Shown: in pieces, positions 1 to 64,000 of the stretch
Position numbering within the stretch: the stretch's first letter is position 1
Layout: each line of letters starts with the position of its first letter
Assembly (NCBI GenBank): GCA_001184205.1
Contig: LBMP01000004.1
Span: 323,755-387,754 of the forward strand
DNA: 64,000 bases
Source of the DNA: Desulfocarbo indianensis
Lineage (GTDB): Bacteria > Desulfobacterota > Desulfarculia > Desulfarculales > Desulfarculaceae
Direction of reading: 5' to 3'
Made by a program: the position numbers and the translations under genes
Notes under the pieces: generated by a model
The model's database searches: none
Told to the model about the DNA's origin: nothing
Seen by the model: the letters and a program-made list of their open reading frames with translations, nothing else

Positions 1-479
1 TTCGGGCCATGGCCATGGTCCATGAAAGCGTTTACCAATCCGGCGCGTTTTCCAAGATACAGTTCAGCGAATACGTGCGCACCTTGTGCAACGGGCTCTA
101 CCGCTCCTATTGCTCTTCGCCGCGCAAGGTCAAGATGGTGGTGCAGGTGGAAGACGCCCTCATCGGCCTGGAGCAGGCGGTTCCCCTGGGCCTGGTGCTC
201 AATGAGCTGGTCACCAACGCCTTCAAGCACGCCTTTCCCGACGACGCCGGCGGCGAAGTGCGGGTGGAGGGCCAGGCCGGGCCCGACGGCCTATTGGATC
301 TGCTGGTGGGCGATGATGGCGTGGGCCTGTCCGCCGGCTTTGACTTGGGCTCGGCCTCCGGCCTTTTCATGGTGCGCGGGCTGGTGGAAAGGCAATTGAA
401 AGGCTCGCTGGAATTGACGGCCCAGGCAGATGGCAAGGGCACCAAGGCCTTGGTCCGCTTCGCCAGGAGGCAGGGTTGA
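1..479 (+). CDS. sensor histidine kinase, C-terminal part (HisKA_2/HATPase type), truncated by window edge
   Basis: The reading frame is open from the window start to the TGA at 477-479, so the 5' part lies outside. The visible part starts inside a HisKA_2-type dimerisation region (VHESVYQSGAFSKIQFSEY, near residue 4 of the visible part). A HATPase domain follows, with the N-box LGLVLNELVTNAFKHAFP, a G1 box DDGVGL and a G2-like box GLFMVRGLVE. The phospho-accepting His is normally upstream and is not visible. The response regulator that follows at 564 makes a two-component pair likely. The signal sensed cannot be told because the sensory region is missing. Confidence 0.85.
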   Translation, partial: RAMAMVHESVYQSGAFSKIQFSEYVRTLCNGLYRSYCSSPRKVKMVVQVEDALIGLEQAVPLGLVLNELVTNAFKHAFPDDAGGEVRVEGQAGPDGLLDLLVGDDGVGLSAGFDLGSASGLFMVRGLVERQLKGSLELTAQADGKGTKALVRFARRQG

Positions 480-563
480 TGCACGAGTTTCCGTGAGATC
501 GCGCCGGGTCCGCCTTGCGTATGCGCTTGGGTGATCTGGGGGCAGCAAAGACCTGGAGGCATT

Positions 564-1196
564 GTGAGGGAACAACCAGCGCGCGTCATGATCGTTGAAG
601 ACGAGTTCCTCATTTCCCAGGAACTGCAGGCCAGGCTGGAATCGCTGGGCTATGATGTGATAGCCGTGGCCGACAGCGCCGAGGAAGCCGTGGAAAGGGC
701 TCGCATCGACAAGCCCCAGGTCGCGCTCATGGACATCCGCCTGCAGGGCGAAATGAGCGGCATCGAGGCGGCGGCGATTCTGCACCAGGAATTGGGCATC
801 CCCTGCATCTTCGTCACCGCCCACGCCGGGGACGAAATACTGGACGAGGCCGCCCGCACCGAGCATTCGGGCTATCTCATCAAGCCTTACCGCGACAAGG
901 AACTGCAGGCGGCCCTGGAGGCGGCGCTATACAAGGCCAAGGCGGAGCGGGAACGCCGCCAGGTGCTGGACAGCCTGCGCAAATCCCTGGAAGATGGCAA
1001 ACGCCTCACGGGCATATTGGCCATCTGTTCGGAGTGCAAGCGAATCCGCAACGAGGAGGGCGTCTGGCAAGACATCGAACGCTATGTGCGCGAGCATTCC
1101 CAAGCCACCTTTTCCCATAGCCTCTGCCCGGTTTGCGTGAAAAAGCTCTATCCCGATCTTTGGGAAAAGCTCAGGCGGGAGGGCTTGCTGGAATAA
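564..1196 (+). CDS. response regulator with C-terminal Cys-rich (zinc-finger-like) extension
   Basis: This encodes about 210 aa. The N-terminal receiver domain has the acidic pocket in VMIVEDE, the phospho-acceptor Asp near residue 57 (ALMDIRL), the Thr in IFVTAH and the Lys in LIKPY. There is no DNA-binding or enzymatic output domain. A short helical linker leads to a Cys-rich tail, CSECKRIRN near residue 153 and CPVCVKKLYPD near residue 190. This tail is familiar from the C-termini of PAS/receiver proteins and probably binds a metal. I chose GTG 564 because GGAGG at 555-559 precedes it; an in-frame ATG at 531 lacks such a site. It lies about 85 bp after the kinase gene and is probably its partner. 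Confidence 0.85.
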   Translation: MREQPARVMIVEDEFLISQELQARLESLGYDVIAVADSAEEAVERARIDKPQVALMDIRLQGEMSGIEAAAILHQELGIPCIFVTAHAGDEILDEAARTEHSGYLIKPYRDKELQAALEAALYKAKAERERRQVLDSLRKSLEDGKRLTGILAICSECKRIRNEEGVWQDIERYVREHSQATFSHSLCPVCVKKLYPDLWEKLRREGLLE

Positions 1197-1636
1197 TCCC
1201 CGGCAAAGGCGGCAAGGTCCCCGGCGGAACGCCGCGCGGATTTTCAGCCGAGGGGCTCCGGCGGAGCGCCGGCCAGACCCGGCAACACCCAGAGGCACAG
1301 CCTGCGCACGGCGCGGTCCGCCAGGCGCAGGGAGCCCGCGCCCATGCCCATGAGCTTGGCCGCGATCAACGACCCCGGCCCACCAGGCACATCCTGGCCC
1401 GGCGCAGGGCCAGTTGTCTTTAGTACCCAATGGAGTCCAAGGCGATTTGCCAGGCATAGGTCATCAGTTCCCGGTCGCGCAACCGGCTGGACATGGCCGC
1501 TCTGCCTGGTAGGCCCGCGCTTGCATTGAACCCGGCGCGACTTATTATATTAAAAGAGTATGCTATGCTTCGCGCCGCGGGATCAGGTATATCGGCGCGG
1601 CAAACCAACCGCCGGGGACCAGGGAGGTTAGACCGC
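1197..1636. other. intergenic region with possible coding debris
   Basis: No intact gene is visible. On the minus strand, short coding-like stretches occur in different frames around 1240-1500, for example SSRLRDRELMTYAWQIALD ending at 1420 and LIAAKLMGMGAGSLRLADR in another frame. This could be a decayed gene or simply high-GC coincidence. The right end carries the probable promoter of the MoaD-like gene. Confidence 0.3.
1526..1553 (+). promoter_or_regulatory. probable sigma70 promoter of the MoaD-like gene
   Basis: TTGAAC (1526-1531) and TATTAA (1548-1553) are separated by 16 bp, in the only AT-rich patch upstream of the gene that starts at 1637. Confidence 0.4.
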
Positions 1637-1861
1637 ATGGAAGTAAGGCTCAAGATTTCTCCCACCTACCGCCTGCCTAATTTGACCGACGCCTCGGTGC
1701 CCATTCGCATGGGCGACACGGTGAAGGACGTCATGGAGAAGGTGGGCCTCAACCTGATGAGCGCCCGCGTGTATGTGGTGAGCGGTTTCATGGTGGGCAA
1801 GGAGCACGAGCTTAAAAACGGCGACGAGGTAATCGTGCTGCCCTACGTGGGCGGCGGCTAG
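1637..1861 (+). CDS. MoaD/ThiS-like ubiquitin-fold sulfur carrier protein
   Basis: This is a 74-aa protein with the beta-grasp pattern of small sulfur carriers, including a hydrophobic core region KNGDEVIVLPYVGGG. It ends in Gly-Gly, the tail that is adenylated and thiocarboxylated in MoaD and ThiS. GAGG at 1624-1627 supports the ATG at 1637; the upstream in-frame extension is not supported. No moaE, thiG, thiF or moeB lies nearby, so it is an orphan whose acceptor pathway (molybdopterin/tungstopterin, thiamine or another thiocarboxylate system) cannot be told. A terminator follows at once, so it is probably monocistronic. Confidence 0.75.
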   Translation: MEVRLKISPTYRLPNLTDASVPIRMGDTVKDVMEKVGLNLMSARVYVVSGFMVGKEHELKNGDEVIVLPYVGGG

Positions 1862-1896
1862 GCTCCGGGGCAACGCGCCACGCCCCCAAAAACACA

Positions 1897-1935
1897 GGCG
1901 TCCCCGCCTCTTAGGAGGATGGGACGCCCGTTTTG
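1897..1935 (+). terminator. intrinsic terminator after the MoaD-like gene
   Basis: GGCGTCCC (1897-1904) pairs with GGGACGCC (1921-1928), followed by CGTTTTG. It lies 36 bp after the stop codon. Confidence 0.8.
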
Positions 1936-2165
1936 TATGGGGCGGAGGGCGGCGGCAGGGCCATGACATCCGGCGGATGCCGGGGCGGGCATCTATATGT
2001 ATTAGCTATACTTGCATTATGCTTGGCCGGCGAAAGCGGCGGGCAGGCCTCAGAAAACCATTGCGCGTAACTGGTTTTGATTTTATATAGTTGCATGACG
2101 GCTCCGCGCGCCTGCGATTACGCTGAGCTTAATCATTAGTATGGCTAAAAGATAAGGGGCTAAAT

Positions 2166-3227
2166 TTGCTGGCCAGCGAGTTGGAACTGAACGAAATCAG
2201 CGAAGAGTCATCCTCCAGGCCCGATAAAAAGCTGGAAGAACCCAGGCGCAAGAAGATGTTGGCCATCCTGCGGGCCCTGCGGGACGCCGGCGGGCCCATG
2301 GGCGGGGTGAAGCTGGCGGAAGCCCTGGCCCTTTCCGGCAAGGAGATGAGCCAGCGCACCATCCGCTATTATCTGAACATCACGGACGAGCTGGGTTTCA
2401 CCGAGCTGGTGGGCAAGAGAAGCGGCAGAAGGCTCACCGAACTGGGCCTGGAAGAGTTGGACAGCTCCTTTGCCACCGACAGGATCAGGTCCATATCCTC
2501 GCACGTGGACTCCCTTATTTTCGATATGAGCTTCCGCCTGCGCTCCTGCCAGGGCACCGTGGCGGTGAACATCTCCTCCATTCCGGCCGGCCGCCTTTCC
2601 CAGGCCGGCCGGGCCATGGCGGAGATCTACGCCGCCGGCCTGGCCATGGGCCAGCGGCTCTACGTGGGCCAGCCCGGCGAGCGCATCGGGCGCTACGCCG
2701 CCCAAAAGGACGAGGTGCCCCTGGTCACCGTGTGCTCCATGAGCGTCAACGGGGTTTTCCTCTCCCACGGCATCAACGTGAGCAATCGCTTCGGCGGCTT
2801 GCTGCAATTTTCCCAAGGGGAGCCCCGGCGCTTCACCCATCTCATCAACTACGACTGCACCACCCTGGACCCCCTGGAGATTTTCATCAAGGGCCAGATG
2901 ACCTCGGTGAGCAAGGTGGCCCGCAGCGGCGACGGCATCGTGGGGGCCAGCTTCCGGGAGATACCCGCCCCGGCCGCCCCCAGGGCCCGGCGCTTGAGCC
3001 AGAAGATAATCAGCGCCGGCCTGGCCGGCGTCATCGTGGTGGGCCAGCCCGGACGGCAGCTCATGGAGGTGCCGGTGCCGCCGGGCAGGGTGGGGGTGGT
3101 GGTGCTGGGCGGGCTCAACCCCCTGGCCGCGGCCGAGGAATGCGGCGTGCCCACCCTGAACCGGGCCATGAGCGCCAGGTTCCCCTTTGAACTGCTAAAA
3201 CCTTACGCCGAGGCCCTGACCTTCTAG
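2166..3227 (+). CDS. NrpR-type transcriptional regulator (winged helix plus one NRD domain)
   Basis: This encodes 353 aa. Residues about 28-105 form a winged helix (RRKKMLAILRALRDAGGPM, then MSQRTIRYYLNITDELGFTE). Residues about 110-345 match the NRD/DUF128 effector domain of NrpR, the 2-oxoglutarate-responsive repressor of nitrogen genes first described in methanogens. Only one NRD copy is present. The start is a TTG at 2166 with AAGGGG at 2154-2159; the next in-frame ATG at 2253 would cut into the helix-turn-helix lead-in. No nitrogen-assimilation gene is adjacent, so the regulon is unknown. Confidence 0.8.
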   Translation: MLASELELNEISEESSSRPDKKLEEPRRKKMLAILRALRDAGGPMGGVKLAEALALSGKEMSQRTIRYYLNITDELGFTELVGKRSGRRLTELGLEELDSSFATDRIRSISSHVDSLIFDMSFRLRSCQGTVAVNISSIPAGRLSQAGRAMAEIYAAGLAMGQRLYVGQPGERIGRYAAQKDEVPLVTVCSMSVNGVFLSHGINVSNRFGGLLQFSQGEPRRFTHLINYDCTTLDPLEIFIKGQMTSVSKVARSGDGIVGASFREIPAPAAPRARRLSQKIISAGLAGVIVVGQPGRQLMEVPVPPGRVGVVVLGGLNPLAAAEECGVPTLNRAMSARFPFELLKPYAEALTF

Positions 3228-3523
3228 CGCGGAACAGGCCGGGGCGGCCCGGCCGTCCAGGTCGCGCCCCATCGCTTGGTTCGTGGCGTTGGTCTTCAGC
3301 GCCTGGCTTAAGCATCCTTGCGGTGCGCCTTTCGTAAATACGATGTTTAGGATAGAGTGTTGATTGCCTGGGCCGCCTAAAGGCAATCGACTCCGCCCTT
3401 GGTTTTGGCCGTTGGCCGGAGATAAGGGGGGCTTCGTGGGGCGTTGACCGCCGACGGTTGGCGTGTAATTGGCTCATCATGGTTTACCTGAGCGGCAACC
3501 TCCTGCAACGTCTATAATTTGCC
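3228..3523. other. intergenic region with a 12-bp palindrome
   Basis: No gene is seen. The palindrome TCGTAAATACGA lies at 3332-3343 (arms TCGTA/TACGA around AA), about 180 bp before the diguanylate cyclase. It could be an operator, but nothing else supports this. Confidence 0.3.
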
Positions 3524-5056
3524 ATGGACCAGCGTTTTTACTATATTGCCCCGTTTTTCACGGCCGCGCTGTGCATCCTGCTGGTGGCCTTTTATGTGTG
3601 GCCCAAGCGGCGGGTGATAGGCGGCCACGCCTTGCTCGCCACCTGCCTGGCCGCCAGCCTCTGGTCCTTGTGCGAGGGGCTTTTATATTTCGGGTTTTCG
3701 CTTAAGACCAACGTGCTCATCACCAAAATCCAATACCTGGGCATATTGCCGGCGGTGCACGCCAGCCTGGTTTTCGTGCTGCAGGTGTTCGGCCCCCGTT
3801 CCTGGCTCCGCCCGGCCCGCACCGCGCTCTTGGCCCTGGCCGCCGCCTTTTTCATCGCCCTGGCCTGGAGCAATGACGCGCACTTCTGGCATTGGAGCGC
3901 TTACCACCTGCTGGACCAGGGCCCTTTCCCCATGCTGGGTCTGAGCAAGGGCCCGACCTACTGGTTGATGGTTCTCTGGTGCTATTCCATCTTGCTGGCG
4001 GTTTCCCTGATTTTGCTCAAGCAGATTTTCCAGGGAGCCGCCTTTTACAAGGGCCAGGCCCTGATGGTGTTCCTGGGCTTTGCCATGGCCTGGGCGGCCA
4101 ACATCGTCTATGTGAGCGGCAACAGCCCGGTGCCCAACATGGACCTGGGCCCCTTGGCTTTCACCCTGGTGGCGGTGTCCATGGCCTGGGGCTTTTTCCG
4201 CTACAACCTCCTGGAAATCACGCCGGTGGCCAAGGACGAGGTGTTCAACAGCCTGGCCGACGCGGTGCTGGTGGTGGATTCGCAAAACCGGGTGGTGGAC
4301 ATGAACCCGGCCGCGCGGAATCTTCTGGGCGCTGGCCTGGGGCAGGCATTGGGCAAGGACGTTTTGCAGGCCTTTCAGGGCAACGCCCAGATAAGCGCCA
4401 TGCTGAGCGTGCGGGACGGCCGGCCCCGCAACGGCCTGGATTCCGGCCAATCCCATGATTTGCAGGTGTCGGCGCTCAAGGACCGGCGCGGCCGGGTGCT
4501 GGGGAGGCTTTTGGTCTGGCGCGACGTCAGCGAAAGGAACCGACTGCTGCGCGAACTGGAGACCCTGGCCACCACCGATCCCCTGACCGGCGCGGCCAAC
4601 CGGCGGCATTTCATGCAAAGCGCGGACAACGAGATCAAGCGCGCCGCGCGTTACGGCCACGAGCTTTGCTTCGTGATGCTGGACGTGGACCGCTTCAAGG
4701 CCATCAATGACCATTACGGCCACCACGCCGGCGACGAGGTGCTGCGCGTGCTGGTCGCGGTGTGTCGCTCCTTTCTGCGGGAGAGCGATCTCTTCGGCCG
4801 GCTGGGGGGCGAGGAGTTCGGCCTGCTTCTGGTGGAGACGCGGGTGGACAAGGCCACGGCCATCGCGGGCCGGCTCCTGCGCCTCTTGGCCGATTGGGAG
4901 GTGCAGGTGGACAAGGCGGTCATCAGCTTCACAGTGTCCATGGGCATATCCCAGTGGCGGCCCGAGGAAGCCAGCGTGGAGCCGGTCATGAAACGGGCCG
5001 ACCAAGCCCTCTACCAGGCCAAGCAGGCGGGGCGCAACCGGCTGGCGGTGGCCTGA
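3524..5056 (+). CDS. membrane diguanylate cyclase (7TM sensor, PAS, GGDEF)
   Basis: This encodes 510 aa. The first ~220 residues contain about seven hydrophobic segments and resemble the HisKA_7TM sensor module. A PAS domain covers about residues 235-340 (VFNSLADAVLVVDSQNRVV). The GGDEF domain covers about 345-508 and begins with DPLTGAANRRHF. The active site reads RLGGEEFGLLL, and the inhibitory I-site RESD sits five residues before GGEEF, so feedback by c-di-GMP is expected. The enzyme should make c-di-GMP from two GTP in response to an unknown membrane or cytoplasmic signal. No EAL domain is present. The gene appears monocistronic. Confidence 0.9.
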   Translation: MDQRFYYIAPFFTAALCILLVAFYVWPKRRVIGGHALLATCLAASLWSLCEGLLYFGFSLKTNVLITKIQYLGILPAVHASLVFVLQVFGPRSWLRPARTALLALAAAFFIALAWSNDAHFWHWSAYHLLDQGPFPMLGLSKGPTYWLMVLWCYSILLAVSLILLKQIFQGAAFYKGQALMVFLGFAMAWAANIVYVSGNSPVPNMDLGPLAFTLVAVSMAWGFFRYNLLEITPVAKDEVFNSLADAVLVVDSQNRVVDMNPAARNLLGAGLGQALGKDVLQAFQGNAQISAMLSVRDGRPRNGLDSGQSHDLQVSALKDRRGRVLGRLLVWRDVSERNRLLRELETLATTDPLTGAANRRHFMQSADNEIKRAARYGHELCFVMLDVDRFKAINDHYGHHAGDEVLRVLVAVCRSFLRESDLFGRLGGEEFGLLLVETRVDKATAIAGRLLRLLADWEVQVDKAVISFTVSMGISQWRPEEASVEPVMKRADQALYQAKQAGRNRLAVA

Positions 5057-5117
5057 AGCCGGCTCCTCCCTCGTGTGCCAGGCCGGGCGGCTGGCCGCCG
5101 CCCGGCCCGCGGAATCG

Positions 5118-7214
5118 TCAGAATCCCATCTCCAGCATCAATTTGAAGGCCCGGCCCGGCTGGTCGGCCAGGTTCAGGTCCTGCCAGACGCGGGAGAGGT
5201 GGTCGTGGTATAGCCGGTCGCCGATGTTCTCCACGGCGAAGGTCAGCTTGGCGTGGGGGGCGAAGCCGTAGCCGGCGCGGAAATCGAAACGCGTCCAGCC
5301 GCTGGTTTCCTTTTCATTGGAGCCTACGCGGTCCTGCCGGGCGGCCCACAGCATGCCCAGATCGGCCCACAGGCGGTTGGCCTGGCCCAAAACCCATTCC
5401 TGGCGCAGGCCGATTCTGCCGTTCAGGGGCGGAATGGCCGGCAGGTCCTGGTTGCGGTCTTCATCTTGGCCGATCACGTAGGACACGGCGGCGTAGGCGG
5501 CCAGGTCGCGCCAAATATCCGCTTCAAGGCTCAGTTCGCCGCCATAAAGGCGCACCTCGTCGAAGTTGGTCCAGCTGAGGTCCTGGCCGGTGTCCACCTT
5601 GGCGATGTAGTCCTGGATGATGTTGTAGAAAACCCCGGCCGAGCCGGAAAGCCGGCCGGAACGGAACTTGAGGCCCAGATCGAAATTCCAGGAGGTCTCC
5701 GGCTCCAGGTCGGGATCGCCCACGTCGTTCTTGGCGCCGTCGTGGGGGCCGAAGAAATAGCGCTCCAACAGGGTGGGCGCCCGGAAAGCCCGGCCCGCGT
5801 TGGCGTAGAGGTTTATGATCTCGCTGGCCCGGAAGAGGATTCCCAGGTTGCCGCTCAAGGCGCTGTCCCGCTGGCTTTGCGAATATCTGATCTCGTGGCG
5901 GGGGTGGCCGTCGGTCTCGGATTCGATCCAATCATGGCGCAGGCCCGCGGTGAGCTGCCACCTGGGACCCAGGCTTATCTCGTCCTGCACGAAAATCCCC
6001 AGGCCGGTTCTTTGCGAATCGGGAATCACCGGCACGCCGTTGAAGGCGGGGTTGACCCAACTGGAGGCGGTGTCCTTGATGAAGCGGTCGCTGGCGGCGT
6101 TTTCATAGAAGGCGTCCAGACCGTAGGTGAGCTGGTGGCAATCGCCGAGCTTTTTGAAGAACATGGGCTTCAGGGAATAGGTGTCGATGTCCAAAAGGAT
6201 GTCCACCTTGAGGTTGCCCTTTACCACGCTGGGGTTGGGCGAATAGCTGATGCGCTCGCGGTGGCGCTCGTGGCGTTGCGCGCCCATGATGAGCTCCAGG
6301 CGGTCGGCCACGGCGCCCAGGCCATCGCGGCTGAGCTTGCCGGAAAACAAGTGCTGCCTCTCCCTGGCGAACTTGTCGCTGATGAAAGAGGAATCGGCCG
6401 GGATGCCCAGGTCGGCGTTCATGTAATAGTAATTCAGGTCCCAGCGCCACACGTCGCCCAGATAGTTGCCCGCGGCCCAGGACATGCCGCCCCTATAGGA
6501 GCTGTTGTTGAGCTTGCCTTGCGGAGTTTCCACGTCGCCGGTGTCGCGGAAAAAGCCGCCGGCCAAGCCGTTGACCTCGCCCTGGCCGAAGTAGAGATTG
6601 CCTCCCGCGCGCCAGCCCTCGGGATTGCTGAACCCCGCGCCGGAGGCCTCCACGCCGGTGCGGGCCTGGGGGCCTTTTTCTCGGCGGGGCTGCTTGGTGA
6701 TGACGTTTATCACGCCGCCGATGGCGTCGGAGCCGTAAAGCACCGAGGAGGGGCCCCGCACCACCTCGATCCTTTCAATCTGGGCCGGGTCCAGGGAAAG
6801 AATGTGGTTGCCGCCGGGCCGCTGTTCGCTGAGCCTGACGCCGTTGACCAGGATCAGCACCCGCTCGTCGTACAGGCCCCGGATCATGGGCCGCACGCTG
6901 TTGGGGCCGGTGGCCGAGACGTTCAAGCCGGCCTCGCCCCGGAACACATCCTCCATGGAAACCGCGCCGCGCCGCTCCAACTCCTCGGCGGTTATCACGT
7001 TCATGGGCACGGAGGTGTCAAAGGCCTTGGATGCGTGGCCCGTGGCGGTGACCACGGTTTCTTCGAGCTGCAAGGCGTTGGCCTGTTGGGAGGCGCTCTG
7101 GCCGGAAGAACCGCCTGGCGAGGCCGAGCCGCTCTCGGCCCAAGCCAGGGGGGGCAGACTTAAAACCAATACGCCCAAGGCGATAGCCAATATCCTCGAT
7201 ATGCAAAAGGGCAT
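5118..7214 (-). CDS. TonB-dependent outer-membrane receptor (BtuB/siderophore-receptor type)
   Basis: This encodes about 698 aa. A signal peptide (ILAIALGVLVLSLPPLAWA) is followed by a TonB-box-like segment EETVVTATG, a plug domain (about residues 50-165, with ERIEVVRGPSSVLYGSDAIG) and a 22-strand-type barrel ending in a terminal Phe (LMLEMGF). The ATG at 7214 is preceded by GAGGAG on the minus strand and is preferred over the GTG at 7220. The substrate is not shown by the sequence. The gene upstream encodes a His/Cys-rich membrane protein, which suggests a metal or metal complex. No inner-membrane transporter for it lies adjacent. Confidence 0.9.
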   Translation of the reverse strand: MPFCISRILAIALGVLVLSLPPLAWAESGSASPGGSSGQSASQQANALQLEETVVTATGHASKAFDTSVPMNVITAEELERRGAVSMEDVFRGEAGLNVSATGPNSVRPMIRGLYDERVLILVNGVRLSEQRPGGNHILSLDPAQIERIEVVRGPSSVLYGSDAIGGVINVITKQPRREKGPQARTGVEASGAGFSNPEGWRAGGNLYFGQGEVNGLAGGFFRDTGDVETPQGKLNNSSYRGGMSWAAGNYLGDVWRWDLNYYYMNADLGIPADSSFISDKFARERQHLFSGKLSRDGLGAVADRLELIMGAQRHERHRERISYSPNPSVVKGNLKVDILLDIDTYSLKPMFFKKLGDCHQLTYGLDAFYENAASDRFIKDTASSWVNPAFNGVPVIPDSQRTGLGIFVQDEISLGPRWQLTAGLRHDWIESETDGHPRHEIRYSQSQRDSALSGNLGILFRASEIINLYANAGRAFRAPTLLERYFFGPHDGAKNDVGDPDLEPETSWNFDLGLKFRSGRLSGSAGVFYNIIQDYIAKVDTGQDLSWTNFDEVRLYGGELSLEADIWRDLAAYAAVSYVIGQDEDRNQDLPAIPPLNGRIGLRQEWVLGQANRLWADLGMLWAARQDRVGSNEKETSGWTRFDFRAGYGFAPHAKLTFAVENIGDRLYHDHLSRVWQDLNLADQPGRAFKLMLEMGF

Positions 7215-7307
7215 GAGCACTCCTCATCACGCGCCGGACAGGGGCGCGCCGGGTGTTTACAAAAAATTGAATTGCGATGAACGCCGCGCGGGCGAAAGCG
7301 GGGAGCG

Positions 7308-7745
7308 CTAGAGAACCGGCGGAGGGCGGGGGCAGGGGATCAGGTGGCGGCGCGCCTGGGCGCTCAGGGAGGAGAGCCAGGGCAGGCCGGGCCTGGGCTC
7401 CGGCTGGTTTGCGCCCAACACGGGGCCGGGCCAACGGTCGGCTATGAGATAGGCCGCAAAGGCGCAGAAGGAGCAGGGGCGGGCGTGGTGGATAAAAGGC
7501 CGCGACCAAGCGGTATGCGCGGCGCTTGGCTGCGCCTGTTGAAGATGGTGACCGTGGTGATGCAGGCAGGGGTGCAGCAATGGGCCCAGCCCGCCGCTGT
7601 AAAGCAGGGCGGCGATCAGCGGGTAGGCCCAGGAACGCGCCAGGATTTGTTTGCGCCGCGCTTGCAATGCTTCACCAATTGGCGGTCCGCTGCCAGGCTC
7701 GGTTAAAAAATCGCGAAGGGGAATCAGCGGCCGGGCCGAATCCAT
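7308..7745 (-). CDS. small His/Cys-rich membrane protein upstream of the TonB receptor (DUF2946-like?)
   Basis: This encodes 145 aa. It has a hydrophobic segment near residue 40 (AYPLIAALLYSGGLGPLL), a His cluster CLHHHGHHLQQ, and a later CSFCAFAAYLIA segment. The arrangement recalls small DUF2946-type proteins encoded beside TonB receptors for copper and other metals; that match is from memory of the pattern and is tentative. It sits 93 bp upstream of the receptor on the same strand, so the two are probably co-transcribed. No strong ribosome binding site precedes the ATG. The Pro-rich tail is unusual. Confidence 0.55.
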   Translation of the reverse strand: MDSARPLIPLRDFLTEPGSGPPIGEALQARRKQILARSWAYPLIAALLYSGGLGPLLHPCLHHHGHHLQQAQPSAAHTAWSRPFIHHARPCSFCAFAAYLIADRWPGPVLGANQPEPRPGLPWLSSLSAQARRHLIPCPRPPPVL

Positions 7746-7753
7746 AGCATCTT

Positions 7754-7771
7754 AGTAATACAAAGTAATAC
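7754..7771 (-). promoter_or_regulatory. direct repeat GTATTACT in the promoter region of the TonB locus
   Basis: On the minus strand GTATTACT occurs twice, 10 bp apart (plus-strand AGTAATAC at 7754-7761 and 7764-7771), just upstream of the ATG at 7745 and within the only AT-rich patch. One helical turn of spacing fits a tandem regulator site, or the AT-rich DNA may simply be the promoter. Confidence 0.35.
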
Positions 7772-7882
7772 CGAATTAATTATGCTGGACCAGGGCGGCA
7801 AAGTAAAGCGGAAATGCCGGAGGACGTGGGTTGCGGGGAGGCTCTGCGGGCCGGGGAAAAGCAGCCGGCACGGCCAGGGGGC

Positions 7883-7922
7883 AAGCCAGGCCCCAAGCCA
7901 GGCCCCAAGCCAGGCCCCAAGC
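7883..7922. repeat. 12-bp tandem repeat, 3.3 copies
   Basis: The unit AAGCCAGGCCCC occurs at 7883-7894, 7895-7906 and 7907-7918, followed by AAGC. It lies in the gap between two minus-strand operons. No gene is supported over it. Confidence 0.85.
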
Positions 7923-7982
7923 ACGAGGCAGCTAACCTGGCCCTTTTGAGTGCACCTCTTTGGGGGAATCTCGGTCTTGGTC

Positions 7983-8785
<803 letters not shown>

Positions 8786-8786
<1 letters not shown>

Positions 8787-9604
8787 CACAGCCTGCGCAC
8801 GCTCTTGAAAAGCCTGAGCCCCCACATCATGCCCGAATCGCAGAGCCTGCCTATGACCGCGATGAGCAGGATGCCCATGACGATGACGTCCACCCGGCCC
8901 AGCATGCGGGCGTCCATGATGGTGGCGCCCAGGCCGTCGGAGACGCCGGTCAGCTCACCCAGCACCAGATAGGCAAAGGAGATGCCCAGACCCAGCCGCA
9001 GCCCGGTCACCACGTGGGGCATGGTGGCGGGCACCAGCACCGTGAAAACCAGGCGGACCCGGCCGAGCCCCATCATGGCCCCGGCCCGCAGGAAAAGGGG
9101 ATTCACCTGCATGGCCCCGGAGGCGGCTCCCAGGTAGACGGGGAAGAAGGCCGCCAGGGAAACCAGGAACACCGTGGTCTTGAAGCCGATGCCGAACCAG
9201 ACCAGGGCCAGGGGCAGCCAGGCGATGCCGGGCACCGCCCGCACCCCGTTGATGAAGGTCTCCAGGAAAAGCCGCATGGGCCGCAGGCGCCCGGAGAGGA
9301 GCCCCAAGGGCAGGCCCAAAGCGACCGCCAGGGCGAAACCGGCCCCCACCCGGCCCAGGCTGGCCAGGGCGTCGCCCAGGAAGCGGCCGGCCAGGTAGCT
9401 CTCGCCCTGGGGGGCGAAGAAATAAGTCAGGGCGGTGTCCAGGACCTGCTTGGGCGAGGGCAGCAGGTAGGCCGGCACCAGGCCGCCCAGGCTGAGCAGC
9501 GCCCATAGGCCCAGGGTGCAGGCCGGGAGCAGCCAGGGCAAAAGCCTGGCCGCCATTGATTTGCGCCTGGGGCCGTGCTCGCTGGCTCGGGGGCTAAACA
9601 TCAC
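8786..9604 (-). CDS. ABC transporter permease (SsuC/TauC type)
   Basis: This encodes 272 aa with about six membrane segments and the binding-protein-dependent transport inner-membrane domain. The EAA loop region is visible as GAASGAMQVNPLFLRAGAMM followed by GLGRVRLVF. It starts at an ATG overlapping the stop of the substrate-binding gene (ATGA at 9601-9604) and ends coupled to the ATPase gene. The transporter is therefore a compact binding protein-permease-ATPase set. The substrate is unknown; see the binding protein. Confidence 0.9.
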
Positions 9605-10554
9605 TCCTTGAGTTTAACTCCTTGCACGAAGCGGAGATCGATCAGTTGCGTATAATCCGGCTCGCGCTCGATCATGCCCAGGGCTTTCATGCGCTGGCCC
9701 AGGGCGGTCACCTTGCCGATGAATTCCTGGTCCATTTCCCAGGCCAGCTCCATGTTGGTGGCGGCTTTTTGCAAGACCTTTAGCGGCGTGCCGAAGGTGG
9801 CCGCCTTTTGCAGCCACAGGTCGGGATGGGCCTTGAGGTATTCGGTGGCCTTGGCGTGCGCCGCCACCAGGCCGGCCACCAACTCGGGCTGCTTTTCCAC
9901 GGTCTCCCTTTTCACCAGCATGCCGGCGTTGATGGCGCCGATGCCTTCGCCGAAATAAGGATAGGCCAGGATGCGGCCGTAGCCCTGCTGCACGGCCAGG
10001 GAGGGGAAGGGCTCGCCGGAGAGGAAGGCGTCAATGGAGCCCCGGGCCAGGGCCTGGCCCATGTCGAAAAAATCCACCCGCAGGAGCTTCACGTCCTTGT
10101 TGGGGTTGAGTCCGTTTTGGGTGAGCGCCTCCCGGAGCAGTATCTCGTGCATGGTGCCGGGCACGTAGCCGATGTTCTTGCCGGCCAGATCCTTGACGCT
10201 CTTTACGGGGCCGTCCGCCTTCACCACCAAGGCCGAGCATTTGTTGCAGAGCGCCGCCACCACCACCACCGGCTCCCCCCGCGAGGCGGAGTGGATGGCG
10301 TGGACCAGGGTGGTGCCGCACATCTCCAGGCTGCCGGCCAAAAGCGCCATCTTCTGATCGGCCGGGTTGGTGAAGGGGAATATCTGGAGCTTTTTCCCCG
10401 GCAGGAACTGTTCGTAGAAAAACGGCTGGATGGTCTGGGCGGTTTTCCAGGTGCCCACCCGCCAGGGAGTCTGAGCCAGGGCCGGGGACCCAAGGGCCGC
10501 CAGCAGGATCAACAGCGCCAACAGCTTGGACCAAAATGACGATGACTTCAGCAT
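9601..10554 (-). CDS. ABC transporter substrate-binding protein (NMT1/THI5, SsuA-like)
   Basis: This encodes 317 aa. A signal peptide (LLALLILLAALGSPALAQ) exports it to the periplasm. The mature part has the two-lobe pattern of the NMT1/SsuA family (KMALLAGSLEMCGTTL, then VKSVKDLAGKNIGYVPGT). This family binds aliphatic sulfonates, taurine, nitrate or hydroxymethylpyrimidine-type molecules. The first operon gene is a BioB-like radical SAM enzyme, which favours a cofactor, precursor or organosulfur compound, but the exact ligand cannot be read from the sequence. Confidence 0.85.
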   Translation of the reverse strand: MLKSSSFWSKLLALLILLAALGSPALAQTPWRVGTWKTAQTIQPFFYEQFLPGKKLQIFPFTNPADQKMALLAGSLEMCGTTLVHAIHSASRGEPVVVVAALCNKCSALVVKADGPVKSVKDLAGKNIGYVPGTMHEILLREALTQNGLNPNKDVKLLRVDFFDMGQALARGSIDAFLSGEPFPSLAVQQGYGRILAYPYFGEGIGAINAGMLVKRETVEKQPELVAGLVAAHAKATEYLKAHPDLWLQKAATFGTPLKVLQKAATNMELAWEMDQEFIGKVTALGQRMKALGMIEREPDYTQLIDLRFVQGVKLKE

Positions 10555-10653
10555 TATGCCTCCTCCTGGCCTGGCTGGTGATTCATGGCCGGCGCACGGG
10601 CCGCGTAAACAACGGCAGGCCGGAGCCCCGCGCCGCTGGGGAGCGTCGCGCTC

Positions 10654-11721
10654 TCAGCGCCCGGTGGCGTAATGGGTGCGGCAGTTTTGCCCGCTGCCCG
10701 CTTCGCTGCGGGCCCGGCCGAAACAGTTGGACGGCAGGTTCACTTCCCAGCCCATCTCCCGGTGAAGTCTGGCGCAGGCTTCCAGGTCCCAGCCCCGCCC
10801 CTGCCCGGTGTCGGCCTCGGCGTCGCGGGGGCTGGAGCCCACCTCCGGGAACATGAGGTTGGCCCCCGCCATGAGGGCGGCGCTGTTGGGCTCATGGGTG
10901 CAGTGGGCCTGGGGAACGTCGCCCATCACCAGCCGGCTCACCGCCACCAGGCGCGCCATCTCGAATTCGTTGATCATGCCGTGGCGGCCCAGGGGAGAGC
11001 CGGGGAAGTTGATGCGCCGCATCACCCCGGAATAGGTGGCGCCCATCTCACGGGCCAAGAGCATGAGCCGGGCGATCTCTTCCGGCTGGTGTTCCGGCCC
11101 CACCGGCTCGATGCAATTCATCCATTTCAGACCCACCTCGGTTATCACCTTTATGGTGTGGATGCGGGCCTCCACCGAAAAGGGAGTGTCCACGCCCTCG
11201 CCCAGGCGCACGGCGTGGTAAAAGCCCTGGAACCCCGCGGCCAAGAGGGCTTCGCCTTCCTGGTGGGTGATGTCCCGGGTGTTGGCCACCAGGGGCACCT
11301 GGATTTCCTGGCTGAGCCAGGAGCCTATCTCCAAGAATCTTTCAAAAGGATAACGGCCGGTGGTCATGAGATTCAGGGCGTCGGCCCCTTGCTCCTGGCC
11401 CTGTTTGGCCCAAGCCAGCAGCTGCTCCGTGTCGAACTCCTTATTGCCTTTGAATATCCCCGCCTGCTTGGTGAGGGAGCAGAACTTGCAATTGTAGACG
11501 CAACCCTCCACGTTGAGCCCGATGTGAAAATGGCGCTCACCCTTGCCCCCAAAGGTTATTCGGCTCATGCGGTTGGCCTGGGCCATCACGGCATAGGTTT
11601 CTTGCGTGCACAGGTCCAAACGAATGAGGTAGACGGCCTCGTCATGGCTGATTCCGGCCATATCTTCAGCTTTATCTAATATCTCCGCTACCTTGGGGTC
11701 AAAGGTCTTGGAAGGCTTCAA
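10654..11721 (-). CDS. radical SAM protein, biotin synthase-like
   Basis: This encodes 355 aa. The cluster motif CVYNCKFC (C-x3-C-x2-C, near residue 76) binds the [4Fe-4S] cluster that cleaves SAM, and the fold pattern follows BioB/HydE-like enzymes. It differs from true BioB: no other bio genes are near, and it ends in a Cys-containing tail (SNCFGRARSE ... GQNCRTHYA). The TTG start at 11721 is supported by GAGGAG eight bases upstream; no ATG lies near. It is 99 bp upstream of the ABC importer genes on the same strand, so enzyme and importer probably handle the same compound. The product is unknown. Confidence 0.8.
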   Translation of the reverse strand: MKPSKTFDPKVAEILDKAEDMAGISHDEAVYLIRLDLCTQETYAVMAQANRMSRITFGGKGERHFHIGLNVEGCVYNCKFCSLTKQAGIFKGNKEFDTEQLLAWAKQGQEQGADALNLMTTGRYPFERFLEIGSWLSQEIQVPLVANTRDITHQEGEALLAAGFQGFYHAVRLGEGVDTPFSVEARIHTIKVITEVGLKWMNCIEPVGPEHQPEEIARLMLLAREMGATYSGVMRRINFPGSPLGRHGMINEFEMARLVAVSRLVMGDVPQAHCTHEPNSAALMAGANLMFPEVGSSPRDAEADTGQGRGWDLEACARLHREMGWEVNLPSNCFGRARSEAGSGQNCRTHYATGR

Positions 11722-12224
11722 AAGATGTTCTCCTCGGGATGGTGGTGAAGATTAATGGAGTTTGCCAGGTTGAAGTACCAGTATGCATTGAGATTATCGA
11801 TAAATATCGACTATCTCCGTTCTATAATAACGCAGGAGAAAAAAATTTAAAGCGTCCGGGTGCATTGCCAGTATTTTTTTAGGTGTTTTGGCGCCCTAAA
11901 CAGCGCCCGGTGCGAAGAAACCGGCTCCCGGCGCGGTAAAAGCCGGTAACCGGCCTATGTTTTTGATGTGAGCTGCAAGGCCGACAGCAGGTCTGGATGC
12001 CCAACCTGGGGTAAGTAAGCGCTGGATATTAAATCAGCTTGACCCTCGTGCCGCAACGACGGGCCGTACAGCGGTTATTTCAGTAATCATAATAGGTTAA
12101 ACACCGTGCGGCCAGACGATTCGATTATCCTATCTATCATATAGAAATACATGGTTATTATCTATTAGACAGGCTTTTGTTCGTAATGGAAACTGGTAGC
12201 AAACCAGAAACCATGGAGAACGAA
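11722..12224. other. divergent intergenic region
   Basis: No gene or known RNA is recognised in this ~500-bp region between the minus-strand radical SAM operon and the plus-strand transglutaminase gene. It holds AT-rich promoter-like stretches near 11820 and 12110-12170. It also has GC-rich self-complementary sequence around 11890-11965 (ACCGGCTCCCGG, AGCCGGTAACCGGCC) that could fold but fits no riboswitch consensus I know. Confidence 0.4.
11797..11810. promoter_or_regulatory. 14-bp palindrome, candidate operator of the radical SAM/ABC operon
   Basis: TCGATAAATATCGA has perfect 6-bp arms around AA. It lies 76-89 bp upstream of the TTG start of the radical SAM gene, in AT-rich DNA where the promoter should be. 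Confidence 0.4.
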
Positions 12225-13235
12225 ATGAAGAGATTGCTTTGGTGTTTTGCTGCGCTGGCCCTGGTCCTCTGCGCCGCTCCGGCCTTGGCTAAGGAAGTCA
12301 GCGGAAGCATTACCTTCGACTTCGACCTTTCCGGCCATCCCCAGGGAAAAGAGGTGAAGCTCTGGGTGCCATACCCCACCTCTGATGAGCGCCAGTTGAT
12401 CAGCGATTTGAAATATGAGGGCGATTTCGCCGAGGCGGCGGTGTACACCGATCGGCGCTATCAAACTCCCATGCTCTACGCGCGCTGGCCTGAGTCGGCC
12501 AAGAGCCGCAAGCTCACCCTGACTTTCCATGCCGTGCGCCAGGAGATCATCCGGCGGGATTTCCCGGCCAAGGAAACCGCCTGGGACCCTATGGATTACC
12601 AGGAATATCTGGGCGCCACCCGGCTGGGGCCCATTGACGGCGAGGTAAAAAAACTTGCCGACAAGATAACCAAAGGCCAGACCACCGTGCTGGGCAAGGC
12701 CAAAGCCATTTATGACTGGACCTGCGAAAACATGTACAGGGACCCCAAAACCAGGGGCTGCGGTCCGGGAGATGTGTGCGAGCTTTTGCAGAACCCCGGC
12801 GGCAAATGCGCCGATATCCATTCGGTGTATATCTCCCTGGCCAGGGCGGCCGGAGTGCCCTGCCGGGAAATCTTCGGCATACGCATGGCCACGGAGAACA
12901 ACAAGGACATCACCACCTGGTACCATTGTTGGGCCGAATTTTTCCTGCCCGGCTATGGCTGGGTGCCGGTGGATCCCGCCGACGTGCGCAAGAAGATGTT
13001 GGTGGAAAAACTAGAGCTTGCTGATCCCAAGACCAAAACCTATCGGGAGTACTTCTGGGGCGGCATCGACGCCTATCGGGTGAAGCTGAGCAAGGGGCGC
13101 GATCTTGTTTTGGCCCCACCGCAAAAAGGCGGCCCGGTGAACTACCTCATGTATCCTTTTGCCCAGGTGGGCGGGGAAACCCTGGACTGGCTGGACCCGG
13201 CTCAGTTCAAGTACAAGGTAACTTTCAATAACTAG
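12225..13235 (+). CDS. exported transglutaminase-like cysteine peptidase family protein
   Basis: This encodes about 336 aa. A signal peptide (MKRLLWCFAALALVLCAAPA) directs export. The C-terminal half is a transglutaminase-like domain with the catalytic Cys in GGKCADIHSVYISLARAAG, the His in TWYHCWAEFF and the Asp in WVPVDPADV, so the triad is intact. The ATG at 12225 has GGAG at 12214-12217 and leads straight into the signal peptide; upstream in-frame starts would bury it. The N-terminal ~130 residues form a beta-rich domain common in these proteins. It may process or crosslink periplasmic protein or peptide. It appears monocistronic, with its own terminator. Confidence 0.85.
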   Translation: MKRLLWCFAALALVLCAAPALAKEVSGSITFDFDLSGHPQGKEVKLWVPYPTSDERQLISDLKYEGDFAEAAVYTDRRYQTPMLYARWPESAKSRKLTLTFHAVRQEIIRRDFPAKETAWDPMDYQEYLGATRLGPIDGEVKKLADKITKGQTTVLGKAKAIYDWTCENMYRDPKTRGCGPGDVCELLQNPGGKCADIHSVYISLARAAGVPCREIFGIRMATENNKDITTWYHCWAEFFLPGYGWVPVDPADVRKKMLVEKLELADPKTKTYREYFWGGIDAYRVKLSKGRDLVLAPPQKGGPVNYLMYPFAQVGGETLDWLDPAQFKYKVTFNN

Positions 13236-13360
13236 CTGTGTTGCTAAAAGATCGATGGGGCGGCCCTGGCGCCGCTCCGTCGATCTTTTTAAGGAAAAAT
13301 TTCTTTAAAATCCGAAAGCCCATTAAGGACCGCCCCCGAGCGCTAGCTGTAGTTGCTAAA
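13233..13360. repeat. short direct repeat pair CTAGCTGT(N)TTGCTAAA
   Basis: CTAGCTGTGTTGCTAAA (13233-13249) recurs as CTAGCTGTAGTTGCTAAA (13343-13360), 110 bp apart. The first copy overlaps the end of the transglutaminase gene and the second lies just before the transposase remnant. It may be a footprint of insertion or small duplication. Confidence 0.5.
13246..13290 (+). terminator. intrinsic terminator of the transglutaminase gene
   Basis: AAAAGATCGA (13246-13255) pairs with TCGATCTTTT (13280-13289), with GC-rich sequence between the arms and a T-run at the 3' end. Confidence 0.8.
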
Positions 13361-13364
13361 GACG

Positions 13365-13440
13365 TTGTTCACACGCCGCCATTGGTGGAGACTTGAGTTG
13401 CGAAAACCGAGTCTCAGCCAGGGAGCAGGGCGTGAACAAC
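13365..13440. repeat. terminal-inverted-repeat-like sequences at the transposase remnant
   Basis: GTTGTTCAC (13365-13373) is matched by the inverted copy GTGAACAAC (13432-13440), each followed or preceded by a CGCC/GGCG-like block. An inner hairpin GAGACT/AGTCTC lies between them. These may be the left end of a dead insertion sequence. Confidence 0.4.
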
Positions 13441-13580
13441 TACCACCAGAATGCCTGAACTAGGGCATATGAGCGAGAGGTGATAGTCAAAGGAGTTGGT
13501 CAGGAAGGGGTGAAAGTCTTAGAGGTGGCTCGGCAGTTGGGATCAGCCGGCGCGCGGTCTACAACTAGCTGGCAAGATAC
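13432..13580 (+). pseudogene. decayed N-terminal fragment of an IS481-like transposase
   Basis: Translated from GTG 13432 the frame reads VNNYHQNA, then a TGA at 13456, then TRAYEREVIVKGVGQEG and KVLEVARQLG. After a one-base frameshift near 13540 it continues ISRRAVYN, TAG, LARY. This matches the N-terminal helix-turn-helix of IS481-type transposases (NARxT...RELIVKRVLEEG..VxEVARxLGVSxRTVYxWLARY). The rest of the gene is absent. Two stops and a frameshift show it is dead. Confidence 0.6.
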
Positions 13581-13610
13581 AAATAATCTGCAAGCGATTA
13601 CCACTTTATG

Positions 13611-13675
13611 TGTAAGCCGCCGGCCGACGTCCCGTTTCAACTGGCACACGGTTTGACGTCGGCCGGCGGCTTACA
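13611..13675. repeat. 21-bp perfect inverted repeat
   Basis: Arms at 13611-13631 and 13655-13675 are perfectly complementary over 21 bp (first arm begins TGTAAGCCGCCGG), around a 23-bp loop that itself contains CCGT/ACGG. No T-run follows, so it does not look like a terminator. It may be a mobile REP/MITE-like palindrome; it lies just after the transposase remnant. Confidence 0.8.
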
Positions 13676-13725
13676 GTGAATTCCGTGTAACCGTTTTGTT
13701 GTTCTGAAATGGCTAAAAAGCGTAG

Positions 13726-13761
13726 AAAGGCCGCCACCAGCGATTTGCTGGTGGCGGCTTT
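13726..13761 (-). terminator. intrinsic terminator of tRNA-Arg
   Basis: AAAGGCCGCCACCAGC (13726-13741) pairs with GCTGGTGGCGGCTTT (13747-13761) with one bulged G. On the minus strand it is followed by a T-rich stretch (CTTTCTACGCTTTTT). It lies 26 bp after the tRNA. Confidence 0.8.
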
Positions 13762-13787
13762 AACAGGTTGATAAACCTGATTTCAAT

Positions 13788-13864
13788 TGGTGCGCCCGGG
13801 GTGATTCGAACACCCGGCCTACGGATTCGTAGTCCGGCGCTCTATCCAGCTGAGCTACGGGCGC
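13788..13864 (-). tRNA. tRNA-Arg (anticodon ACG)
   Basis: The minus strand reads GCGCCCGTAGCTCAGCTGG at the 5' end and folds into a full cloverleaf. The anticodon stem-loop has the loop CTACGAA (anticodon ACG), the T-arm contains GTTCGAATC, and the acceptor stem closes with GGGCGC followed by an encoded CCA. It decodes CGN arginine codons, with A34 expected to be modified to inosine. Confidence 0.97.
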
Positions 13865-13897
13865 TTATGTTTGTCGCCGGCTGGCCGGGACGAAGGG

Positions 13898-13925
13898 ATT
13901 ATAACAAACCCGGCCCAATTCGCAA
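13898..13925 (-). promoter_or_regulatory. sigma70 promoter of tRNA-Arg
   Basis: On the minus strand TTGCGA (13925-13920) and TATAAT (13903-13898) are separated by 16 bp, placing transcription start some 25 bp upstream of the mature tRNA. Confidence 0.75.
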
Positions 13926-14194
13926 CCCAAAGTGACAACTTAGGCGCGATACGCCGTAAATAGCTGCCGTATGCGGCGGTGGGAGGGGAGGGCAGGTCGT
14001 CATCCCCAAACCCATGAATCAGATACCGCTCATGAAGCGCTCTCTTCGCGCGGCGCGCCCAGACCAAATCGCGCTGGCGGCGCGGTGATATTCCAGGGCG
14101 TTCCTGCAATTATCTTTCGCTCCGGGTTGGCCGCGCATTATCCAGAAGGGTGAAGGTTCGCCCACGGTCCGGCACTCCCTTGAGGCGGCCCGCG
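13926..14194. other. intergenic region without a recognised gene
   Basis: Between the tRNA promoter and the hflC terminator I see no supported gene. Short open frames here have no ribosome binding sites or recognisable motifs. Confidence 0.5.
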
Positions 14195-14227
14195 AAAAAA
14201 GGGCCCGCGCCGGCAGCGCGGGCCCTT
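14195..14227 (-). terminator. intrinsic terminator of the hflKC operon
   Basis: On the minus strand AAGGGCCCGCG pairs with CGCGGGCCCTT around a 7-base loop and is followed by a T-run (TTTTTT). It lies about 26 bp after the hflC stop. Confidence 0.85.
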
Positions 14228-14252
14228 GCAGGTCCATTTACAGCGGCGGGCC

Positions 14253-15230
14253 TTACTTGGCCTTTTTCAGGTACTTGAAGTACTCGCCGTCGGTGGAAAG
14301 GATCAGCTCCGCCTTGTCCTGGCCTGGGCTGTTGCTTAGGGTTTCCAGGGTCTTGAACAGGGCGTAGAAATCCGCGTCCTGGCCATAGGCCTTGCCGTAG
14401 ATATCGGTGGCCTTGGCGTCGGCCTGGCCGCGGGTTTTCTGGGCTTTTTCATAGGCTTCGGAGCGGATGCGGGCCAGCTCCTTTTGCATGGTGCCCAGGA
14501 TGGATTGCTTTTCGCCCTCGCCCTCGGAGCGGTACTGGGCCGCGATGCGCTGGCGCTCTGAGATCATGCGCTCGAACACGCGCTTTTGCACGCTTTCCAC
14601 GTAGTTGATGCGCTTGATCTCCACGTCCACCAGTTCGATGCCGTATTGGGGGGTCACGGCCGCCGCGGCCGAGAGCATGCGCCGGGTTATGAGCTGGCGG
14701 CCCTGCTTGACCTCTATGGGCTCACTGCTTTCCTTTTTGATGGGCGCTTGCACCTCGCTGGGCGGCGGCGGATTGAACTCCTCCATGGCCTCGCGGCCCC
14801 GGTTGGGGTCCCAATCGGCCGAGCGCACCAGTTCCACCAGGAGGTTGGAGGAGACCAGGTCGCGCACCACCGAATCGATGATGTCGTCCAGCCGGCTGAG
14901 CGCGCCCCGTTCCGTGGAAACGGTTTGCAAAAAGCGCAAGGGATCGGTTATGCGCCAGCGGGCCGTGGTGTCCACCCAAATGTATTTCTTGTCGCGGGTG
15001 GGTATCTGGTTGGGCGAGCCGTCCCATTTCAGGAGGCGTTTTTCAAACACATGCACGTCTTGGATAAAGGGAATCTTGAAATAGAGCCCGGCTTCCTGGA
15101 AGGGTCCGCCCACCGGTTTGCCGAACTGGGTGATAATGGCCTGCTCGCCTTCCTTGACCGTGAAATACGAGGAGCTGACCAGGACGATCAGGATCAGTGC
15201 CAGAGGTATCAATACGCGGAGGCTTTTCAT
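14253..15230 (-). CDS. hflC: HflC, SPFH-domain modulator of FtsH
   Basis: This encodes 325 aa. One N-terminal membrane anchor (VLIPLALILIVLVSSSYF) is followed by an SPFH/band 7 domain (YFTVKEGEQAIITQFGKPVG) and a long helical region (residues ~200-290). With HflK it forms the large periplasm-facing cage around the FtsH protease and tunes turnover of membrane proteins. The start overlaps the hflK stop by 4 bp (ATGA), so the two are coupled. An insertion around residues 150-175 (PPPPSEVQAPIKKESSEP) is Pro/charge-rich. Confidence 0.93.
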   Translation of the reverse strand: MKSLRVLIPLALILIVLVSSSYFTVKEGEQAIITQFGKPVGGPFQEAGLYFKIPFIQDVHVFEKRLLKWDGSPNQIPTRDKKYIWVDTTARWRITDPLRFLQTVSTERGALSRLDDIIDSVVRDLVSSNLLVELVRSADWDPNRGREAMEEFNPPPPSEVQAPIKKESSEPIEVKQGRQLITRRMLSAAAAVTPQYGIELVDVEIKRINYVESVQKRVFERMISERQRIAAQYRSEGEGEKQSILGTMQKELARIRSEAYEKAQKTRGQADAKATDIYGKAYGQDADFYALFKTLETLSNSPGQDKAELILSTDGEYFKYLKKAK

Positions 15231-16282
15231 TGCTGCACCTCCTTGGCCTGGTGGGTCCCTCGGCCCTTGGTTAGGTCCATGAAGGGCAAAAGCCCCTTGA
15301 CGCTTTCATCCACCACGTAGACCCTGCCCGCGTTTTTGAGCACGTTCTGCATGGTTTCCAGGAAGAAGCGCCGTTTGGTGACTTCCTGGGCCTGGCGGTA
15401 GGCTGCCAGCACCTGGTTGAAGCGCTGGGCCTCGCCGTTGGCGCGGTTGACCCGCTCGGTGGCGTAGCCCTCGGCCTCGGTGACCACGCGCTTGGCGTTG
15501 CCCAGGGCCTTGGGTATCTCGCGGTTGTAGGCCTGCTGGGCCTCGTTTATCATGCGTTCCTTTTGCTGGCGCGCCTCGTTGACCTCGTTGAAGGCCGGCT
15601 GCACCGGGGTGGGCGGGTTCACGTCCTGGAGCTTCACGGTGATGATCTGCACGCCCACCTCATAGAAGTCCAGAAGCTTTTGCAGTTCGGTCTGCGCCTG
15701 GTTGGCTATCTCCAGGCGGGCCAGGGTGAGGACCTCGTCGCCGTAGCGGTTGCCCACGATGGAGCGCATCACCGCCTCGGAGAGGTCGCGGATGGCGGCC
15801 ACCCCGTCGCGCACCGAGAAAAGCCACTTGCGCGGTTCGCGCACCTTGAACTGCACGATCCACTTCACGTCGATGACGTTCAGGTCGCCGGTGAGCATGA
15901 TGGATTCGTCGGAATAGCCTTTTTCAGTGAAGCGGCTGCGGATGCCCGGCTGGGTGCCCCGGAAGCCGAACTCCTCCTTGAACACGCGCCCGGTTTTCAC
16001 CAGGGTGGCGGTCTCGATGCCCAGGGGCAGCTTGAAATGCAAGCCCGGCCCGCTTTCGCGCACGAACTTGCCGAAACGCAAGACCACGCCGGTTTCCTCG
16101 GGATCAACCGTGTAGTAGGACGAAGATCCCGCCATGAGGGCCAGCACAATGAGCACCACCAGCCATAGGCCCTTGGCTTTTTTTAAGTTGGGGAATTTGT
16201 TCTTTAGCTCGCTTACGACCTTGCCGAGGTCGGGCTGTTGCCCGCCGCCTCCTCTAGGCGGCGGCGTCCAGTCCATGGGCAT
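15227..16282 (-). CDS. hflK: HflK, SPFH-domain modulator of FtsH
   Basis: This encodes 351 aa. A Gly/Pro-rich cytoplasmic N-terminus (TPPPRGGGGQQPDLGK) precedes a single membrane segment (LWLVVLIVLALMAGSSSYYT) and the band 7 domain with VDPEETGVVLRFGKF. A helical region with Ala/Arg/Glu repeats (NEARQQKERMINEAQQAYNR) follows. It pairs with HflC in the FtsH-associated HflKC complex. It lies 86 bp downstream of ampG on the same strand. Confidence 0.93.
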   Translation of the reverse strand: MPMDWTPPPRGGGGQQPDLGKVVSELKNKFPNLKKAKGLWLVVLIVLALMAGSSSYYTVDPEETGVVLRFGKFVRESGPGLHFKLPLGIETATLVKTGRVFKEEFGFRGTQPGIRSRFTEKGYSDESIMLTGDLNVIDVKWIVQFKVREPRKWLFSVRDGVAAIRDLSEAVMRSIVGNRYGDEVLTLARLEIANQAQTELQKLLDFYEVGVQIITVKLQDVNPPTPVQPAFNEVNEARQQKERMINEAQQAYNREIPKALGNAKRVVTEAEGYATERVNRANGEAQRFNQVLAAYRQAQEVTKRRFFLETMQNVLKNAGRVYVVDESVKGLLPFMDLTKGRGTHQAKEVQQ

Positions 16283-16368
16283 GTTTCGGCTCCTCAGGAA
16301 AATGTTTAAATATGCGGTGAGTCAGACAATCAGAACTGTAACAGGCCCCGGCCCGGGGGGCAAGCAAA

Positions 16369-17613
16369 TCAGGAGGCGTCTCTGGCCGCATCTCCGTTCC
16401 AGGGGGCGAACTTGAACAGCATGAGCATGCCCGGAATGGCGATGAGGGTGCAGAAAATGAAGAACGCCGGCCAGCCCATGGATTGGGCCATGAAGCCGGT
16501 GGGGGCGGAAGCCAACACCCGAGGGATGCCCATGAGGCTGGAGAGCAGGGCGTACTGGGTGGCGGTGAAGCGCTTGTTGGTGAGCGCGGCCATGAAGGCC
16601 ACGTAGGCGGCGGTGCCCATGCCGCCGGAGATGTTCTCAAAGGCGATCACCGAGGCCAGGCCCACGATGTTGGGCCCCAGGTGGGCCAATACCGCAAACC
16701 CTGCGGTGCTCACGGCCTGCAGGAAGCCGAAAATCCACAGGGCCCGGTTGATGCCCAGGCGCAGCATGAGCACCCCCCCGGCCAGGCCGCCCACGATGGT
16801 GGCCCAAAAGCCGAAGAGCTTGACCACCGTCCCGATCTCGGTCTTGCTGAAGCCGATCTCCAGATAGAAAGGCGTGGTCATGGCCGCGGCCATGGTGTCG
16901 CCTATCTTATATAAAAGGATGAAGACCAGCGCCAACACGCCCCAGGAGACGCCCCCTCGGGTGAAGTACTCCACAAAGGGCTCCACCACCGCCTCCTTAA
17001 GGGTCTTGGGGGAGCCTTTGCTCATTTCCGGCTCGCGGGCCAGGAGGGTGGTTATCACCCCCACGGACATGCAGCCGGCCATGATGAGGTAAACCGCTGA
17101 AAAGGGGATGTGATCGGCCAGAATCAGACCGCCGCCCGAGGCCAGGAGCATGCCCACCCGGTAGCCGTTGACGTACAGCGAGGAGCCCAGGCCCAGCTCC
17201 TCGTCCGAGAGGTCCTCGCGGCGGTAGGCGTCCACCACGATATCCTGGCTGGCGCTGAAAAACGTGACCAAAAGGGCCAGGAAGGCCACCAGCCAGGGGT
17301 TGGAGGCCGGATTGCTCAGGCCCAGGCAGGCGATGGCCACCGCCAGCAGAATTTGCACCATGAGCAGCCAGCCCCGGCGGCGGCCCAAGAAAGGCGGTAT
17401 GAAGCGGTCCAGGGCCGGGGCCCAGAGGAACTTGACCGTGTAGGGCAGACCCACCAGGGCCATGAGGCCGATGACGGCCAGGTCCACCCCTTCCTGCTGC
17501 ATCCAGGCCTGCAAGACGCTGATGGTGAGCAAAAGGGGAAGGCCGCAGCTGAAGCCCATGACAAAGGACACCAGCATGCGGCCGTTGAAAATGGCCTTGA
17601 TGAAGCTTGGCAT
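16369..17613 (-). CDS. AmpG-like muropeptide/MFS permease
   Basis: This encodes 414 aa with about 12 hydrophobic segments. It opens with the AmpG/PAT-family pattern: FVMGFSCGLPLLLTISVLQA, then LVGLPYTVKFLWAPALDRF and SQDIVVDAYRREDL. AmpG imports anhydromuropeptides released in peptidoglycan turnover. Close relatives move acetyl-CoA or sugars, so the substrate is inferred from family only. It sits 63 bp downstream of greA and 86 bp upstream of hflK on the same strand, in a likely greA-ampG-hflKC transcript. Confidence 0.82.
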   Translation of the reverse strand: MPSFIKAIFNGRMLVSFVMGFSCGLPLLLTISVLQAWMQQEGVDLAVIGLMALVGLPYTVKFLWAPALDRFIPPFLGRRRGWLLMVQILLAVAIACLGLSNPASNPWLVAFLALLVTFFSASQDIVVDAYRREDLSDEELGLGSSLYVNGYRVGMLLASGGGLILADHIPFSAVYLIMAGCMSVGVITTLLAREPEMSKGSPKTLKEAVVEPFVEYFTRGGVSWGVLALVFILLYKIGDTMAAAMTTPFYLEIGFSKTEIGTVVKLFGFWATIVGGLAGGVLMLRLGINRALWIFGFLQAVSTAGFAVLAHLGPNIVGLASVIAFENISGGMGTAAYVAFMAALTNKRFTATQYALLSSLMGIPRVLASAPTGFMAQSMGWPAFFIFCTLIAIPGMLMLFKFAPWNGDAARDAS

Positions 17614-17676
17614 TACCGCGCCCGCCCTGGCCGCGAGGACCGGGGCCGGGTATGGTTGCCGGCGGAAGGCGCCGGC

Positions 17677-18144
17677 CTACTCAACTTCCACGATCTCCAG
17701 GACCCTGGCTCCGCCGGGGGTGTTGAAGCGCACCTCGTCGCCTTCCTCGCGCCCCAGAAGCGCCCGGGCGATGGGCGAGGACACCGACACGCAGCCGTTG
17801 TTGGGGTCGCTCTCGGCCTGGCCCACGATGCGGTAGGAGAGTTCCTCGTCCGCGTCCGGGTCGTAGACCGTGACCTTGGCGCCGAACACCACCCGGCCCT
17901 CGGGGGTGGGCAGGGGGTCTATCACCTCGGCGTTGGCCATCACCGCCTCCAGCTCGGCGATCTTGGAGGCGATGAGCGCCTGGCGCTCCTTGGCCGCGTG
18001 AAACTCGGCGTTTTCGGAGAGATCGCCGTGGGCCCGGGCCTCGGCTATGGCCTGCACGTTCTGAGGCAACTCCACCCTTTTCAGCCGTTCTAGCTCGGCT
18101 TGGATTTTGTTGCGCCCTTCAAGGGTTATAAGTTGGCGTTCCAC
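17677..18144 (-). CDS. greA: transcription elongation factor GreA
   Basis: This encodes 155 aa, the usual GreA length. The N-terminal coiled coil contains the tip acidic motif in EARAHGDLSENAEFHAAKE, which carries the Asp and Glu residues that stimulate RNA cleavage by stalled polymerase. The C-terminal FKBP-like domain ends with SPIARALLGREEGDEV. The GTG start at 18144 is preceded by AGGGGG. It is the first gene of a minus-strand run and is divergent from yceD. Confidence 0.95.
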   Translation of the reverse strand: MERQLITLEGRNKIQAELERLKRVELPQNVQAIAEARAHGDLSENAEFHAAKERQALIASKIAELEAVMANAEVIDPLPTPEGRVVFGAKVTVYDPDADEELSYRIVGQAESDPNNGCVSVSSPIARALLGREEGDEVRFNTPGGARVLEIVEVE

Positions 18145-18501
18145 GATGCCCCCTATGAGAAAAATATAATAGCCACCCCTCCTGGGCGCGGGAGCCTTCC
18201 CGTTCCCGGCAGGTGAAGCCGTTAATGCAAAAAATATCCGGGGCGGTCACCTTGTGACGCGCGCCCAGTGCCAATGTATTGTGCTGCTTTGGGGCGGGAT
18301 TGTCAACCGGTCCTTATGCTTGGGCAAATCTTGTTGCGGCGGCGGCAGGGTGGTATACTACATCCTTTCTTGGAGCCCCCCCTTGGGCAAGGTCCCGGCC
18401 TCGTTTGAGTTTTGCCGACGGGCGGGGCTTGACAGGCGGGGCTGATTTCTATAGGAATCCCCTGGGCCGCGCTGGGTCCGGCGGAGCAGGGCGGGACAGT
18501 T
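18145..18501. other. divergent intergenic region greA/yceD
   Basis: This 357-bp region holds the plus-strand promoter noted separately and an AT-rich stretch (TATTATATTTTTC on the minus strand near 18160) likely to serve greA. No gene is seen. Confidence 0.5.
18331..18359 (+). promoter_or_regulatory. sigma70 promoter of the yceD-rpmF-plsX run
   Basis: TTGTTG (18331-18336) and TATACT (18354-18359) are separated by 17 bp, about 140 bp before yceD. Confidence 0.65.
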
Positions 18502-19023
18502 TTGAAGGTACGCCTGGAAGACATACCGCCCGAGGGGCTGGAGGTGAGCTTCACGGACAGCCACCTGGGGCCCAAGGACCTGGGCGCGCAGGTGATCGAG
18601 GTTCTGGAGCCGCCGCGGGCCGAGCTGCGTTTGGAGCTGCACGGCGACATGGTGGGCGTGCGCGGCGGCTATAGCGCCCGCCTGCTTCTGGCCTGTTCGC
18701 GCTGCTTGGAGCCCATGGAGTTGGCCATGCAGGGGCCGCTCAAGGTGGTTTTTCAGCCCCAGCCCCAGGCCCTGGGCGGCGAGGAAGTGGAACTGGCCGA
18801 CGACGACCTGGAGGTCAGTTTCTACAGCGGAGAGGAAGTGGACCTCTCCTTTTGCCTGCATGACGAGATAGCCCTGGCTCTGCCCATGGCCCCTTTGTGC
18901 CGGCCGGATTGTCCAGGTATCTGCCCGGTGTGCGGCAAGAGCCTGAGAGACGGCCCATGCGGCTGCCAGGCCAAAAAAACGGACCCCCGCTGGGCCAAGC
19001 TGGCCAAGCTTGATTTAAAATAA
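18502..19023 (+). CDS. YceD/DUF177 family protein
   Basis: This encodes 173 aa. It has the DUF177 pattern: a central LLLACSRCLEPMELAMQGPL and a C-terminal Cys block, CRPDCPGICPVCGKSL ... CGCQ, probably binding zinc. YceD proteins are encoded directly before rpmF in many bacteria and are linked to 23S rRNA/ribosome maturation. Here rpmF follows after 61 bp. The start is a TTG at 18502; no good ATG is available. Confidence 0.88.
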   Translation: MKVRLEDIPPEGLEVSFTDSHLGPKDLGAQVIEVLEPPRAELRLELHGDMVGVRGGYSARLLLACSRCLEPMELAMQGPLKVVFQPQPQALGGEEVELADDDLEVSFYSGEEVDLSFCLHDEIALALPMAPLCRPDCPGICPVCGKSLRDGPCGCQAKKTDPRWAKLAKLDLK

Positions 19024-19084
19024 CCATTGGCCGCCGGGCCTCTCAAATCCGGCGGCGCGATACATAGCAAGGAGAAATAGGGTT

Positions 19085-19267
19085 ATGGCCGTTCCCAAGA
19101 GACGCCACTCCAAGACCAGGGGCCGCAAGCGCCGCGCCCACGACGCCATCACTTTGGCCAACCCCACCACCTGCCCGGAATGCGGCGAGCCTCGCATGCC
19201 TCATCGGGCCTGCCCTTCCTGCGGCTCCTACAAGGGCCGGCAGGTGGTGGCCAAGGAAGAAGAGTAA
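19085..19267 (+). CDS. rpmF: 50S ribosomal protein L32
   Basis: This encodes 60 aa, typical for L32. It begins MAVPKRRHSKTRGRKRRAHD and contains the two zinc-ribbon pairs CPEC and CPSC. AAGGAGAAA lies upstream of the ATG. It is followed 12 bp later by plsX, the classic rpmF-plsX pair. Confidence 0.97.
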   Translation: MAVPKRRHSKTRGRKRRAHDAITLANPTTCPECGEPRMPHRACPSCGSYKGRQVVAKEEE

Positions 19268-19279
19268 GCCTAAGCCGTC

Positions 19280-20308
19280 ATGCGTATAGCGCTGGACGGC
19301 ATGGGCGGCGATCAGGCCCCGGCCGTGGTGGTGGAAGGCGCCGCCAGGGCGCTCAAGGAGGGCCCTCCCGACCTGGAGCTGATTCTGGTGGGCCAACCCG
19401 AGGCCCTGGAGCCGGAGATGCGCCGGGTGGGCCTGTCCCAGACCAGGGCCCGGCTGCAAGCCGCCAGCCAGGTGGCGGGCATGGCCGACAGCCCTTCCTC
19501 GGTGCTGCGCCACCAAAGGGATTCCTCCATCCGGGTGGCCTTCGATCTGCACAAGGCGGGCGAGGCCGACGCCGTGGTGAGCGCGGGCAATTCCGGGGCC
19601 ACCATGGCGGTGGGCATGGTGGTCATGGGCCGCATGCCCGAGGTGGACCGGCCCGCCCTGGCCTCGGTGCTGCCGGGCTTGAGCGGCCCCACCGTGGTGA
19701 TAGACGTGGGCGCCAACGTGGATTGCTCCTCCCTGATGCTGCTGCAGTTCGGCTACATGGGCTCGGTCTATGCCGAGAGCGTGCTGGGCATCAAGGAGCC
19801 CAAGGTGGGCATCCTCTCCATCGGAGAGGAGGGCGGCAAGGGCAACACGGTGGTCAAGCAGGCCTACGATTACCTCAAGAACAGCCCCCTCAATTTCGTT
19901 GGCAACGTGGAAGGCCGCGACCTGTTCGACGGCGACGTGGCCGTGGTGGTCTGCGACGGCTTCGTGGGCAACGTCTGCCTCAAATTGACCGAGGGCCTGG
20001 TGGACAACCTGACCCAGCTCTTGAAGCGCGAGGTGCTGGCCACCATGCGCGGCAAGCTGGGCGGCGCGCTTCTGCGGCCCACCCTGAAAAACCTGAGCCA
20101 CCGCCTGGACTACGCCCAGTACGGCGGCGCGCCGCTGTTGGGCATCAACGGCGTGGCCTACATCTGCCACGGAGCTTCCTCGGCCCAAGCCATCGCCTCG
20201 GCGGTGCGCATGGCCTGCGAATCGGTGGCCGGCGGCTTCACCGGCCATCTGGCCCAGGGCCTGGAACGCTACCGGGGCGCGCTCCTGGGCTTCGACGACC
20301 AGCCGTGA
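19280..20308 (+). CDS. plsX: phosphate acyltransferase PlsX
   Basis: This encodes 342 aa. The start MRIALDGMGGDQAP and the motifs VVSAGNSGATMAVGM and CDGFVGNVCLK are PlsX hallmarks. The enzyme converts acyl-ACP to acyl-phosphate, the donor for PlsY in phospholipid synthesis. It follows rpmF by 12 bp. In many bacteria fabH-fabD-fabG-acpP-fabF would follow; here an acyl-CoA dehydrogenase/ETF cluster intervenes. Confidence 0.96.
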   Translation: MRIALDGMGGDQAPAVVVEGAARALKEGPPDLELILVGQPEALEPEMRRVGLSQTRARLQAASQVAGMADSPSSVLRHQRDSSIRVAFDLHKAGEADAVVSAGNSGATMAVGMVVMGRMPEVDRPALASVLPGLSGPTVVIDVGANVDCSSLMLLQFGYMGSVYAESVLGIKEPKVGILSIGEEGGKGNTVVKQAYDYLKNSPLNFVGNVEGRDLFDGDVAVVVCDGFVGNVCLKLTEGLVDNLTQLLKREVLATMRGKLGGALLRPTLKNLSHRLDYAQYGGAPLLGINGVAYICHGASSAQAIASAVRMACESVAGGFTGHLAQGLERYRGALLGFDDQP

Positions 20309-20381
20309 GCTTTCCCAAGGCCGCGCCTTAAAATGCGCTTTGGCCTGTAAACCATCGGGTCTGATTTAGGGAGAAAAGGGA

Positions 20382-21539
20382 ATGGACTACTTCCTCAGCG
20401 AAGAACAGGAGATGATCCGCGACCTCTGCCGGCAGATCGCCGAGGAGCGCATCAAGCCGGTGCGGGCGGAGCTGGATGAAAAAGAGGAGTTCCCGACCGA
20501 GCTGATGAAGGCCCTGGCCCAAGCCGACCTCTTCGGCATCATCATCCCCGAGGAGTACGGCGGCCTGGGCGGCGGCTGCCTGGAAAACGTCATCGCCGTG
20601 GAAGAACTCTCCCGCGCCTGCCTGGGCGTCAGCACCACCTACGCCGCCAGCTTCCTGGGGGCCTATCCCGTCATTCTCTTCGGCAACGAGGAGCAGAAGC
20701 AGAAATACCTCACTCAGATCGCCTCCGGCGAGCAACTGGCCGCCTTCGCGCTCACCGAAAGCGCCTCCGGCTCGGACGCCGGCTCCATCCAGACCCGGGC
20801 CGAGAAAAAAGGTGACGAGTATATCATCAACGGCTCCAAGCAATGGATCACCAACGGCGGCGAGGCGGGCATCTATTCGGTGGTGGCCATCACCGATCCC
20901 AATAAGGGCGCGCGCGGTGCCACCGCCTTCATCGTGGAGGACGGCGACCCCGGCTTCGGCTACGGCAAGAAGGAAACCAAGCTGGGCATCCGGGCCAGCG
21001 CCACCCGCGAGCTTATCTTCAATGATTGCCGCATCCCGGCCGACCGGGTGCTGGGCCGCGAGGGCATGGGCTTCGTGGTGGCCATGCGCACCTTTGACCA
21101 GAGCCGCCCCGGCGTGGGGGCCCAGGCGGTGGGCGTGGCCCAGGGCGCCCTGGACGAGGCCGCGGCCTTCGCCAGGGTGCGCAAGCAGTTCGACAAGCCC
21201 ATCATCACCTTCCAGGCCGTGGCCCACATGCTGGCCAACATGGCCATCCAGGTGGAGGCGGCTCGGGCTTTGGTCTACGCGGTGGCCCGCTTCATCGATT
21301 CCGGGGCCAAGGACACCTCCAAGGTGAGCGCCATGGCCAAGGTGTTTCCCACCGACATGGCCATGCAGGTGACCACCGACGCGGTGCAGATTTTGGGCGG
21401 CCACGGCTACATGCGCGAGTATCCGGTTGAAAAGATGATGCGGGACGCCAAGATCCTGCAAATCTACGAAGGCACCAACCAGATACAGAGGAACGTCATC
21501 GGCCAGGAGCTGAACAAGGAGTACGGCCGCAAGAAGTAA
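20382..21539 (+). CDS. acyl-CoA dehydrogenase
   Basis: This encodes 385 aa, the usual length for the soluble FAD family. It has the signature FALTESASGSDAGS, the FAD-binding block KQWITNGG, and the C-terminal motif QILGGHGYMREYPVEKMMRDAK followed by IYEGTNQIQRNVI. The catalytic Glu of the EGTN segment is present. Electrons should go to the ETF encoded directly downstream (etfB, etfA). The chain length of the substrate cannot be told; short-chain (butyryl-CoA-like) is plausible. A decayed copy of its 3' end lies 55 bp after it. Confidence 0.92.
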   Translation: MDYFLSEEQEMIRDLCRQIAEERIKPVRAELDEKEEFPTELMKALAQADLFGIIIPEEYGGLGGGCLENVIAVEELSRACLGVSTTYAASFLGAYPVILFGNEEQKQKYLTQIASGEQLAAFALTESASGSDAGSIQTRAEKKGDEYIINGSKQWITNGGEAGIYSVVAITDPNKGARGATAFIVEDGDPGFGYGKKETKLGIRASATRELIFNDCRIPADRVLGREGMGFVVAMRTFDQSRPGVGAQAVGVAQGALDEAAAFARVRKQFDKPIITFQAVAHMLANMAIQVEAARALVYAVARFIDSGAKDTSKVSAMAKVFPTDMAMQVTTDAVQILGGHGYMREYPVEKMMRDAKILQIYEGTNQIQRNVIGQELNKEYGRKK

Positions 21540-21593
21540 GCGAGAAAGCTGGTCGGTGCGCGGGAGGGCGGCTGCTGTCCTGACCAATGGCAG

Positions 21594-21688
21594 CGGGACG
21601 CCAATATCCTGCAAATCTCTGAAGGCGCCAACCAGATACAAAGGAACGTCATCGGCCAGGAGCTGAACAAGGAATAAGGCCGCGAGAA
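21594..21688 (+). pseudogene. duplicated, decayed copy of the acyl-CoA dehydrogenase 3' end
   Basis: The sequence from CGGGACGCCAATATCCTGC to the GGCCGCGAGAA at 21688 matches 21441-21536 (the end of the acyl-CoA dehydrogenase gene) almost base for base over ~95 bp, with about ten differences. The copy has a TAA where the gene encodes Tyr (GAGTAC to GAATAA). It is the remnant of a tandem second gene or of a local duplication. Confidence 0.85.
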
Positions 21689-21822
21689 ACAGCGGCCGCG
21701 ATGGGCCTGGACGCGAGCCCGCGGAACTAGGGAAACCGCGTGGCAAGCGGCGATGGAGCGGCAGGGAGGCTGACAAGCGCCGCTCAAGGCCCGTTAACCG
21801 CAAAGGGAGCCCCCGCCTTGTC

Positions 21823-22620
21823 ATGAAGATCATAGTCTGCGTCAAGCAAGTGCCGGACACGGCCAACGTGAAGCTGGACCCGGAGACCCACACCCTCAAG
21901 CGCGAGGGCGTGGCCTCCATCATCAACCCCTTCGATCTTTTCGCCCTGGAGGCCGGACTCAGGCTGCGCGAACAGGCCGGCGGCGAGTTGCAGGTGCTTT
22001 CCATGGGCCCGCCCCAGGCCGCCGAGGTCATCAAGCAGGCCATCGAGTTCGGCGCGGACGGCGGTCTGCTGCTGGCCGACCGGGCCTTTGCCGGGGCCGA
22101 CACCTGGGCCACCACCGCCGCCCTGGCCGCCGGGGTCAAGGCCCTGGGCGGGGCCGATGTGGTCATCTGCGGCAAGCAGGCCGTGGACGGCGACACCGCC
22201 CAGGTGGGGCCGGGCCTGGCCATGCGCCTGGGCATCCCCCAGGTGGCTTTTGTCAAGGGCTTCCGTGAGGTGGACGGCCAAAGCCTGGTGGTGGAGCGCC
22301 AGATGGACGACGGCTTCGACGTGGTGAAGCTGCCCCTGCCCGGTCTCATCACCGTGGTGCGCGAGGTGGGCGAGCCCCGGCCGCCGTCCCTCAAGGGCAA
22401 GATGCGGGCCAAGAAATATCAGGTCCCCGTGAAGGGCGCGGCCGATATGGGCCTGGACGCGGCCCAGGTGGGCCTGGCCGGCTCCTATACCCAGGTGGTG
22501 GAGGTTTTCGCGCCGCAAGCCTCGGGCGAACGGGAAATGCTGGGCGGCGCGCCCGCCGAGGCCGGGGCCGCGGTCATAGACCGCCTGGTGCAGGCCAAGG
22601 TCATCATGGTGGGGAGCTAG
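21823..22620 (+). CDS. etfB: electron transfer flavoprotein beta subunit
   Basis: This encodes 265 aa. It begins MKIIVCVKQVPDTANVKLDP and carries the EtfB signature in IFGADGGLLL-like and CGKQAVDGDTAQVGP segments, the latter forming the AMP-binding region. It pairs with the EtfA encoded 4 bp downstream to accept electrons from acyl-CoA dehydrogenase. Whether this ETF bifurcates (FAD in place of AMP) cannot be decided by eye. Confidence 0.93.
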   Translation: MKIIVCVKQVPDTANVKLDPETHTLKREGVASIINPFDLFALEAGLRLREQAGGELQVLSMGPPQAAEVIKQAIEFGADGGLLLADRAFAGADTWATTAALAAGVKALGGADVVICGKQAVDGDTAQVGPGLAMRLGIPQVAFVKGFREVDGQSLVVERQMDDGFDVVKLPLPGLITVVREVGEPRPPSLKGKMRAKKYQVPVKGAADMGLDAAQVGLAGSYTQVVEVFAPQASGEREMLGGAPAEAGAAVIDRLVQAKVIMVGS

Positions 22621-22624
22621 AGCC

Positions 22625-23815
22625 ATGGCCCTGATAATCGACAAGGAACTTTGCACCGGCTGCGGCTCCTGCGTGGATGAATGCCCCTTCGAGGCCATGG
22701 AGCTCAAGGACGGCCTGGCCCGGCCCAATGACCAATGCACCCTGTGCGGGGCCTGCGTGGACGCCTGCCCGGAAAAGGCCATCACCCTGGAAGAGGTGCA
22801 GCGCGCCTCCGACGAACGCGCCGCCAGCCACCGGGGGGTGTGGGTCTTTGCCGAGCAGCGCGGCGGCCGCATGCCCGAGGTGGTGGGCGAGCTTCTGGGC
22901 CAGGGCCGCCGCCTGGCCGACGATCTGGGCGCGAGCCTCTCCGCCGTGCTGTTGGGCCACCAGGTGGAAGGCCTGGCCGCCGAACTCATGGCCCTGGGCG
23001 CGGACGCGGTTTACCTGGCCGATCACCCCGGCCTGGCCCTTTTCGACGACGACGCTTATTGCCGGGTGCTGGCGGCGGCCATCCAGCAATACAAGCCCGA
23101 AGTTTTCCTGGCTGGGGCCACCAGCCTGGGCCGCTCCCTGATTCCCCGGGTGGCCACCGCGGTTTCCACCGGCCTCACCGCCGATTGCACCGGCCTGGCC
23201 ATAGACCTGGAGCGGCGTCTCCTGCTCCAAACCCGCCCCGCCTTTGGCGGCAACATCATGGCCACCATCATCTGCCCCCAGGCCAGGCCCCAGATGGCCA
23301 CGGTGCGGCCCCGGGTGATGAAGAAAGGCCCCCATGAGCCGGGCCGCCAGGGCGAGCTTATCCGCCTGGAGCCGCCCGCCGGCTTGACCCCGGCCACCCA
23401 GGTGCTGGAGGTGGTGGAATCCCTGGAGGAGAAGATCAACCTCACCGGCGCCGACGTCATCGTCTGCGGCGGCCGGGGCCTGGGCAAGCCCGAGGGCTTC
23501 GACCTGGTGCGCCAGTTGGCCGAGGCCTTGGGCGGCGTGGTGGGAGCCACCAGGGGCGCGGTGGATTCCGGCTGGATCGGCCACGCCCACCAGGTGGGCC
23601 AGACCGGCCGCACCGTGGCGCCCAAGCTTTACGTGGCCCTGGGCGTGAGCGGCGCGGTACAACATCTTGTGGGCATGCAGAGTTCGGACCACATCGTGGC
23701 GGTGAACACCGACCCCAACGCGCCTATATTCAAAGTCGCCACCTATGGTATAGTTGGGGACCTTTACGAAGTGGTGCCGGCCATGCTCGGCCGCCTCAAG
23801 GAGTTGCGGGGCTGA
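22625..23815 (+). CDS. etfA: electron transfer flavoprotein alpha subunit with N-terminal 2[4Fe-4S] ferredoxin domain
   Basis: This encodes 396 aa. Residues 1-60 are a ferredoxin domain with two clusters (CTGCGSCVDECP and CTLCGACVDACP). The EtfA body follows, and the FAD domain ends with GVSGAVQHLVGMQSSDHIV and NTDPNAPIFKVATYGIVGD. Fused ferredoxin-EtfA proteins occur in anaerobes, where they wire ETF to another Fe-S partner. The gene starts 4 bp after etfB. The HdrD-like Fe-S protein at 49735 or a membrane oxidoreductase elsewhere could be the partner; this is inference. Confidence 0.93.
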   Translation: MALIIDKELCTGCGSCVDECPFEAMELKDGLARPNDQCTLCGACVDACPEKAITLEEVQRASDERAASHRGVWVFAEQRGGRMPEVVGELLGQGRRLADDLGASLSAVLLGHQVEGLAAELMALGADAVYLADHPGLALFDDDAYCRVLAAAIQQYKPEVFLAGATSLGRSLIPRVATAVSTGLTADCTGLAIDLERRLLLQTRPAFGGNIMATIICPQARPQMATVRPRVMKKGPHEPGRQGELIRLEPPAGLTPATQVLEVVESLEEKINLTGADVIVCGGRGLGKPEGFDLVRQLAEALGGVVGATRGAVDSGWIGHAHQVGQTGRTVAPKLYVALGVSGAVQHLVGMQSSDHIVAVNTDPNAPIFKVATYGIVGDLYEVVPAMLGRLKELRG

Positions 23816-24149
23816 GTCAAGGCGGTAGCGGGAACTTACGTTTTTTTGCTGGCCCAGGGGCCGCCATAATATAAACTGGGGCCGGCAAGGGGGCCGACAG
23901 GGGGGGCGGGCCCAGACTGCATGGGGCGCTTGCCAAGACTGCCGAACCGGGCGAGGGCTGATTTGGCGGTGGCGATTTGGCGGGGGCTGATTTGGCGGGG
24001 GCTGATTTGGCGGGGCCGGCAACGCTGGAGGGCTGGTCGAGCCAGGACGCCGGCCAACGTGGCGCTGATAAGGCCAATACGCCGGCCGCGCGAGGTGTGG
24101 ATCAGGCCGGGAAACCGGCCAAGCGCCGAGCCGGTTGGGAAAGGTTAAG
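23816..24149. other. intergenic region etfA-fabG
   Basis: No gene is supported. It contains a 15-bp tandem repeat (separate entry). A frame across it reads ADLAG repeats like a pentapeptide protein, but it lacks a credible start and runs into fabG. Confidence 0.45.
23956..24014. repeat. 15-bp tandem repeat, about four copies
   Basis: The unit GGCTGATTTGGCGGG occurs at 23985-23999 and 24000-24014. A diverged copy ends in T at 23956-23970, and a copy with a 1-bp deletion lies at 23971-23984. Confidence 0.85.
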
Positions 24150-24899
24150 ATGGACACGGAAGAACGCCGAGTAAGCCTGGTGACCGGAGGCTCCAGGGGC
24201 ATTGGCCGGGCCATATGCCTGGCCCTGGCCCGGCCTGGCGACGTGATCGCCTTCAACCATTTCGACCCGGACGAGAGCGAGGCGGAAAAGACCCTGGCCC
24301 TTTTGGAGGAAGCCGGCGTCACCGCCCAGGCCAAGAAGTTCGACGTGGCCGACCCCGCCCAGGTCCAGGAATACCTGGGTCAGGTAGTGGCGGAGCACGG
24401 CCGCCTGGACGCGCTGGTGAACAACGCCGGCATCACCATGGACGGCCTTTTGGTCCGCATGAGCCTGGAGCAGTTCGAGCGCGTCCTGCGGGTGAACCTG
24501 GTGGGCGCTTTCGTGTGCCTGCAGGCCGCCGCCAAGATCATGATGAAGCAGCGCTCGGGCAGCATCGTCAACGTCTCCTCAGTGGCCGGCGTGGTGGGCA
24601 ACCCCGGCCAGGCCAATTACTCGGCGGCCAAGGGCGGCCTTATCGCCCTCACCAAGACCGCGGCCAAGGAATTGGCCGGCCGCTCGGTGCGGGTCAACGC
24701 GGTGGCGCCCGGCTTCATAGAAACCGAAATGACCAAGACCATCCCGGAAAAGCTGGCCGAAGCCATGAAGGCCAGCATCCCCATGGGCCGCGCCGGTCAG
24801 CCGGAGGACGTGGCCGATGTCATCGCTTTTCTTTGCTCGGACGCCGCGCGCTATCTGACGGGCCAAGTGCTCCATGTAAGCGGCGGCATGTATATGTAG
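24150..24899 (+). CDS. fabG: 3-oxoacyl-ACP reductase (SDR family)
   Basis: This encodes about 249 aa. It has the cofactor motif TGGSRGIG, the NNAG motif (LVNNAGITMDGL) and the catalytic Ser-Tyr-Lys in NVSSVAGVVGNPGQANYSAA followed by KGG. It reduces 3-oxoacyl-ACP with NADPH in fatty acid elongation. ATG 24150 has AAAGG upstream; the TTG at 24135 would add five residues. acpP and fabF follow, which supports FabG over other SDR functions. Confidence 0.92.
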   Translation: MDTEERRVSLVTGGSRGIGRAICLALARPGDVIAFNHFDPDESEAEKTLALLEEAGVTAQAKKFDVADPAQVQEYLGQVVAEHGRLDALVNNAGITMDGLLVRMSLEQFERVLRVNLVGAFVCLQAAAKIMMKQRSGSIVNVSSVAGVVGNPGQANYSAAKGGLIALTKTAAKELAGRSVRVNAVAPGFIETEMTKTIPEKLAEAMKASIPMGRAGQPEDVADVIAFLCSDAARYLTGQVLHVSGGMYM

Positions 24900-24948
24900 C
24901 CTTTAACGGGCCCGTTTATAGGGCTAATTTGCCAGGAGTGAGTCAAAC

Positions 24949-25185
24949 ATGGACGTCAAAGAAAAAGTCAAACAGATTATCTGCGAGCAGCTCTCCGTGG
25001 CCGAGGAGGACGTGGTACCCGAGGCCTCGTTTGTGGATGACTTGGGAGCCGATTCCTTGGATCTGGTGGAGATGATCATGGCCATGGAGGAGGCGTTCGA
25101 CATCTCCATCGCCGATGAAGACGCCGAGAAGATCAAGACCGTGCAGGACGCTTGGAACTACGTGATCACCCGCACGGGCAACTAA
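24949..25185 (+). CDS. acpP: acyl carrier protein
   Basis: This encodes 78 aa, highly acidic. The phosphopantetheine attachment Ser lies in the motif [15 protein letters not shown]. It carries growing acyl chains for FabG and FabF encoded on either side. Confidence 0.96.
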
Positions 25186-25311
25186 TCTATATTATTAAAT
25201 AGTCGCTCAGAATGCGCTGAGCGGCCAGGCGGCGGCGTGGGAGCGCCCAAAGACCGGCGCGCCGGCAGGGGGAGCGTGGCCGCCGCCTTGTTTGGCGGAT
25301 TAGGAGGAGCT

Positions 25312-26562
25312 GTGCAGCGACGGGTGGTGGTGACCGGATTGGGTCTGGTTACGCCTCTGGCCATCGGGGTCGAGGAGACTTGGCGACGCATCCTGGCCGG
25401 AGAGAGCGGCATAAGGCCCATCCAGAAATTCGACGCCTCCGGCTACAAGACTCGGATAGCCGGGGAAGTGCTGGACCTCAATGCCGAGGACTGGCTGCCC
25501 AAGAAGCAGGTCAAGCGGCTGGATGTCTTCATCCATTTCGGCGTGGCCGCCACCCGCATGGCCTGGGAGATGGCGGGACTGCCCACTCCCCTGGATGGCA
25601 GGCTGGGGCCGCGCGCCGGCTGCATAATGGGCGTGGGCCTGGGCGGCCTGCAAAGCCTGGAGGAAACCATTCCCCAGGTGGCCGCCAAGGGGCCGGAATC
25701 GCGGGTGAGCCCGTTTTTCATCCCCAAGCTCATCGGCAACATGCTGCCCGGCGTGGTCTCCATGGAGTTCGGGGCCAAGGGGCCCAACACCTGCCTGGCC
25801 ACGGCCTGCGCCGCCGGCACCCACGCGGTGGGCGAGGCCATGAAGGTGATCCAGCGCGGCGCGGCCGATATCATGGCCTGCGGCGGGGCCGAGGCGGTGG
25901 TCACCCCCACCACCCTGCAGGGATTCGGTTCGGCCAAGGCCATCTCCACCCGCAACGACGACCCCGCCCGCGCCAGCCGGCCCTTTGACCAGGACCGCGA
26001 CGGCTTCGTGATGAGCGAGGGCTCCGGCGTGCTCATCCTGGAGGCCCTGGAAAGCGCCCAGGAGCGCGGGGCCAAGATTCTGGCCGAGATCGTGGGCTAC
26101 GGGCTCAGCTCGGACGGCTATCACATGACCGCGCCCGATCCCGAGGGCGACGGCTACATCCGCTGCATGAACATGGCCCTGGCCGACGCCGGCATCCGGC
26201 CGGAGGAGGTGGACTACGTCAACGCCCACGGCACCAGCACCGATCTGAACGACCTCACCGAGACCAAGGCCATCAAGGCCGTGTTCGGCGGGTACGCGGG
26301 CAAGCTGGCCGTGAGCAGCACCAAGTCCATGATCGGCCACATGCTGGGCGCCACCGGCGGCGTGGAGGCGGCCTTCAGCGTGCTCGCCATCCGCGACCAG
26401 GTGATGCCGCCCACCATCAACTACACCACGCCCGACCCGGAATGCGATCTGGACTACGTGCCCAATCAGAAACGGGAGGGCAGGGTGCAACGGGTTCTTT
26501 CCAATTCATTCGGCTTCGGGGGCACCAACGCCAGCGTGATCTTCGCTGAGTACCGACCCTGA
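25312..26562 (+). CDS. fabF: 3-oxoacyl-ACP synthase II
   Basis: This encodes about 416 aa. The catalytic Cys lies in NTCLATACAAGTHAVGE, and the two His lie in NAHGTSTDLND and GHMLGATGGVEA, the full Cys-His-His triad of condensing enzymes. The GTG start at 25312 sits behind AGGAGGAG (25302-25309) and gives MQRRVVVTGLGLVTP, the usual FabF beginning. An upstream ATG at 25237 would add 25 residues not seen in the family. Confidence 0.95.
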   Translation: MQRRVVVTGLGLVTPLAIGVEETWRRILAGESGIRPIQKFDASGYKTRIAGEVLDLNAEDWLPKKQVKRLDVFIHFGVAATRMAWEMAGLPTPLDGRLGPRAGCIMGVGLGGLQSLEETIPQVAAKGPESRVSPFFIPKLIGNMLPGVVSMEFGAKGPNTCLATACAAGTHAVGEAMKVIQRGAADIMACGGAEAVVTPTTLQGFGSAKAISTRNDDPARASRPFDQDRDGFVMSEGSGVLILEALESAQERGAKILAEIVGYGLSSDGYHMTAPDPEGDGYIRCMNMALADAGIRPEEVDYVNAHGTSTDLNDLTETKAIKAVFGGYAGKLAVSSTKSMIGHMLGATGGVEAAFSVLAIRDQVMPPTINYTTPDPECDLDYVPNQKREGRVQRVLSNSFGFGGTNASVIFAEYRP

Positions 26563-26590
26563 GGAAGCCGACCAAGTCAGGAGGCGTGTC

Positions 26591-27040
26591 GTGCGCGTAG
26601 CGGTGGGAGCCGACCACGGAGGCTACAACCTTAAGGAGGCGGTTAAAAAGCGCCTTATTGAGCAAGGCCACGAGGTGGAGGACCTGGGCGTTTTCTCCGA
26701 CCAGGCCAGCGATTATCCCGAGCAGGCCGCGGCCGTGGCCCAGGCCGTGCTGCAAGGCCGGGCCGAGCGCGGGGTCCTGGTGTGCGGTTCCGGCCTGGGC
26801 ATGTGCATCGCCGCCAACCGCTTCCATGGCGTGCGCGCCGCCCTGGCTCCCACCCTGGACCACGCCCGCCTGGGCCGCCAGCACAACAACGCCAACGTGC
26901 TCTGCATGGGCGAGCGCCTGACCCCGGTGGACCAGGCCCTGGCCATCCTGGACGTGTTCATGACCACGCCCTTTGAATCCGGCGGCCGCCACCAGCGCCG
27001 CATCGGCAAGATTGAATCTTGCAGCGGGGGGCGGTCTTGA
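26591..27040 (+). CDS. rpiB: ribose-5-phosphate isomerase B
   Basis: This encodes 149 aa. It has the RpiB/LacAB pattern [10 protein letters not shown] at the start, the catalytic Cys in [12 protein letters not shown] and the His in [13 protein letters not shown]. It interconverts ribose 5-phosphate and ribulose 5-phosphate, and the latter is also a riboflavin precursor used by RibB downstream. The GTG start is preceded by CAGGAGGCG. The stop overlaps the start of the next gene. Confidence 0.93.
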
Positions 27041-27579
27041 GGGAACGCCCCGGCAAGGACCAATACTACCTCAACATCGCCCGCGAGGTTTGCCGCCGGG
27101 GAACCTGCCTGCGCCGCCAATACGGCGCGGTCATCGTGAAAGACGATCAGATCGTGGCCACCGGCTACGCCGGCGCGCCCCGCGGCGTGGCCAATTGCGT
27201 GGATCTGGGCGTGTGCCTGCGCGAGGAGCTGGCCGTGCCGCCGGGCGAGCGCTACGAGCTTTGCCGCTCGGTGCACGCCGAGATGAACGCGGTGCTGCAC
27301 GCCGCCCGCGAGCGCACCCTGGGCGCGGTGATGTACCTCTTCGGCCTGGAAGTGAGCACCGGCCAGCCCACCGCCAATCCGGAACCCTGCCAGCTCTGCC
27401 GCCGTGTTATCATAAACGCCGGCATCGATCGCGTGGTGGTGGAGCCGGCGGGCCAGCCCTTGAAGAGCCTGTACCCGGCCGATTGGATTCAAGAGGAAAA
27501 TCAGGAAGCCAAGCGGAGGATGGCGGCCAGGGCGGCCAAGGCCGGCGCCCCGGACCGGGAAGGGGAGGAAGGCCGATGA
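27037..27579 (+). CDS. dCMP/CMP deaminase family protein (ComEB-like)
   Basis: This encodes about 180 aa. The zinc-binding deaminase motifs are [11 protein letters not shown] and [11 protein letters not shown] (the His and two Cys ligands plus the catalytic Glu). An additional Cys-rich insert, [16 protein letters not shown] ... [12 protein letters not shown], is typical of dCMP deaminases. It should deaminate dCMP to dUMP for thymidylate supply. The TTG start at 27037 overlaps the rpiB stop (TTGA) and follows a G-run. The lysine- and alanine-rich C-terminal tail is extra. Confidence 0.85.
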
Positions 27580-28049
27580 AATGCCCTTTTTGCGGTCACA
27601 CTGACAACAAGGTGGTGGATTCCAGGGTCAGCAAGGACGCCTCGGTGATCCGCCGCCGCCGGCAGTGCCTGGAGTGCGACCAGCGCTTCACCACCTATGA
27701 GCGGGTGGAGGAACTGGAAACCTACGTCATCAAAAAGGACGGCACCCGCGAGGTGTTCGACCGGGGCAAGGTCAAGAAGGGCATCATGCTGGCCTTGCAG
27801 AAGCGGCCGGTTTCGGTGAACGTGGTGGAGGAGTTTCTGGACAATTTGGAGAGCGGCTTCCAGGAGCAGAACCGCCGCGAGATTCCCGCTTCCGAGGTGG
27901 GCGAGGCGGTGATCAACTGGCTGCGCAAGATCGACGACGTGGCCTACGTGCGCTTCGCCTCGGTCTACCGCGAATTCCGCGACGTTAAGGAGTTCATGAG
28001 CGAATTGGAGCGCATTGTCTCCAACAACAAGGAATCCGCCGCCGACTGA
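27576..28049 (+). CDS. nrdR: transcriptional repressor NrdR
   Basis: This encodes 157 aa. It begins [20 protein letters not shown], with a zinc ribbon closed by [15 protein letters not shown], followed by the ATP-cone domain ([20 protein letters not shown]). NrdR senses ATP/dATP and represses ribonucleotide reductase genes through NrdR boxes. It overlaps the deaminase gene by 4 bp and ribD by 1 bp, a nucleotide-metabolism pairing with the dCMP deaminase. Confidence 0.96.
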
Positions 28050-29164
28050 TGCCCTCCCCAGCCACAGACCGGGACGACCGCCGTTTCATGCGGCGGGCCT
28101 TGCGCTTGGCCCGCCGGGGCCTGGGCCGCAGTTCGCCCAATCCGGCGGTGGGCGCGGTGGTGGTGAAAAACGGCCGGGTGATCGGCGAGGGCTTTCACGC
28201 CAAGTACGGCGCGCCCCACGCCGAGGTGCACGCCCTGGCCGCCGCCGGCGCGGAAGCCAAAGACGCCACCATCTACGTTACCCTGGAACCCTGCCACCAC
28301 CAGGGCAAGACCCCGCCCTGCACCAGGGCCATTCTGGAGGCCGGGCTGGCCCGGGTGGTGTTCGGCGCTTCCGATCCCAACCCCAAGGTGGCCGGCGGCG
28401 GCGGTGATTTCCTGGCCGCCCAGGGCATCCAGGTGAGGCCGGGGGTTTTGCGGCCGGAGTGCCAGCGCGAACACCGTTTCTTTTTCAAGCACGTCACCAC
28501 GGGCCGGCCCTACGTGGTCCTGAAAACCGCGGCCACCCTGGACGGCAGGACCGCGGCCCACACCGGCGACAGCCGCTGGGTCACCGGCGAAAAGGCTCGC
28601 CGCCACGCGCACCGCATGCGCGCCTGGCTGGACGCCATCTGCGTGGGCAGCGGCACCGCTTTAACCGACGACCCCCAGCTCACCTGCCGTCTGCGCGGCG
28701 GCCGCGATCCTCTACGGGTGGTGGTGGACAGCAAGCTGAGCCTGCCGCCCACGGCCAAGGTCCTGGATGAGGCCTCGACCGCCAACTGCCTGGTGGCCTG
28801 CGGACCCAAGGCCCCGGCCCAACGCCGCGCGGCCCTGGAAAAGGCCGGGGCCGAGGTGCTGGCCCTGCCCCTGGGGCCCGCCAAGGGCCTGGACTTGGCC
28901 GCGCTCCTGGCCGAGCTGGGCCGGCGGGGCGTGACCAGCCTGCTTCTGGAAGGCGGGGCCGGCCTGGCCTGGGGTTTCCTGGCGGCCGGGCTGGTGGATG
29001 AGGTGGCCTATTTCTACGCGCCCAAGCTCATCGGCGGGGCGGCCGCGCCGGGCATGATCGGCGGCCAGGGCTTCGCCATAATGAACCAGGCCGTCACCCT
29101 GGAGCGGCCCCGCCTGCGCCGCCTGGGCGACGACATCCTGTTGCAAGCCAGGGTGCTCCGCTGA
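28049..29164 (+). CDS. ribD: bifunctional riboflavin deaminase/reductase RibD
   Basis: This encodes 371 aa. The N-terminal deaminase domain has HAEVHALAAAG and LEPCHHQGKTPPC. The C-terminal reductase domain (from ~residue 150) has RPYVVLKTAATLDGR and LLLEGGAGLAWGFL. It performs the second and third steps of riboflavin synthesis from GTP. Start and nrdR stop overlap (TGATG). Confidence 0.95.
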   Translation: MPSPATDRDDRRFMRRALRLARRGLGRSSPNPAVGAVVVKNGRVIGEGFHAKYGAPHAEVHALAAAGAEAKDATIYVTLEPCHHQGKTPPCTRAILEAGLARVVFGASDPNPKVAGGGGDFLAAQGIQVRPGVLRPECQREHRFFFKHVTTGRPYVVLKTAATLDGRTAAHTGDSRWVTGEKARRHAHRMRAWLDAICVGSGTALTDDPQLTCRLRGGRDPLRVVVDSKLSLPPTAKVLDEASTANCLVACGPKAPAQRRAALEKAGAEVLALPLGPAKGLDLAALLAELGRRGVTSLLLEGGAGLAWGFLAAGLVDEVAYFYAPKLIGGAAAPGMIGGQGFAIMNQAVTLERPRLRRLGDDILLQARVLR

Positions 29165-29231
29165 AACCGGCCGGGCAGGGGGCCTCTTTTCGTTAAGGTC
29201 CGCCGCTTTTTCCGCTCCAGCATAAAAAATA

Positions 29232-29259
29232 TTGACGGCGCGGGCGCTTGGGGTATGTA
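29232..29259 (+). promoter_or_regulatory. probable promoter of ribE-ribBA-ribH-nusB
   Basis: TTGACG (29232-29237) and TATGTA (29254-29259) are separated by 16 bp, in an AT-rich patch between ribD and ribE. Confidence 0.55.
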
Positions 29260-29361
29260 GAAGGGGGCGGGCTCCGGGGGAGCCCTCCCAACGAGGCGCA
29301 AGGGTTCGGCGCGCCGTGGCTGCCGCTAAGCAGGCCGGGACCGCGCGGGTGATGAGCGGCC

Positions 29362-29384
29362 ACGGCGGGGGTCGGGCCGTTTTT
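29362..29384 (+). terminator. short hairpin with T-run in the ribE leader (possible attenuator)
   Basis: ACGGC (29362-29366) pairs with GCCGT (29376-29380), followed by T residues to 29384. It lies 26 bp before the ribE ATG. No FMN riboswitch consensus is visible upstream. Confidence 0.35.
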
Positions 29385-29409
29385 GTTTCTTGTTAATCCA
29401 AGGATTGCC

Positions 29410-30057
29410 ATGTTCACCGGACTAGTGGAAGGCGTGGGCGAGGTCTTGCGGGTGCGGCCCAAGGGGCCCGACGCGGTGCTGGTCATCAGGCCGCCTTGGC
29501 CCCTGGACCAGGCGGTGCTGGGAGAATCCGTGGCGGTGAACGGCGCCTGCCTCACCGTCACCGCCAGCGGCGGAGGCCTCAGCCTGGACGTGAGCGCGGA
29601 AACCCTCTCCCGCACCACCCTGGGCCGCCTCAAGGCCGGCTCCCCGGTAAACCTTGAGCGGGCGCTCAAGCTGGGCGACCGCCTGGGCGGGCACCTGGTC
29701 TCGGGCCACGTGGATTGCGTGGGCCGCATCACCGCCAAGGAAAAGGTGGGCGACAGCATCCGCTACGCGATAAGCATCCCGCCGGAGCATCTGCGCCTGG
29801 TGGTGGAGAAGGGCTCGGTCACCGTGGAGGGCGTGAGCCTCACGGTGAACGCGGTGGACGCCCAGGGCTTCAGCCTCAATATCATCCCCCACACCATGGC
29901 CGGCACCACCCTCAGGCTTGCGGCAGAGGGCGATTCTGTTAATATTGAGACCGATATCATCGGCAAGTACGTGGCCAGGCTATTGATTCGCGATGAGCCC
30001 CCGTCCGGGGACGGGGGCGGGCTCACCCGCGACGTCCTGGCCAAAATGGGCTTTTAG
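29410..30057 (+). CDS. ribE: riboflavin synthase alpha subunit
   Basis: This encodes about 215 aa in two lumazine-binding repeats: [15 protein letters not shown] at the N-terminus and [15 protein letters not shown] at the second repeat. The enzyme dismutates two lumazine molecules to riboflavin. The ATG at 29410 gives the canonical MFTG start; the upstream in-frame start at 29383 does not. Confidence 0.95.
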
Positions 30058-30093
30058 CCCCCCTTTAGCCCTGGTTGCAAGGAGACATAGACC

Positions 30094-31299
30094 ATGCCCG
30101 TGGCCAGCATCGAGGAGGCCATCAAAGATATCAAGGCCGGCAAAATGGTCATCCTGGTGGATGACGAGGACCGCGAAAACGAGGGCGACCTGACCATGGC
30201 CGCCGAAAAGGTTACGCCCGAAGCCATCAATTTCATGGCCAAATACGGACGCGGCCTGGTCTGTTTGAGCCTCACCCAACAAATCGCCGATCAGCTTAAG
30301 CTGCCGCTCATGGTCAGCGACAACCAATCGCCTTTTCACACCGCGTTCACGGTCTCCATCGAGGCCCGCAAAGGCGTCACCACCGGCATCAGCGCCCACG
30401 ACCGGGCCACCACCATTCTCACGGCGGTGCACCCCGAGGCCAAGCCCGACGACCTGGTGAGCCCGGGGCACATCTTCCCCCTGCGCGCCAAGCGCGGCGG
30501 CGTGCTCAAGCGCACCGGCCAGACCGAGGGCTCGGTGGATATGTCGCGCCTGGCCGGGCTTATCCCGGCCGGGGTGATCTGCGAGGTCATGAAGGACGAC
30601 GGCACCATGGCCCGCATGCCCGACCTGGAGAAGTTCGCGGCGGAGCATGATCTCAAGATATGCACCATAGCCGACCTCATCTCCTACCGCATGCGCAACG
30701 AATCCTTCGTGCACCGCGAGGCCGACGTGCGCCTGCCCACCGAGTTCGGTGATTTCCGCGCCATCGCCTACACCAACGAGGTGGACGACACCGAAAACGT
30801 GGCGCTCATCAAGGGCGAGATCGACCCGGAAAAGCCCATCCTGGTGCGGGTGCACTCGGAATGCCTCACCGGCGACGTTTTCCATTCCCGCCGTTGCGAT
30901 TGCGGCGATCAACTGGCCGGGGCTTTAAGCCGCATCGCCCAGGAAGGCAACGGCGTGCTCCTGTACATGAAGCAGGAGGGCCGGGGCATAGGCCTCATCA
31001 ACAAGCTCAAGGCCTACGAGCTGCAGGACCAGGGCTGCGACACGGTGGAGGCCAACGAGGCGCTGGGCTTCCCGGCCGACATGCGCGATTACGGGGTGGG
31101 CGCCCAGATACTGCACGACCTGGGCATCCGCAAGATGCGGCTCATGACCAACAATCCCAAGAAAATGGTGGGCCTGGAGGGCTACGGCCTCTCGGTGGTG
31201 GAGCGGGTGCCCATCGAGATCAAGCCCGGCCCCGACAACGAGAGATATCTGCGCACCAAATGCGTTAAACTGGGCCATTTGATGGGGCTCAAGGATTAG
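30094..31299 (+). CDS. ribBA: bifunctional DHBP synthase/GTP cyclohydrolase II
   Basis: This encodes 401 aa. The N-terminal DHBP synthase domain has [12 protein letters not shown] and the ribulose-5-phosphate site region [20 protein letters not shown]. The C-terminal GTP cyclohydrolase II domain (from ~residue 205) has [19 protein letters not shown] with the three zinc Cys, and [12 protein letters not shown]. It supplies both precursors of riboflavin synthesis. Confidence 0.96.
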
Positions 31300-31353
31300 C
31301 CGCCCTCATGCGGCCCGCCTGGGCCGTCATGCAGCCGCGACAAGGGGGTAGAC

Positions 31354-31818
<465 letters not shown>

Positions 31819-31857
31819 GCCGCGGCCCGCCGCATCTTAGGCCCATAAAGGTAGACC

Positions 31858-32283
31858 GTGGCCAAAACCACCGATCGCAGGCGCAGCCGCGAAATGGCAT
31901 TGCAGGTTCTCTATCAAATGGAGCATGGCAACGCCGGCGCGGCCGAGGCCCTGGAGCTTTTCGCGGGCAATTTCGACGCGCCCATGCGGCAGTTGGAGTA
32001 CACCCGCGATCTGGTGCTGGGCATCGCCGATCATGCCGAGGAGATAGACCAGGCGCTTTCCGACATAAGCCGCCGCTGGAAATTGATGCGCATGGCCAGG
32101 GTGGACCGCAACATCCTGCGCCTGGCCACCTATGAGATGCTCTACAGCCGGGGCATGGTGCCGCCCAAGGTGGCCATCAACGAGGCGGTGGAGCTGGCCA
32201 AGCGTTTCGGCGGCGAAGATTCGCCCTCCTTCATCAACGCGGTGCTGGACAACCTGCTGGCCAGCCGGGAGGCGGCCGGTTAG
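31858..32283 (+). CDS. nusB: transcription antitermination factor NusB
   Basis: This encodes 141 aa, all-helical. It has the NusB pattern RRRSREMALQVLYQMEHGN at the start and RNILRLATYEMLY and PKVAINEAVELAKRFGGEDS in the C-terminal half. It acts in rRNA antitermination. Its place directly after ribH is common in bacteria. The start is a GTG at 31858. Confidence 0.94.
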   Translation: MAKTTDRRRSREMALQVLYQMEHGNAGAAEALELFAGNFDAPMRQLEYTRDLVLGIADHAEEIDQALSDISRRWKLMRMARVDRNILRLATYEMLYSRGMVPPKVAINEAVELAKRFGGEDSPSFINAVLDNLLASREAAG

Positions 32284-32389
32284 GCGGCGCGGCGCTGATA
32301 AGCCAGCCGGGCTCGTGCAGAAATCCACCCAAGGCCGGGCCCGGGCTGCCGCCTACCTGGCCGGCGCTAGAGGGGCTCCGCCGCAAATA

Positions 32390-32418
32390 TTGCCCTCTTA
32401 AGCCAAGCAATCTATAAT
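32390..32418 (+). promoter_or_regulatory. sigma70 promoter of the TetR gene
   Basis: TTGCCC (32390-32395) and TATAAT (32413-32418) are separated by 17 bp, some 80 bp before the TetR start. The rest of the 32284-32500 gap shows nothing else. Confidence 0.65.
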
Positions 32419-32500
32419 TGGCCAGCCCACAAGGCGTTAACAGAAGGGGAGAGCGTGAGGCCGCCCCTGACCGACACTTGCTTCCCGCGCCCGAGAGAGC

Positions 32501-33148
32501 ATGGCAACTTCGCCCACATTTCAAAACCTGCCCTCTGACAAGCAAGAGCGCATATTGGACGGGGCCCTGTCCGAGTTCGCCGACAAGGGCTACGCTCGCG
32601 CCTCGCTGAATTCCCTGGTGGCGCGGCTGGGCATTGCCAAGGGCAGCATTTTTCAATACTTCACGGACAAAGCCGGCCTTTTCGCCCATGTTTTCGATTT
32701 CGCGGTGAACCGGGTGAAAAACCATCTGCGCGGCGTGAGGGAGGAAACCAGGGGGGCGGACGTGTTCACCCGCATCCGGCTTTCGGTGCTGGCCGGCCTG
32801 GGCCTGATCGAAAAAAATCCGCGTCTTTTCCGGCTGTACTTGAAGATAATGTTCGAGGGCGACATCCCCTTCCGGGCCCAGCTGTTGCAATCCATCCTGC
32901 TTTTCGGCCGTGATTATATAGTGGACCTTCTGCGCGATGGCGTGGAATCGGGTGAATTGGACCCCAACCTGAACCTGGAACTGGCGGCCTTTGTGGTGGA
33001 AGCGGTCTTGGAGCGCTTTTTGGTGGCCTCGGCCGTGGAACACATGGACCCCGACTTGGGCCTTTTCGCGGCCGGCCAGGAGCGGGCAGAGGAACTGGTC
33101 GGCCAGGTGGTTATGGTGTTGAAGCATGGCCTGGCCGGCAAGTATTGA
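32501..33148 (+). CDS. TetR/AcrR family transcriptional regulator
   Basis: This encodes 215 aa. The N-terminal helix-turn-helix reads RILDGALSEFADKGYARASL and VARLGIAKGSIFQYFTDK, a clear TetR signature. The C-terminal ligand domain is not diagnostic. It stands between nusB and an acyl-CoA metabolism cluster, so control of fatty or aromatic acid degradation is plausible. It has its own promoter and terminator. Confidence 0.9.
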   Translation: MATSPTFQNLPSDKQERILDGALSEFADKGYARASLNSLVARLGIAKGSIFQYFTDKAGLFAHVFDFAVNRVKNHLRGVREETRGADVFTRIRLSVLAGLGLIEKNPRLFRLYLKIMFEGDIPFRAQLLQSILLFGRDYIVDLLRDGVESGELDPNLNLELAAFVVEAVLERFLVASAVEHMDPDLGLFAAGQERAEELVGQVVMVLKHGLAGKY

Positions 33149-33212
33149 TTTGTTTTTAAGCTTATCCCGATCAAGACCCTGTCTTTTGTTTCGCTGAATG
33201 GTAGTAGACTGG

Positions 33213-33246
33213 AAAATGCCGCCCCCCTTGGCGGTAGGGCATTTTT
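33213..33246 (+). terminator. intrinsic terminator of the TetR gene
   Basis: AAAATGCC (33213-33220) pairs with GGCATTTT (33238-33245), with a further GCC/GGC pairing inside, ending in a T-run. Confidence 0.75.
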
Positions 33247-33249
33247 GCC

Positions 33250-33278
33250 TTGCCACGCCAGGATTGGCATAATAGTAT
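33250..33278 (+). promoter_or_regulatory. promoter of the IclR gene, with an inverted repeat in the spacer
   Basis: TTGCCA (33250-33255) and TAGTAT (33273-33278) are separated by 17 bp. The spacer contains TGCCA...TGGCA arms overlapping the -35, which could be an autoregulatory site. Confidence 0.5.
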
Positions 33279-33317
33279 ATTACCACATATCAACATCAAT
33301 TAACTAAGAGCGTTAAA

Positions 33318-34136
33318 TTGACCCGCAAACAACTCCATTTCGTACAGTCCTTGGGACGCGGCCTGGCCGTGTTGCAGGCCTTTTCAGCCGAACGCTCCTC
33401 CCTGAAGCTGAGCGAGATTGCCCAGATCACCGGTCTTAACGTCACCGCGGCCCAGCGCTTCACCGACACCCTCATGCAGTTGGGCTTCATCCACCGGGAC
33501 AAACACCGGGAATTCCACCTGACGCCCAAGGTGCTCTCTCTGGGGTTCGCTTTTCTCAACGGCTCCCAGCTCAAACGCCTGGGCGCGGACCTCATGGACC
33601 GCTGCTCCCAGCGCCTGAACCGCACCATGAACATGGCCGTGCTGGACGGCGACGCCGTGGTTTTCCTGCACCGCAGCGAGACCCAGCGCTTCCTCAAGTT
33701 CGACCTGCAGGCCGGCTCGCGCCTGCCCAGCCATTCCACCGGCACCGGCAAGGCGCTCTTGGCGGGCCTGGAGGATAACGAATTGTTCCACAAGCTGGAG
33801 AACATGGAACTCACCCAGGTCACCAGCTACACCCTGACCACCCCGCGGACGCTTTGGGACGATTTCATGGAGATCAGGAAGCGGGGCTATGCGATTTGCG
33901 ACCGCGAAATGAACCTGTCCCTGTATTCCCTGGGCGCGCCGGTTTTCAACGGCGAGGGCAAGACGGTGGCGGCCATCAACATATCGCTATCGGTGGAAGA
34001 AGCCAAGGGCGACCAGCCGAAAAAAATGCTGGAAGAGCTGTGGGACCTGAGCCGCGAAATATCGCTGTCCATGGGGTGGGACGGACCCTATCCCGCCTAT
34101 CCGCCGCCTGCGCCCTGGCCGGGCCAGGAGGATTGA
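33318..34136 (+). CDS. IclR family transcriptional regulator
   Basis: This encodes 272 aa. The N-terminal winged helix reads SLGRGLAVLQAFSAERSSL and ITGLNVTAAQRFTDTLMQLG. The effector domain has HSTGTGKALLAGL, the IclR ligand-domain signature. IclR members usually control acid or aromatic catabolism; the adjacent acyl-CoA ligase and beta-oxidation genes are the likely targets. The start is a TTG at 33318. The Pro-rich C-terminus is unremarkable. Confidence 0.9.
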   Translation: MTRKQLHFVQSLGRGLAVLQAFSAERSSLKLSEIAQITGLNVTAAQRFTDTLMQLGFIHRDKHREFHLTPKVLSLGFAFLNGSQLKRLGADLMDRCSQRLNRTMNMAVLDGDAVVFLHRSETQRFLKFDLQAGSRLPSHSTGTGKALLAGLEDNELFHKLENMELTQVTSYTLTTPRTLWDDFMEIRKRGYAICDREMNLSLYSLGAPVFNGEGKTVAAINISLSVEEAKGDQPKKMLEELWDLSREISLSMGWDGPYPAYPPPAPWPGQED

Positions 34137-34185
34137 ACCGGAGAAATCCCATTCGCCGGAGGGATCGCAGCTTCACGGGAGCATC

Positions 34186-36267
34186 ATGGATTTTTTTTTC
34201 AACCCAGACTCTTTGGCGGTAATAGGAGCCAGCGACCACTATCCGGGCGAGGCTATCCTCAACAATGCGCGCCTCAGCCAGATCAAGGGGAGCGTATACG
34301 CGGTCAATCCCAAGCGCGACCGGCTGGGGGGGGTGCCCTGCTATCCCTCGGTGGAGCAGATACCCGGCCCCCTGGATTTGGCCTTGATCCTGACGCCGGC
34401 CCAGGCGGTGCCCGGCGCGCTGGAGGCCTGCGCGCGCAAGGGCGTCAAGGGGGCCATCATCGAGAGCGCCGGTTTCGCCGAGGTCGGCGAAAAAGGCATG
34501 GAGTTGCAGGAGAGATGCCTCGCCGTGGCCCAGGAGTCGGGCATGCGGCTTTGGGGGCCCAACTGCATGGGCCTGGTGGATTTGGCCCGGCGGCGCTTCT
34601 TCACTTTCATGGACGCCAAGCTCACCCATAGTTTGGGCGAGCCAGGCCAGGTGGGCCTGGTGGTGCAGAGCGGCATGCTTTCCGCGGCCTTTCTGGCCGA
34701 CCTGGCCACCCGCCGGGGGATGAGCGTGGCCAAGGTCTGCTCCATCGGCAATCGCTGCGACGTGAATGAATGCGACCTCCTGGAATACCTGATCGGCGAC
34801 CCCGACTGCCGCGCCATCGCCCTTTATCTGGAATCGCTCAAGCAGGGCCGGCGCTTGAGCCAACTGGCCGCGGCCAGCGCCAAGCCCCTGGTGGTCTTGT
34901 TGGGCGGGCAGAGCAAGGGCGGCGCGCGGGCGGCGCTGAGCCACACCGCCAGCCTGGCCGGCGACGCCCGCCTGGCCAAGAGCGTCCTGGAGGGCTCCGG
35001 CGTGGTATTGGCCCGGGATTTTCATCACATGGCGGAACTGGCCAACGCCCTGGCCCTGCTCAAGCCGCCCCGCAAAAAGGCGCGGGTAGCGGTGCTGACC
35101 TTCAGCGGGGGCTCGGGCATTTTGACCTGCGATCTCTTGGAAAGCCACGGCCTGGACCTGGCCGGGCTTTCGGAAAAGAGCCTGGCCGCCCTCCAGGAGT
35201 TTTTCCCGCCCTGGATGCGGCCGGGCAACCCGGTTGATCTGTATCCGGCCATGGAAAGGATCGGGCGCTTGCCGGCTTTTGAGCGCGCGGCCGAGATCTG
35301 CCTGGACGATCCGGCGGTGGACGTTCTGATCTTCCATTATTCCCTGGGAGTGGAGGACCGCACCCTGGACCCGGTCCGGCTCAAGGAGATGGCGGACCGG
35401 GCCGGCAAGTCGCTGCTTTTCTGGTGCCTGGGCGTGGGCGAGGCGGTGCTGGAATTCAGCCTGCGCGCGCAGCAGGCCGGGGCGCCGGTCTTCGGCGAGC
35501 TGTCCCTGGCGGTGGAGGCCCTGGCCGTGGCCGCGGACCGTTGGGGCGGGGTTGAAGAAGCGATCCCCGCCTCCGAAGCATCCCCGGCGGCGGCACCGCC
35601 GGCCGATCCTGAATTGGTTTGGGACGAACGCCGCTCCAAGGAAACCCTGGCGGCCTACGGCATACCAGTGGTTCAGGAGGAGGCCGTGGGCGACGCGGCG
35701 CAAGCTGCGCAAGCGGCGGAACGCCTGGGATGGCCGGTGGTTCTCAAGGGCGCTCTCCCCGGCGTGGTCCACAAGACCGAACAGGGCCTGGTCCGTTTGG
35801 GCTTGGCCAACCTGGACCAGGTCAGCCGGGCCTATGAGGAATTGCAGGCCGCCATGGGCGGCAAAGGCCAGGTATTGGCGCAGCGCCAGGCCCGGCATGA
35901 GTACGAACTCATCGCCGGGTTTCTGCGTGACGCCAATTTCGGGCCCTGCCTCATGTTGGGCTTGGGCGGGGTGCTGGCCGAACTCATGCCGCGGGCGGCC
36001 TTCGCCGCCATCCCCTTGGCAACAGACGCCGCCTGGGACCTGATAGATCGCGTGGGCGTTGCCAGGCTGTTCCAGGGCTGGCGCGGCGCGCCGCCCCTGG
36101 ACCGCGCCGGTCTGGTGGAGCTTTTAATGGGGCTTGCGCGCCTGGCGCAAGAGCGCCCAGACATAGCCCAGGTCGACATCAACCCCGTGGCCGTGGAGGA
36201 AGGCAAGCCCTTCGCCCTTGACGCCACCATCGTGCTGGAGAGCGGCGAAAAAAGCGGCGCGTCGTGA
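34186..36267 (+). CDS. NDP-forming acyl-CoA synthetase (acetate-CoA ligase, ADP-forming type)
   Basis: This encodes 693 aa. Domain order: a CoA-binding Rossmann domain (FNPDSLAVIGASDHYPGEA), succinyl-CoA-synthetase-like flavodoxin domains with LSHTASLAG carrying the His region, and a C-terminal ATP-grasp domain with WPVVLKGALPGVVHKTEQG. Such one-chain enzymes interconvert an acyl-CoA with acid, CoA and ATP. They save or make ATP in anaerobes. It lies 49 bp after the IclR gene. The acid is not known; the neighbouring beta-oxidation genes suggest a fatty, dicarboxylic or aryl acid. Confidence 0.9.
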   Translation: MDFFFNPDSLAVIGASDHYPGEAILNNARLSQIKGSVYAVNPKRDRLGGVPCYPSVEQIPGPLDLALILTPAQAVPGALEACARKGVKGAIIESAGFAEVGEKGMELQERCLAVAQESGMRLWGPNCMGLVDLARRRFFTFMDAKLTHSLGEPGQVGLVVQSGMLSAAFLADLATRRGMSVAKVCSIGNRCDVNECDLLEYLIGDPDCRAIALYLESLKQGRRLSQLAAASAKPLVVLLGGQSKGGARAALSHTASLAGDARLAKSVLEGSGVVLARDFHHMAELANALALLKPPRKKARVAVLTFSGGSGILTCDLLESHGLDLAGLSEKSLAALQEFFPPWMRPGNPVDLYPAMERIGRLPAFERAAEICLDDPAVDVLIFHYSLGVEDRTLDPVRLKEMADRAGKSLLFWCLGVGEAVLEFSLRAQQAGAPVFGELSLAVEALAVAADRWGGVEEAIPASEASPAAAPPADPELVWDERRSKETLAAYGIPVVQEEAVGDAAQAAQAAERLGWPVVLKGALPGVVHKTEQGLVRLGLANLDQVSRAYEELQAAMGGKGQVLAQRQARHEYELIAGFLRDANFGPCLMLGLGGVLAELMPRAAFAAIPLATDAAWDLIDRVGVARLFQGWRGAPPLDRAGLVELLMGLARLAQERPDIAQVDINPVAVEEGKPFALDATIVLESGEKSGAS

Positions 36268-36632
36268 AGCGGGCTTGGTCCTGCTGCGGCGCGCGGCACC
36301 GCTAAGGGCATTGTATAGCCGCTTCGCCAGGAACCTGGCCTGGCCCAAGGCCGGCGGGGCGGCGGGGCGGCGGGAGAATGATTTCGGTTTAAGGGCGGTT
36401 CGTTAAAACGGGCATGGCTTTGGCCCATCGGCAAGGCGCGCTTTAACGGACCGAGAGTAATAAAGGCTTTTTAATAGGCTGACGCCCGCCCACCTTGCCC
36501 GCGTTGGCCGCCAAGTTTCCAAAGGCCATTCATAGCGGCCGGTCACCAGATGCCCCTCACGACATCCCTCCCGGCCAGGCAATGATTGGCCCGCAACCGG
36601 CCCCCCGGCCGCTGAACATGCGGAGTGCAACC
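36268..36632. other. intergenic region before the beta-oxidation genes
   Basis: No gene is supported. It contains the inverted repeat listed separately and an AT-rich stretch (36456-36478) that could be a promoter for the downstream acyl-CoA dehydrogenase operon. Confidence 0.5.
36396..36453. promoter_or_regulatory. 12-bp inverted repeat, candidate operator or RNA hairpin
   Basis: CGGTTCGTTAAA (36396-36407) and TTTAACGGACCG (36442-36453) are complementary at 11 of 12 positions. They lie upstream of the acyl-CoA dehydrogenase operon. Confidence 0.4.
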
Positions 36633-37790
36633 ATGGATTACACGATACCGGAAAACCTGGCGCTGATGGTGGAGACCATAAGGCGCTTCGTCAAAAAGGA
36701 CCTGGACCCCATAAGCCAGCAGGTGGAAAAGGATGACCGCATCCCCGACGGGATAGTGGAGGCCATGCGCGAGCTGGGCCTGTTCGGCCTTTCCATCCCG
36801 GAGGAATTCGGCGGCCTGGGCCTGGGAGCCCTGGGCGAATGCCTGGTCTACGAGGAGCTCTCCAAGACCAACGCCTGCTTCCGCACCAGGGTGGCCACCA
36901 ACAACGGCATCGGCTCCCAGGGCATAGTGCTGGACGGCACCCCGGAACAGAAAGAACGCTACCTGCCCAGGCTGGCCTCGGGCGAATGGACCGCCTGCTT
37001 CGCCCTCACCGAGCCCGAGGCCGGCTCGGACGCGGCCAACATCCAGACCACCGCCGAGCTGGTGGAGGGACGCTGGCTGTTGAACGGGCGCAAGCATTTC
37101 ATCACCAACGGCAGCGAGTCCCACGTGGCCACGGTTTTTGCGCTCACCGATAAAAGCAAGCGGGCCAAGGGCGGCATCACCGCCTTCATCGTGGAAAAGA
37201 CCTACCCCGGCTTTTCGGTGGGCACCATCGAAAGCAAGATGGGCATGCGGGGCTCCCACACCTGCGAGCTTATTTTCGACAACTGCGAGGTGCCGGCCGA
37301 GAACGTGATCGGCGGCCAGGCCAAGGTGGGGCAGGGCTTCAAAACCGCCATGAAGACCCTGGACAAGGGCCGCCTGACCATGGCCGCCTCGGCCCTGGGC
37401 GCGGCCCAGCGCCTCCTGGAGCTGAGCGTGGACTACGCCAAGCAGCGGGTGCAGTTCGGCCGGCCCATCGCCGAGTTCCAGGCGGTGCAGTTCATGCTGG
37501 CCGACATGGCCAGCCAGATCTACGCGGCCCGCCAGATGCTGTACCACGCGGCCTGGCTGCGCGATAAAAGGGGCTCGGCGGTGATCAAGGAGGCCTCCAT
37601 GGTCAAGCTCTTCTGCACCGAGATGGCGGGCCGGGTGGCGGACATGGCGGTGCAGGTCCACGGCGGCATGGGCTACATGAAGGATTATCCGGTGGAGCGT
37701 TTCTACCGCGATTTGCGTCTTACCCGCATCTACGAGGGCACCAGCGAGATACAGCGCCTGGTCATCGCCCGCGAGATGCTGAAGGCTTAA
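36633..37790 (+). CDS. acyl-CoA dehydrogenase
   Basis: This encodes about 385 aa. Motifs are FALTEPEAGSDAAN, KHFITNGSESH, VHGGMGYMKDYPVERFYRDL and IYEGTSEIQRLVIAREML, so the FAD family is clear. ATG 36633 has GGAG at 36622-36625 and starts MDYTIPENLALMVETIRRF; the open frame upstream to 36495 is not family-like. It leads an operon with 3-hydroxyacyl-CoA dehydrogenase and two crotonases 12-61 bp apart. It is clearly diverged from the acyl-CoA dehydrogenase at 20382. Confidence 0.93.
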   Translation: MDYTIPENLALMVETIRRFVKKDLDPISQQVEKDDRIPDGIVEAMRELGLFGLSIPEEFGGLGLGALGECLVYEELSKTNACFRTRVATNNGIGSQGIVLDGTPEQKERYLPRLASGEWTACFALTEPEAGSDAANIQTTAELVEGRWLLNGRKHFITNGSESHVATVFALTDKSKRAKGGITAFIVEKTYPGFSVGTIESKMGMRGSHTCELIFDNCEVPAENVIGGQAKVGQGFKTAMKTLDKGRLTMAASALGAAQRLLELSVDYAKQRVQFGRPIAEFQAVQFMLADMASQIYAARQMLYHAAWLRDKRGSAVIKEASMVKLFCTEMAGRVADMAVQVHGGMGYMKDYPVERFYRDLRLTRIYEGTSEIQRLVIAREMLKA

Positions 37791-37802
37791 GGAGACACGG
37801 CA

Positions 37803-38678
37803 ATGCGCAACGTATTCATCATGGGAGCCGGCCTCATGGGCTCTGGCATCGGCCAGGTCTGCGCCCAGGCCGGCCTGGGCATAACCCTGTGCGACGTGAG
37901 CCAGACCGCGCTGGACAAGGCGGCGAAGAACATAGCCTGGTCCACCGGCAAGCTGATCGAAAAAGGCAAGGTGAAAGGCCAACTGGACGAGATCATGGCC
38001 CGGGTGAAAACTTCCACCGCCCTCGATAAAGCCGCCGAGGCCGACTTGGTCATGGAGGTGGTGTTCGAGAACCTGGAGGTTAAGCTCCGGGCCTACGAGG
38101 AACTGGCCCCCTTCATCCGCGAGGACGCCCTGGTGGCCTCCAACACCAGCGCCATACCCATCACCGTGCTGGCCGCGGCGGTGAAACGGCCCCAGCGTTT
38201 CCTGGGGCTGCATTTTTTCAGCCCGGTGCCCATGATGCCGGCGGTGGAGGTGATCCGGGGCATGCACACCTCTGACGAGGCCTTCGCCGAGGGCCGCGCT
38301 TTCGCCCTGGCCATCGGCAAGGAGCCCATCATGGTCAACCGCGACGCGCCCGGTTTCGTGGTGAACCGCATCAACCTGCCCTCCACCATGGAGGCCATGC
38401 GGGTGGTGGAGGAAGGCGTGGCCTCGGTGGAGGACGTGGACAAGGGCCTGCGCCTGGCCGCCGGCCGCAAGATGGGCATCTTCGAGACCGGCGACATGGT
38501 GGGCCTGGACGTGACCTTCGGCGCGCTCATGGCCATGTTCAACGAGACCGGCGATCCCCGCTGGTATCCGCCCCTCCTGCTGCGGCGCAAGGTCAAGGCG
38601 GGCCAGTTGGGCAGGAAGACCGGCAAGGGCTGGTACGAGTACGACGAGCAGGGCACGCGGCTGGGGCCGGCGAAATAA
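37803..38678 (+). CDS. 3-hydroxyacyl-CoA dehydrogenase
   Basis: This encodes 291 aa. The NAD motif is GAGLMGSGIGQVCAQAG. The catalytic His lies in GLHFFSPVPMMPAVEVI, and the Glu-containing segment and PGFVVNRI are present. It oxidises 3-hydroxyacyl-CoA (for example 3-hydroxybutyryl-CoA) with NAD. It lies 12 bp after the acyl-CoA dehydrogenase and 14 bp before an enoyl-CoA hydratase. Confidence 0.93.
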   Translation: MRNVFIMGAGLMGSGIGQVCAQAGLGITLCDVSQTALDKAAKNIAWSTGKLIEKGKVKGQLDEIMARVKTSTALDKAAEADLVMEVVFENLEVKLRAYEELAPFIREDALVASNTSAIPITVLAAAVKRPQRFLGLHFFSPVPMMPAVEVIRGMHTSDEAFAEGRAFALAIGKEPIMVNRDAPGFVVNRINLPSTMEAMRVVEEGVASVEDVDKGLRLAAGRKMGIFETGDMVGLDVTFGALMAMFNETGDPRWYPPLLLRRKVKAGQLGRKTGKGWYEYDEQGTRLGPAK

Positions 38679-38692
38679 GGAAGGCGGCGGGC

Positions 38693-39472
38693 ATGAACGA
38701 GCAACTGGTCAACTATGAGATACAAGACCTGGTGGCGCTGGTCACCCTGAACAATCCCCCCATGAACCCCCTGGACCCGGCCACCAAGTCGGATCTGGAG
38801 GCGGTGTTTCTGGAGCTGGATGAGCGCCGCGACGAGATCCGCGCCGTGGTGCTCTGCGGCGGCGACCGGGCCTTCGCCGCCGGCGCGGACATCAAGTCCT
38901 TCCTGGAGCTGAACCCGGAATCGGCCAAGCGCCGCATCACGCGCTCCAACCAGATTTTCGACGCGGTGGAGAATTTCCATTGGCCGGTCATCGCGGCCAT
39001 TCACGGCTATTGCCTGGGCGGCGGCCTGGAGCTGGCGTTGTGCTGCGACGTGCGCTACGCCAGCGCCGAGACCAAGTTCGGCTTCCCGGAAGTGAAGCTC
39101 TCCATCTTCCCCGGCAACGGCGGCTGCGCCCGGGCCAAGTATTTTCTGGGCCTGGGCCGCTTCAAGGAGCTGGTTTATTCCGGAGACCTGATTGACGCCC
39201 AGCAGGCTTTGCAGTATGGGTTGGTGGAAAAGGTGGTGCCCGAGGGATCGCACGTGGAGGCCGCCCTGGATCTGGCCGCCAAGATAACCCGGCGCGGGCC
39301 CTTGGGCGTGGCCGCGGCCAAGCGGGTGATCAACCGGGTGCGCGACCTGCCCCTGGCCGAATCCCTGGAGCTGGAGTCCGACCATTGGGCCGGGCTCAGC
39401 GCCAGCCAGGACATGAAGGAAGGGGCGCTCTCTTTTCTGGAAAAGCGCAAGCCGGCTTACAAGGGACGCTAG
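38693..39472 (+). CDS. enoyl-CoA hydratase/isomerase family protein
   Basis: This encodes 259 aa. The crotonase fold shows the oxyanion-hole segment FAAGADIKSF and GYCLGGGLELALCCDVRYA. The two Glu positions of hydratases are both occupied (GGGLEL and FPEVKLSIFPGNGG), so it should hydrate 2-enoyl-CoA. It is part of the 36633-40394 operon. Confidence 0.9.
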   Translation: MNEQLVNYEIQDLVALVTLNNPPMNPLDPATKSDLEAVFLELDERRDEIRAVVLCGGDRAFAAGADIKSFLELNPESAKRRITRSNQIFDAVENFHWPVIAAIHGYCLGGGLELALCCDVRYASAETKFGFPEVKLSIFPGNGGCARAKYFLGLGRFKELVYSGDLIDAQQALQYGLVEKVVPEGSHVEAALDLAAKITRRGPLGVAAAKRVINRVRDLPLAESLELESDHWAGLSASQDMKEGALSFLEKRKPAYKGR

Positions 39473-39533
39473 CGCGGCTCCTTTCCGGCGCGGCCTTGCA
39501 AGTAAACCGACCAGCCAGGAGGCGAAGCCGGCC

Positions 39534-40394
39534 ATGGAGCTCACGCAAATAAAATACGAGATAAACGACCGGGTGGCGCTCATTACCCTCTACCGCCCGG
39601 ACAAGATGAACGCCTTCACCCACGTGATGCGCGAGGAGCTGAAGCACGCCTTCGGCCTGGCCGACCAGGACGACGGGGTGCGGGCGGTGGTGGTCACCGG
39701 CGCGGGCCAGGCCTTTTGCGCGGGCGCGGACCTGAGCGGCGGCGGCGCAACCTTTGCCTACAGCCCGCAGGGCGGCCGCCCGGAGCGCCTGGGCGAGCAC
39801 CGCGACGGCGGCGGCCAGGTGGTGATGGCCATCCAGCGCTGCCGCAAGCCGGTGATCGGGGCCATCAACGGCGCGGCGGTGGGCGTGGGCGTCACCATGA
39901 CCCTGGGCATGGATATGCGGGTGGCGGCCGAGGACGCCAAGCTGGGCTTCGTGTTCTGCCGCCGGGGCGTGGTGCCGGAGGCCTGCTCCTCGTGGTTCCT
40001 GCCCCGCCTGGTGGGCATGGCCAAGGCGGCGGAGCTGATCTACACCGGCCGGGTGTTCCGGGCCAGGGACGAGGCCAATAGCGGTCTGTTCAACTATGTG
40101 TTGCCCAAGGCCGAGGTGCTGCCCAAGGCCCTGGGTCTGGCCCAGGAGATAGCCGACAACACGTCGGCCATGTCGGTGACCTTGAGCAAGGCGCTTTTGC
40201 AGCGGGGCCTGGCCGATCCCGACCCGCAGACCGCCCATCTCAATGATTCCCGCGTGTTCATCTGGGCGGGCCGCGCCCCGGACGCGGCCGAGGGCATCAA
40301 GAGCTTCCTGGAAAAGCGGCCGCCTAAGTTCACCCTGAGCCCCACCCAGGACCTGCCGGATTTCTATCCCTGGTGGATCGAGCCCAAGGTGTGA
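39534..40394 (+). CDS. enoyl-CoA hydratase/isomerase family protein (one catalytic Glu replaced)
   Basis: This encodes 286 aa, a crotonase member with FCAGADLSGGG. At the first catalytic position it has GAAVGVGVTMTL where hydratases carry Glu (GGG-x-E-L). The second acidic site VVPEACSSW is kept. One-Glu crotonases are often isomerases or other specialised enzymes, so plain hydratase activity is doubtful. An insertion of about 15 residues (SPQGGRPERLGEHRDGG) follows the first motif. SD AGGAGG precedes the ATG. Confidence 0.85.
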   Translation: MELTQIKYEINDRVALITLYRPDKMNAFTHVMREELKHAFGLADQDDGVRAVVVTGAGQAFCAGADLSGGGATFAYSPQGGRPERLGEHRDGGGQVVMAIQRCRKPVIGAINGAAVGVGVTMTLGMDMRVAAEDAKLGFVFCRRGVVPEACSSWFLPRLVGMAKAAELIYTGRVFRARDEANSGLFNYVLPKAEVLPKALGLAQEIADNTSAMSVTLSKALLQRGLADPDPQTAHLNDSRVFIWAGRAPDAAEGIKSFLEKRPPKFTLSPTQDLPDFYPWWIEPKV

Positions 40395-40409
40395 GCCGGG
40401 CCGGCCGTT

Positions 40410-41141
40410 ATGGAAGAGCCTTTCATGCGAAATGAAGAGAGCGCGCTGGCGGGCCCCTGGCTGCTTTCTGCCGCCATGCCCCAGGAGGCGCGCCTGCTCA
40501 CCTCCCGCTTGCGGCCCCGGGAACCGGCGGGCCGCTGGCCCCTGTGGCGCGGCGAGTTGGGCGGCCGGGAGGTTTGGCTGGTGCTCACCGGCATGGGGCT
40601 GGTCAACGCGGCCTGCGCCCTGAGCGAGGCCCTGCACCGCCTGCCGCAGGTGGCGGCGCTAATAAACCTGGGCTGCGCCGGGGCCTATGCCAAGAGCGGG
40701 CTCGGCCTGGGCCAGGCCGCCCTGGCCAGCCGGGTGGCCTTGGCCGATCACGGGGTGCGCACGGCGGGCCGCCTGCACGGCCTGGAAAAGACCGGCATCC
40801 CCCTGTTGGAGGTGGACGGCCGGCCCATCTATAATCTTCTGCCCTGCCACGCCGGGCTGAACCAGCGCCTGGCCGGGCCGGATTTGGCCGTGGGGGTGTT
40901 CGCCTGCGTGGCCCAGGTCTCCGGCGACGCGGCCACGGCGGCCCAGGTGGAGGAGCGCTGGGGCGCCATCCTGGAGGACATGGAAAGCGGGGCCGCGGCC
41001 CAGGTGGCGGCGCTAGGCAACCTGCCTTTCGCCTGCCTGCGCGGGGTGAGCAACCTGGCCGGCGCCCGCGAGCTGGACGTGGCCGCCGGAGCCGAGGCCG
41101 CCCAGCGGGCGCTCTTCAGGGCCCTGGGGGAGGAGCCATGA
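40410..41141 (+). CDS. mqnB: futalosine hydrolase
   Basis: This encodes 243 aa of the nucleoside phosphorylase/hydrolase fold: MPQEARLLTSRL, LINLGCAGAYAKSGLGLG, and the C-terminal EDMESGAAAQVAAL and RGVSNLAGARELD. Together with MqnD encoded directly after it (4-bp overlap), it fits futalosine hydrolase of the alternative menaquinone pathway. It releases hypoxanthine from futalosine. Confidence 0.87.
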   Translation: MEEPFMRNEESALAGPWLLSAAMPQEARLLTSRLRPREPAGRWPLWRGELGGREVWLVLTGMGLVNAACALSEALHRLPQVAALINLGCAGAYAKSGLGLGQAALASRVALADHGVRTAGRLHGLEKTGIPLLEVDGRPIYNLLPCHAGLNQRLAGPDLAVGVFACVAQVSGDAATAAQVEERWGAILEDMESGAAAQVAALGNLPFACLRGVSNLAGARELDVAAGAEAAQRALFRALGEEP

Positions 41142-41977
41142 GCCTGGAGCGGGTCTTGAGATTCGGCTATTCGCCTTGCCCCAACGACACCTTCGCCTTC
41201 CACGCCCTGGCCCACGGTTTGGCGGCCACGCCGGGCTTGCGCTTGCGACCGGTGCTGGCCGACGTGGAGGAGCTCAACCAAAAGGCCCTGCGCGCCGAGC
41301 TGGAGGTGAGCAAGCTCTCTTTCCACGCCCTGGCCCACGTGCTGGATGATTACGCGCTGCTGCGCTCGGGCGCGGCCCTGGGCCGGGGCTGCGGCCCGCT
41401 TTTGGTGGCCCGCCCCGGAGCCGAGCCCCGCGACCTGGCCGCGGCGAAGGTGGCGGTGCCGGGCCATTACACCACGGCCCATCTCTTATTGGCCCTTTAT
41501 CTGGGCCAGCCGCCCCAGGTGGAGCCCATGCTTTTTTCCGAGGTGATGCCGGCGGTGGCCCAGGGGCGCTGCGCGGCCGGGCTCATCATCCACGAGGGCC
41601 GCTTCACCTATGAGCGCCTGGGCCTGGTGAAGCTTCTGGACCTGGGCCAGTGGTGGGAAAGCCACACCGGGCTGCCCTTGCCCCTGGGCTGCATCGCCGC
41701 CCGCCGCGACCTGGGCCGTGAGCTGGGCCTGGGTCTGGAAAGCGCCCTGGCCCAAAGCGTGGAGCTGGCCTGGCAAGACCCGGCCGCCTCGCGGGGCTAT
41801 GTGCTGGAGCACGCCCAGGAGATGGAAGACCAGGTGGTGGCCCAGCACATCGAGCTGTATGTGAACGAGTACACCCGCGATCTGGGCCGGGAGGGCCTGA
41901 ACGCGGTGGAGCGCATGCTGGCCCTGGGCCGGGAGGCGGGCCTGCTGCCGGAGAGCGGCCAGCCCCTCACCTGGTAG
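41138..41977 (+). CDS. mqnD: 1,4-dihydroxy-6-naphthoate synthase
   Basis: This encodes 279 aa. The start region LRFGYSPCPNDTFAFHALAHG is diagnostic of MqnD, and a later block PGHYTTAHLLLALYLG is also conserved. It converts cyclic dehypoxanthinyl futalosine to dihydroxynaphthoate. The start overlaps the mqnB stop (ATGA). mqnA, mqnC and mqnE are not in the window. Confidence 0.92.
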   Translation: MSLERVLRFGYSPCPNDTFAFHALAHGLAATPGLRLRPVLADVEELNQKALRAELEVSKLSFHALAHVLDDYALLRSGAALGRGCGPLLVARPGAEPRDLAAAKVAVPGHYTTAHLLLALYLGQPPQVEPMLFSEVMPAVAQGRCAAGLIIHEGRFTYERLGLVKLLDLGQWWESHTGLPLPLGCIAARRDLGRELGLGLESALAQSVELAWQDPAASRGYVLEHAQEMEDQVVAQHIELYVNEYTRDLGREGLNAVERMLALGREAGLLPESGQPLTW

Positions 41978-42117
41978 CCCAGGCGGAGCCGGGGCGCGCG
42001 AAAACGCCGTTGGATATGATGGCTTGCTTTATAGACTGGGCCGGAACGCGGGCCTGGGCCGCCGGCATTAAAAGCCGCCGGTCCGTTTCGCCCGGCGCTC
42101 TAATCTGAAGGGGCTTT

Positions 42118-42135
42118 GGCCCGGTTTGCCGGGCC
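42118..42135. terminator. GC hairpin between convergent mqnD and the 42142 gene
   Basis: GGCCCGG (42118-42124) pairs with CCGGGCC (42129-42135). No T-run follows on either strand, so termination is uncertain. Confidence 0.35.
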
Positions 42136-42141
42136 GGGGGG

Positions 42142-42387
42142 TTAGACCACCTCGTCCACGATGCTGCCCTTGTTAAGGCCGCCGGGATACCCGGAATTGG
42201 CCTGCGTCAGCGAGGGGTCCTCGGAAAGCGGCGGCAGATCCACCAGGGGCGGGGGCGGCTCTTCCACCGGCGCGGCCTCTTGCACCGGCGGCTGGGGAGG
42301 CGGCTCCGTGGTGGGGCGCTCCACCGCCTGACCGGTGTAGGCGGTCTGATAATAACTACTGGTTACCGGATCGAATTCTATGCCCAC
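42142..42387 (-). CDS. small Pro/Glu-rich protein of unknown function
   Basis: This encodes 81 aa. It begins MGIEFDPVTSSYYQTAYTG, has a middle rich in Pro and Glu (PPPQPPVQEAAPVEEPPPPL) and ends GSIVDEVV. The composition suggests a disordered protein. Purine-rich AGGAAGAGGAG precedes the ATG on the minus strand. I do not recognise the family. Confidence 0.55.
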   Translation of the reverse strand: MGIEFDPVTSSYYQTAYTGQAVERPTTEPPPQPPVQEAAPVEEPPPPLVDLPPLSEDPSLTQANSGYPGGLNKGSIVDEVV

Positions 42388-42452
42388 GGTTCCGCTCCTC
42401 TTCCTATTAAAAATGTAAGATTACAGCGCTACCTTGTCAAGTCCCCATATAT

Positions 42453-43403
42453 GTGGATAATATTCAGGCAATCTGCGGCGCCCCGGCCGCGGGCATGATC
42501 ATGGCGCTAACCACCATTAGAAGGGATGGCCCGAGGTTGGACACAGAGTCACGACGGGGACTGTTCAATCGCCTCAAGGAGCTGCTCTTGGGCAACCGCG
42601 CCAGCACCTCCGAGGAGCTGGAGCGAGAGATACAGGACTTGGTGGATCAAGGCGAGGCCCAGGGCCTCATCTCCGGCCGCGAGGCCGACATGATCGAGGC
42701 GGTGCTGAAACTATCCGAGATCACCGCCGATCAAATCATGGTTCCCCGCACCGATTTGGCCATGGTGCCCCATACCCACAGCGTGGACGACACCATCTCG
42801 GTGATCGTGGAGTCGGGCCATTCCCGCATTCCGGTTTATGCGGAAGACCCGGATCATATCGTGGGCGTGATTCACGCCAAGGACTTGCTGCCTTTCTGGC
42901 GCAAGGACGGCGAGGTGGGCCTGGAGGAGATAATGCGGCCTCCCTTCTTCGTGCCCCAGGCCATGCCGGTGAACGAGCTCATGGCGGCCTTCCGGCGCAA
43001 GCGGGTGCATTTGGCCATCGTGGTGGATGAATACGGCGGCACCGCCGGGGTGGTGAGCCTGGAGGACGTGCTGGAAGAGATCGTGGGCGAGATCGAGGAC
43101 GAATACGACCAGGAAGAGGAGCTGATATCGGAACAGGCCGACGGCTCGCTCCTGGTGGAGGCCCGTCTGGAGATCGAGGAGTTGAGCGAGCGCCTGGGCG
43201 TGGAGCTGCCCGATTCCCTGCCCGAGGGCCGCTTCGAGACCGTGGGCGGTTTCGTCACCACCTTGCTGGGCCGGGTGCCGCGTCCCCAGGAGGAGGTGGT
43301 CTACGGTCCCCTCCGCATGGTTATCACCGGCGCGGACCAGCGCCGGGTCACCCAGGTGCAGGTGCACAACCTGAACGCCGCCAACCAGAGCCAATCCGAG
43401 TAA
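42453..43403 (+). CDS. CorC/HlyC family CBS-domain protein
   Basis: This encodes up to 316 aa. A short N-terminus without membrane spans is followed by two CBS domains (DQIMVPRTDLAMVPHTHSVD; VDEYGGTAGVVSLEDVLEEI) and the CorC_HlyC transporter-associated domain (ETVGGFVTTLLGRVPRPQEE). Such proteins are linked to Mg/Co efflux or membrane-stress tolerance and are often encoded before lnt, as here. The start is uncertain: GTG 42453, ATG 42495 or ATG 42501; none has a clear ribosome binding site. Confidence 0.9.
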   Translation: MDNIQAICGAPAAGMIMALTTIRRDGPRLDTESRRGLFNRLKELLLGNRASTSEELEREIQDLVDQGEAQGLISGREADMIEAVLKLSEITADQIMVPRTDLAMVPHTHSVDDTISVIVESGHSRIPVYAEDPDHIVGVIHAKDLLPFWRKDGEVGLEEIMRPPFFVPQAMPVNELMAAFRRKRVHLAIVVDEYGGTAGVVSLEDVLEEIVGEIEDEYDQEEELISEQADGSLLVEARLEIEELSERLGVELPDSLPEGRFETVGGFVTTLLGRVPRPQEEVVYGPLRMVITGADQRRVTQVQVHNLNAANQSQSE

Positions 43404-43421
43404 GCCATCTTGCCACACGCA

Positions 43422-44978
43422 ATGAACCGCGATAAATGGCGGCCGATATCGGCCATGGCCCTGCTGGGGGCCCTCCTGGCCCTGGCTTTTCCGCCCTATG
43501 GCCTGTGGCCCTTGGCCCTGGCGGGCTACGCGCCCCTTTTGTGGCAGTGCCGGCGGAGCGCCCCGCGCCGGGCCGCCTTTTTGGGCTTTATCTTCGCCAT
43601 CGGCTTCGGCGTGGCCGAGATGTATTGGCTCCTGGTGGTGCTCATCGAATACGGCCAGGTGGCCTGGCCTTTAGCCATCCTGGCCCTGCTGCTCCTCACC
43701 GCTATCCTGGCCCTGTACGTGGCCCTGTTCGCGGCCCTTACCTCGGCGCTCACGCGGGCCGGGCTTAGCCTGCTGCTGGCCGCGCCAATGGTGTGGACCG
43801 GGGTGGAATGGCTGCGGGCGGTGGCCCTCACCGGCTTCCCCTGGCTGCCCCTGGGCAACGCCCTGGCCGCCGAGCTGCCCTTGTTGCAGAGCGCCGAGAT
43901 TTGGGGCGTGCACGGGCTCTCGTTCCTGGTGATGCTCGTAAACGCGCTCCTTACCCGCGCGGCCCTGGGCTTGGGGGCGGAGCGCCGCCTGGGCGGCCGG
44001 GAATGGGCGGCCCTGGGCGCGGCGGCGGTCATCCTGGCCGGAGGCTGGCTGTGGGGCAACGCGCGGCTCAACCAGGTGCGCGGGGAAATGGCTGAAGCCC
44101 CCACGCTCATGACCACGGTGGTGCAGGCCAACGTTCCCCTTATCCAGCTCTGGCAGCGCCAGCTCCGCGAGGCCAATCTGCAAAAGCACATCGACTTCAC
44201 CCGCCGCGCCGCCGCCCAGATCAATAAGCGGCCCTGGCTGGTGGTGTGGTCGGAATCCTCCGCGCCGTTCTACCTGATGCAGGAGGCGCGGGAGAGCATG
44301 ATGGTGCTGCGGGCGGCCAAGGAACTGGACGCCTACATCCTCACCGGCACCCTGGGCGCGCGCCTCAAGGACGGGCGCTATCATCCCACCAACCGCTCCT
44401 GGCTGGTGGGGCCCCAGGGCGAGGCCATCGGCTGGTACGACAAGGTGCATCTGGTGCCTTTCGGCGAGTACGTGCCCTTGGAGGACCTTTTCTTTTTCGT
44501 GCGGGCGGTGGCGGTCACCGGCGATAACTTCATCCCCGGCCAAAAGGGCGACACCCTGGGCATGGCCGGCCTCAAGCTGGGGCCCCTGATCTGCTATGAA
44601 TCCATTTTTCCGGAGCTGGCCCGGGCCCAGACCCTGCAAGGCGCGCGGCTCCTGGTGAACCAGACCAATGATTCCTGGTACGGCCGCACCGGGGCCAGCG
44701 CCCAGCACATGAGCCATCTGGCCCTGCGCAGCGTGGAAAACCGCCGCGCCTGCGCCCGCTCGGCCAATACCGGCATCAGCGGCTTCGTGCTGCCCGACGG
44801 CTCCATGGCCGACCAACTGGGCCTGATGAGCGACGGCCTGGCCAGCCGCGAGCTGCCCCTCATGACGGGGCTCACTTTTTATACCCGCCACGGCGAGGCG
44901 CTGGGGCCGCTGTGCCTGATCCTGGCGCTTTTGGGCGGTGGGGCGGCCTGGCTGCGCAACCGGCGCCAACGCGGCTAA
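43422..44978 (+). CDS. lnt: apolipoprotein N-acyltransferase
   Basis: This encodes about 518 aa. An N-terminal set of six to seven membrane segments (LLGALLALAFPPYGLWPLAL) leads to a periplasmic nitrilase-like domain. The catalytic residues are visible as WSESSAPFYL (Glu), VPFGEYVPLEDLF (with the Lys before it in YDKVHLVPF) and GPLICYESIFPEL (Cys). It adds the third acyl chain to lipoproteins. An in-frame TTG at 43410 is less likely than ATG 43422. Confidence 0.94.
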   Translation: MNRDKWRPISAMALLGALLALAFPPYGLWPLALAGYAPLLWQCRRSAPRRAAFLGFIFAIGFGVAEMYWLLVVLIEYGQVAWPLAILALLLLTAILALYVALFAALTSALTRAGLSLLLAAPMVWTGVEWLRAVALTGFPWLPLGNALAAELPLLQSAEIWGVHGLSFLVMLVNALLTRAALGLGAERRLGGREWAALGAAAVILAGGWLWGNARLNQVRGEMAEAPTLMTTVVQANVPLIQLWQRQLREANLQKHIDFTRRAAAQINKRPWLVVWSESSAPFYLMQEARESMMVLRAAKELDAYILTGTLGARLKDGRYHPTNRSWLVGPQGEAIGWYDKVHLVPFGEYVPLEDLFFFVRAVAVTGDNFIPGQKGDTLGMAGLKLGPLICYESIFPELARAQTLQGARLLVNQTNDSWYGRTGASAQHMSHLALRSVENRRACARSANTGISGFVLPDGSMADQLGLMSDGLASRELPLMTGLTFYTRHGEALGPLCLILALLGGGAAWLRNRRQRG

Positions 44979-45093
44979 GGCTCTGCGTAGCCGGGAAATT
45001 TGCGCCGGGGCGTGATATATTTGGGACGGAGCCGGCCGGCTACGCGCCGCTCCCGGCCATGCCAAGTTTCCGGTTCAAGGAGGTCCTGAAGCG

Positions 45094-46228
45094 ATGTTCG
45101 AGGAGATCAAGGATACCCTATATGATCTGCGTCAACGCCTTGACCTGATCGGGGAGCATCTTTGACCCGGAGGGCAAGCGCCGGCGTCTGGCCGAGCTGG
45201 ACAAGCTAATGGCCAAGCCCGGCTTTTGGGACGAGCCCGATTCCGCCAAGGCGGTGAGCAAGGAGCGCACCGAGCTGGAGCAATCCCTCGCCGGCCATGA
45301 ACAAATGCAGAGCAAGCTGGAAGACGCCGAGGTGCTCCTGGAGCTGGCCTTGGAGGAGGACGACCGCGCCACCGCCAAGGAGGTGCAGCACTCCCTGGCC
45401 GCCCTGGAGGACGGCGTGGCCCAGTTGGAGACCGCCCGGCTCCTGGGCGGGCCCGACGACGGCCGCGGCGCCATCCTGGCCATAAACGCCGGGGCCGGCG
45501 GCACCGACGCCCAGGACTGGGCCGAGATGCTCTTGCGGCTCTATATCCGTTTCGCCGAGCGGCGCGGCTTCGAGGTGCGCCAGCTTGACTTGCAAGAGGG
45601 CGACGAGGCGGGCATCAAGAGCGCCACCCTGGAGATCAACGGCTTCCAGGCCTACGGGCTCTTGAAGGGCGAGAGCGGCATCCACCGTCTGGTGCGCATC
45701 AGCCCCTTTGACGCCAGCCACCGCCGCCACACCGCCTTTGCCTCGGTCTATGTCTCGCCCCAGGTGGACGAGGACATCGAGATAGAGGTAAACGACGCCG
45801 ATCTGCGCATCGACGTGTTCCGGGCCTCCGGCGCGGGCGGCCAGCACGTTAACAAGACCTCCAGCGCGGTGCGCATGACCCACATCCCCACCGGCGTGGT
45901 GGTCTCCTGCCAAAACGAGAAAAGCCAGCACCGCAACAAGGAGATAGCCCTCAAGGTCTTGAAGGCCCGGCTCTACGAGATGGAGCTGGCCAAGCGCGAG
46001 GAGGAAAAGCAGAAGGTGCACGACTCCCACCAGGAGATAGCCTGGGGCAGCCAGATCAGGTCCTACGTGCTGGCGCCCTACCGCCTGGTAAAAGACCACC
46101 GCACCGGGGTGGAGATGGGCAACGTGGACGCGGTGCTGGACGGCGACCTGGAGAGCTTCGTGCAAGGCTACCTGGTCTGGCGCGCCGGCATCCGCGACGC
46201 CAGGGAGCAAGCGGGTAAGGGGGAGTAG
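45094..46228 (+). CDS. prfB: peptide chain release factor 2, with programmed +1 frameshift
   Basis: The first 23 codons (MFEEIKDTLYDLRQRLDLIG...) end at a CTT-TGA-C site (CTT 45160-45162, TGA 45163-45165). The rest continues in the +1 frame from GAC 45164 (DPEGKRRRLAELDKLMAKP). GGGGAG at 45151-45156 gives the internal Shine-Dalgarno-like element. The body has the RF2 tripeptide SPF (ISPFDASHRRHT) and the GGQ motif (GAGGQHVNKT). The product is about 377 aa. The frameshift is the known autoregulation of RF2. Confidence 0.96.
45151..45166 (+). promoter_or_regulatory. RF2 programmed frameshift site
   Basis: GGGGAG-CAT-CTT-TGA-C: an SD-like element three bases before the slippery CTT, then an in-frame TGA read by RF2 itself, followed by C. 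It matches the bacterial prfB consensus. Confidence 0.95.
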
Positions 46229-46287
46229 GGGGGCGGCGAACCGCTTTTCGACGCGTTACGCTGCTTTTCAACATGGGGGGATTTCAC

Positions 46288-46374
46288 ATGAAAATTCGTG
46301 TTCCGTTTGTCGCGCTGATTGCCCTCGCATGGCTGGCTTGTTCATGCGGGGAAGATCGTGTTAATAATTGCTAG
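46288..46374 (+). CDS. putative small lipoprotein, 28 aa
   Basis: An ATG at 46288 behind GGGGGG opens a 28-codon frame, MKIRVPFVALIALAWLACSC, then GEDRVNNC. The lipobox-like LAC-S after a hydrophobic stretch fits an entericidin-like peptide. It could also be the 5' fragment of a longer lost lipoprotein gene. It lies in the gap between prfB and the low-GC HNH gene. Confidence 0.35.
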   Translation: MKIRVPFVALIALAWLACSCGEDRVNNC

Positions 46375-46454
46375 TCCGGCAGCATTTCCCGGCTCACGAT
46401 AATCAGTAGATTCGCGGCGTATATGCCAGAGATGGTTTGGTAGGTCAAAGAATT

Positions 46455-47360
46455 ATGGCAGAAATAGATCGCAATAAAATATCTGACGCGACGGCGGTGG
46501 TGGAAAGGCTGTTAAAAAGCGATACTGAAAAACAAATAGCCTTGTCGTTCTTGGTTGAAGCCATCATTATGGCAAGTAAAATAAATAATGACAATTGGAA
46601 TGTAAGTTTACACTTAAACGGCAGAGAGATACGGTTTAATGTGGGCCAGGTATACTGTATTTATATCTATGAAGACAGTATAATGGTTTTGGCCCTTCGT
46701 GACTATTTATCTGATAATCTTGATAAAAGTTTAAATATAATTTTTCGTGGTTATAAAAATGGGAAAATAGTTGAATCGAAAAAATTATCAGAAGTACCTC
46801 AATGCTTAACAAAAGTTCCTGGTTCCGTTGCCTGTATCATCCCCCATGACAACCTGGGAAAAGCATTGAATATTCTTAGAAAGCCTAACAGGAAGTTTCT
46901 AGAATATGCAATTGCCAACACAAAGATTTTACCACATATTAAAAAAGCGCATTCGCCTGGTTTTATAAAATATCTTAATAAGAATGGGTTATCTAATATC
47001 AAGCAGCCTGGGTATTATTTTAATTATGAAAGCGAAGAAGATAATGAAATTGAATCAGTCCGAGGTCTGACAATGCAGGAGTTGGAAAGAAAAGCTAAGC
47101 AAGCCGAGCCATCGCCTAAGCCAAAAGCCCATACTACCTTGACGTATCCAAGGAATCTTTACCTCTCGCAATTTGTTAAAAAGCAAGCCAACGGCATATG
47201 CCACGATTGTAAGAAGCCGGCCCCTTTTGAAAGTAAAAATACAGGCGAGCCATTTTTGGAAACACACCATGTGGTTCCCTTGGCAGAAGGCGGTATGGAT
47301 GTCATAGAAAACGTCATTGCTTTGTGCCCCAACTGCCACAGAAAAAGACATCACGGGTAA
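46455..47360 (+). CDS. HNH endonuclease domain protein, low GC
   Basis: This encodes about 301 aa. The C-terminal ~60 residues are an HNH nuclease: CHDCKKPAPF, then ETHHVVPLAEGGMDVIENVI and CPNCHRKRHH, with both zinc Cys pairs and the catalytic His. The N-terminal ~230 residues are unfamiliar and may be a recognition domain. The gene is far poorer in GC than its neighbours and uses AT-ending codons, a sign of recent transfer. It could be a McrA-like restriction enzyme or part of a defence cassette. TTG 46437 is an alternative start. Confidence 0.8.
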   Translation: MAEIDRNKISDATAVVERLLKSDTEKQIALSFLVEAIIMASKINNDNWNVSLHLNGREIRFNVGQVYCIYIYEDSIMVLALRDYLSDNLDKSLNIIFRGYKNGKIVESKKLSEVPQCLTKVPGSVACIIPHDNLGKALNILRKPNRKFLEYAIANTKILPHIKKAHSPGFIKYLNKNGLSNIKQPGYYFNYESEEDNEIESVRGLTMQELERKAKQAEPSPKPKAHTTLTYPRNLYLSQFVKKQANGICHDCKKPAPFESKNTGEPFLETHHVVPLAEGGMDVIENVIALCPNCHRKRHHG

Positions 47361-47492
47361 ATCCAAATAAAAATATACGGCTAACCAATTTTCTTCGCCC
47401 TGGCCCTGCGGCGCAGGTTCAAGCGCTGATGTGGTATAACTAGGCATCCGTTAATCTCTCCCGCGGCAAATGTGTCGCCACCTCAGTAGCCC

Positions 47493-48221
47493 ATGAGCAA
47501 CGATCCCCGGCAGTATTCCCTGACGCATGATAATCAGGAGATCAGCTTTTCGCTGGTCCGCAGCAAGCGCAAAAGCGTGGGCATCGTGGTGTCGCCGGAC
47601 CGCTCGGTCCAGGTGCGCGCGCCGTTGCGCGCCTCCAAAGCCAGCATATTGGAAATAGTGCACGACAAAGCCGATTGGATAGCGCGGAAATTGGCCGAGA
47701 CGGAGCAGTTGCAGCCTCTGCCCACGCCGCGCAACTTTGCCAGCGGCGAGCCCGTGCTTTATTTGGGCAGGCAATACCGGCTCATGGTTTTGGCCGGCCA
47801 GGGCCGGCCCGCCGATCTATTGGGCGATTATCTTTGGGTCTGGGCTTCCCCAGAGGACGACGCCGGGCAGATAAGGCGGTCCGTGGAGGCATGGTATCGC
47901 AAGCGGGCCCGTGAAACCCTGGGCCGGTATGTGGATAAGTGCCTCGGTGTGGCCGCGCCCCACGGCGTGCCCCAGCCGAGGCACACGACCATAAGGGACA
48001 TGAAAACCCGTTGGGGCACTTGCAGCCCCCAGGGGCGGGTGACCCTCAACGCCAGGCTGGTTCAGGTCCCGGTCTTTTGCCTTGAATACGTGGTCATGCA
48101 TGAGCTGTGTCATCTCAAGTACCATGACCACGGCAAGTCGTTTTATGCGTTGCTGACCCGCTGCCAGCCAGATTGGCGCGGGCGCAAAGAGGCCCTGGAC
48201 CGCTTCTGCCTGGTGGAGTGA
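47493..48221 (+). CDS. YgjP-like (DUF45) zinc metallopeptidase
   Basis: This encodes 242 aa. The zinc motif HELCH lies in YVVMHELCHLKYHDHGKSFY, with the downstream His in the same block. Before it is the family pattern IRDMKTRWGTCSPQGRVTLN. These M48-related proteins are often encoded near restriction or nuclease genes, and here an HNH gene precedes it. GC content is like the native chromosome. Confidence 0.88.
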   Translation: MSNDPRQYSLTHDNQEISFSLVRSKRKSVGIVVSPDRSVQVRAPLRASKASILEIVHDKADWIARKLAETEQLQPLPTPRNFASGEPVLYLGRQYRLMVLAGQGRPADLLGDYLWVWASPEDDAGQIRRSVEAWYRKRARETLGRYVDKCLGVAAPHGVPQPRHTTIRDMKTRWGTCSPQGRVTLNARLVQVPVFCLEYVVMHELCHLKYHDHGKSFYALLTRCQPDWRGRKEALDRFCLVE

Positions 48222-48323
48222 GGGAAGCCTCCACTTAGTTTGCCTTCCTGGCCTTGGCGCTGTTTGGATAATTAAAAAAATCGCCAGAAACCAGGAAAGA
48301 ATAAAACAACATTGAAGGGAAAA

Positions 48324-48812
48324 CTATTCTGGTTCGGCAGGGAGTATTCTTGATAACTCTTCGGAAATATCTATGCCATATGCTGTACAAAGCCGCGCCA
48401 ATTGAATACCAATGGCGGCTCGTAATTCTCCCAAGGCCATTGTTAAGTTAATCTCACGCATGTAATCATAAGTACGTCCGGGCCTCGCCCCGCTTTCGTC
48501 CATGTACTTGCGGCACGCCGCGCGCATAGCTTGTAGCGGGCCGACCATATTAGAATTTTCAGGAGCAGACTGTAAAGTATTTGTTAGCTCCTTTCTGATT
48601 TCCAAAATAGATTCCGTCACCCAAGGAAAATGTTCGCAATAATCCGGATAGTAAAGCGCGCGCCTATCTTCCAGGAAAATTATCAAACTACGGACCAATT
48701 CCCTCTCGTCTTCAGGTGGGTCCCAACTAATACCGAAAAAAGGCGTGGAAATTCCAGTGATCCTACGTGCGATGCTCAAGAAAGATATTTTTCCCTTTCC
48801 TGGCTTTTTCAT
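48324..48812 (-). CDS. conserved hypothetical protein (possibly DUF6650)
   Basis: This encodes about 162 aa. It begins MKKPGKGKISFLSIARRITG and continues ISTPFFGISWDPPEDE, then RRALYYPDYCEHFPWVTESI. This resembles a family of small proteins with an ITG(I/F)S-P-FFG-SW-PP motif, which I believe is DUF6650; the name is from memory. No enzymatic motif is visible. ATG 48812 has AGGAG five bases upstream. GC is lower than average, so it may be part of the accessory mosaic. Confidence 0.6.
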   Translation of the reverse strand: MKKPGKGKISFLSIARRITGISTPFFGISWDPPEDERELVRSLIIFLEDRRALYYPDYCEHFPWVTESILEIRKELTNTLQSAPENSNMVGPLQAMRAACRKYMDESGARPGRTYDYMREINLTMALGELRAAIGIQLARLCTAYGIDISEELSRILPAEPE

Positions 48813-49006
48813 TGCCACTCCTACTGATGACCAATAATACCAGCGTTATTTGGGAATAGGGTAAAAATGCTGGCACTTTGGTACTCGACATGGTAACCCA
48901 CAACGCCAAGGCTAGGCCAAAACGCCTCCCGCGGCCAAAGGCGGGCGGACGCCGCCCTGGCCGCCGGGGGGTAACGGTGCTGAATTATAAGGATGGGGCC
49001 CGAGTC

Positions 49007-49333
49007 TCAGAAGCGGGACTGCGGCCAGGGGTCGTCTTCCGGCTCCCAAGGATATTGGTCGCCCTTCTCGCGGTTGTGCTTCCAATTCAGAGGCTGCAAG
49101 TTGGCCAGGTCGTCGGTGCCGCCCTGGGACACGGGCTTGATGTGGTCCACTTCCCAGCCGTACTCGGATTCGATGTTGCCGTAGTCTTCGAATTGCATCA
49201 TGCCGGCGCGAAAGTCGTAGCGCCACAAATCCGGATGCATCATCTCCACCATTTCGCTTTTGCGCCACACGGCTTTGATGGTCTTTTCGTCAAAGGGTTG
49301 GCCGTTCACGTCGGTGTTCCACTGCCTGCTCAC
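49007..49333 (-). CDS. small HNH endonuclease-like protein
   Basis: This encodes 108 aa. The HNH core reads WEVDHIKPVSQGGTDDLANL, then QPLNWKHNREKGD, with the D-H, N and H positions in place but no Cys pairs. GTG 49333 has GGAGG eight bases upstream. It is short, and may be a toxin-like or housekeeping nuclease; no partner is seen. Confidence 0.75.
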   Translation of the reverse strand: MSRQWNTDVNGQPFDEKTIKAVWRKSEMVEMMHPDLWRYDFRAGMMQFEDYGNIESEYGWEVDHIKPVSQGGTDDLANLQPLNWKHNREKGDQYPWEPEDDPWPQSRF

Positions 49334-49734
49334 GTGCGAGCCTCCAGGTTAGCCGGATGGTGATTAATGGTTGCCCTGACCAGCCGCCGCCCCCGCCCGA
49401 TTTCGCCGTTGCCTACGCCTCCGGGGGCCGGCCGCGCTGATATCGTTAAGCCCCGCGAAGGCGCGCTTCAATCCCGCTCAGGGCCTTTGGCCGGCTTGAA
49501 AGGAGAGCAAAACGGCTGGTCCTTGATTCCGATAATTTTAATACCTTTTAGCTTGGTAGGTCAAGGCGGGGCCGCGCGGCGGGCCGCATAATATCCACTA
49601 ATGGCGCGGCTTTGGCTTGACACCCCCTTTACAAGGTGCTAAGCAAATAGCGGTCAGCGCAGAATTGATTGGAGGGGTAGGCCCCGCCAGGGGTTGCCGC
49701 TCCGATTTTATTGTAATTGCAAGGAGTTGTTCAC
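49334..49734. other. intergenic region before the HdrD-like gene
   Basis: No gene is supported in this ~400-bp stretch. A promoter candidate lies at 49617-49645. Confidence 0.5.
49617..49645 (+). promoter_or_regulatory. possible promoter of the HdrD-like gene
   Basis: TTGACA (49617-49622) is followed after 17 bp by TAAGCA (49640-49645). The -35 is consensus and the -10 is poor. Confidence 0.4.
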
Positions 49735-50880
49735 ATGTCCCTCATGCCGTTTCTAGAGGTTTCCCAAGCCATCGCCCTGATGGGGGGCGACTCGCTCTAC
49801 CAGTGCATGCAATGCGGCCTTTGCTCTGGCCTGTGCCCCTGGCCGGACGTGGAAAGCCCCTTCCGGACCCGCAAGCTCATGCGCATGGCTCAGATGGGCC
49901 TGGAGGGCTTCGAGTCCGACGAAATTCTCTACGCTTGCACCACCTGTAAGCTCTGCGTGGTCAACTGTCCCCGCCAGGTGAAGATAGTCGACGTGGTCAG
50001 GGCCATGCGCGCCATGATAGCGGAATCCGGCGCCACGCCGCCTTCCCTGCGCCCCATCATGGGTTCCATCCACTCCCAGGGCAACCCCTGGTCCGAGCCC
50101 GCTGACAAGCGCGAGGCCTGGACCGAGGGCCAGGACGTGCCCCGCTTCGACGGCAGCCAGGAATACCTGCTGTTCGTCTGCTGTACCAGCGCCTATGAAA
50201 AGCGTTCCCAGAACATCGCCAAGGCCATGGTGAAAATCTTGAAGGCCGCCGGCGTTAGCTTCGGCATCATCGGCAACGAGGAACGCTGCTGCGGCGAGGC
50301 CCTGCGCAAGATGGGCGACGAGGAGCAGTTCGGCAACCTGGCGGAAAAGAACATCAAGCTGTGGGCCGACAAGGGCGTGAAGAAGATCGTCACCACCAGC
50401 CCCCATTCCTACGTGACCTTCTCCCAGGAATACCCGGAGTTCGGTTCCGAGGTGGAGGTGCTGCACTACACCCAGCTGGTCAAGCAGCTCCTGGACGAGG
50501 GCAAGCTGAAGCCCGCCAACCAGTTCGCCAAAAAGGTGATCTATCACGATCCCTGCTACCTGGGCCGCCACAGCGAGGTGTACGAGGAGCCCCGCGAAAT
50601 CCTCAAGGCGGTGCCCGGCGTGGAGCTTTTGGAATACGACCGCAACCGCAAGAAGGCCCTGTGCTGCGGCGGCGGCGGCGGACGCCTGTGGATGGAGACC
50701 GAGCCCGAGCAGCGCTTCTCCACCCACAAGATGCGCCAGGCCGATGAAAAGGGCGCCGAGGTGGTGGCCACCTGCTGTCCCTACTGCATCAGCATGCTTA
50801 CCGACAGCGCCAAGGGCGAAAACCTGGACGAGAAGATCCAGGTGCTGGACGTGGCCGAGATTCTGGCCGACAGCCTGTAA
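49735..50880 (+). CDS. HdrD-like (Fe-S)-binding oxidoreductase subunit with CCG domains
   Basis: This encodes about 381 aa. The N-terminal part carries two [4Fe-4S] motifs, CMQCGLCSGLCP and CTTCKLCVVNCP. The rest has two CCG-type cysteine blocks (FVCCTSAYEKRS ... EERCCGEAL, and HDPCYLGRH ... CCGGGGGRLW with TCCPYC), which in HdrB/HdrD bind noncubane clusters. No membrane span is present, so it is soluble. It probably passes electrons between a ferredoxin- or ETF-type donor and a thiol/disulfide or quinone-linked partner. It is monocistronic between a promoter candidate and a strong terminator. ATG 49735 has AAGGAG upstream. Confidence 0.9.
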   Translation: MSLMPFLEVSQAIALMGGDSLYQCMQCGLCSGLCPWPDVESPFRTRKLMRMAQMGLEGFESDEILYACTTCKLCVVNCPRQVKIVDVVRAMRAMIAESGATPPSLRPIMGSIHSQGNPWSEPADKREAWTEGQDVPRFDGSQEYLLFVCCTSAYEKRSQNIAKAMVKILKAAGVSFGIIGNEERCCGEALRKMGDEEQFGNLAEKNIKLWADKGVKKIVTTSPHSYVTFSQEYPEFGSEVEVLHYTQLVKQLLDEGKLKPANQFAKKVIYHDPCYLGRHSEVYEEPREILKAVPGVELLEYDRNRKKALCCGGGGGRLWMETEPEQRFSTHKMRQADEKGAEVVATCCPYCISMLTDSAKGENLDEKIQVLDVAEILADSL

Positions 50881-50900
50881 GAGTCAGTTAACCAAATGAT

Positions 50901-50935
50901 AGTCCTGGTCCTATGCTTGGACCAGGACTTTTTTT
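50901..50935 (+). terminator. intrinsic terminator of the HdrD-like gene
   Basis: AGTCCTGGTCC (50901-50911) pairs perfectly with GGACCAGGACT (50919-50929), followed by a run of seven Ts. Confidence 0.93.
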
Positions 50936-50955
50936 GTGAATGATAGGGGGCAACA

Positions 50956-51636
50956 ATGAATGAAAAAGTTACCAAATGGCCAGAAATGCCATGGGATGAA
51001 GTTGTTGACCGTGTAGCTCCAGCAGTTTGCCGCATCGTAGTAGGCGAGTCACAAGGAACTTGTTTTTTTATTTCATTAGCAAAAGATAACTATCAATTTA
51101 TAACAGGCTTTGTCACCGCGTGGCATGTACTTCAAGAAATAAAAATAGGTAGCAAAGAAGATATCTATATTGTGTCGGAAGATAAGAAGGTAATTGCTGA
51201 TAGCAAGAAAGACAGAATAGGATTCTACCGTCTAGAAACTTTTGATAGCGCGATAATAGTTGTTGGAAGCGATCGCGAATTGTATAGTAAAAAAGATTTG
51301 CTTCCGATATTCCCAATTGATTATGTGTTAGCGCGAGGGGCTGATATTGGCTGGTTAGGCTATCCTGGTTTGGCTGACCCTGACTTATGCTTCTTTAAAG
51401 GAGCAGTTTCTGGATTCAGAGGAAGTCCACCAGCATATTATGTAGATGGCGTAGCAATCAATGGCGTAAGTGGTGGGCCAGTATTTGATAATAGGGCTCA
51501 CATAATTGGCTTAGTCTCTTCATATATTCCCAATAGATTATCTGAGCATACTACCCTACCAGGACTGCTCTGTGTAGTTCCCATAAACGCTGTGAGATAC
51601 TTTTTTGAGCATAATCTTAGATGTAAAGTTTTGTAA
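50956..51636 (+). CDS. trypsin-like serine protease domain protein, low GC
   Basis: This encodes 226 aa. The S1-type triad is visible: His in GFVTAWHVL, Asp in ETFDSAIIVV and Ser in NGVSGGPVFDN. No signal peptide or PDZ domain is seen, so it is probably cytoplasmic. Such short trypsin-like proteins occur in defence and island settings. The gene is markedly AT-rich, unlike the HdrD-like gene 75 bp upstream, which suggests transfer. No partner gene is adjacent on the same strand. Confidence 0.75.
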   Translation: MNEKVTKWPEMPWDEVVDRVAPAVCRIVVGESQGTCFFISLAKDNYQFITGFVTAWHVLQEIKIGSKEDIYIVSEDKKVIADSKKDRIGFYRLETFDSAIIVVGSDRELYSKKDLLPIFPIDYVLARGADIGWLGYPGLADPDLCFFKGAVSGFRGSPPAYYVDGVAINGVSGGPVFDNRAHIIGLVSSYIPNRLSEHTTLPGLLCVVPINAVRYFFEHNLRCKVL

Positions 51637-51715
51637 TTAAACGACTATTATTTGTTAAAAACGCCTTTTATATAAACGCCAAATAACCAAACCAGGCGGC
51701 TCTTTTTGAAGATCA

Positions 51716-51746
51716 GGGAGCGCCTCCAAGGGGGCGCTCCCTTTTT
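51716..51746. terminator. intrinsic terminator between the protease gene and the MarR gene
   Basis: GGGAGCGCC (51716-51724) pairs with GGCGCTCCC (51733-51741), followed by five Ts on the plus strand. Confidence 0.85.
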
Positions 51747-51765
51747 CGTGGGGGCGGGCGCTTGT

Positions 51766-52191
51766 CTAGCCGGGCGCGAGCAGGCGCTTGATGCGTTGCA
51801 TGGCCGCCAGGAGATCGTCCCGCTCCCCAGCCGAAAGCGGCTCCAAGAGGCTCCCCACCTGCGATTCCGCGCGCCGCTCCAGCTCGGCCACCAGCGCGGC
51901 GCCGGCCTCGGTGAGCCGCAGGGAGCGCGCCCGCTTGTCCTGGGGCGTGGTCTCTTTAACGACCCAGCCGCGCTTCTCCAGCTTGGCCAGCAAACGGCTG
52001 AGATAGCCCCGGTCAATGCGCAAAAGCGCGATGAGGTCCTTGGCCATGCAAAAGGGGCGCTCCTTGATCTCGAACAGCACCCGCGCCTCGGTCAGGGATA
52101 CCGGGCTATCCAAAATGCGGTCGGTCAACAGGCCCAGGATATTGGTGTAGAACCTGTTAAATTCCCTTATTTGCCTGATAACGTTATCCAT
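51766..52191 (-). CDS. MarR family transcriptional regulator
   Basis: This encodes about 141 aa. It has the MarR winged helix: LTEARVLFEIKE, then AKDLIALLRIDRGYLSRLLA and the wing TPQDKRARSLRLTEAG. ATG 52191 starts MDNVIRQIREFNRFYTNILG; the frame open to 52260 would run into the operator palindrome. It is divergent from the GNAT gene with a palindrome between them, so it probably represses itself and the acetyltransferase. Confidence 0.9.
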   Translation of the reverse strand: MDNVIRQIREFNRFYTNILGLLTDRILDSPVSLTEARVLFEIKERPFCMAKDLIALLRIDRGYLSRLLAKLEKRGWVVKETTPQDKRARSLRLTEAGAALVAELERRAESQVGSLLEPLSAGERDDLLAAMQRIKRLLAPG

Positions 52192-52265
52192 TCGCGGTTT
52201 CTTCCCCCCGGGCGGCCATTTGGTTTCGGCTATGCTGCCACGGGCGGGCGGGCGTGTCAAATAAA

Positions 52266-52284
52266 TAGTTGACTAGGTCAACTA
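52266..52284. promoter_or_regulatory. 19-bp perfect palindrome, probable MarR operator
   Basis: TAGTTGAC (52266-52273) and GTCAACTA (52277-52284) are perfect inverted arms around TAG. The sequence is typical of MarR-family operators and sits between the divergent MarR and GNAT genes. Confidence 0.75.
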
Positions 52285-52349
52285 AAAGGGGGATATTAAT
52301 CCCGCCAGCACCGTGTCATCACAACCGGTTAGCTGCGGGAGGCGGGATC

Positions 52350-52892
52350 ATGGCTGCGCACTTGCACGAGCAACCCCAGGGGGCCATCGAGCTAAGGGAG
52401 TATTACCCCGGCCTGGTGGGCAGGATCATCCAGGAGCACGCGGTTTACTATCATGCCAACTGGGGCTTTGACCGCAGCTTCGAGGCCCAGGAGGGCCTGG
52501 AGCTGAGCCAGTGCGCGCTCAACCTGGACCCGGAGCGGGAGGGCCTGTGGGCGGCCATGGTGGATGGCCAGTTCGCGGGCAGCGTGGCCATCACCATGAG
52601 CGAGGAAGGCGCGCGCCTGCGCTGGTTTTTGGTGAGGCCCCGCTTCCACGGCCACGGCCTTGGCCGGCTGCTTTTGGAGCGCGCCCTGCAATTTTGCCGG
52701 GAGCGGCAATACCGCCGGGTGCACCTTTGGACCTTCCGCGGCCTGGAGGCGGCCCGCAGGCTCTACCTGGCCTATGGCTTCAAGCTGGCGGAGGAAAATC
52801 TGGTGCGCCAGTGGGGCCGCGAGCTTTACGAGCAAAAATACGAGCTGAGCCTAACCTCGCCCAGCGCCGGAGAATTGTCCGATATCCTCTAG
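52350..52892 (+). CDS. GNAT family N-acetyltransferase
   Basis: This encodes about 180 aa. The acetyl-CoA binding motif A reads LRWFLVRPRFHGHGLGRLLL, followed by RRVHLWTFRGLEAARRLYLA, the common GNAT end. ATG 52350 has GGGAGGCGGG upstream. Proteins fusing a MarR domain to just such a GNAT domain are known; here the two halves are separate divergent genes. Confidence 0.88.
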   Translation: MAAHLHEQPQGAIELREYYPGLVGRIIQEHAVYYHANWGFDRSFEAQEGLELSQCALNLDPEREGLWAAMVDGQFAGSVAITMSEEGARLRWFLVRPRFHGHGLGRLLLERALQFCRERQYRRVHLWTFRGLEAARRLYLAYGFKLAEENLVRQWGRELYEQKYELSLTSPSAGELSDIL

Positions 52893-52996
52893 CAATCAGC
52901 CAGCGCTCACCGGCTGCGCGGCGGGCTGGCCTGGCAGCCGCGCGGCCGCGTAGCCGGTTCTGCTTTGTTTCAGCCAAGCCCCTCCAACCCCGAGCG

Positions 52997-53545
52997 TCAA
53001 GCCCGCGCCTTTTTGCGGGAGCCCTTCCACCAAAAGAACAGGCCGGACAGCCAAAACAAGACGCTCAAGCCCCAGACGGTCCGCGCCCATTTGGGCGCCT
53101 CGCTCGCCTGCCCGGCCGGGTCGGCCGGTGCCGCCGGGGCGGCGGGGGCGGCGGCGTCCGGCGCGGCCTGGTCTGGTTTCTGCTGCCAGGTGGTTTCGGC
53201 CCTGTGGCCCATGCCGTCTTCCATGACCGCCTGCCATGGGCCGGGCTCCTGGGGCACGAAGGCGAAGCGGCCGCCCGCGTCGGCGTTGCCCATCTGATGG
53301 GTCTTGCCGGAGGGCCCCGTGATTTTCACCTTGGCGAAGCTCATGGCCTCGCCGTCGCTGTACAGGCCGGAGACGATCACCGCCGGTCCGGATATCGCCT
53401 CCAGCGCCACGCCATGGGCGCCGGCCGGCGCGGGAAGCCACGCCCAGCAGAGAAGCGCGGCCAAGCCCAGACTGAAGGCCGGGCGCGCCCAGCGCATGGC
53501 CGGATTGCCGTGGTGTTTGCTTGCAACATGATGGCGGCAGGTCAT
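52997..53545 (-). CDS. NikL-like nickel/cobalt transport accessory protein
   Basis: This encodes about 182 aa. A signal peptide (FSLGLAALLCWAWLPAPAGA) is followed by HGVALEAISGPAVIVSGLYS and FAFVPQEPGPWQAVMEDGMG, the pattern of the carboxypeptidase-regulatory-like domain of NikL, an extra subunit of Ni/Co ECF transporters. An Ala/Pro-rich linker and one C-terminal membrane anchor follow (VWGLSVLFWLSGLFFWW). No ECF transporter genes are adjacent. It lies just downstream of cooS, whose product needs nickel, but has its own promoter and leader. ATG 53545 is chosen because the signal peptide follows it. Confidence 0.75.
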   Translation of the reverse strand: MTCRHHVASKHHGNPAMRWARPAFSLGLAALLCWAWLPAPAGAHGVALEAISGPAVIVSGLYSDGEAMSFAKVKITGPSGKTHQMGNADAGGRFAFVPQEPGPWQAVMEDGMGHRAETTWQQKPDQAAPDAAAPAAPAAPADPAGQASEAPKWARTVWGLSVLFWLSGLFFWWKGSRKKARA

Positions 53546-53577
53546 TTCCACATCCCTTTCTGAAACAGTAAATACTA

Positions 53578-53617
53578 AAGGCCCTTGCTCCCAAGGGAAG
53601 CAAAGGCCTTCTTGACC
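53578..53617 (-). promoter_or_regulatory. conserved leader element plus terminator-like hairpin before the NikL-like gene
   Basis: On the minus strand GGTCAAGAAGGCC (53617-53605) runs into a hairpin (arms 53595-53610 and 53578-53592, AAGGCC...GGGCCTT) ending in TTTAG. The same GGTCA-x-GAAGGCC plus hairpin occurs before the TonB/DUF4198 operon at 61938-61978. Upstream, TTGATC can pair with GGTCAA. The arrangement looks like transcription attenuation. Confidence 0.55.
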
Positions 53618-53690
53618 AAAATCCGGCGTTAAGATCAACTGGCCGCGCGCCTGGTGCTTCATCACCCCGTTTTTTAGTGCGGCCAAGGCG

Positions 53691-53719
53691 ATACTAGCCC
53701 GGCGCGGTCGCGCTGTCAA
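53691..53719 (-). promoter_or_regulatory. sigma70 promoter of the NikL-like gene
   Basis: On the minus strand TTGACA (53719-53714) and TAGTAT (53696-53691) are separated by 17 bp. This leaves an mRNA leader of about 140 nt. Confidence 0.75.
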
Positions 53720-53744
53720 TGGCCGGCTAGGGCGCGGGCTGGGC

Positions 53745-53775
53745 GAAAAAACGGCGGGGCCGTATGGCCCCGCCG
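53745..53775 (-). terminator. intrinsic terminator of cooS
   Basis: CGGCGGGGCC (53752-53761) pairs with GGCCCCGCCG (53766-53775). On the minus strand the hairpin is followed by TTTTTTC. Confidence 0.9.
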
Positions 53776-53800
53776 CTGGCGTTATCCAATTCGGTCGGCT

Positions 53801-55771
53801 CTAGGCTTCCACGGCCCGGCGGGCGGCCATGTCCACCAGCACCCGTTCGCGGCCCTTGTCCAGGCCCAGGGCGGCGCGCTTCTTGTTGATGTGGTCGATC
53901 ATGAGCCGCGCCATCTCATAGGGATCCGGCGTGAAGCCCCACTTGCCCATGCCTTGCTCCTCCAGGCGCTTGAACATGAGCTCGTGGAACTTGGTGCCTT
54001 CCACGATGGGGAAGGTGACGCCGAAGATGGTGTACACGCCGGAAGCCACGAAATACTGGCCGATGGCGATGGCCTTCTCGCTCATGTATTCCGGGGCGGC
54101 GCCGGCCACCGGCAGGTCGGCGATGCTCTCGCCCAGGCCGCCGGCTTTCACCATCTCGGAGCAGGCGATGAGGATGCGCGAGTTGTCCACGCAGGCGCCC
54201 AGGCCCAATACCGGCGGCATGCCCACCGCCTCGCACACCTCCCTGAGGCCGGGCCCGGCCAGGGCCGCCGCCTCCGGGGTGAGCAGGCCCGCCTTGGCCA
54301 GGGAAACCTGGGAGCAGCCGGTCTGCACCACCAGCACGTCGTTCTTGATGAGTTCCTTGACCAGCTCCACGTGCACCCAGTCCTGCTTGACCCTGGGGTT
54401 GGTGCAGCCCACCACGCCGGCCACGCCGCGGATGCGGCCGTTGATGATGTTTTCGTTCAAGGGCGTGTAGGAGCCGCGGAAGGTGCCGCCCAGCATGTAG
54501 TTGATGTATTCATGGGAGAAGCCGTGCACGCCGATGTTTTTCTGCTTGGGGATCTGCACCGGCACGTCGCGGCCGGCAAAGCGCTTGATGGCCATTTCCA
54601 CCACCAGGTCGGTGCAGTCGCGGGGGTCGTCCTCCTCGAACTCGATGTGGGTGACGCCCTCGATGTGGGCGCGGGGGTTGGTGGTGAAAAGCCGGGTGCC
54701 GTAGCATTCAGCCACCTTGCCCAGGCCCTGCTTGATGCACTGCACGTCAACCGCCATGGCGTCCACCGCGCCGGTGACCAAGACCGCCTCGGTGCTCATG
54801 AAGTTGCCCGCGTGCGGCACGCCGTGGCGGGAGAGCATCTCCAGGCCGGAGCAGCACATGCCCACCAGGTTGATGCCCTTGGCGCCGGCGGCCTTGGCGG
54901 CTGCGATGAGTTTGGGATCGGAGACCGAAGCCAGCATGGAGTCGAACATGTTGGGCTCGTGACCGTGGACGATGATGTTTACCTGGTCCTCCTTGAGCAC
55001 GCCCATGTTCACCTCGGCTTGCACCGGCTTGGGCGTGCCGAAGAGAATGTCGCTGATCTCGGTGGAAACCATGGAGCCGCCCCAGCCGTCCGAGAGCGCC
55101 GTGCGGCTGATCTGCTTGATGATGTTCTCGTAATCCTGGTCCATGCCCATGTGGGTGCGGTGCATCATTTCCATGATCTCTCGCATGGCCCCGCGGGGAA
55201 CCACCCCGGCCTTGCGCCACGTCTCCTGGGTGGCCTTGGGGGCGCGCTTGATAAAGGGCAACTCGCCTTCCACCTGGGTGTAGGTCTTTTCCAACTCGTT
55301 GGCCAGGTCGCGGGCGATGGCCGTGACCTCGCGGTCCTTGGTGGCGATGCCCAGTTCCTCGGCCACCTCGAAAAGCTTTTCGGTGTCCTTGATCTCGTAG
55401 TCCTTGATGCGGCCTTCCACCACGTTGCGGAAGAGTTTCACCATTTCCATGCCGTGGTCGGTGTGGGCGGCCGAGCCGGTGGCCACCATGCGGCCGAAGT
55501 TGCGCGACTGGATGGTGTCTATGGTGGCTCCGCAAACGCCCACCTTGCCATAGGGGTCGTTGGCGTTCAGCCGGCAGGGTCCCATGAAACAGTGCTTGCA
55601 GCAGGCGCTTTTGGCGCCGATGGGGCAAGCTTTCATGGCCACCGCCCGGTCAAAGGATATTTCCACGCCGTCCTTGCGGGCCTTGGCCAGCATCTCTTGG
55701 GTTGATTCGCAGATGGTCAGGTCCTGAGGTTTAATCAATTCCTTCTTGGCCTCTTTCTTCTCAATCGCCAT
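53801..55771 (-). CDS. cooS: anaerobic Ni carbon-monoxide dehydrogenase catalytic subunit
   Basis: This encodes 656 aa, the usual CooS length. N-terminal Cys blocks CPIGAKSACCKHCFMGPCR and VGVCGATID supply the B and D clusters. Cluster C ligands are visible around HGHEPNMFDSML, NLVGMCCSGLEML, GVVGCTNPR, VQTGCSQVSLA and LGLGACVDNSRI. It oxidises CO to CO2 (or the reverse) at a Ni-Fe-S site. No acetyl-CoA synthase, cooF or cooC is adjacent, so it stands alone here. GGAGG lies before the ATG at 55771. A NikL-like nickel-uptake gene follows its terminator. Confidence 0.97.
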   Translation of the reverse strand: MAIEKKEAKKELIKPQDLTICESTQEMLAKARKDGVEISFDRAVAMKACPIGAKSACCKHCFMGPCRLNANDPYGKVGVCGATIDTIQSRNFGRMVATGSAAHTDHGMEMVKLFRNVVEGRIKDYEIKDTEKLFEVAEELGIATKDREVTAIARDLANELEKTYTQVEGELPFIKRAPKATQETWRKAGVVPRGAMREIMEMMHRTHMGMDQDYENIIKQISRTALSDGWGGSMVSTEISDILFGTPKPVQAEVNMGVLKEDQVNIIVHGHEPNMFDSMLASVSDPKLIAAAKAAGAKGINLVGMCCSGLEMLSRHGVPHAGNFMSTEAVLVTGAVDAMAVDVQCIKQGLGKVAECYGTRLFTTNPRAHIEGVTHIEFEEDDPRDCTDLVVEMAIKRFAGRDVPVQIPKQKNIGVHGFSHEYINYMLGGTFRGSYTPLNENIINGRIRGVAGVVGCTNPRVKQDWVHVELVKELIKNDVLVVQTGCSQVSLAKAGLLTPEAAALAGPGLREVCEAVGMPPVLGLGACVDNSRILIACSEMVKAGGLGESIADLPVAGAAPEYMSEKAIAIGQYFVASGVYTIFGVTFPIVEGTKFHELMFKRLEEQGMGKWGFTPDPYEMARLMIDHINKKRAALGLDKGRERVLVDMAARRAVEA

Positions 55772-56235
55772 GCCGGAGCCTCCTTCATGGAAGTTTTTAG
55801 GCTTTTAAAGCAAACCGTTAGACAGCTATGTCCCCCTCGCCATCCGGCCCGCATAGCATAAACCAGATCACTTTTATAAGAATAACCACTATGGCGGGCT
55901 TTTACCAGAAATAATAATCAATATTTATAGCAAATAGATTATGGCCTGTTAAAGCTGTATAAACAAGTAGTTAATTGAAATTAAGCCGGGAAGGATAATA
56001 CATTAAAACCAAATAAACGGATCATGAATACCAAAAAGGCGCCGCGCGGGAGCATGGCCACCCTTCCATGCCTTGCTGCCGGCCAATCTCGCCCACCTAT
56101 GGGAGCCGCCGCAGACGCCCGGGGCCGCTTGCGGGGGCGGCTCCATTGACCGCCAGCAAATAAGTGGGCTACCATGCGCGGAATTGGGCTGGCTTGCTTA
56201 AGGACTGGCGGCAGAACAGACAAGGCGCGGGGATC
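55772..56235. other. intergenic region upstream of cooS
   Basis: No gene is supported. The part from 55850 to 55990 is strikingly AT-rich and must hold the cooS promoter; on the minus strand TTGTTT and CATAAT are 17 bp apart (55960-55932). I see no clear CooA or FNR consensus palindrome. Confidence 0.45.
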
Positions 56236-56484
56236 ATGACGAAGGCATGTTTTCAGTGCGGCCGGAAAGGCGCGGACCTGTTTGGTTATTGCGTCTGCGA
56301 TTCATGCAAGGCCAAATTGGGCCTGTTCACGGATGCAACCATCAAAAGGCACATCGCCAAATACGAGACCCAGGGCAAATCCTATGCGGAAGAAATAAAC
56401 AACAGGCTGCACATATTGGATGAAGATTACATCAAGAAGAAAATCAAGCTTCTGCATGTCCGGGAGCGCTTGCAGCACATATAA
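56236..56484 (+). CDS. small zinc-ribbon protein of unknown function
   Basis: This encodes 82 aa. Two Cys pairs, CFQCGRKG and CVCDSCKAKLGLF, form a zinc ribbon. A charged helical part follows: RHIAKYETQGKSYAEEINN, then DEDYIKKKIKLLH. It looks like a real, conserved small protein of deltaproteobacteria, but I cannot name it. ATG 56236 follows GGGG. Confidence 0.65.
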   Translation: MTKACFQCGRKGADLFGYCVCDSCKAKLGLFTDATIKRHIAKYETQGKSYAEEINNRLHILDEDYIKKKIKLLHVRERLQHI

Positions 56485-56559
56485 GCGCGATCGGCCGCAC
56501 CTCGCTTGGCCGCCAGCGACGGCTGGCGGCAAGGGGCGGGGCCGGGGTGTTGACCCAAC

Positions 56560-56943
56560 TCAGCTTGAGGGGCTGGGCGCAGCTACCGTCAAGCGAAACA
56601 GTCCGTTGGGCCGGCCGATGGGCTTTCCGTCTTCAGCCAATAAAAAGGTGTTCATGATTTGGGCGGGGTCATAATGCTTGACCAGTCGCAAGCCCCGCTC
56701 CGCCAAGAAGGATTCGATCTTCCCGTCCTCCACGCTGAACCTGAACGACTCGTCAGGGCGTTTTGCTTTCATAAGCGTGATTAATTCCGCCGCGCCGTAA
56801 TAATCAGAGCTTTCAGCGGCGGAGAGGCTGACGGTGTAGTCAAAGGCGAGAAGGCTATTTCGGCGCGCCTTTATAAAAAGCAATAATTTCGCCTCTGCTC
56901 GTCGCCAAGGCGGCGGGCGCAGCGGGCAGGCCTGAATCGTCAC
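56560..56943 (-). pseudogene. C-terminal remnant of a class I SAM methyltransferase
   Basis: The frame carries NSLLAFDYTVSL, ESFRFSVEDGKIESFLAERG and DGKPIGRPNGLFRLTVAA. This parallels the last ~100 residues of the intact methyltransferase at 57034-58035 (SSVVFDYLPPS, EPFTFGIEPDNSSTFLKKQG, NGKPFGTLPDFFWITQAR). The SAM-binding half is missing and the residues before NSLL do not fit the family. It is a decayed paralogue. Confidence 0.65.
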
Positions 56944-57021
56944 GCGCGGGGCAAGCCGGCAAGGAGGGGCGGCGTCAGCGTCTCAGGTTGCGGGAAATCT
57001 CATAGTCGGGAACGGCGAGCC
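56777..57021. repeat. left copy of a diverged direct repeat flanking the methyltransferase gene
   Basis: GTGATTAATTCCGCCGCGCC to GGAACGGCGAG matches 58597-58777 in the same orientation, with near-identical blocks at both ends (CGCCGTAATAATC; GTCTCAGGTTG-GGGAAATCT). The middle is shorter in the right copy. Confidence 0.75.
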
Positions 57022-57033
57022 CGCGCGGCCGCC

Positions 57034-58035
57034 TCACTTACCGGACACCCTGGCCTGGGTGATCCAGAAGAAATCGGGTAGGGTGCCGAAGGGCTTTCCG
57101 TTGCTGCTGGTCATGTACTCCGTCACCAGATAATCATGTCCTATATCGGATACCTGGGTTAGACCCTGTTTTTTGAGAAAAGTGCTGGAGTTGTCCGGTT
57201 CTATGCCGAAAGTGAAAGGCTCGCCCAGGCTTCTCACATAATTCGCCACGATTTTGGCATAGGGATTCTTGGTGTAGGTCCCTTTCACCACGGAAGGCGG
57301 CAGGTAATCGAAAACCACCGAGCTGCCCGGCGCGGCATTCTTGGCAATAAATTGCAGGGTGCTCTCCACGGCGGCGGGGTCCAAGTAATAGATCACCCCC
57401 TCCCAAATGAACAAGGTCTTCTGGTTATTTTGGTAACCAAGCTTGGCGAGCACCGCGCCCAGATCCTGGGTGTTGAAGTCTATGGGCGCATAGGTGACAT
57501 TCACTGGCAGGTTGGCCAGTTTTTCGCGCATAATCTCCTTTTTGGCAGCCGACATGGCCGGCAGATCCACCTCGAAGAACCTTACCTTGGGGAACTCCTT
57601 GTGGAATCGATAGGCCCTGGTGTCATAGCCCGCTCCCAGAATCACCACCTGGTCGGCGCCGGCCTCGAGTTCCTTTCTGAGCACGACATCGATGTGCTTG
57701 GTGCGGGCGGTGAAGTAGAAAAACATCCAGCTTTTCTTATCGATAAGTCTCTGGACCAGTGGTTCGAACTCCCCCCTCCATCCCATCTTTTGACGCAACA
57801 CATCCTCGTCGGCTAATTTGGCCGCCAAATAGTCCGGGTTACGGGTCTTGGGGTCCGGGTTGTGGGCTCCGATCGCCCGCAGATACATTATCACAGAGGC
57901 GGTGTTGGATGGTTTTGGGGAATCGGCCGTGCAGCCCGCCGCTGCCAACAGCAACAGCGACAACCCTATTGCCATGGCCAGGCATTTCCCCCAGCGGACG
58001 CCCCCCCAAGAGCCGCGGTATTTTCCAGGCCTCAT
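57034..58035 (-). CDS. lipoprotein-anchored class I SAM-dependent methyltransferase (TIGR00027/LCMT-like)
   Basis: This encodes about 333 aa. Residues 1-35 are a lipoprotein signal (AMAIGLSLLLLAAAGC, lipobox AAGC). The mature part is a leucine-carboxymethyltransferase-like domain with the SAM motif VVILGAGYDTRAYRF, the acidic FFEVDLPAM and LFIWEGVIYYLD. ATG 58035 has AAGGAGAC upstream, which supports the lipoprotein start. A lipid-anchored SAM methyltransferase is odd because SAM is cytoplasmic. The substrate is unknown. Decayed copies flank it on both sides. Confidence 0.82.
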   Translation of the reverse strand: MRPGKYRGSWGGVRWGKCLAMAIGLSLLLLAAAGCTADSPKPSNTASVIMYLRAIGAHNPDPKTRNPDYLAAKLADEDVLRQKMGWRGEFEPLVQRLIDKKSWMFFYFTARTKHIDVVLRKELEAGADQVVILGAGYDTRAYRFHKEFPKVRFFEVDLPAMSAAKKEIMREKLANLPVNVTYAPIDFNTQDLGAVLAKLGYQNNQKTLFIWEGVIYYLDPAAVESTLQFIAKNAAPGSSVVFDYLPPSVVKGTYTKNPYAKIVANYVRSLGEPFTFGIEPDNSSTFLKKQGLTQVSDIGHDYLVTEYMTSSNGKPFGTLPDFFWITQARVSGK

Positions 58036-58596
58036 GTCTTGTCTCCTTTCCTTCGTTTTACGTGCCAATAAGCCAACAATCCCAGCCCTATGGCGGCCAG
58101 ACCGCACACCGGGGCTCCCGGGCCCAGCCCAGGGAGGAGTGGCCCCCCCTCCGGCGCGAAGACACCGCCGCGGCGGTGTCACAGGAGAAACTGGTCCCCC
58201 CGCTTGACCCGCACGAGCGGCACGAAGAACAGGATGAGGTAACTGGTCCCGGCGAAAAAGCCGGGCCGTGGCCAGGCCGCAATGGGGGCACAGCCTGGGG
58301 TTGTCGTCCAGCGTGGTCTTTTGGGGCTGCAGCCCGCAGATGGAGAAGAAAACGTATCTTGCGTTACTCGTGGTCCTTCAGCCTGGGGTTGTGTCCCACA
58401 AGTAATATAAATGCGAAGCAATTACGCCATTGGGAAGCAAAGATGGTATCGCTTCTATTTTTCTACGCCATTTTTCCTGGAACTGTCAAGCCCTGTGAGT
58501 CCCCCGGCAGAGCCGGAGGTTGCTCCATTATTCTTGGATGTTCCAGCCGCCCCAGAGGACGGGGATGGGATAGACAAGGTTGGCGACGTATAAATG

Positions 58597-58777
58597 GTGA
58601 TTAACTCTGCCGCGCCGTAATAATCTGGGGTTTTAGCGGCAGTGGCGCCCCTTTATACAAAAAGCAATCCTCCCGCCCCTGCTTGTAGCCGGGCCGCTTG
58701 CGCGGCGGGCGAGCCTGAATCGTCAAGCGCGGCGGCCGCGTCTCAGGTTGTGGGAAATCTCATAGCCGGGACGGCGA
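58597..58777. repeat. right copy of the diverged direct repeat
   Basis: This matches 56777-57021 (see that entry). It includes the part that in the left copy encodes the methyltransferase remnant, so it is a second, more eroded remnant. Confidence 0.75.
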
Positions 58778-58781
58778 GGGG

Positions 58782-58835
58782 GCGTCACCGGCCCGAACCG
58801 GGACGCGACGTAAGTCGCACTCGGGCCGGTGACGC
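58782..58835. terminator. strong inverted repeat after the TonB/DUF4198 operon
   Basis: GCGTCACCGGCCCGA (58782-58796) and TCGGGCCGGTGACGC (58821-58835) are perfectly complementary over 15 bp, with an inner GCGAC/GTCGC pair. It ends 10 bp after the DUF4198 stop. No T-run follows, so it may act in mRNA stability more than in intrinsic termination. Confidence 0.55.
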
Positions 58836-58845
58836 ATGGAGAGAT

Positions 58846-59607
58846 TTATTTCAGTTCAAAGGTTAGCACCGCGGTCTTGCTCAACTCGTCGCATTTGGCC
58901 GGGTCCGCAAACGGGCTTTTGTGGCTGACCCGCACCAGCCAGAGGCCGGCGCTCCACAGCTTGACATTGACCAAGCCCTCGGCGTTGGTCCTGGCGTAGA
59001 AGGCCATGGCGCCTTCCTTGCTGAAGCCGGCGAAGGTGGCGGTCACCTCGGCCTTGGCCAGGGGCTTGCCGGCCAGGAGCACCTTGACCGGCAGGTCAGC
59101 GCCGGCCTTGAGCGCGCCCGGATTGGCCAGGGGCACGATCTCCAAATCCTGGCCCACCACCTGCTGCACCGGATCGATCTTGCCGCCCAGGTTCACCAGA
59201 GCCTTGGCGTATTTCACGGAACGCACGCAGCGTATGGCCTCGGGCACCTCGTTCTTGGGCTTGTTCACGCTGCCCGCCGGGGACTTGGTGTACCACTGCT
59301 CTATCCTGCCGCCCGCCACCACATAGCTGCCGGCTGGCAGGGGCTTCACGGATTCGTATTTACATTCATCCTTCAGCTCGGTCTTGATCTCGCTGTTGGC
59401 CCCCACCACAAAGGGCGCCACCAGAAGCTTGGCGTCAATGGGCTCGCCTTTGGGGAAGCCGTGTCCGTAGCCGATTTCCACGGTGAGTTTCTGGCCGGCC
59501 TGGGCCGAGGGGCAGGTCAGCCAGAGGTCGTGGGCCATGGCCGCCGAAGCCGCCAGGCACAGGGCCAGGCAAAGCAGGGCGCCAGCGATAGTTTTGCCGG
59601 TTCTCAT
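58846..59607 (-). CDS. DUF4198 (NikM-like) periplasmic protein
   Basis: This encodes 253 aa. A signal peptide (AGALLCLALCLAASAAMA) is followed directly by HDLWLTCPSAQAGQKLTVEI and GYGHGFPKGEPI, the DUF4198/NikM pattern. The C-terminal part has GKPLAKAEVTATFAGFSKEG, then TNAEGLVNVKLWSAGLWLVR. DUF4198 proteins accompany nickel/cobalt uptake systems and TonB receptors. It is the second gene of the operon, 18 bp after the TonB receptor. The mature N-terminal His may bind the metal. Confidence 0.85.
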   Translation of the reverse strand: MRTGKTIAGALLCLALCLAASAAMAHDLWLTCPSAQAGQKLTVEIGYGHGFPKGEPIDAKLLVAPFVVGANSEIKTELKDECKYESVKPLPAGSYVVAGGRIEQWYTKSPAGSVNKPKNEVPEAIRCVRSVKYAKALVNLGGKIDPVQQVVGQDLEIVPLANPGALKAGADLPVKVLLAGKPLAKAEVTATFAGFSKEGAMAFYARTNAEGLVNVKLWSAGLWLVRVSHKSPFADPAKCDELSKTAVLTFELK

Positions 59608-59625
59608 GATTCAATCACCTTTCCT

Positions 59626-61698
59626 TTAAAAGTGCACCCGCAGGGTCAGATAGACCGAAAGCGGGTCCTCCGGCGCGTAGGTCATCTCGCCGTTGGTGTA
59701 GCCGCCGTAGTTGGTGTATTTCTCGTCGAACAGGTTGACCACGTCCAGCTCCAGGCGGTACTTGGGGCTGAAGGTGTAGTTGAGCTGGGCGCTGACCACG
59801 CTGTGACCGTCCAGCACCATGGTGTTGGCCGAGTTGAGGTAGCGGTCGGACACGTAGCGGTAGCGCACGCGGCCGCCCAAGCCCAGGGGCGGGTGGTAGC
59901 CGGCTTCCAGGTTGACCACGTGGTCCGGCACGCTGCTCAGGGTGTTGCCGTCATAGCTGACGCCGCCCGAGGTGTATTTCAGGTATTCCGAATCGATGTA
60001 GGCGTAGTCGCCGTGCACGTACCAGTGCTCGGCCGGATACACATTCGCCGCGACCTCCACGCCCTGCCGCCGGGTTTCGCCGGCGTTCTCCTGCTTGGTG
60101 GGGTCGTCCAGGCGCGCCTGCAAGTCGTCGGTGGTGTCCAGGCGCCAGAAGACCAGGGAGGCGTCCAGCCACTGGGCGGGCTTGGCCCGCGTGCCCACTT
60201 CATACTGGCTGCGGATGGAGGGGTTCAGGTCGCTGTCCTTGAACAGGTCCTTGTCGCGCGGCAGGGCGAAGCCCCGGCCGTAGTTGGCGAACAGCTCCCA
60301 ATCCGGCATGACCGTGTAGACCAGGCCGGCCTTGGGGCTGAACACGTTGGGGCCGTCCAGATCGTAGTTGGACGCGGGCATCCTGTCGTCCAGATCGCCG
60401 CTGAAGGAATCCAGGCGCGCGCCCAGGATCAGGCGCAGGGGCTTGAGCACGGCGAAATCGAATTCGCCGTACAGGGAAGTGGTGTTCAGCTTGAGATCGT
60501 AATCCTCGTACTTGCTTCCCCGGTTGCGGCCTTGACCCACCACCAGGTTCCAGCGCTCGCGCTGGTCGTCCTCGCGCATGTAATCCACGCCCAGAATCAG
60601 GCTGGTCGCCCGCGACAAGAGCTCGCCCTTGAAGTTGTAGGAAATACCCGCGCCGAAAACCGAGCGCTGGAAAAGGCGCTCGTTGCCGTAATCGCTGCCC
60701 TGCCTTTGGGAGGGCGATATCCAGTTCTGGTACCAGCGGGTGAAGTCCTGGGAATAACCCCAGGTATAGAACATGAGCTTGCTCTGTTCCGTGAGCTTGT
60801 AGCGCAGGTCCACCCGCCCGTCGAAGCGTTTCTTCTTGCCGCCGTTCACGTCGGAAACCGCCGAGCTGGGGCGGGAATCATACACGGCCTGGGGGATGTA
60901 GCCCGGCGCGTCCCAGGTGGAGTTGAAAAAGCGGAAGCCGAAGGTGGCGTCAAAACGCTCTGTGAAGCGGTAGGTCCAGCGCCCGGCCGCGTTCTGCTTG
61001 TCCCAGTTGGAATTATCCTGATAACCGTCGGTGTGGTAAACCTGCCCGGCGTAGACCTGGTCCAATTGTCCGTCGCGGCGGGCCATGGTGAACACCACGT
61101 CCTGGGTGTTGAAGCTGCCGTAGCGGGCCTTGAGCCGGGAAAAATCGCCCTGCTTGATGGTGATGAAGTGCACCACCCCGGCGCTGGCGTAGTTGCCGTA
61201 GAGCGCCGAGGCCGGCCCCTTGATCACCTCCACCCGGTCGATCTCCTCGGGGATGATGATGTTGGTGTCGGCGTAGCCGTCGGTTTCGTTGAGCGGCACC
61301 CCGTCCAGGAAGATGGCCGCGTCCGGGCCGTGGGAGCAGCTGGTGAAGCCGCGCATCTGAAAGGCCGAGGCCGTGCCGCCCTGATGGTATTGCTGGATGC
61401 TGATGCCGGGGCTTAAGGTCAGCATATCCAGGGGCGTGGTGTACACCCGGTCCACGATCTGGTCGTGATCCAGCACCGTGGCGCCCATGGAGTCCAGGGT
61501 CTGGCGGGTGGTTTCCCCTCTCACCACCACGTCGTCCAGGCTGAAGGTTTTCTTTTTGGAGGCCGCTTGGCCTTCTTCGGTTTTCTCCCCGGCGGGCGCG
61601 TCCTGGGCGGCCCAGGCCGGCGCCGGGGAAACGGCGATGGCCAGGGCCGCGGCCAGGAACAGGCCGGCCAGCCCCAGCTTATTGATCAGGTTGTACAT
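59626..61698 (-). CDS. TonB-dependent outer-membrane receptor, probable metal(-chelate) uptake
   Basis: This encodes 690 aa. It has a signal peptide (LGLAGLFLAAALAIAVSPAP), a TonB box-like SLDDVVVRGE, a plug (residues ~55-165, with IDRVEVIKGPASALYGNYAS) and a barrel ending YLTLRVHF. AAAGGAAACC precedes the ATG. The DUF4198 gene follows, and the upstream leader shares an element with the NikL-like gene; nickel or cobalt transport is therefore the best inference. It is clearly distinct in sequence from the receptor at 5118-7214. Confidence 0.9.
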   Translation of the reverse strand: MYNLINKLGLAGLFLAAALAIAVSPAPAWAAQDAPAGEKTEEGQAASKKKTFSLDDVVVRGETTRQTLDSMGATVLDHDQIVDRVYTTPLDMLTLSPGISIQQYHQGGTASAFQMRGFTSCSHGPDAAIFLDGVPLNETDGYADTNIIIPEEIDRVEVIKGPASALYGNYASAGVVHFITIKQGDFSRLKARYGSFNTQDVVFTMARRDGQLDQVYAGQVYHTDGYQDNSNWDKQNAAGRWTYRFTERFDATFGFRFFNSTWDAPGYIPQAVYDSRPSSAVSDVNGGKKKRFDGRVDLRYKLTEQSKLMFYTWGYSQDFTRWYQNWISPSQRQGSDYGNERLFQRSVFGAGISYNFKGELLSRATSLILGVDYMREDDQRERWNLVVGQGRNRGSKYEDYDLKLNTTSLYGEFDFAVLKPLRLILGARLDSFSGDLDDRMPASNYDLDGPNVFSPKAGLVYTVMPDWELFANYGRGFALPRDKDLFKDSDLNPSIRSQYEVGTRAKPAQWLDASLVFWRLDTTDDLQARLDDPTKQENAGETRRQGVEVAANVYPAEHWYVHGDYAYIDSEYLKYTSGGVSYDGNTLSSVPDHVVNLEAGYHPPLGLGGRVRYRYVSDRYLNSANTMVLDGHSVVSAQLNYTFSPKYRLELDVVNLFDEKYTNYGGYTNGEMTYAPEDPLSVYLTLRVHF

Positions 61699-61934
61699 GA
61701 TCGGTTTCCTTTTCTCCTCGCTCCTTCGTGCTTCCCTAAGGCTTGAAGCCGGGAAGGGGGGGCGTGATAATGGGCATGGCCGATGGCGCGAGCCATCGCC
61801 AGCCGGGAGGGCGGTTGGGTTACCGTGCCAGGGGCCGCCGCCCTCCCACTTTCAGTAGCTTCGGGTTTTCGCCTCTTTGCTTTGGCTTGGCCTGCCTCCT
61901 TTCCCCGGCCGGGCCAAGGCCGCCGCCGGAACAT

Positions 61935-61978
61935 AAAAAGGCCGCACCCCTGGAATAGGGGTTACGGCCTTCGTGACC
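61935..61978 (-). promoter_or_regulatory. conserved leader element plus intrinsic terminator before the TonB/DUF4198 operon
   Basis: On the minus strand GGTCACGAAGGCC (61978-61966) merges into a strong terminator: AAGGCCGTAACCCCT pairs with AGGGGTGCGGCCTT, then TTTTT. It lies some 240 bp before the receptor start, so transcription must read through or be antiterminated for expression. It matches the element at 53578-53617. Confidence 0.65.
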
Positions 61979-62100
61979 AGATCATGCAGTCCGCCATGGA
62001 GATGGCGGGCGTTGTAAAGAAGCTGGCTTAGCTGCGCGCTTTTTGTATTAGGGTGATTGCCGCACTTCTGTGCCTTGCGGGCGATGCCGAGCCTGGCCCG

Positions 62101-62128
62101 ATGTTAGCACGGCGGCGATTGGTGTCAA
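62101..62128 (-). promoter_or_regulatory. sigma70 promoter of the TonB/DUF4198 operon
   Basis: On the minus strand TTGACA (62128-62123) and TAACAT (62106-62101) are separated by 16 bp. It gives a leader of about 400 nt with the terminator some 120-160 nt in. Confidence 0.65.
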
Positions 62129-62237
62129 TCGAAAACAAAGGGCCGGAGTGGGTAATCGAGGCGGGCGGCTGGATACCCGGCATTAAAACGGGTAGGCTAG
62201 GCTTACGCACCCCAAAGCAAGCCAACGGGACAGGACC

Positions 62238-62531
62238 ATGACCAAGAAGCGACCCCCCAAACCCGCTCCGCAGCCGGAGCCCGCAATACAGGGCCAGGAT
62301 GACCAGGAATGGATCGACCCCGACCTGCGCTGGAAAAGGGCCAACGAGGCCTGGTTGCAGGCCCATTGGAAGCTATCCATCAGCGTGATAGCGTTCCTGT
62401 TCGTAACGCTGTTCGTGCTGCCCTGGGTGTGCTTCCCCTTTCTCACCGCGCTCGGCATCCAGCTTTTCAGCGCGGCGGCCCTGTGGGCGGTGGCCAAGCG
62501 CTACACCACCGCCTTCAGCAAGAACCGCTAG
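62238..62531 (+). CDS. small membrane protein of unknown function
   Basis: This encodes 97 aa. A charged, Pro/Lys-rich N-terminus (MTKKRPPKPAPQPEPAIQGQ) is followed by two hydrophobic segments (ISVIAFLFVTLFVLPWVCF and ALGIQLFSAAALWAVA) and a basic tail. It overlaps the convergent DUF1847 gene by 4 bp. I do not recognise it. Confidence 0.55.
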   Translation: MTKKRPPKPAPQPEPAIQGQDDQEWIDPDLRWKRANEAWLQAHWKLSISVIAFLFVTLFVLPWVCFPFLTALGIQLFSAAALWAVAKRYTTAFSKNR

Positions 62532-63235
62532 CCGGCCTGGGTTTTCGGCTTGAACACCTTCGCGTAATAGGTGCCCGAGGTATACAGGGCGGCCAGGGGA
62601 TTATGGCCGGTCACCCGGTCTTTCACGGCCAGCACCGTGGTGGGCGCTTGGGCGTGCTGCATAAACAGGGAATCGTGCCCCACGCAGAGCCCCAAAAGCA
62701 CGTTGAACTGGGCCCCGGCCGCGGCCAACAGCTTGGCCTGGTAAATGGGGTTGCACATGGATTCGTCCCTGCCCTGAAAAATCTTCTCCTCGTCGCTCAG
62801 GCCCAGGAAGCCCTCCTTGGAGGTGCGGCCGGATTTGCAACAGGCGCTGAACACCGTGAATCCCCACGCCTCCAGAATCTTGGCCGCCAGGGCCGCCTCC
62901 GGAGCCAGGCCCACGCAAAAGGCCAGGCCCAGCTTTTCATAGCCCATGCGGCGGGCGAACTCGGCGATCTCCACGATACGGGTTTTTTCCGGCTGCATCA
63001 CATAGGGCCGCTCATGGCGGTTGGCGTAGCAGGCGGCCTCCTGGCGCGAGGCCTGGCGGGCGAACTCCAGGGTGGCCGGGTCCTGGTAGGCCGCGTTGGC
63101 CTCGGCCAATACTTGTTCTGCGCTCACGGTGGGACAGCCTTTGCCTGCCTTGCCTTCAGGGCTGACGCAGAGCTTGGCGGGCAGGGGATAATCGCAAGCG
63201 GCGCAGGCGGGAGCGGGCTTTTGGGTCTTGGCCAT
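62528..63235 (-). CDS. DUF1847 family cysteine-rich protein
   Basis: This encodes about 235 aa. It begins with a CAACDYP motif and has further Cys in KGCPTVS, FSACCKSGRTSKEG and DESMCNPIYQA. These match DUF1847, a family of putative metal-binding proteins common in anaerobes. The C-terminal half has GLCVGHDSLFMQHAQAPTTV. Its function is unknown. ATG 63235 has AAAGGAAC upstream and is preferred over the TTG at 63241. Confidence 0.85.
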   Translation of the reverse strand: MAKTQKPAPACAACDYPLPAKLCVSPEGKAGKGCPTVSAEQVLAEANAAYQDPATLEFARQASRQEAACYANRHERPYVMQPEKTRIVEIAEFARRMGYEKLGLAFCVGLAPEAALAAKILEAWGFTVFSACCKSGRTSKEGFLGLSDEEKIFQGRDESMCNPIYQAKLLAAAGAQFNVLLGLCVGHDSLFMQHAQAPTTVLAVKDRVTGHNPLAALYTSGTYYAKVFKPKTQAG

Positions 63236-63362
63236 GAGCAAGGTTCCTTTCGTTTCCGGCTTGCCGATTGTGCTATGGTTGATAGACCTGAATCCACCAG
63301 TTGATAGTCGCGGCTCTCATCTTGCCCCAAAACACGGCACCGCACAAGAAAAGGAGGCTCCA

Positions 63363-63818
63363 GTGCACGCTCCTTGGCAGGTCTTGGGATTGGGCGCGCT
63401 GGCCATGGCCGCCGGGGCCAGCTTCATGGTGCAGGCCGCGGTGAACACCAGCCTGCGCCTGAGCCTGGGCTCGGCTTCCTGGGCCTCGTTCGTCAGCTAT
63501 CTGGGCGGCACCCTGGTGATGCTGGCGGTGATCGTGGTGACCCGCGAGGCCTGGCCCCAGCCCGAGGCCGTGGCCCGCAGCCATTGGCTGGCCTGGAGCG
63601 GCGGCTTGTGGGGCGCTATCTATGTGGTCATCACCGTGCTTTTATTGCCCCATCTGGGCGCGGCCACGCTCTTGGCGCTCATCGTGGCGGGCATGATGCT
63701 GGCCTCGCTCACCTTTGATCATTTCGGGCTCATGGGCGTGCCCCAGCAGGCCATGAGCCTGACGCGGCTTTTGGGCGTGGTGTTCCTGGTGGCGGGGGTG
63801 GCGTTGATACGGCGCTGA
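63363..63818 (+). CDS. YdcZ/DUF606-type DMT-family membrane protein
   Basis: This encodes about 151 aa with four to five membrane segments (VLGLGALAMAAGASFMVQAA; FVSYLGGTLVMLAVIVV; AIYVVITVLLLPHLG; LLGVVFLVAGVALI). The half-size DMT pattern AAVNTSLRL and SFVSYLGGT fits YdcZ/DUF606. The GTG start at 63363 has a perfect AAGGAGG. Its substrate is unknown. Confidence 0.85.
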   Translation: MHAPWQVLGLGALAMAAGASFMVQAAVNTSLRLSLGSASWASFVSYLGGTLVMLAVIVVTREAWPQPEAVARSHWLAWSGGLWGAIYVVITVLLLPHLGAATLLALIVAGMMLASLTFDHFGLMGVPQQAMSLTRLLGVVFLVAGVALIRR

Positions 63819-63825
63819 GGCGGCT

Positions 63826-64000
63826 TTATTCCTCGCCGGCCTTGAGGTCGCGCAGCAGGCGGTCAAGGGCCTTTTGATAGGAGTCGTGGTCTTTCCAGCG
63901 AGTGAAATCGCCCACCACTTTGTCCAGGACATCGGCCTTGCGCGGGTGGTCCCATTCCTCGAACAGGTAGTCGTCTATTTTTATGGGGAACAGGATGTGC
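63826..64000 (-). CDS. C-terminal end of a probable TIR-domain protein, truncated by window edge
   Basis: The last 57 residues are visible: ILFPIKIDDYLFEEWDHPRK, then KVVGDFTRWKDHDSYQKALD, and a stop at 63826-63828. The pattern (L-FPI-ID ... V-GDF--W ... Y-K---RLLRDLK) is that of the C-terminus of bacterial toll/interleukin-1 receptor domain proteins, often with pentapeptide repeats upstream. The catalytic Glu and the rest lie outside the window. Confidence 0.6.
   Translation of the reverse strand, partial: HILFPIKIDDYLFEEWDHPRKADVLDKVVGDFTRWKDHDSYQKALDRLLRDLKAGEE

Follow-up and report, generated by a model that had tools for sequence, protein, structure and literature searches.

A GAA-loop hairpin that overlaps the terminator in leaders of nickel-uptake operons: a candidate nickel-responsive antiterminator in Desulfocarbo indianensis and other anaerobes

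DNA-binding repressors such as NikR are regarded as the main means by which bacteria control the uptake of nickel. RNA hairpins with a constant loop are known from other control systems. The guanidine-II riboswitch (mini-ykkC) is built of two hairpins whose small loop, ACGR, is constant while their stems and the linker between them vary; it belongs to efflux genes, and its two loops dock on each other. The iron-responsive element of animals is a conserved loop in metal-uptake messages, which is read by a metal-responsive protein, the IRP, and acts on translation or stability. In deltaproteobacteria other than those considered below, nikKMLQO operons are under the control of NikR, which binds DNA at GTGTTAC-N13-GTAACAC (PMC545781). 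In the targets of ANTAR-domain response regulators, two hairpins with like loops lie before the terminator and overlap it (PMC3369931, PMC8934654). Nickel and cobalt are not mentioned in the 2012 paper on ANTAR targets (PMC3369931), and in the open-access literature, which was the scope of our search, we found no description of an element for nickel antitermination or of a nikM riboswitch.

We analyzed a stretch of 64,000 nucleotides of the Desulfocarbo indianensis genome, which we call the window. The features of its two relevant leaders are listed in Table 1. A sequence-only reading of the window had assigned near-consensus promoters to a NikL-like gene and to a TonB/DUF4198 operon, and had described in both leaders the 13-mer GGTCA[A/C]GAAGGCC (GGTCANGAAGRCC), which runs directly into a terminator. 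The promoters, the two copies of the 13-mer and the strong terminator hairpins were all confirmed. A GGTG/CACC stem and a TTGATC/GGTCAA pairing described for the NikL leader also form; the latter appears in the terminated fold, where it ties up the 5' strand of the hairpin that we call P2, and it is confined to that leader. An xAACGCC block in front of the 13-mer had been counted as a part of the element, but it is coincidental, since none of 32 other element leaders contains AACGCC. That reading overlooked the hairpin that the 13-mer itself forms, and also a further hairpin, with a like loop, in the TonB leader.

Table 1. Features of the two leaders and of the genes behind them (positions in the window)
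Feature	Position	Strand	Basis
Promoter of NikL-like transcript, TTGACA-17-TAGTAT	53691..53719	minus	sequence
NikL leader, P1-like hairpin GGUG-AUGAAG-CACC	53653..53666	minus	sequence; -3.5 kcal/mol, z -4.0
NikL leader, TTGATC (53638-53633) paired with GGTCAA (53617-53612)	53612..53638	minus	fold
NikL leader, P2 (putative antiterminator hairpin) GGUC-AAGAA-GGCC = GGTCAAGAAGGCC	53605..53617	minus	sequence comparison
NikL leader, intrinsic terminator, 5' arm common with P2	53577..53611	minus	-26.0 kcal/mol, z -4.2
NikL-like gene, 182 aa, ATG at 53545	52997..53545	minus	NCBIfam NF058648, own-genome NikL
Promoter of TonB/DUF4198 operon, TTGACA-16-TAACAT	62101..62128	minus	sequence
TonB leader, P1 hairpin GCAC-AGAA-GUGC	62062..62073	minus	sequence and detector; -3.6 kcal/mol
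TonB leader, P2 (putative antiterminator hairpin) GGUC-ACGAA-GGCC = GGTCACGAAGGCC	61966..61978	minus	sequence comparison
TonB leader, intrinsic terminator, 5' arm common with P2	61937..61972	minus	-25.3 kcal/mol, z -4.5
TonB-dependent receptor gene, 690 aa	59626..61698	minus	Pfam PF00593 and PF07715
DUF4198 (NikK-type periplasmic protein) gene, 253 aa	58846..59607	minus	Pfam PF10670, E 7e-42

The NikL-like protein matched the NikL family of NCBIfam with an E value of 5e-17, a match under the curated cut-off, and it shares 37% identity over 60 aa with the NikL encoded elsewhere in the same genome. The terminator of its leader has a short U-run (UUUAGUAUUU). Directly upstream of this leader, on the same strand, lies the gene of the catalytic subunit of CO dehydrogenase, a nickel enzyme (53801-55771), which has its own terminator at about 53742-53775.

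The hairpin P2 formed by the 13-mer has the form GGUC-ANGAA-GRCC, and the terminator uses its 3' strand a second time, as the first portion of the 5' arm. Because the two structures claim the same strand, P2 and the terminator are mutually exclusive. We also examined loci chosen by their proteins, and at several of these the terminator takes the 5' strand and the loop of P2 instead of the 3' strand; P2 and the terminator thus exclude each other in two different ways. In its general form, P2 has a stem of at least 4 bp and the loop A-N-GAA or N-GAA. The stems at the protein-chosen loci were GGCC/GGCC, GGCC/GGCU, UGACC/GGUUA, AGAUC/GAUCU, GUGUC/GACAC and CUGGUC/GGCCAG.

Many leaders carry, upstream of P2, further hairpins with the same loop, mostly closed by C-G, which we call P1. 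Examples are AAGAC-AGAA-GUCUU, CGGGC-AAGAA-GCCCG, UUGGGC-UGAA-GCCCAA and AGGCCC-AUGAA-GGGCCU, in addition to that of the TonB leader in the window. The P1 hairpin of the NikL leader is degenerate, with a hexaloop and a closing pair of G-C instead of C-G. P1 was scored in 36 leaders with good terminators, and 17 of them had a hairpin with a score of at least 10. In 200 shuffles the mean was 0.6 and the highest number 4, while 17 other four-base motifs yielded 0 to 3. P1 is not obligatory, because none was seen within 130-150 nt in some leaders, mainly those of family f4. A leader has one to three GAA-loop hairpins, in some cases P2 only, and P1 and P2 lie 3 nt apart at the closest and about 97 nt or more at the widest.

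The stems of the hairpins vary among relatives but remain paired. The P2 of the TonB leader is kept together with its terminator in an orthologous locus (L338, genome G019), where the stem has changed to UGGUC-AUGAA-GGCCA, and a TonB paralogue of the own genome (L346) has CGGCU-ACGAA-GGCCG with a terminator. The P2 of the NikL leader likewise recurs with a terminator in relatives and belongs to the same covarying family of hairpins. Among 29 pentaloop hairpins, 95.9% of the cells were paired, all five pairs had changed on both sides, and the covariation score was 0.90 as compared with 0.23 in shuffles. These 29 rows had already been picked as hairpins, and we therefore added a check in which sites were picked by sequence only: CANGAAG was flanked by three pairs at 19 of 35 leader sites as compared with 20 of 144 coding sites (p = 1.7e-6).

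The bare 13-mer, with up to one mismatch, occurs at 103 places in the own genome, mostly in coding sequence, and because of such chance occurrences it is weak evidence by itself. The 13-mer hairpin fused to a terminator is far more frequent than expected by chance, with about 32 places in 60 relatives as compared with 2 places for the reversed pattern; a few of the former (e.g. L037, L042, L043, L045 and L051), with poor terminators or a position in coding sequence, are probably due to chance. The 9-base search rule, which needs GGTC, was too narrow, since stems such as GGCC and CGGCU were missed by it. The number of about 32 and the counts of the genome scan described below are thus lower bounds.

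The genes behind these places were nikK (DUF4198), cbiM/nikM, those of TonB receptors, a CO dehydrogenase gene, an AraC regulator and methyltransferases. Over all element loci, the downstream genes were nikK, nikM/cbiM, nikL, nikQO and those of TonB, FecCD and CO dehydrogenase proteins, and the expectation that the element would recur before homologous genes in relatives was borne out at the nikKMLQO/cbiM and TonB loci. The own genome has at least five elements, every one before an uptake operon. Four were found by the GGTC rule: two lie in the window, a third precedes nikMLQO (C1:662853) and a fourth an AraC-MFS-TonB operon (C290:92355). The fifth has a different stem and is followed by a TonB paralogue at C222.

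In a scan of 84,980 species genomes, the named records with the element belonged to Desulfobacterota (Desulfatibacillum alkenivorans DSM 16219 included), Thermodesulfovibrio, Desulfallas and Desulfovirgula; besides Desulfobacterota and Thermodesulfovibrio, the element is thus present in sulfate-reducing Firmicutes. The scan also gave 112 matches in other phyla, many of which lie within coding sequence and are chance. In 198 scanned genomes of the Thermodesulfovibrio phylum we found a few more elements, whose stem is GGCC; one of them precedes the gene of a His-rich heavy-metal-domain protein.

Several other arrangements were observed at these loci. In Desulfallas and Desulfovirgula (L112 3943-8000, L132), P2 and a terminator stand before a gene of a CooC/MinD-type ATPase, which is followed in Desulfallas by a periplasmic binding protein and a FecCD permease, possibly a nickel-chelate importer. 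In four genomes of one genus of family f4 (L031, L032, L033 and L034 in G039, G026, G057 and G029, respectively), a well-formed element (GGTCAAGAAGGCCTATCG) precedes the gene of a 160-aa helix-turn-helix protein that is like the N-terminal part of an IS630-type transposase and is not evidently a nickel gene; this element is also present at L058 (G058). The same genome G058 has two complete hairpin-terminator elements in tandem before a CO dehydrogenase-like gene (L108, 248 and 317). A class I SAM-dependent methyltransferase gene is the first behind the element, or near it, at L050, L098, L138, L162 and L288, in Desulfarculus-type genomes and Thermodesulfovibrio. Several nik operons without a full-length NikL encode a small membrane protein (about 120 aa) whose C-terminal end, ILGGIGYILGIFG, is conserved (L093 10105-10464, L096 7968-8330, L301 309-683), possibly an unnamed transporter subunit. 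In the genome of the window, nikO is followed on the same strand by the gene of a 799-aa protein (L104 13824-16223), possibly a sensor kinase, which fell together with kinase-like proteins from other loci in BLAST clustering.

The operons behind the element, with nikK, nikM, nikL and nikQO, are the same as the targets of the NikR regulon. The 30 best CbiM matches appeared to be without the element, and from the loci read after these, the split was found to follow largely the presence of NikR. In an unbiased set, loci were taken by the CbiM/NikM protein family, with about 3.5 kb of upstream sequence for 60 of them, and NikR was scored separately. Among the 54 nikM/cbiM loci with known NikR status, GAA-loop hairpins stood before a gene start in 19 of the 27 loci from genomes lacking NikR, as compared with 1 of the 27 loci from genomes bearing it (Fisher p = 4e-7, to be taken only as a guide because genomes of the same family are not independent, with many families on each side); the other 8 NikR-lacking loci had no such hairpin. 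The number of hairpins was 33 in NikR-lacking loci (1.8 for each control motif) and 1 in NikR-bearing loci (1.5 for each control). NikR was present in 1 of 41 element-bearing genomes as compared with 25 of 39 other genomes, and the own genome gave 0 NikR matches. The sole genome found with both (G131, L274) has the element before a nikK-type gene. Whereas NikR binds DNA, the element is RNA and occurs almost only where NikR is missing, which points to control of nickel uptake at the level of RNA. The element thus appears, from this distribution, to take the place of NikR on nickel-uptake operons.

The abundance of the bare 13-mer in coding sequence might be taken to mean that ordinary terminators and common words have merely come together, with no shared regulation. 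This explanation is refuted by the enrichment of the element over the reversed pattern, shuffles, other loop motifs and NikR-bearing loci as well as by the covariation, and we give it almost no credence.

Since the genes concerned are those of nickel and cobalt uptake, the element might also be taken for a riboswitch of an established class, for example NiCo (czcD) or cobalamin. However, the leaders of the window and 20 element loci matched no Rfam family at the gathering score, and permissive scans gave matches at chance level only; over the whole window, the gathering score returned one tRNA and nothing else. A known class is thus a negligible prospect, and the diverged NiCo riboswitch that had been left open gained no support.

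The closest described architecture is that of the ANTAR targets. If the element had diverged from such a target, termination would be prevented by an ANTAR-domain response regulator bound to the two hairpins. The plan is the same, with two like-looped hairpins of which the second overlaps the terminator, and P2 was indeed found to overlap an intrinsic terminator. The published 13-mer AGCAANGRRGCUY (PMC3369931) resembles C-ANGAA-G. In the ANTAR targets (eutP and nasF leaders; regulators EutV, NasR and AmiR) the loop is rich in A and has a conserved G with purines after it, as in our element, and two ANTAR proteins are encoded in family f1, including the own genome. However, the loop of ANTAR targets is a hexaloop with A1 and G4, whereas that of the element has mostly 4 or 5 bases, with only a few hexaloops such as AUUGAA in L049. 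The element is often a single hairpin, belongs to nickel-uptake genes and has free spacing, whereas 20 extra bases abolish antitermination by EutV (PMC8934654). Of 24 element-bearing genomes searched with the Pfam profile, 11 encode ANTAR proteins that pass the cut-off and 13 do not, and none was found in any genome of family f4, which refutes ANTAR as a general explanation. Because of the different loop, the free spacing and the missing proteins, we did not file the element under ANTAR targets, and we consider such an origin very improbable. Two other RNA-binding proteins were rejected as the reader: CsrA is missing from 4 of 25 element-bearing genomes (G141, G205, G324 and G442), and Hfq was found in just 3 of the 25. 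Among 445 clustered proteins from element-bearing loci, we found no regulator next to the operons; the clusters consisted mainly of transporters, TonB receptors, methyltransferases, CooC-type ATPases, differing regulators and kinases, and housekeeping genes.

The failure of ANTAR, CsrA and Hfq as candidates, with no protein reader found, speaks for a switch made of RNA only, in which two or more GAA-loop hairpins would dock and bind Ni2+/Co2+ (or a chelate) without protein, shifting the balance between P2 and the terminator. The element would then be a very small riboswitch, whose one to three hairpins sense nickel by themselves and which replaces NikR across several phyla. Its presence in several phyla and its layout, in which like hairpins differ in their stems but keep their loop as in the guanidine-II riboswitch, are in favor of this explanation. 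On the other hand, very few bases are conserved, the spacing and the number of hairpins vary widely down to P2 only, and the loops have no complementarity to each other. The loop A(N)GAA, the uptake genes and a ligand that is postulated also set the element apart from that riboswitch. We regard a protein-free switch as possible but unlikely, and because hairpin number and spacing vary, a protein that binds the loop fits better than a single folded aptamer. In this respect the element would resemble the iron-responsive element, from which it differs in its loop, in that the iron-responsive element works through translation or stability, and in that its own reader is postulated.

We therefore think it reasonably probable that the element is a new nickel-responsive antiterminator, a cis-regulatory leader RNA whose reader is probably an RNA-binding protein and which replaces NikR. 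In this mechanism, P2 would be the antiterminator and would compete with the terminator for the same strand. P2 alone has a folding energy of -3 to -5 kcal/mol, as compared with about -26 kcal/mol for the terminator, and because of this difference P2 alone would lose, termination would be the default, and P2 would need a holder for expression. The GAA loops of P1 and P2, at one to three sites per leader, would be recognized by a factor acting in trans, most likely a protein that binds RNA. When nickel is scarce, the factor would hold P2 and the polymerase would pass; when nickel is plentiful, the factor would release P2 and transcription would terminate. This direction is supposed because uptake genes should be on in scarcity, so that the holder should let go in plentiful metal. 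The sequence-only reading had proposed that a shared element controls read-through in response to metal. The shared element is strongly upheld by its recurrence, its covarying stems and the lack of an Rfam family. The sequences themselves show the hairpins, how these covary and exclude the terminator, their association with nickel and cobalt uptake genes and their anticorrelation with NikR, whereas we infer that read-through is regulated, that a protein reads the loops, that the response is to nickel and in which direction it goes.

The element marks anaerobe lineages with many nickel enzymes, CO dehydrogenase among them, in which the control of nickel uptake has apparently moved into the nascent RNA. 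From its presence, a nickel regulon is predicted for genomes in which no such regulon has been recognized, and the sequence of the GAA loop may serve as a handle for fishing out a metal-responsive RNA-binding factor. In bacteria, the element would be the counterpart of the iron-responsive-element system, or else a metal riboswitch of unusually small size.
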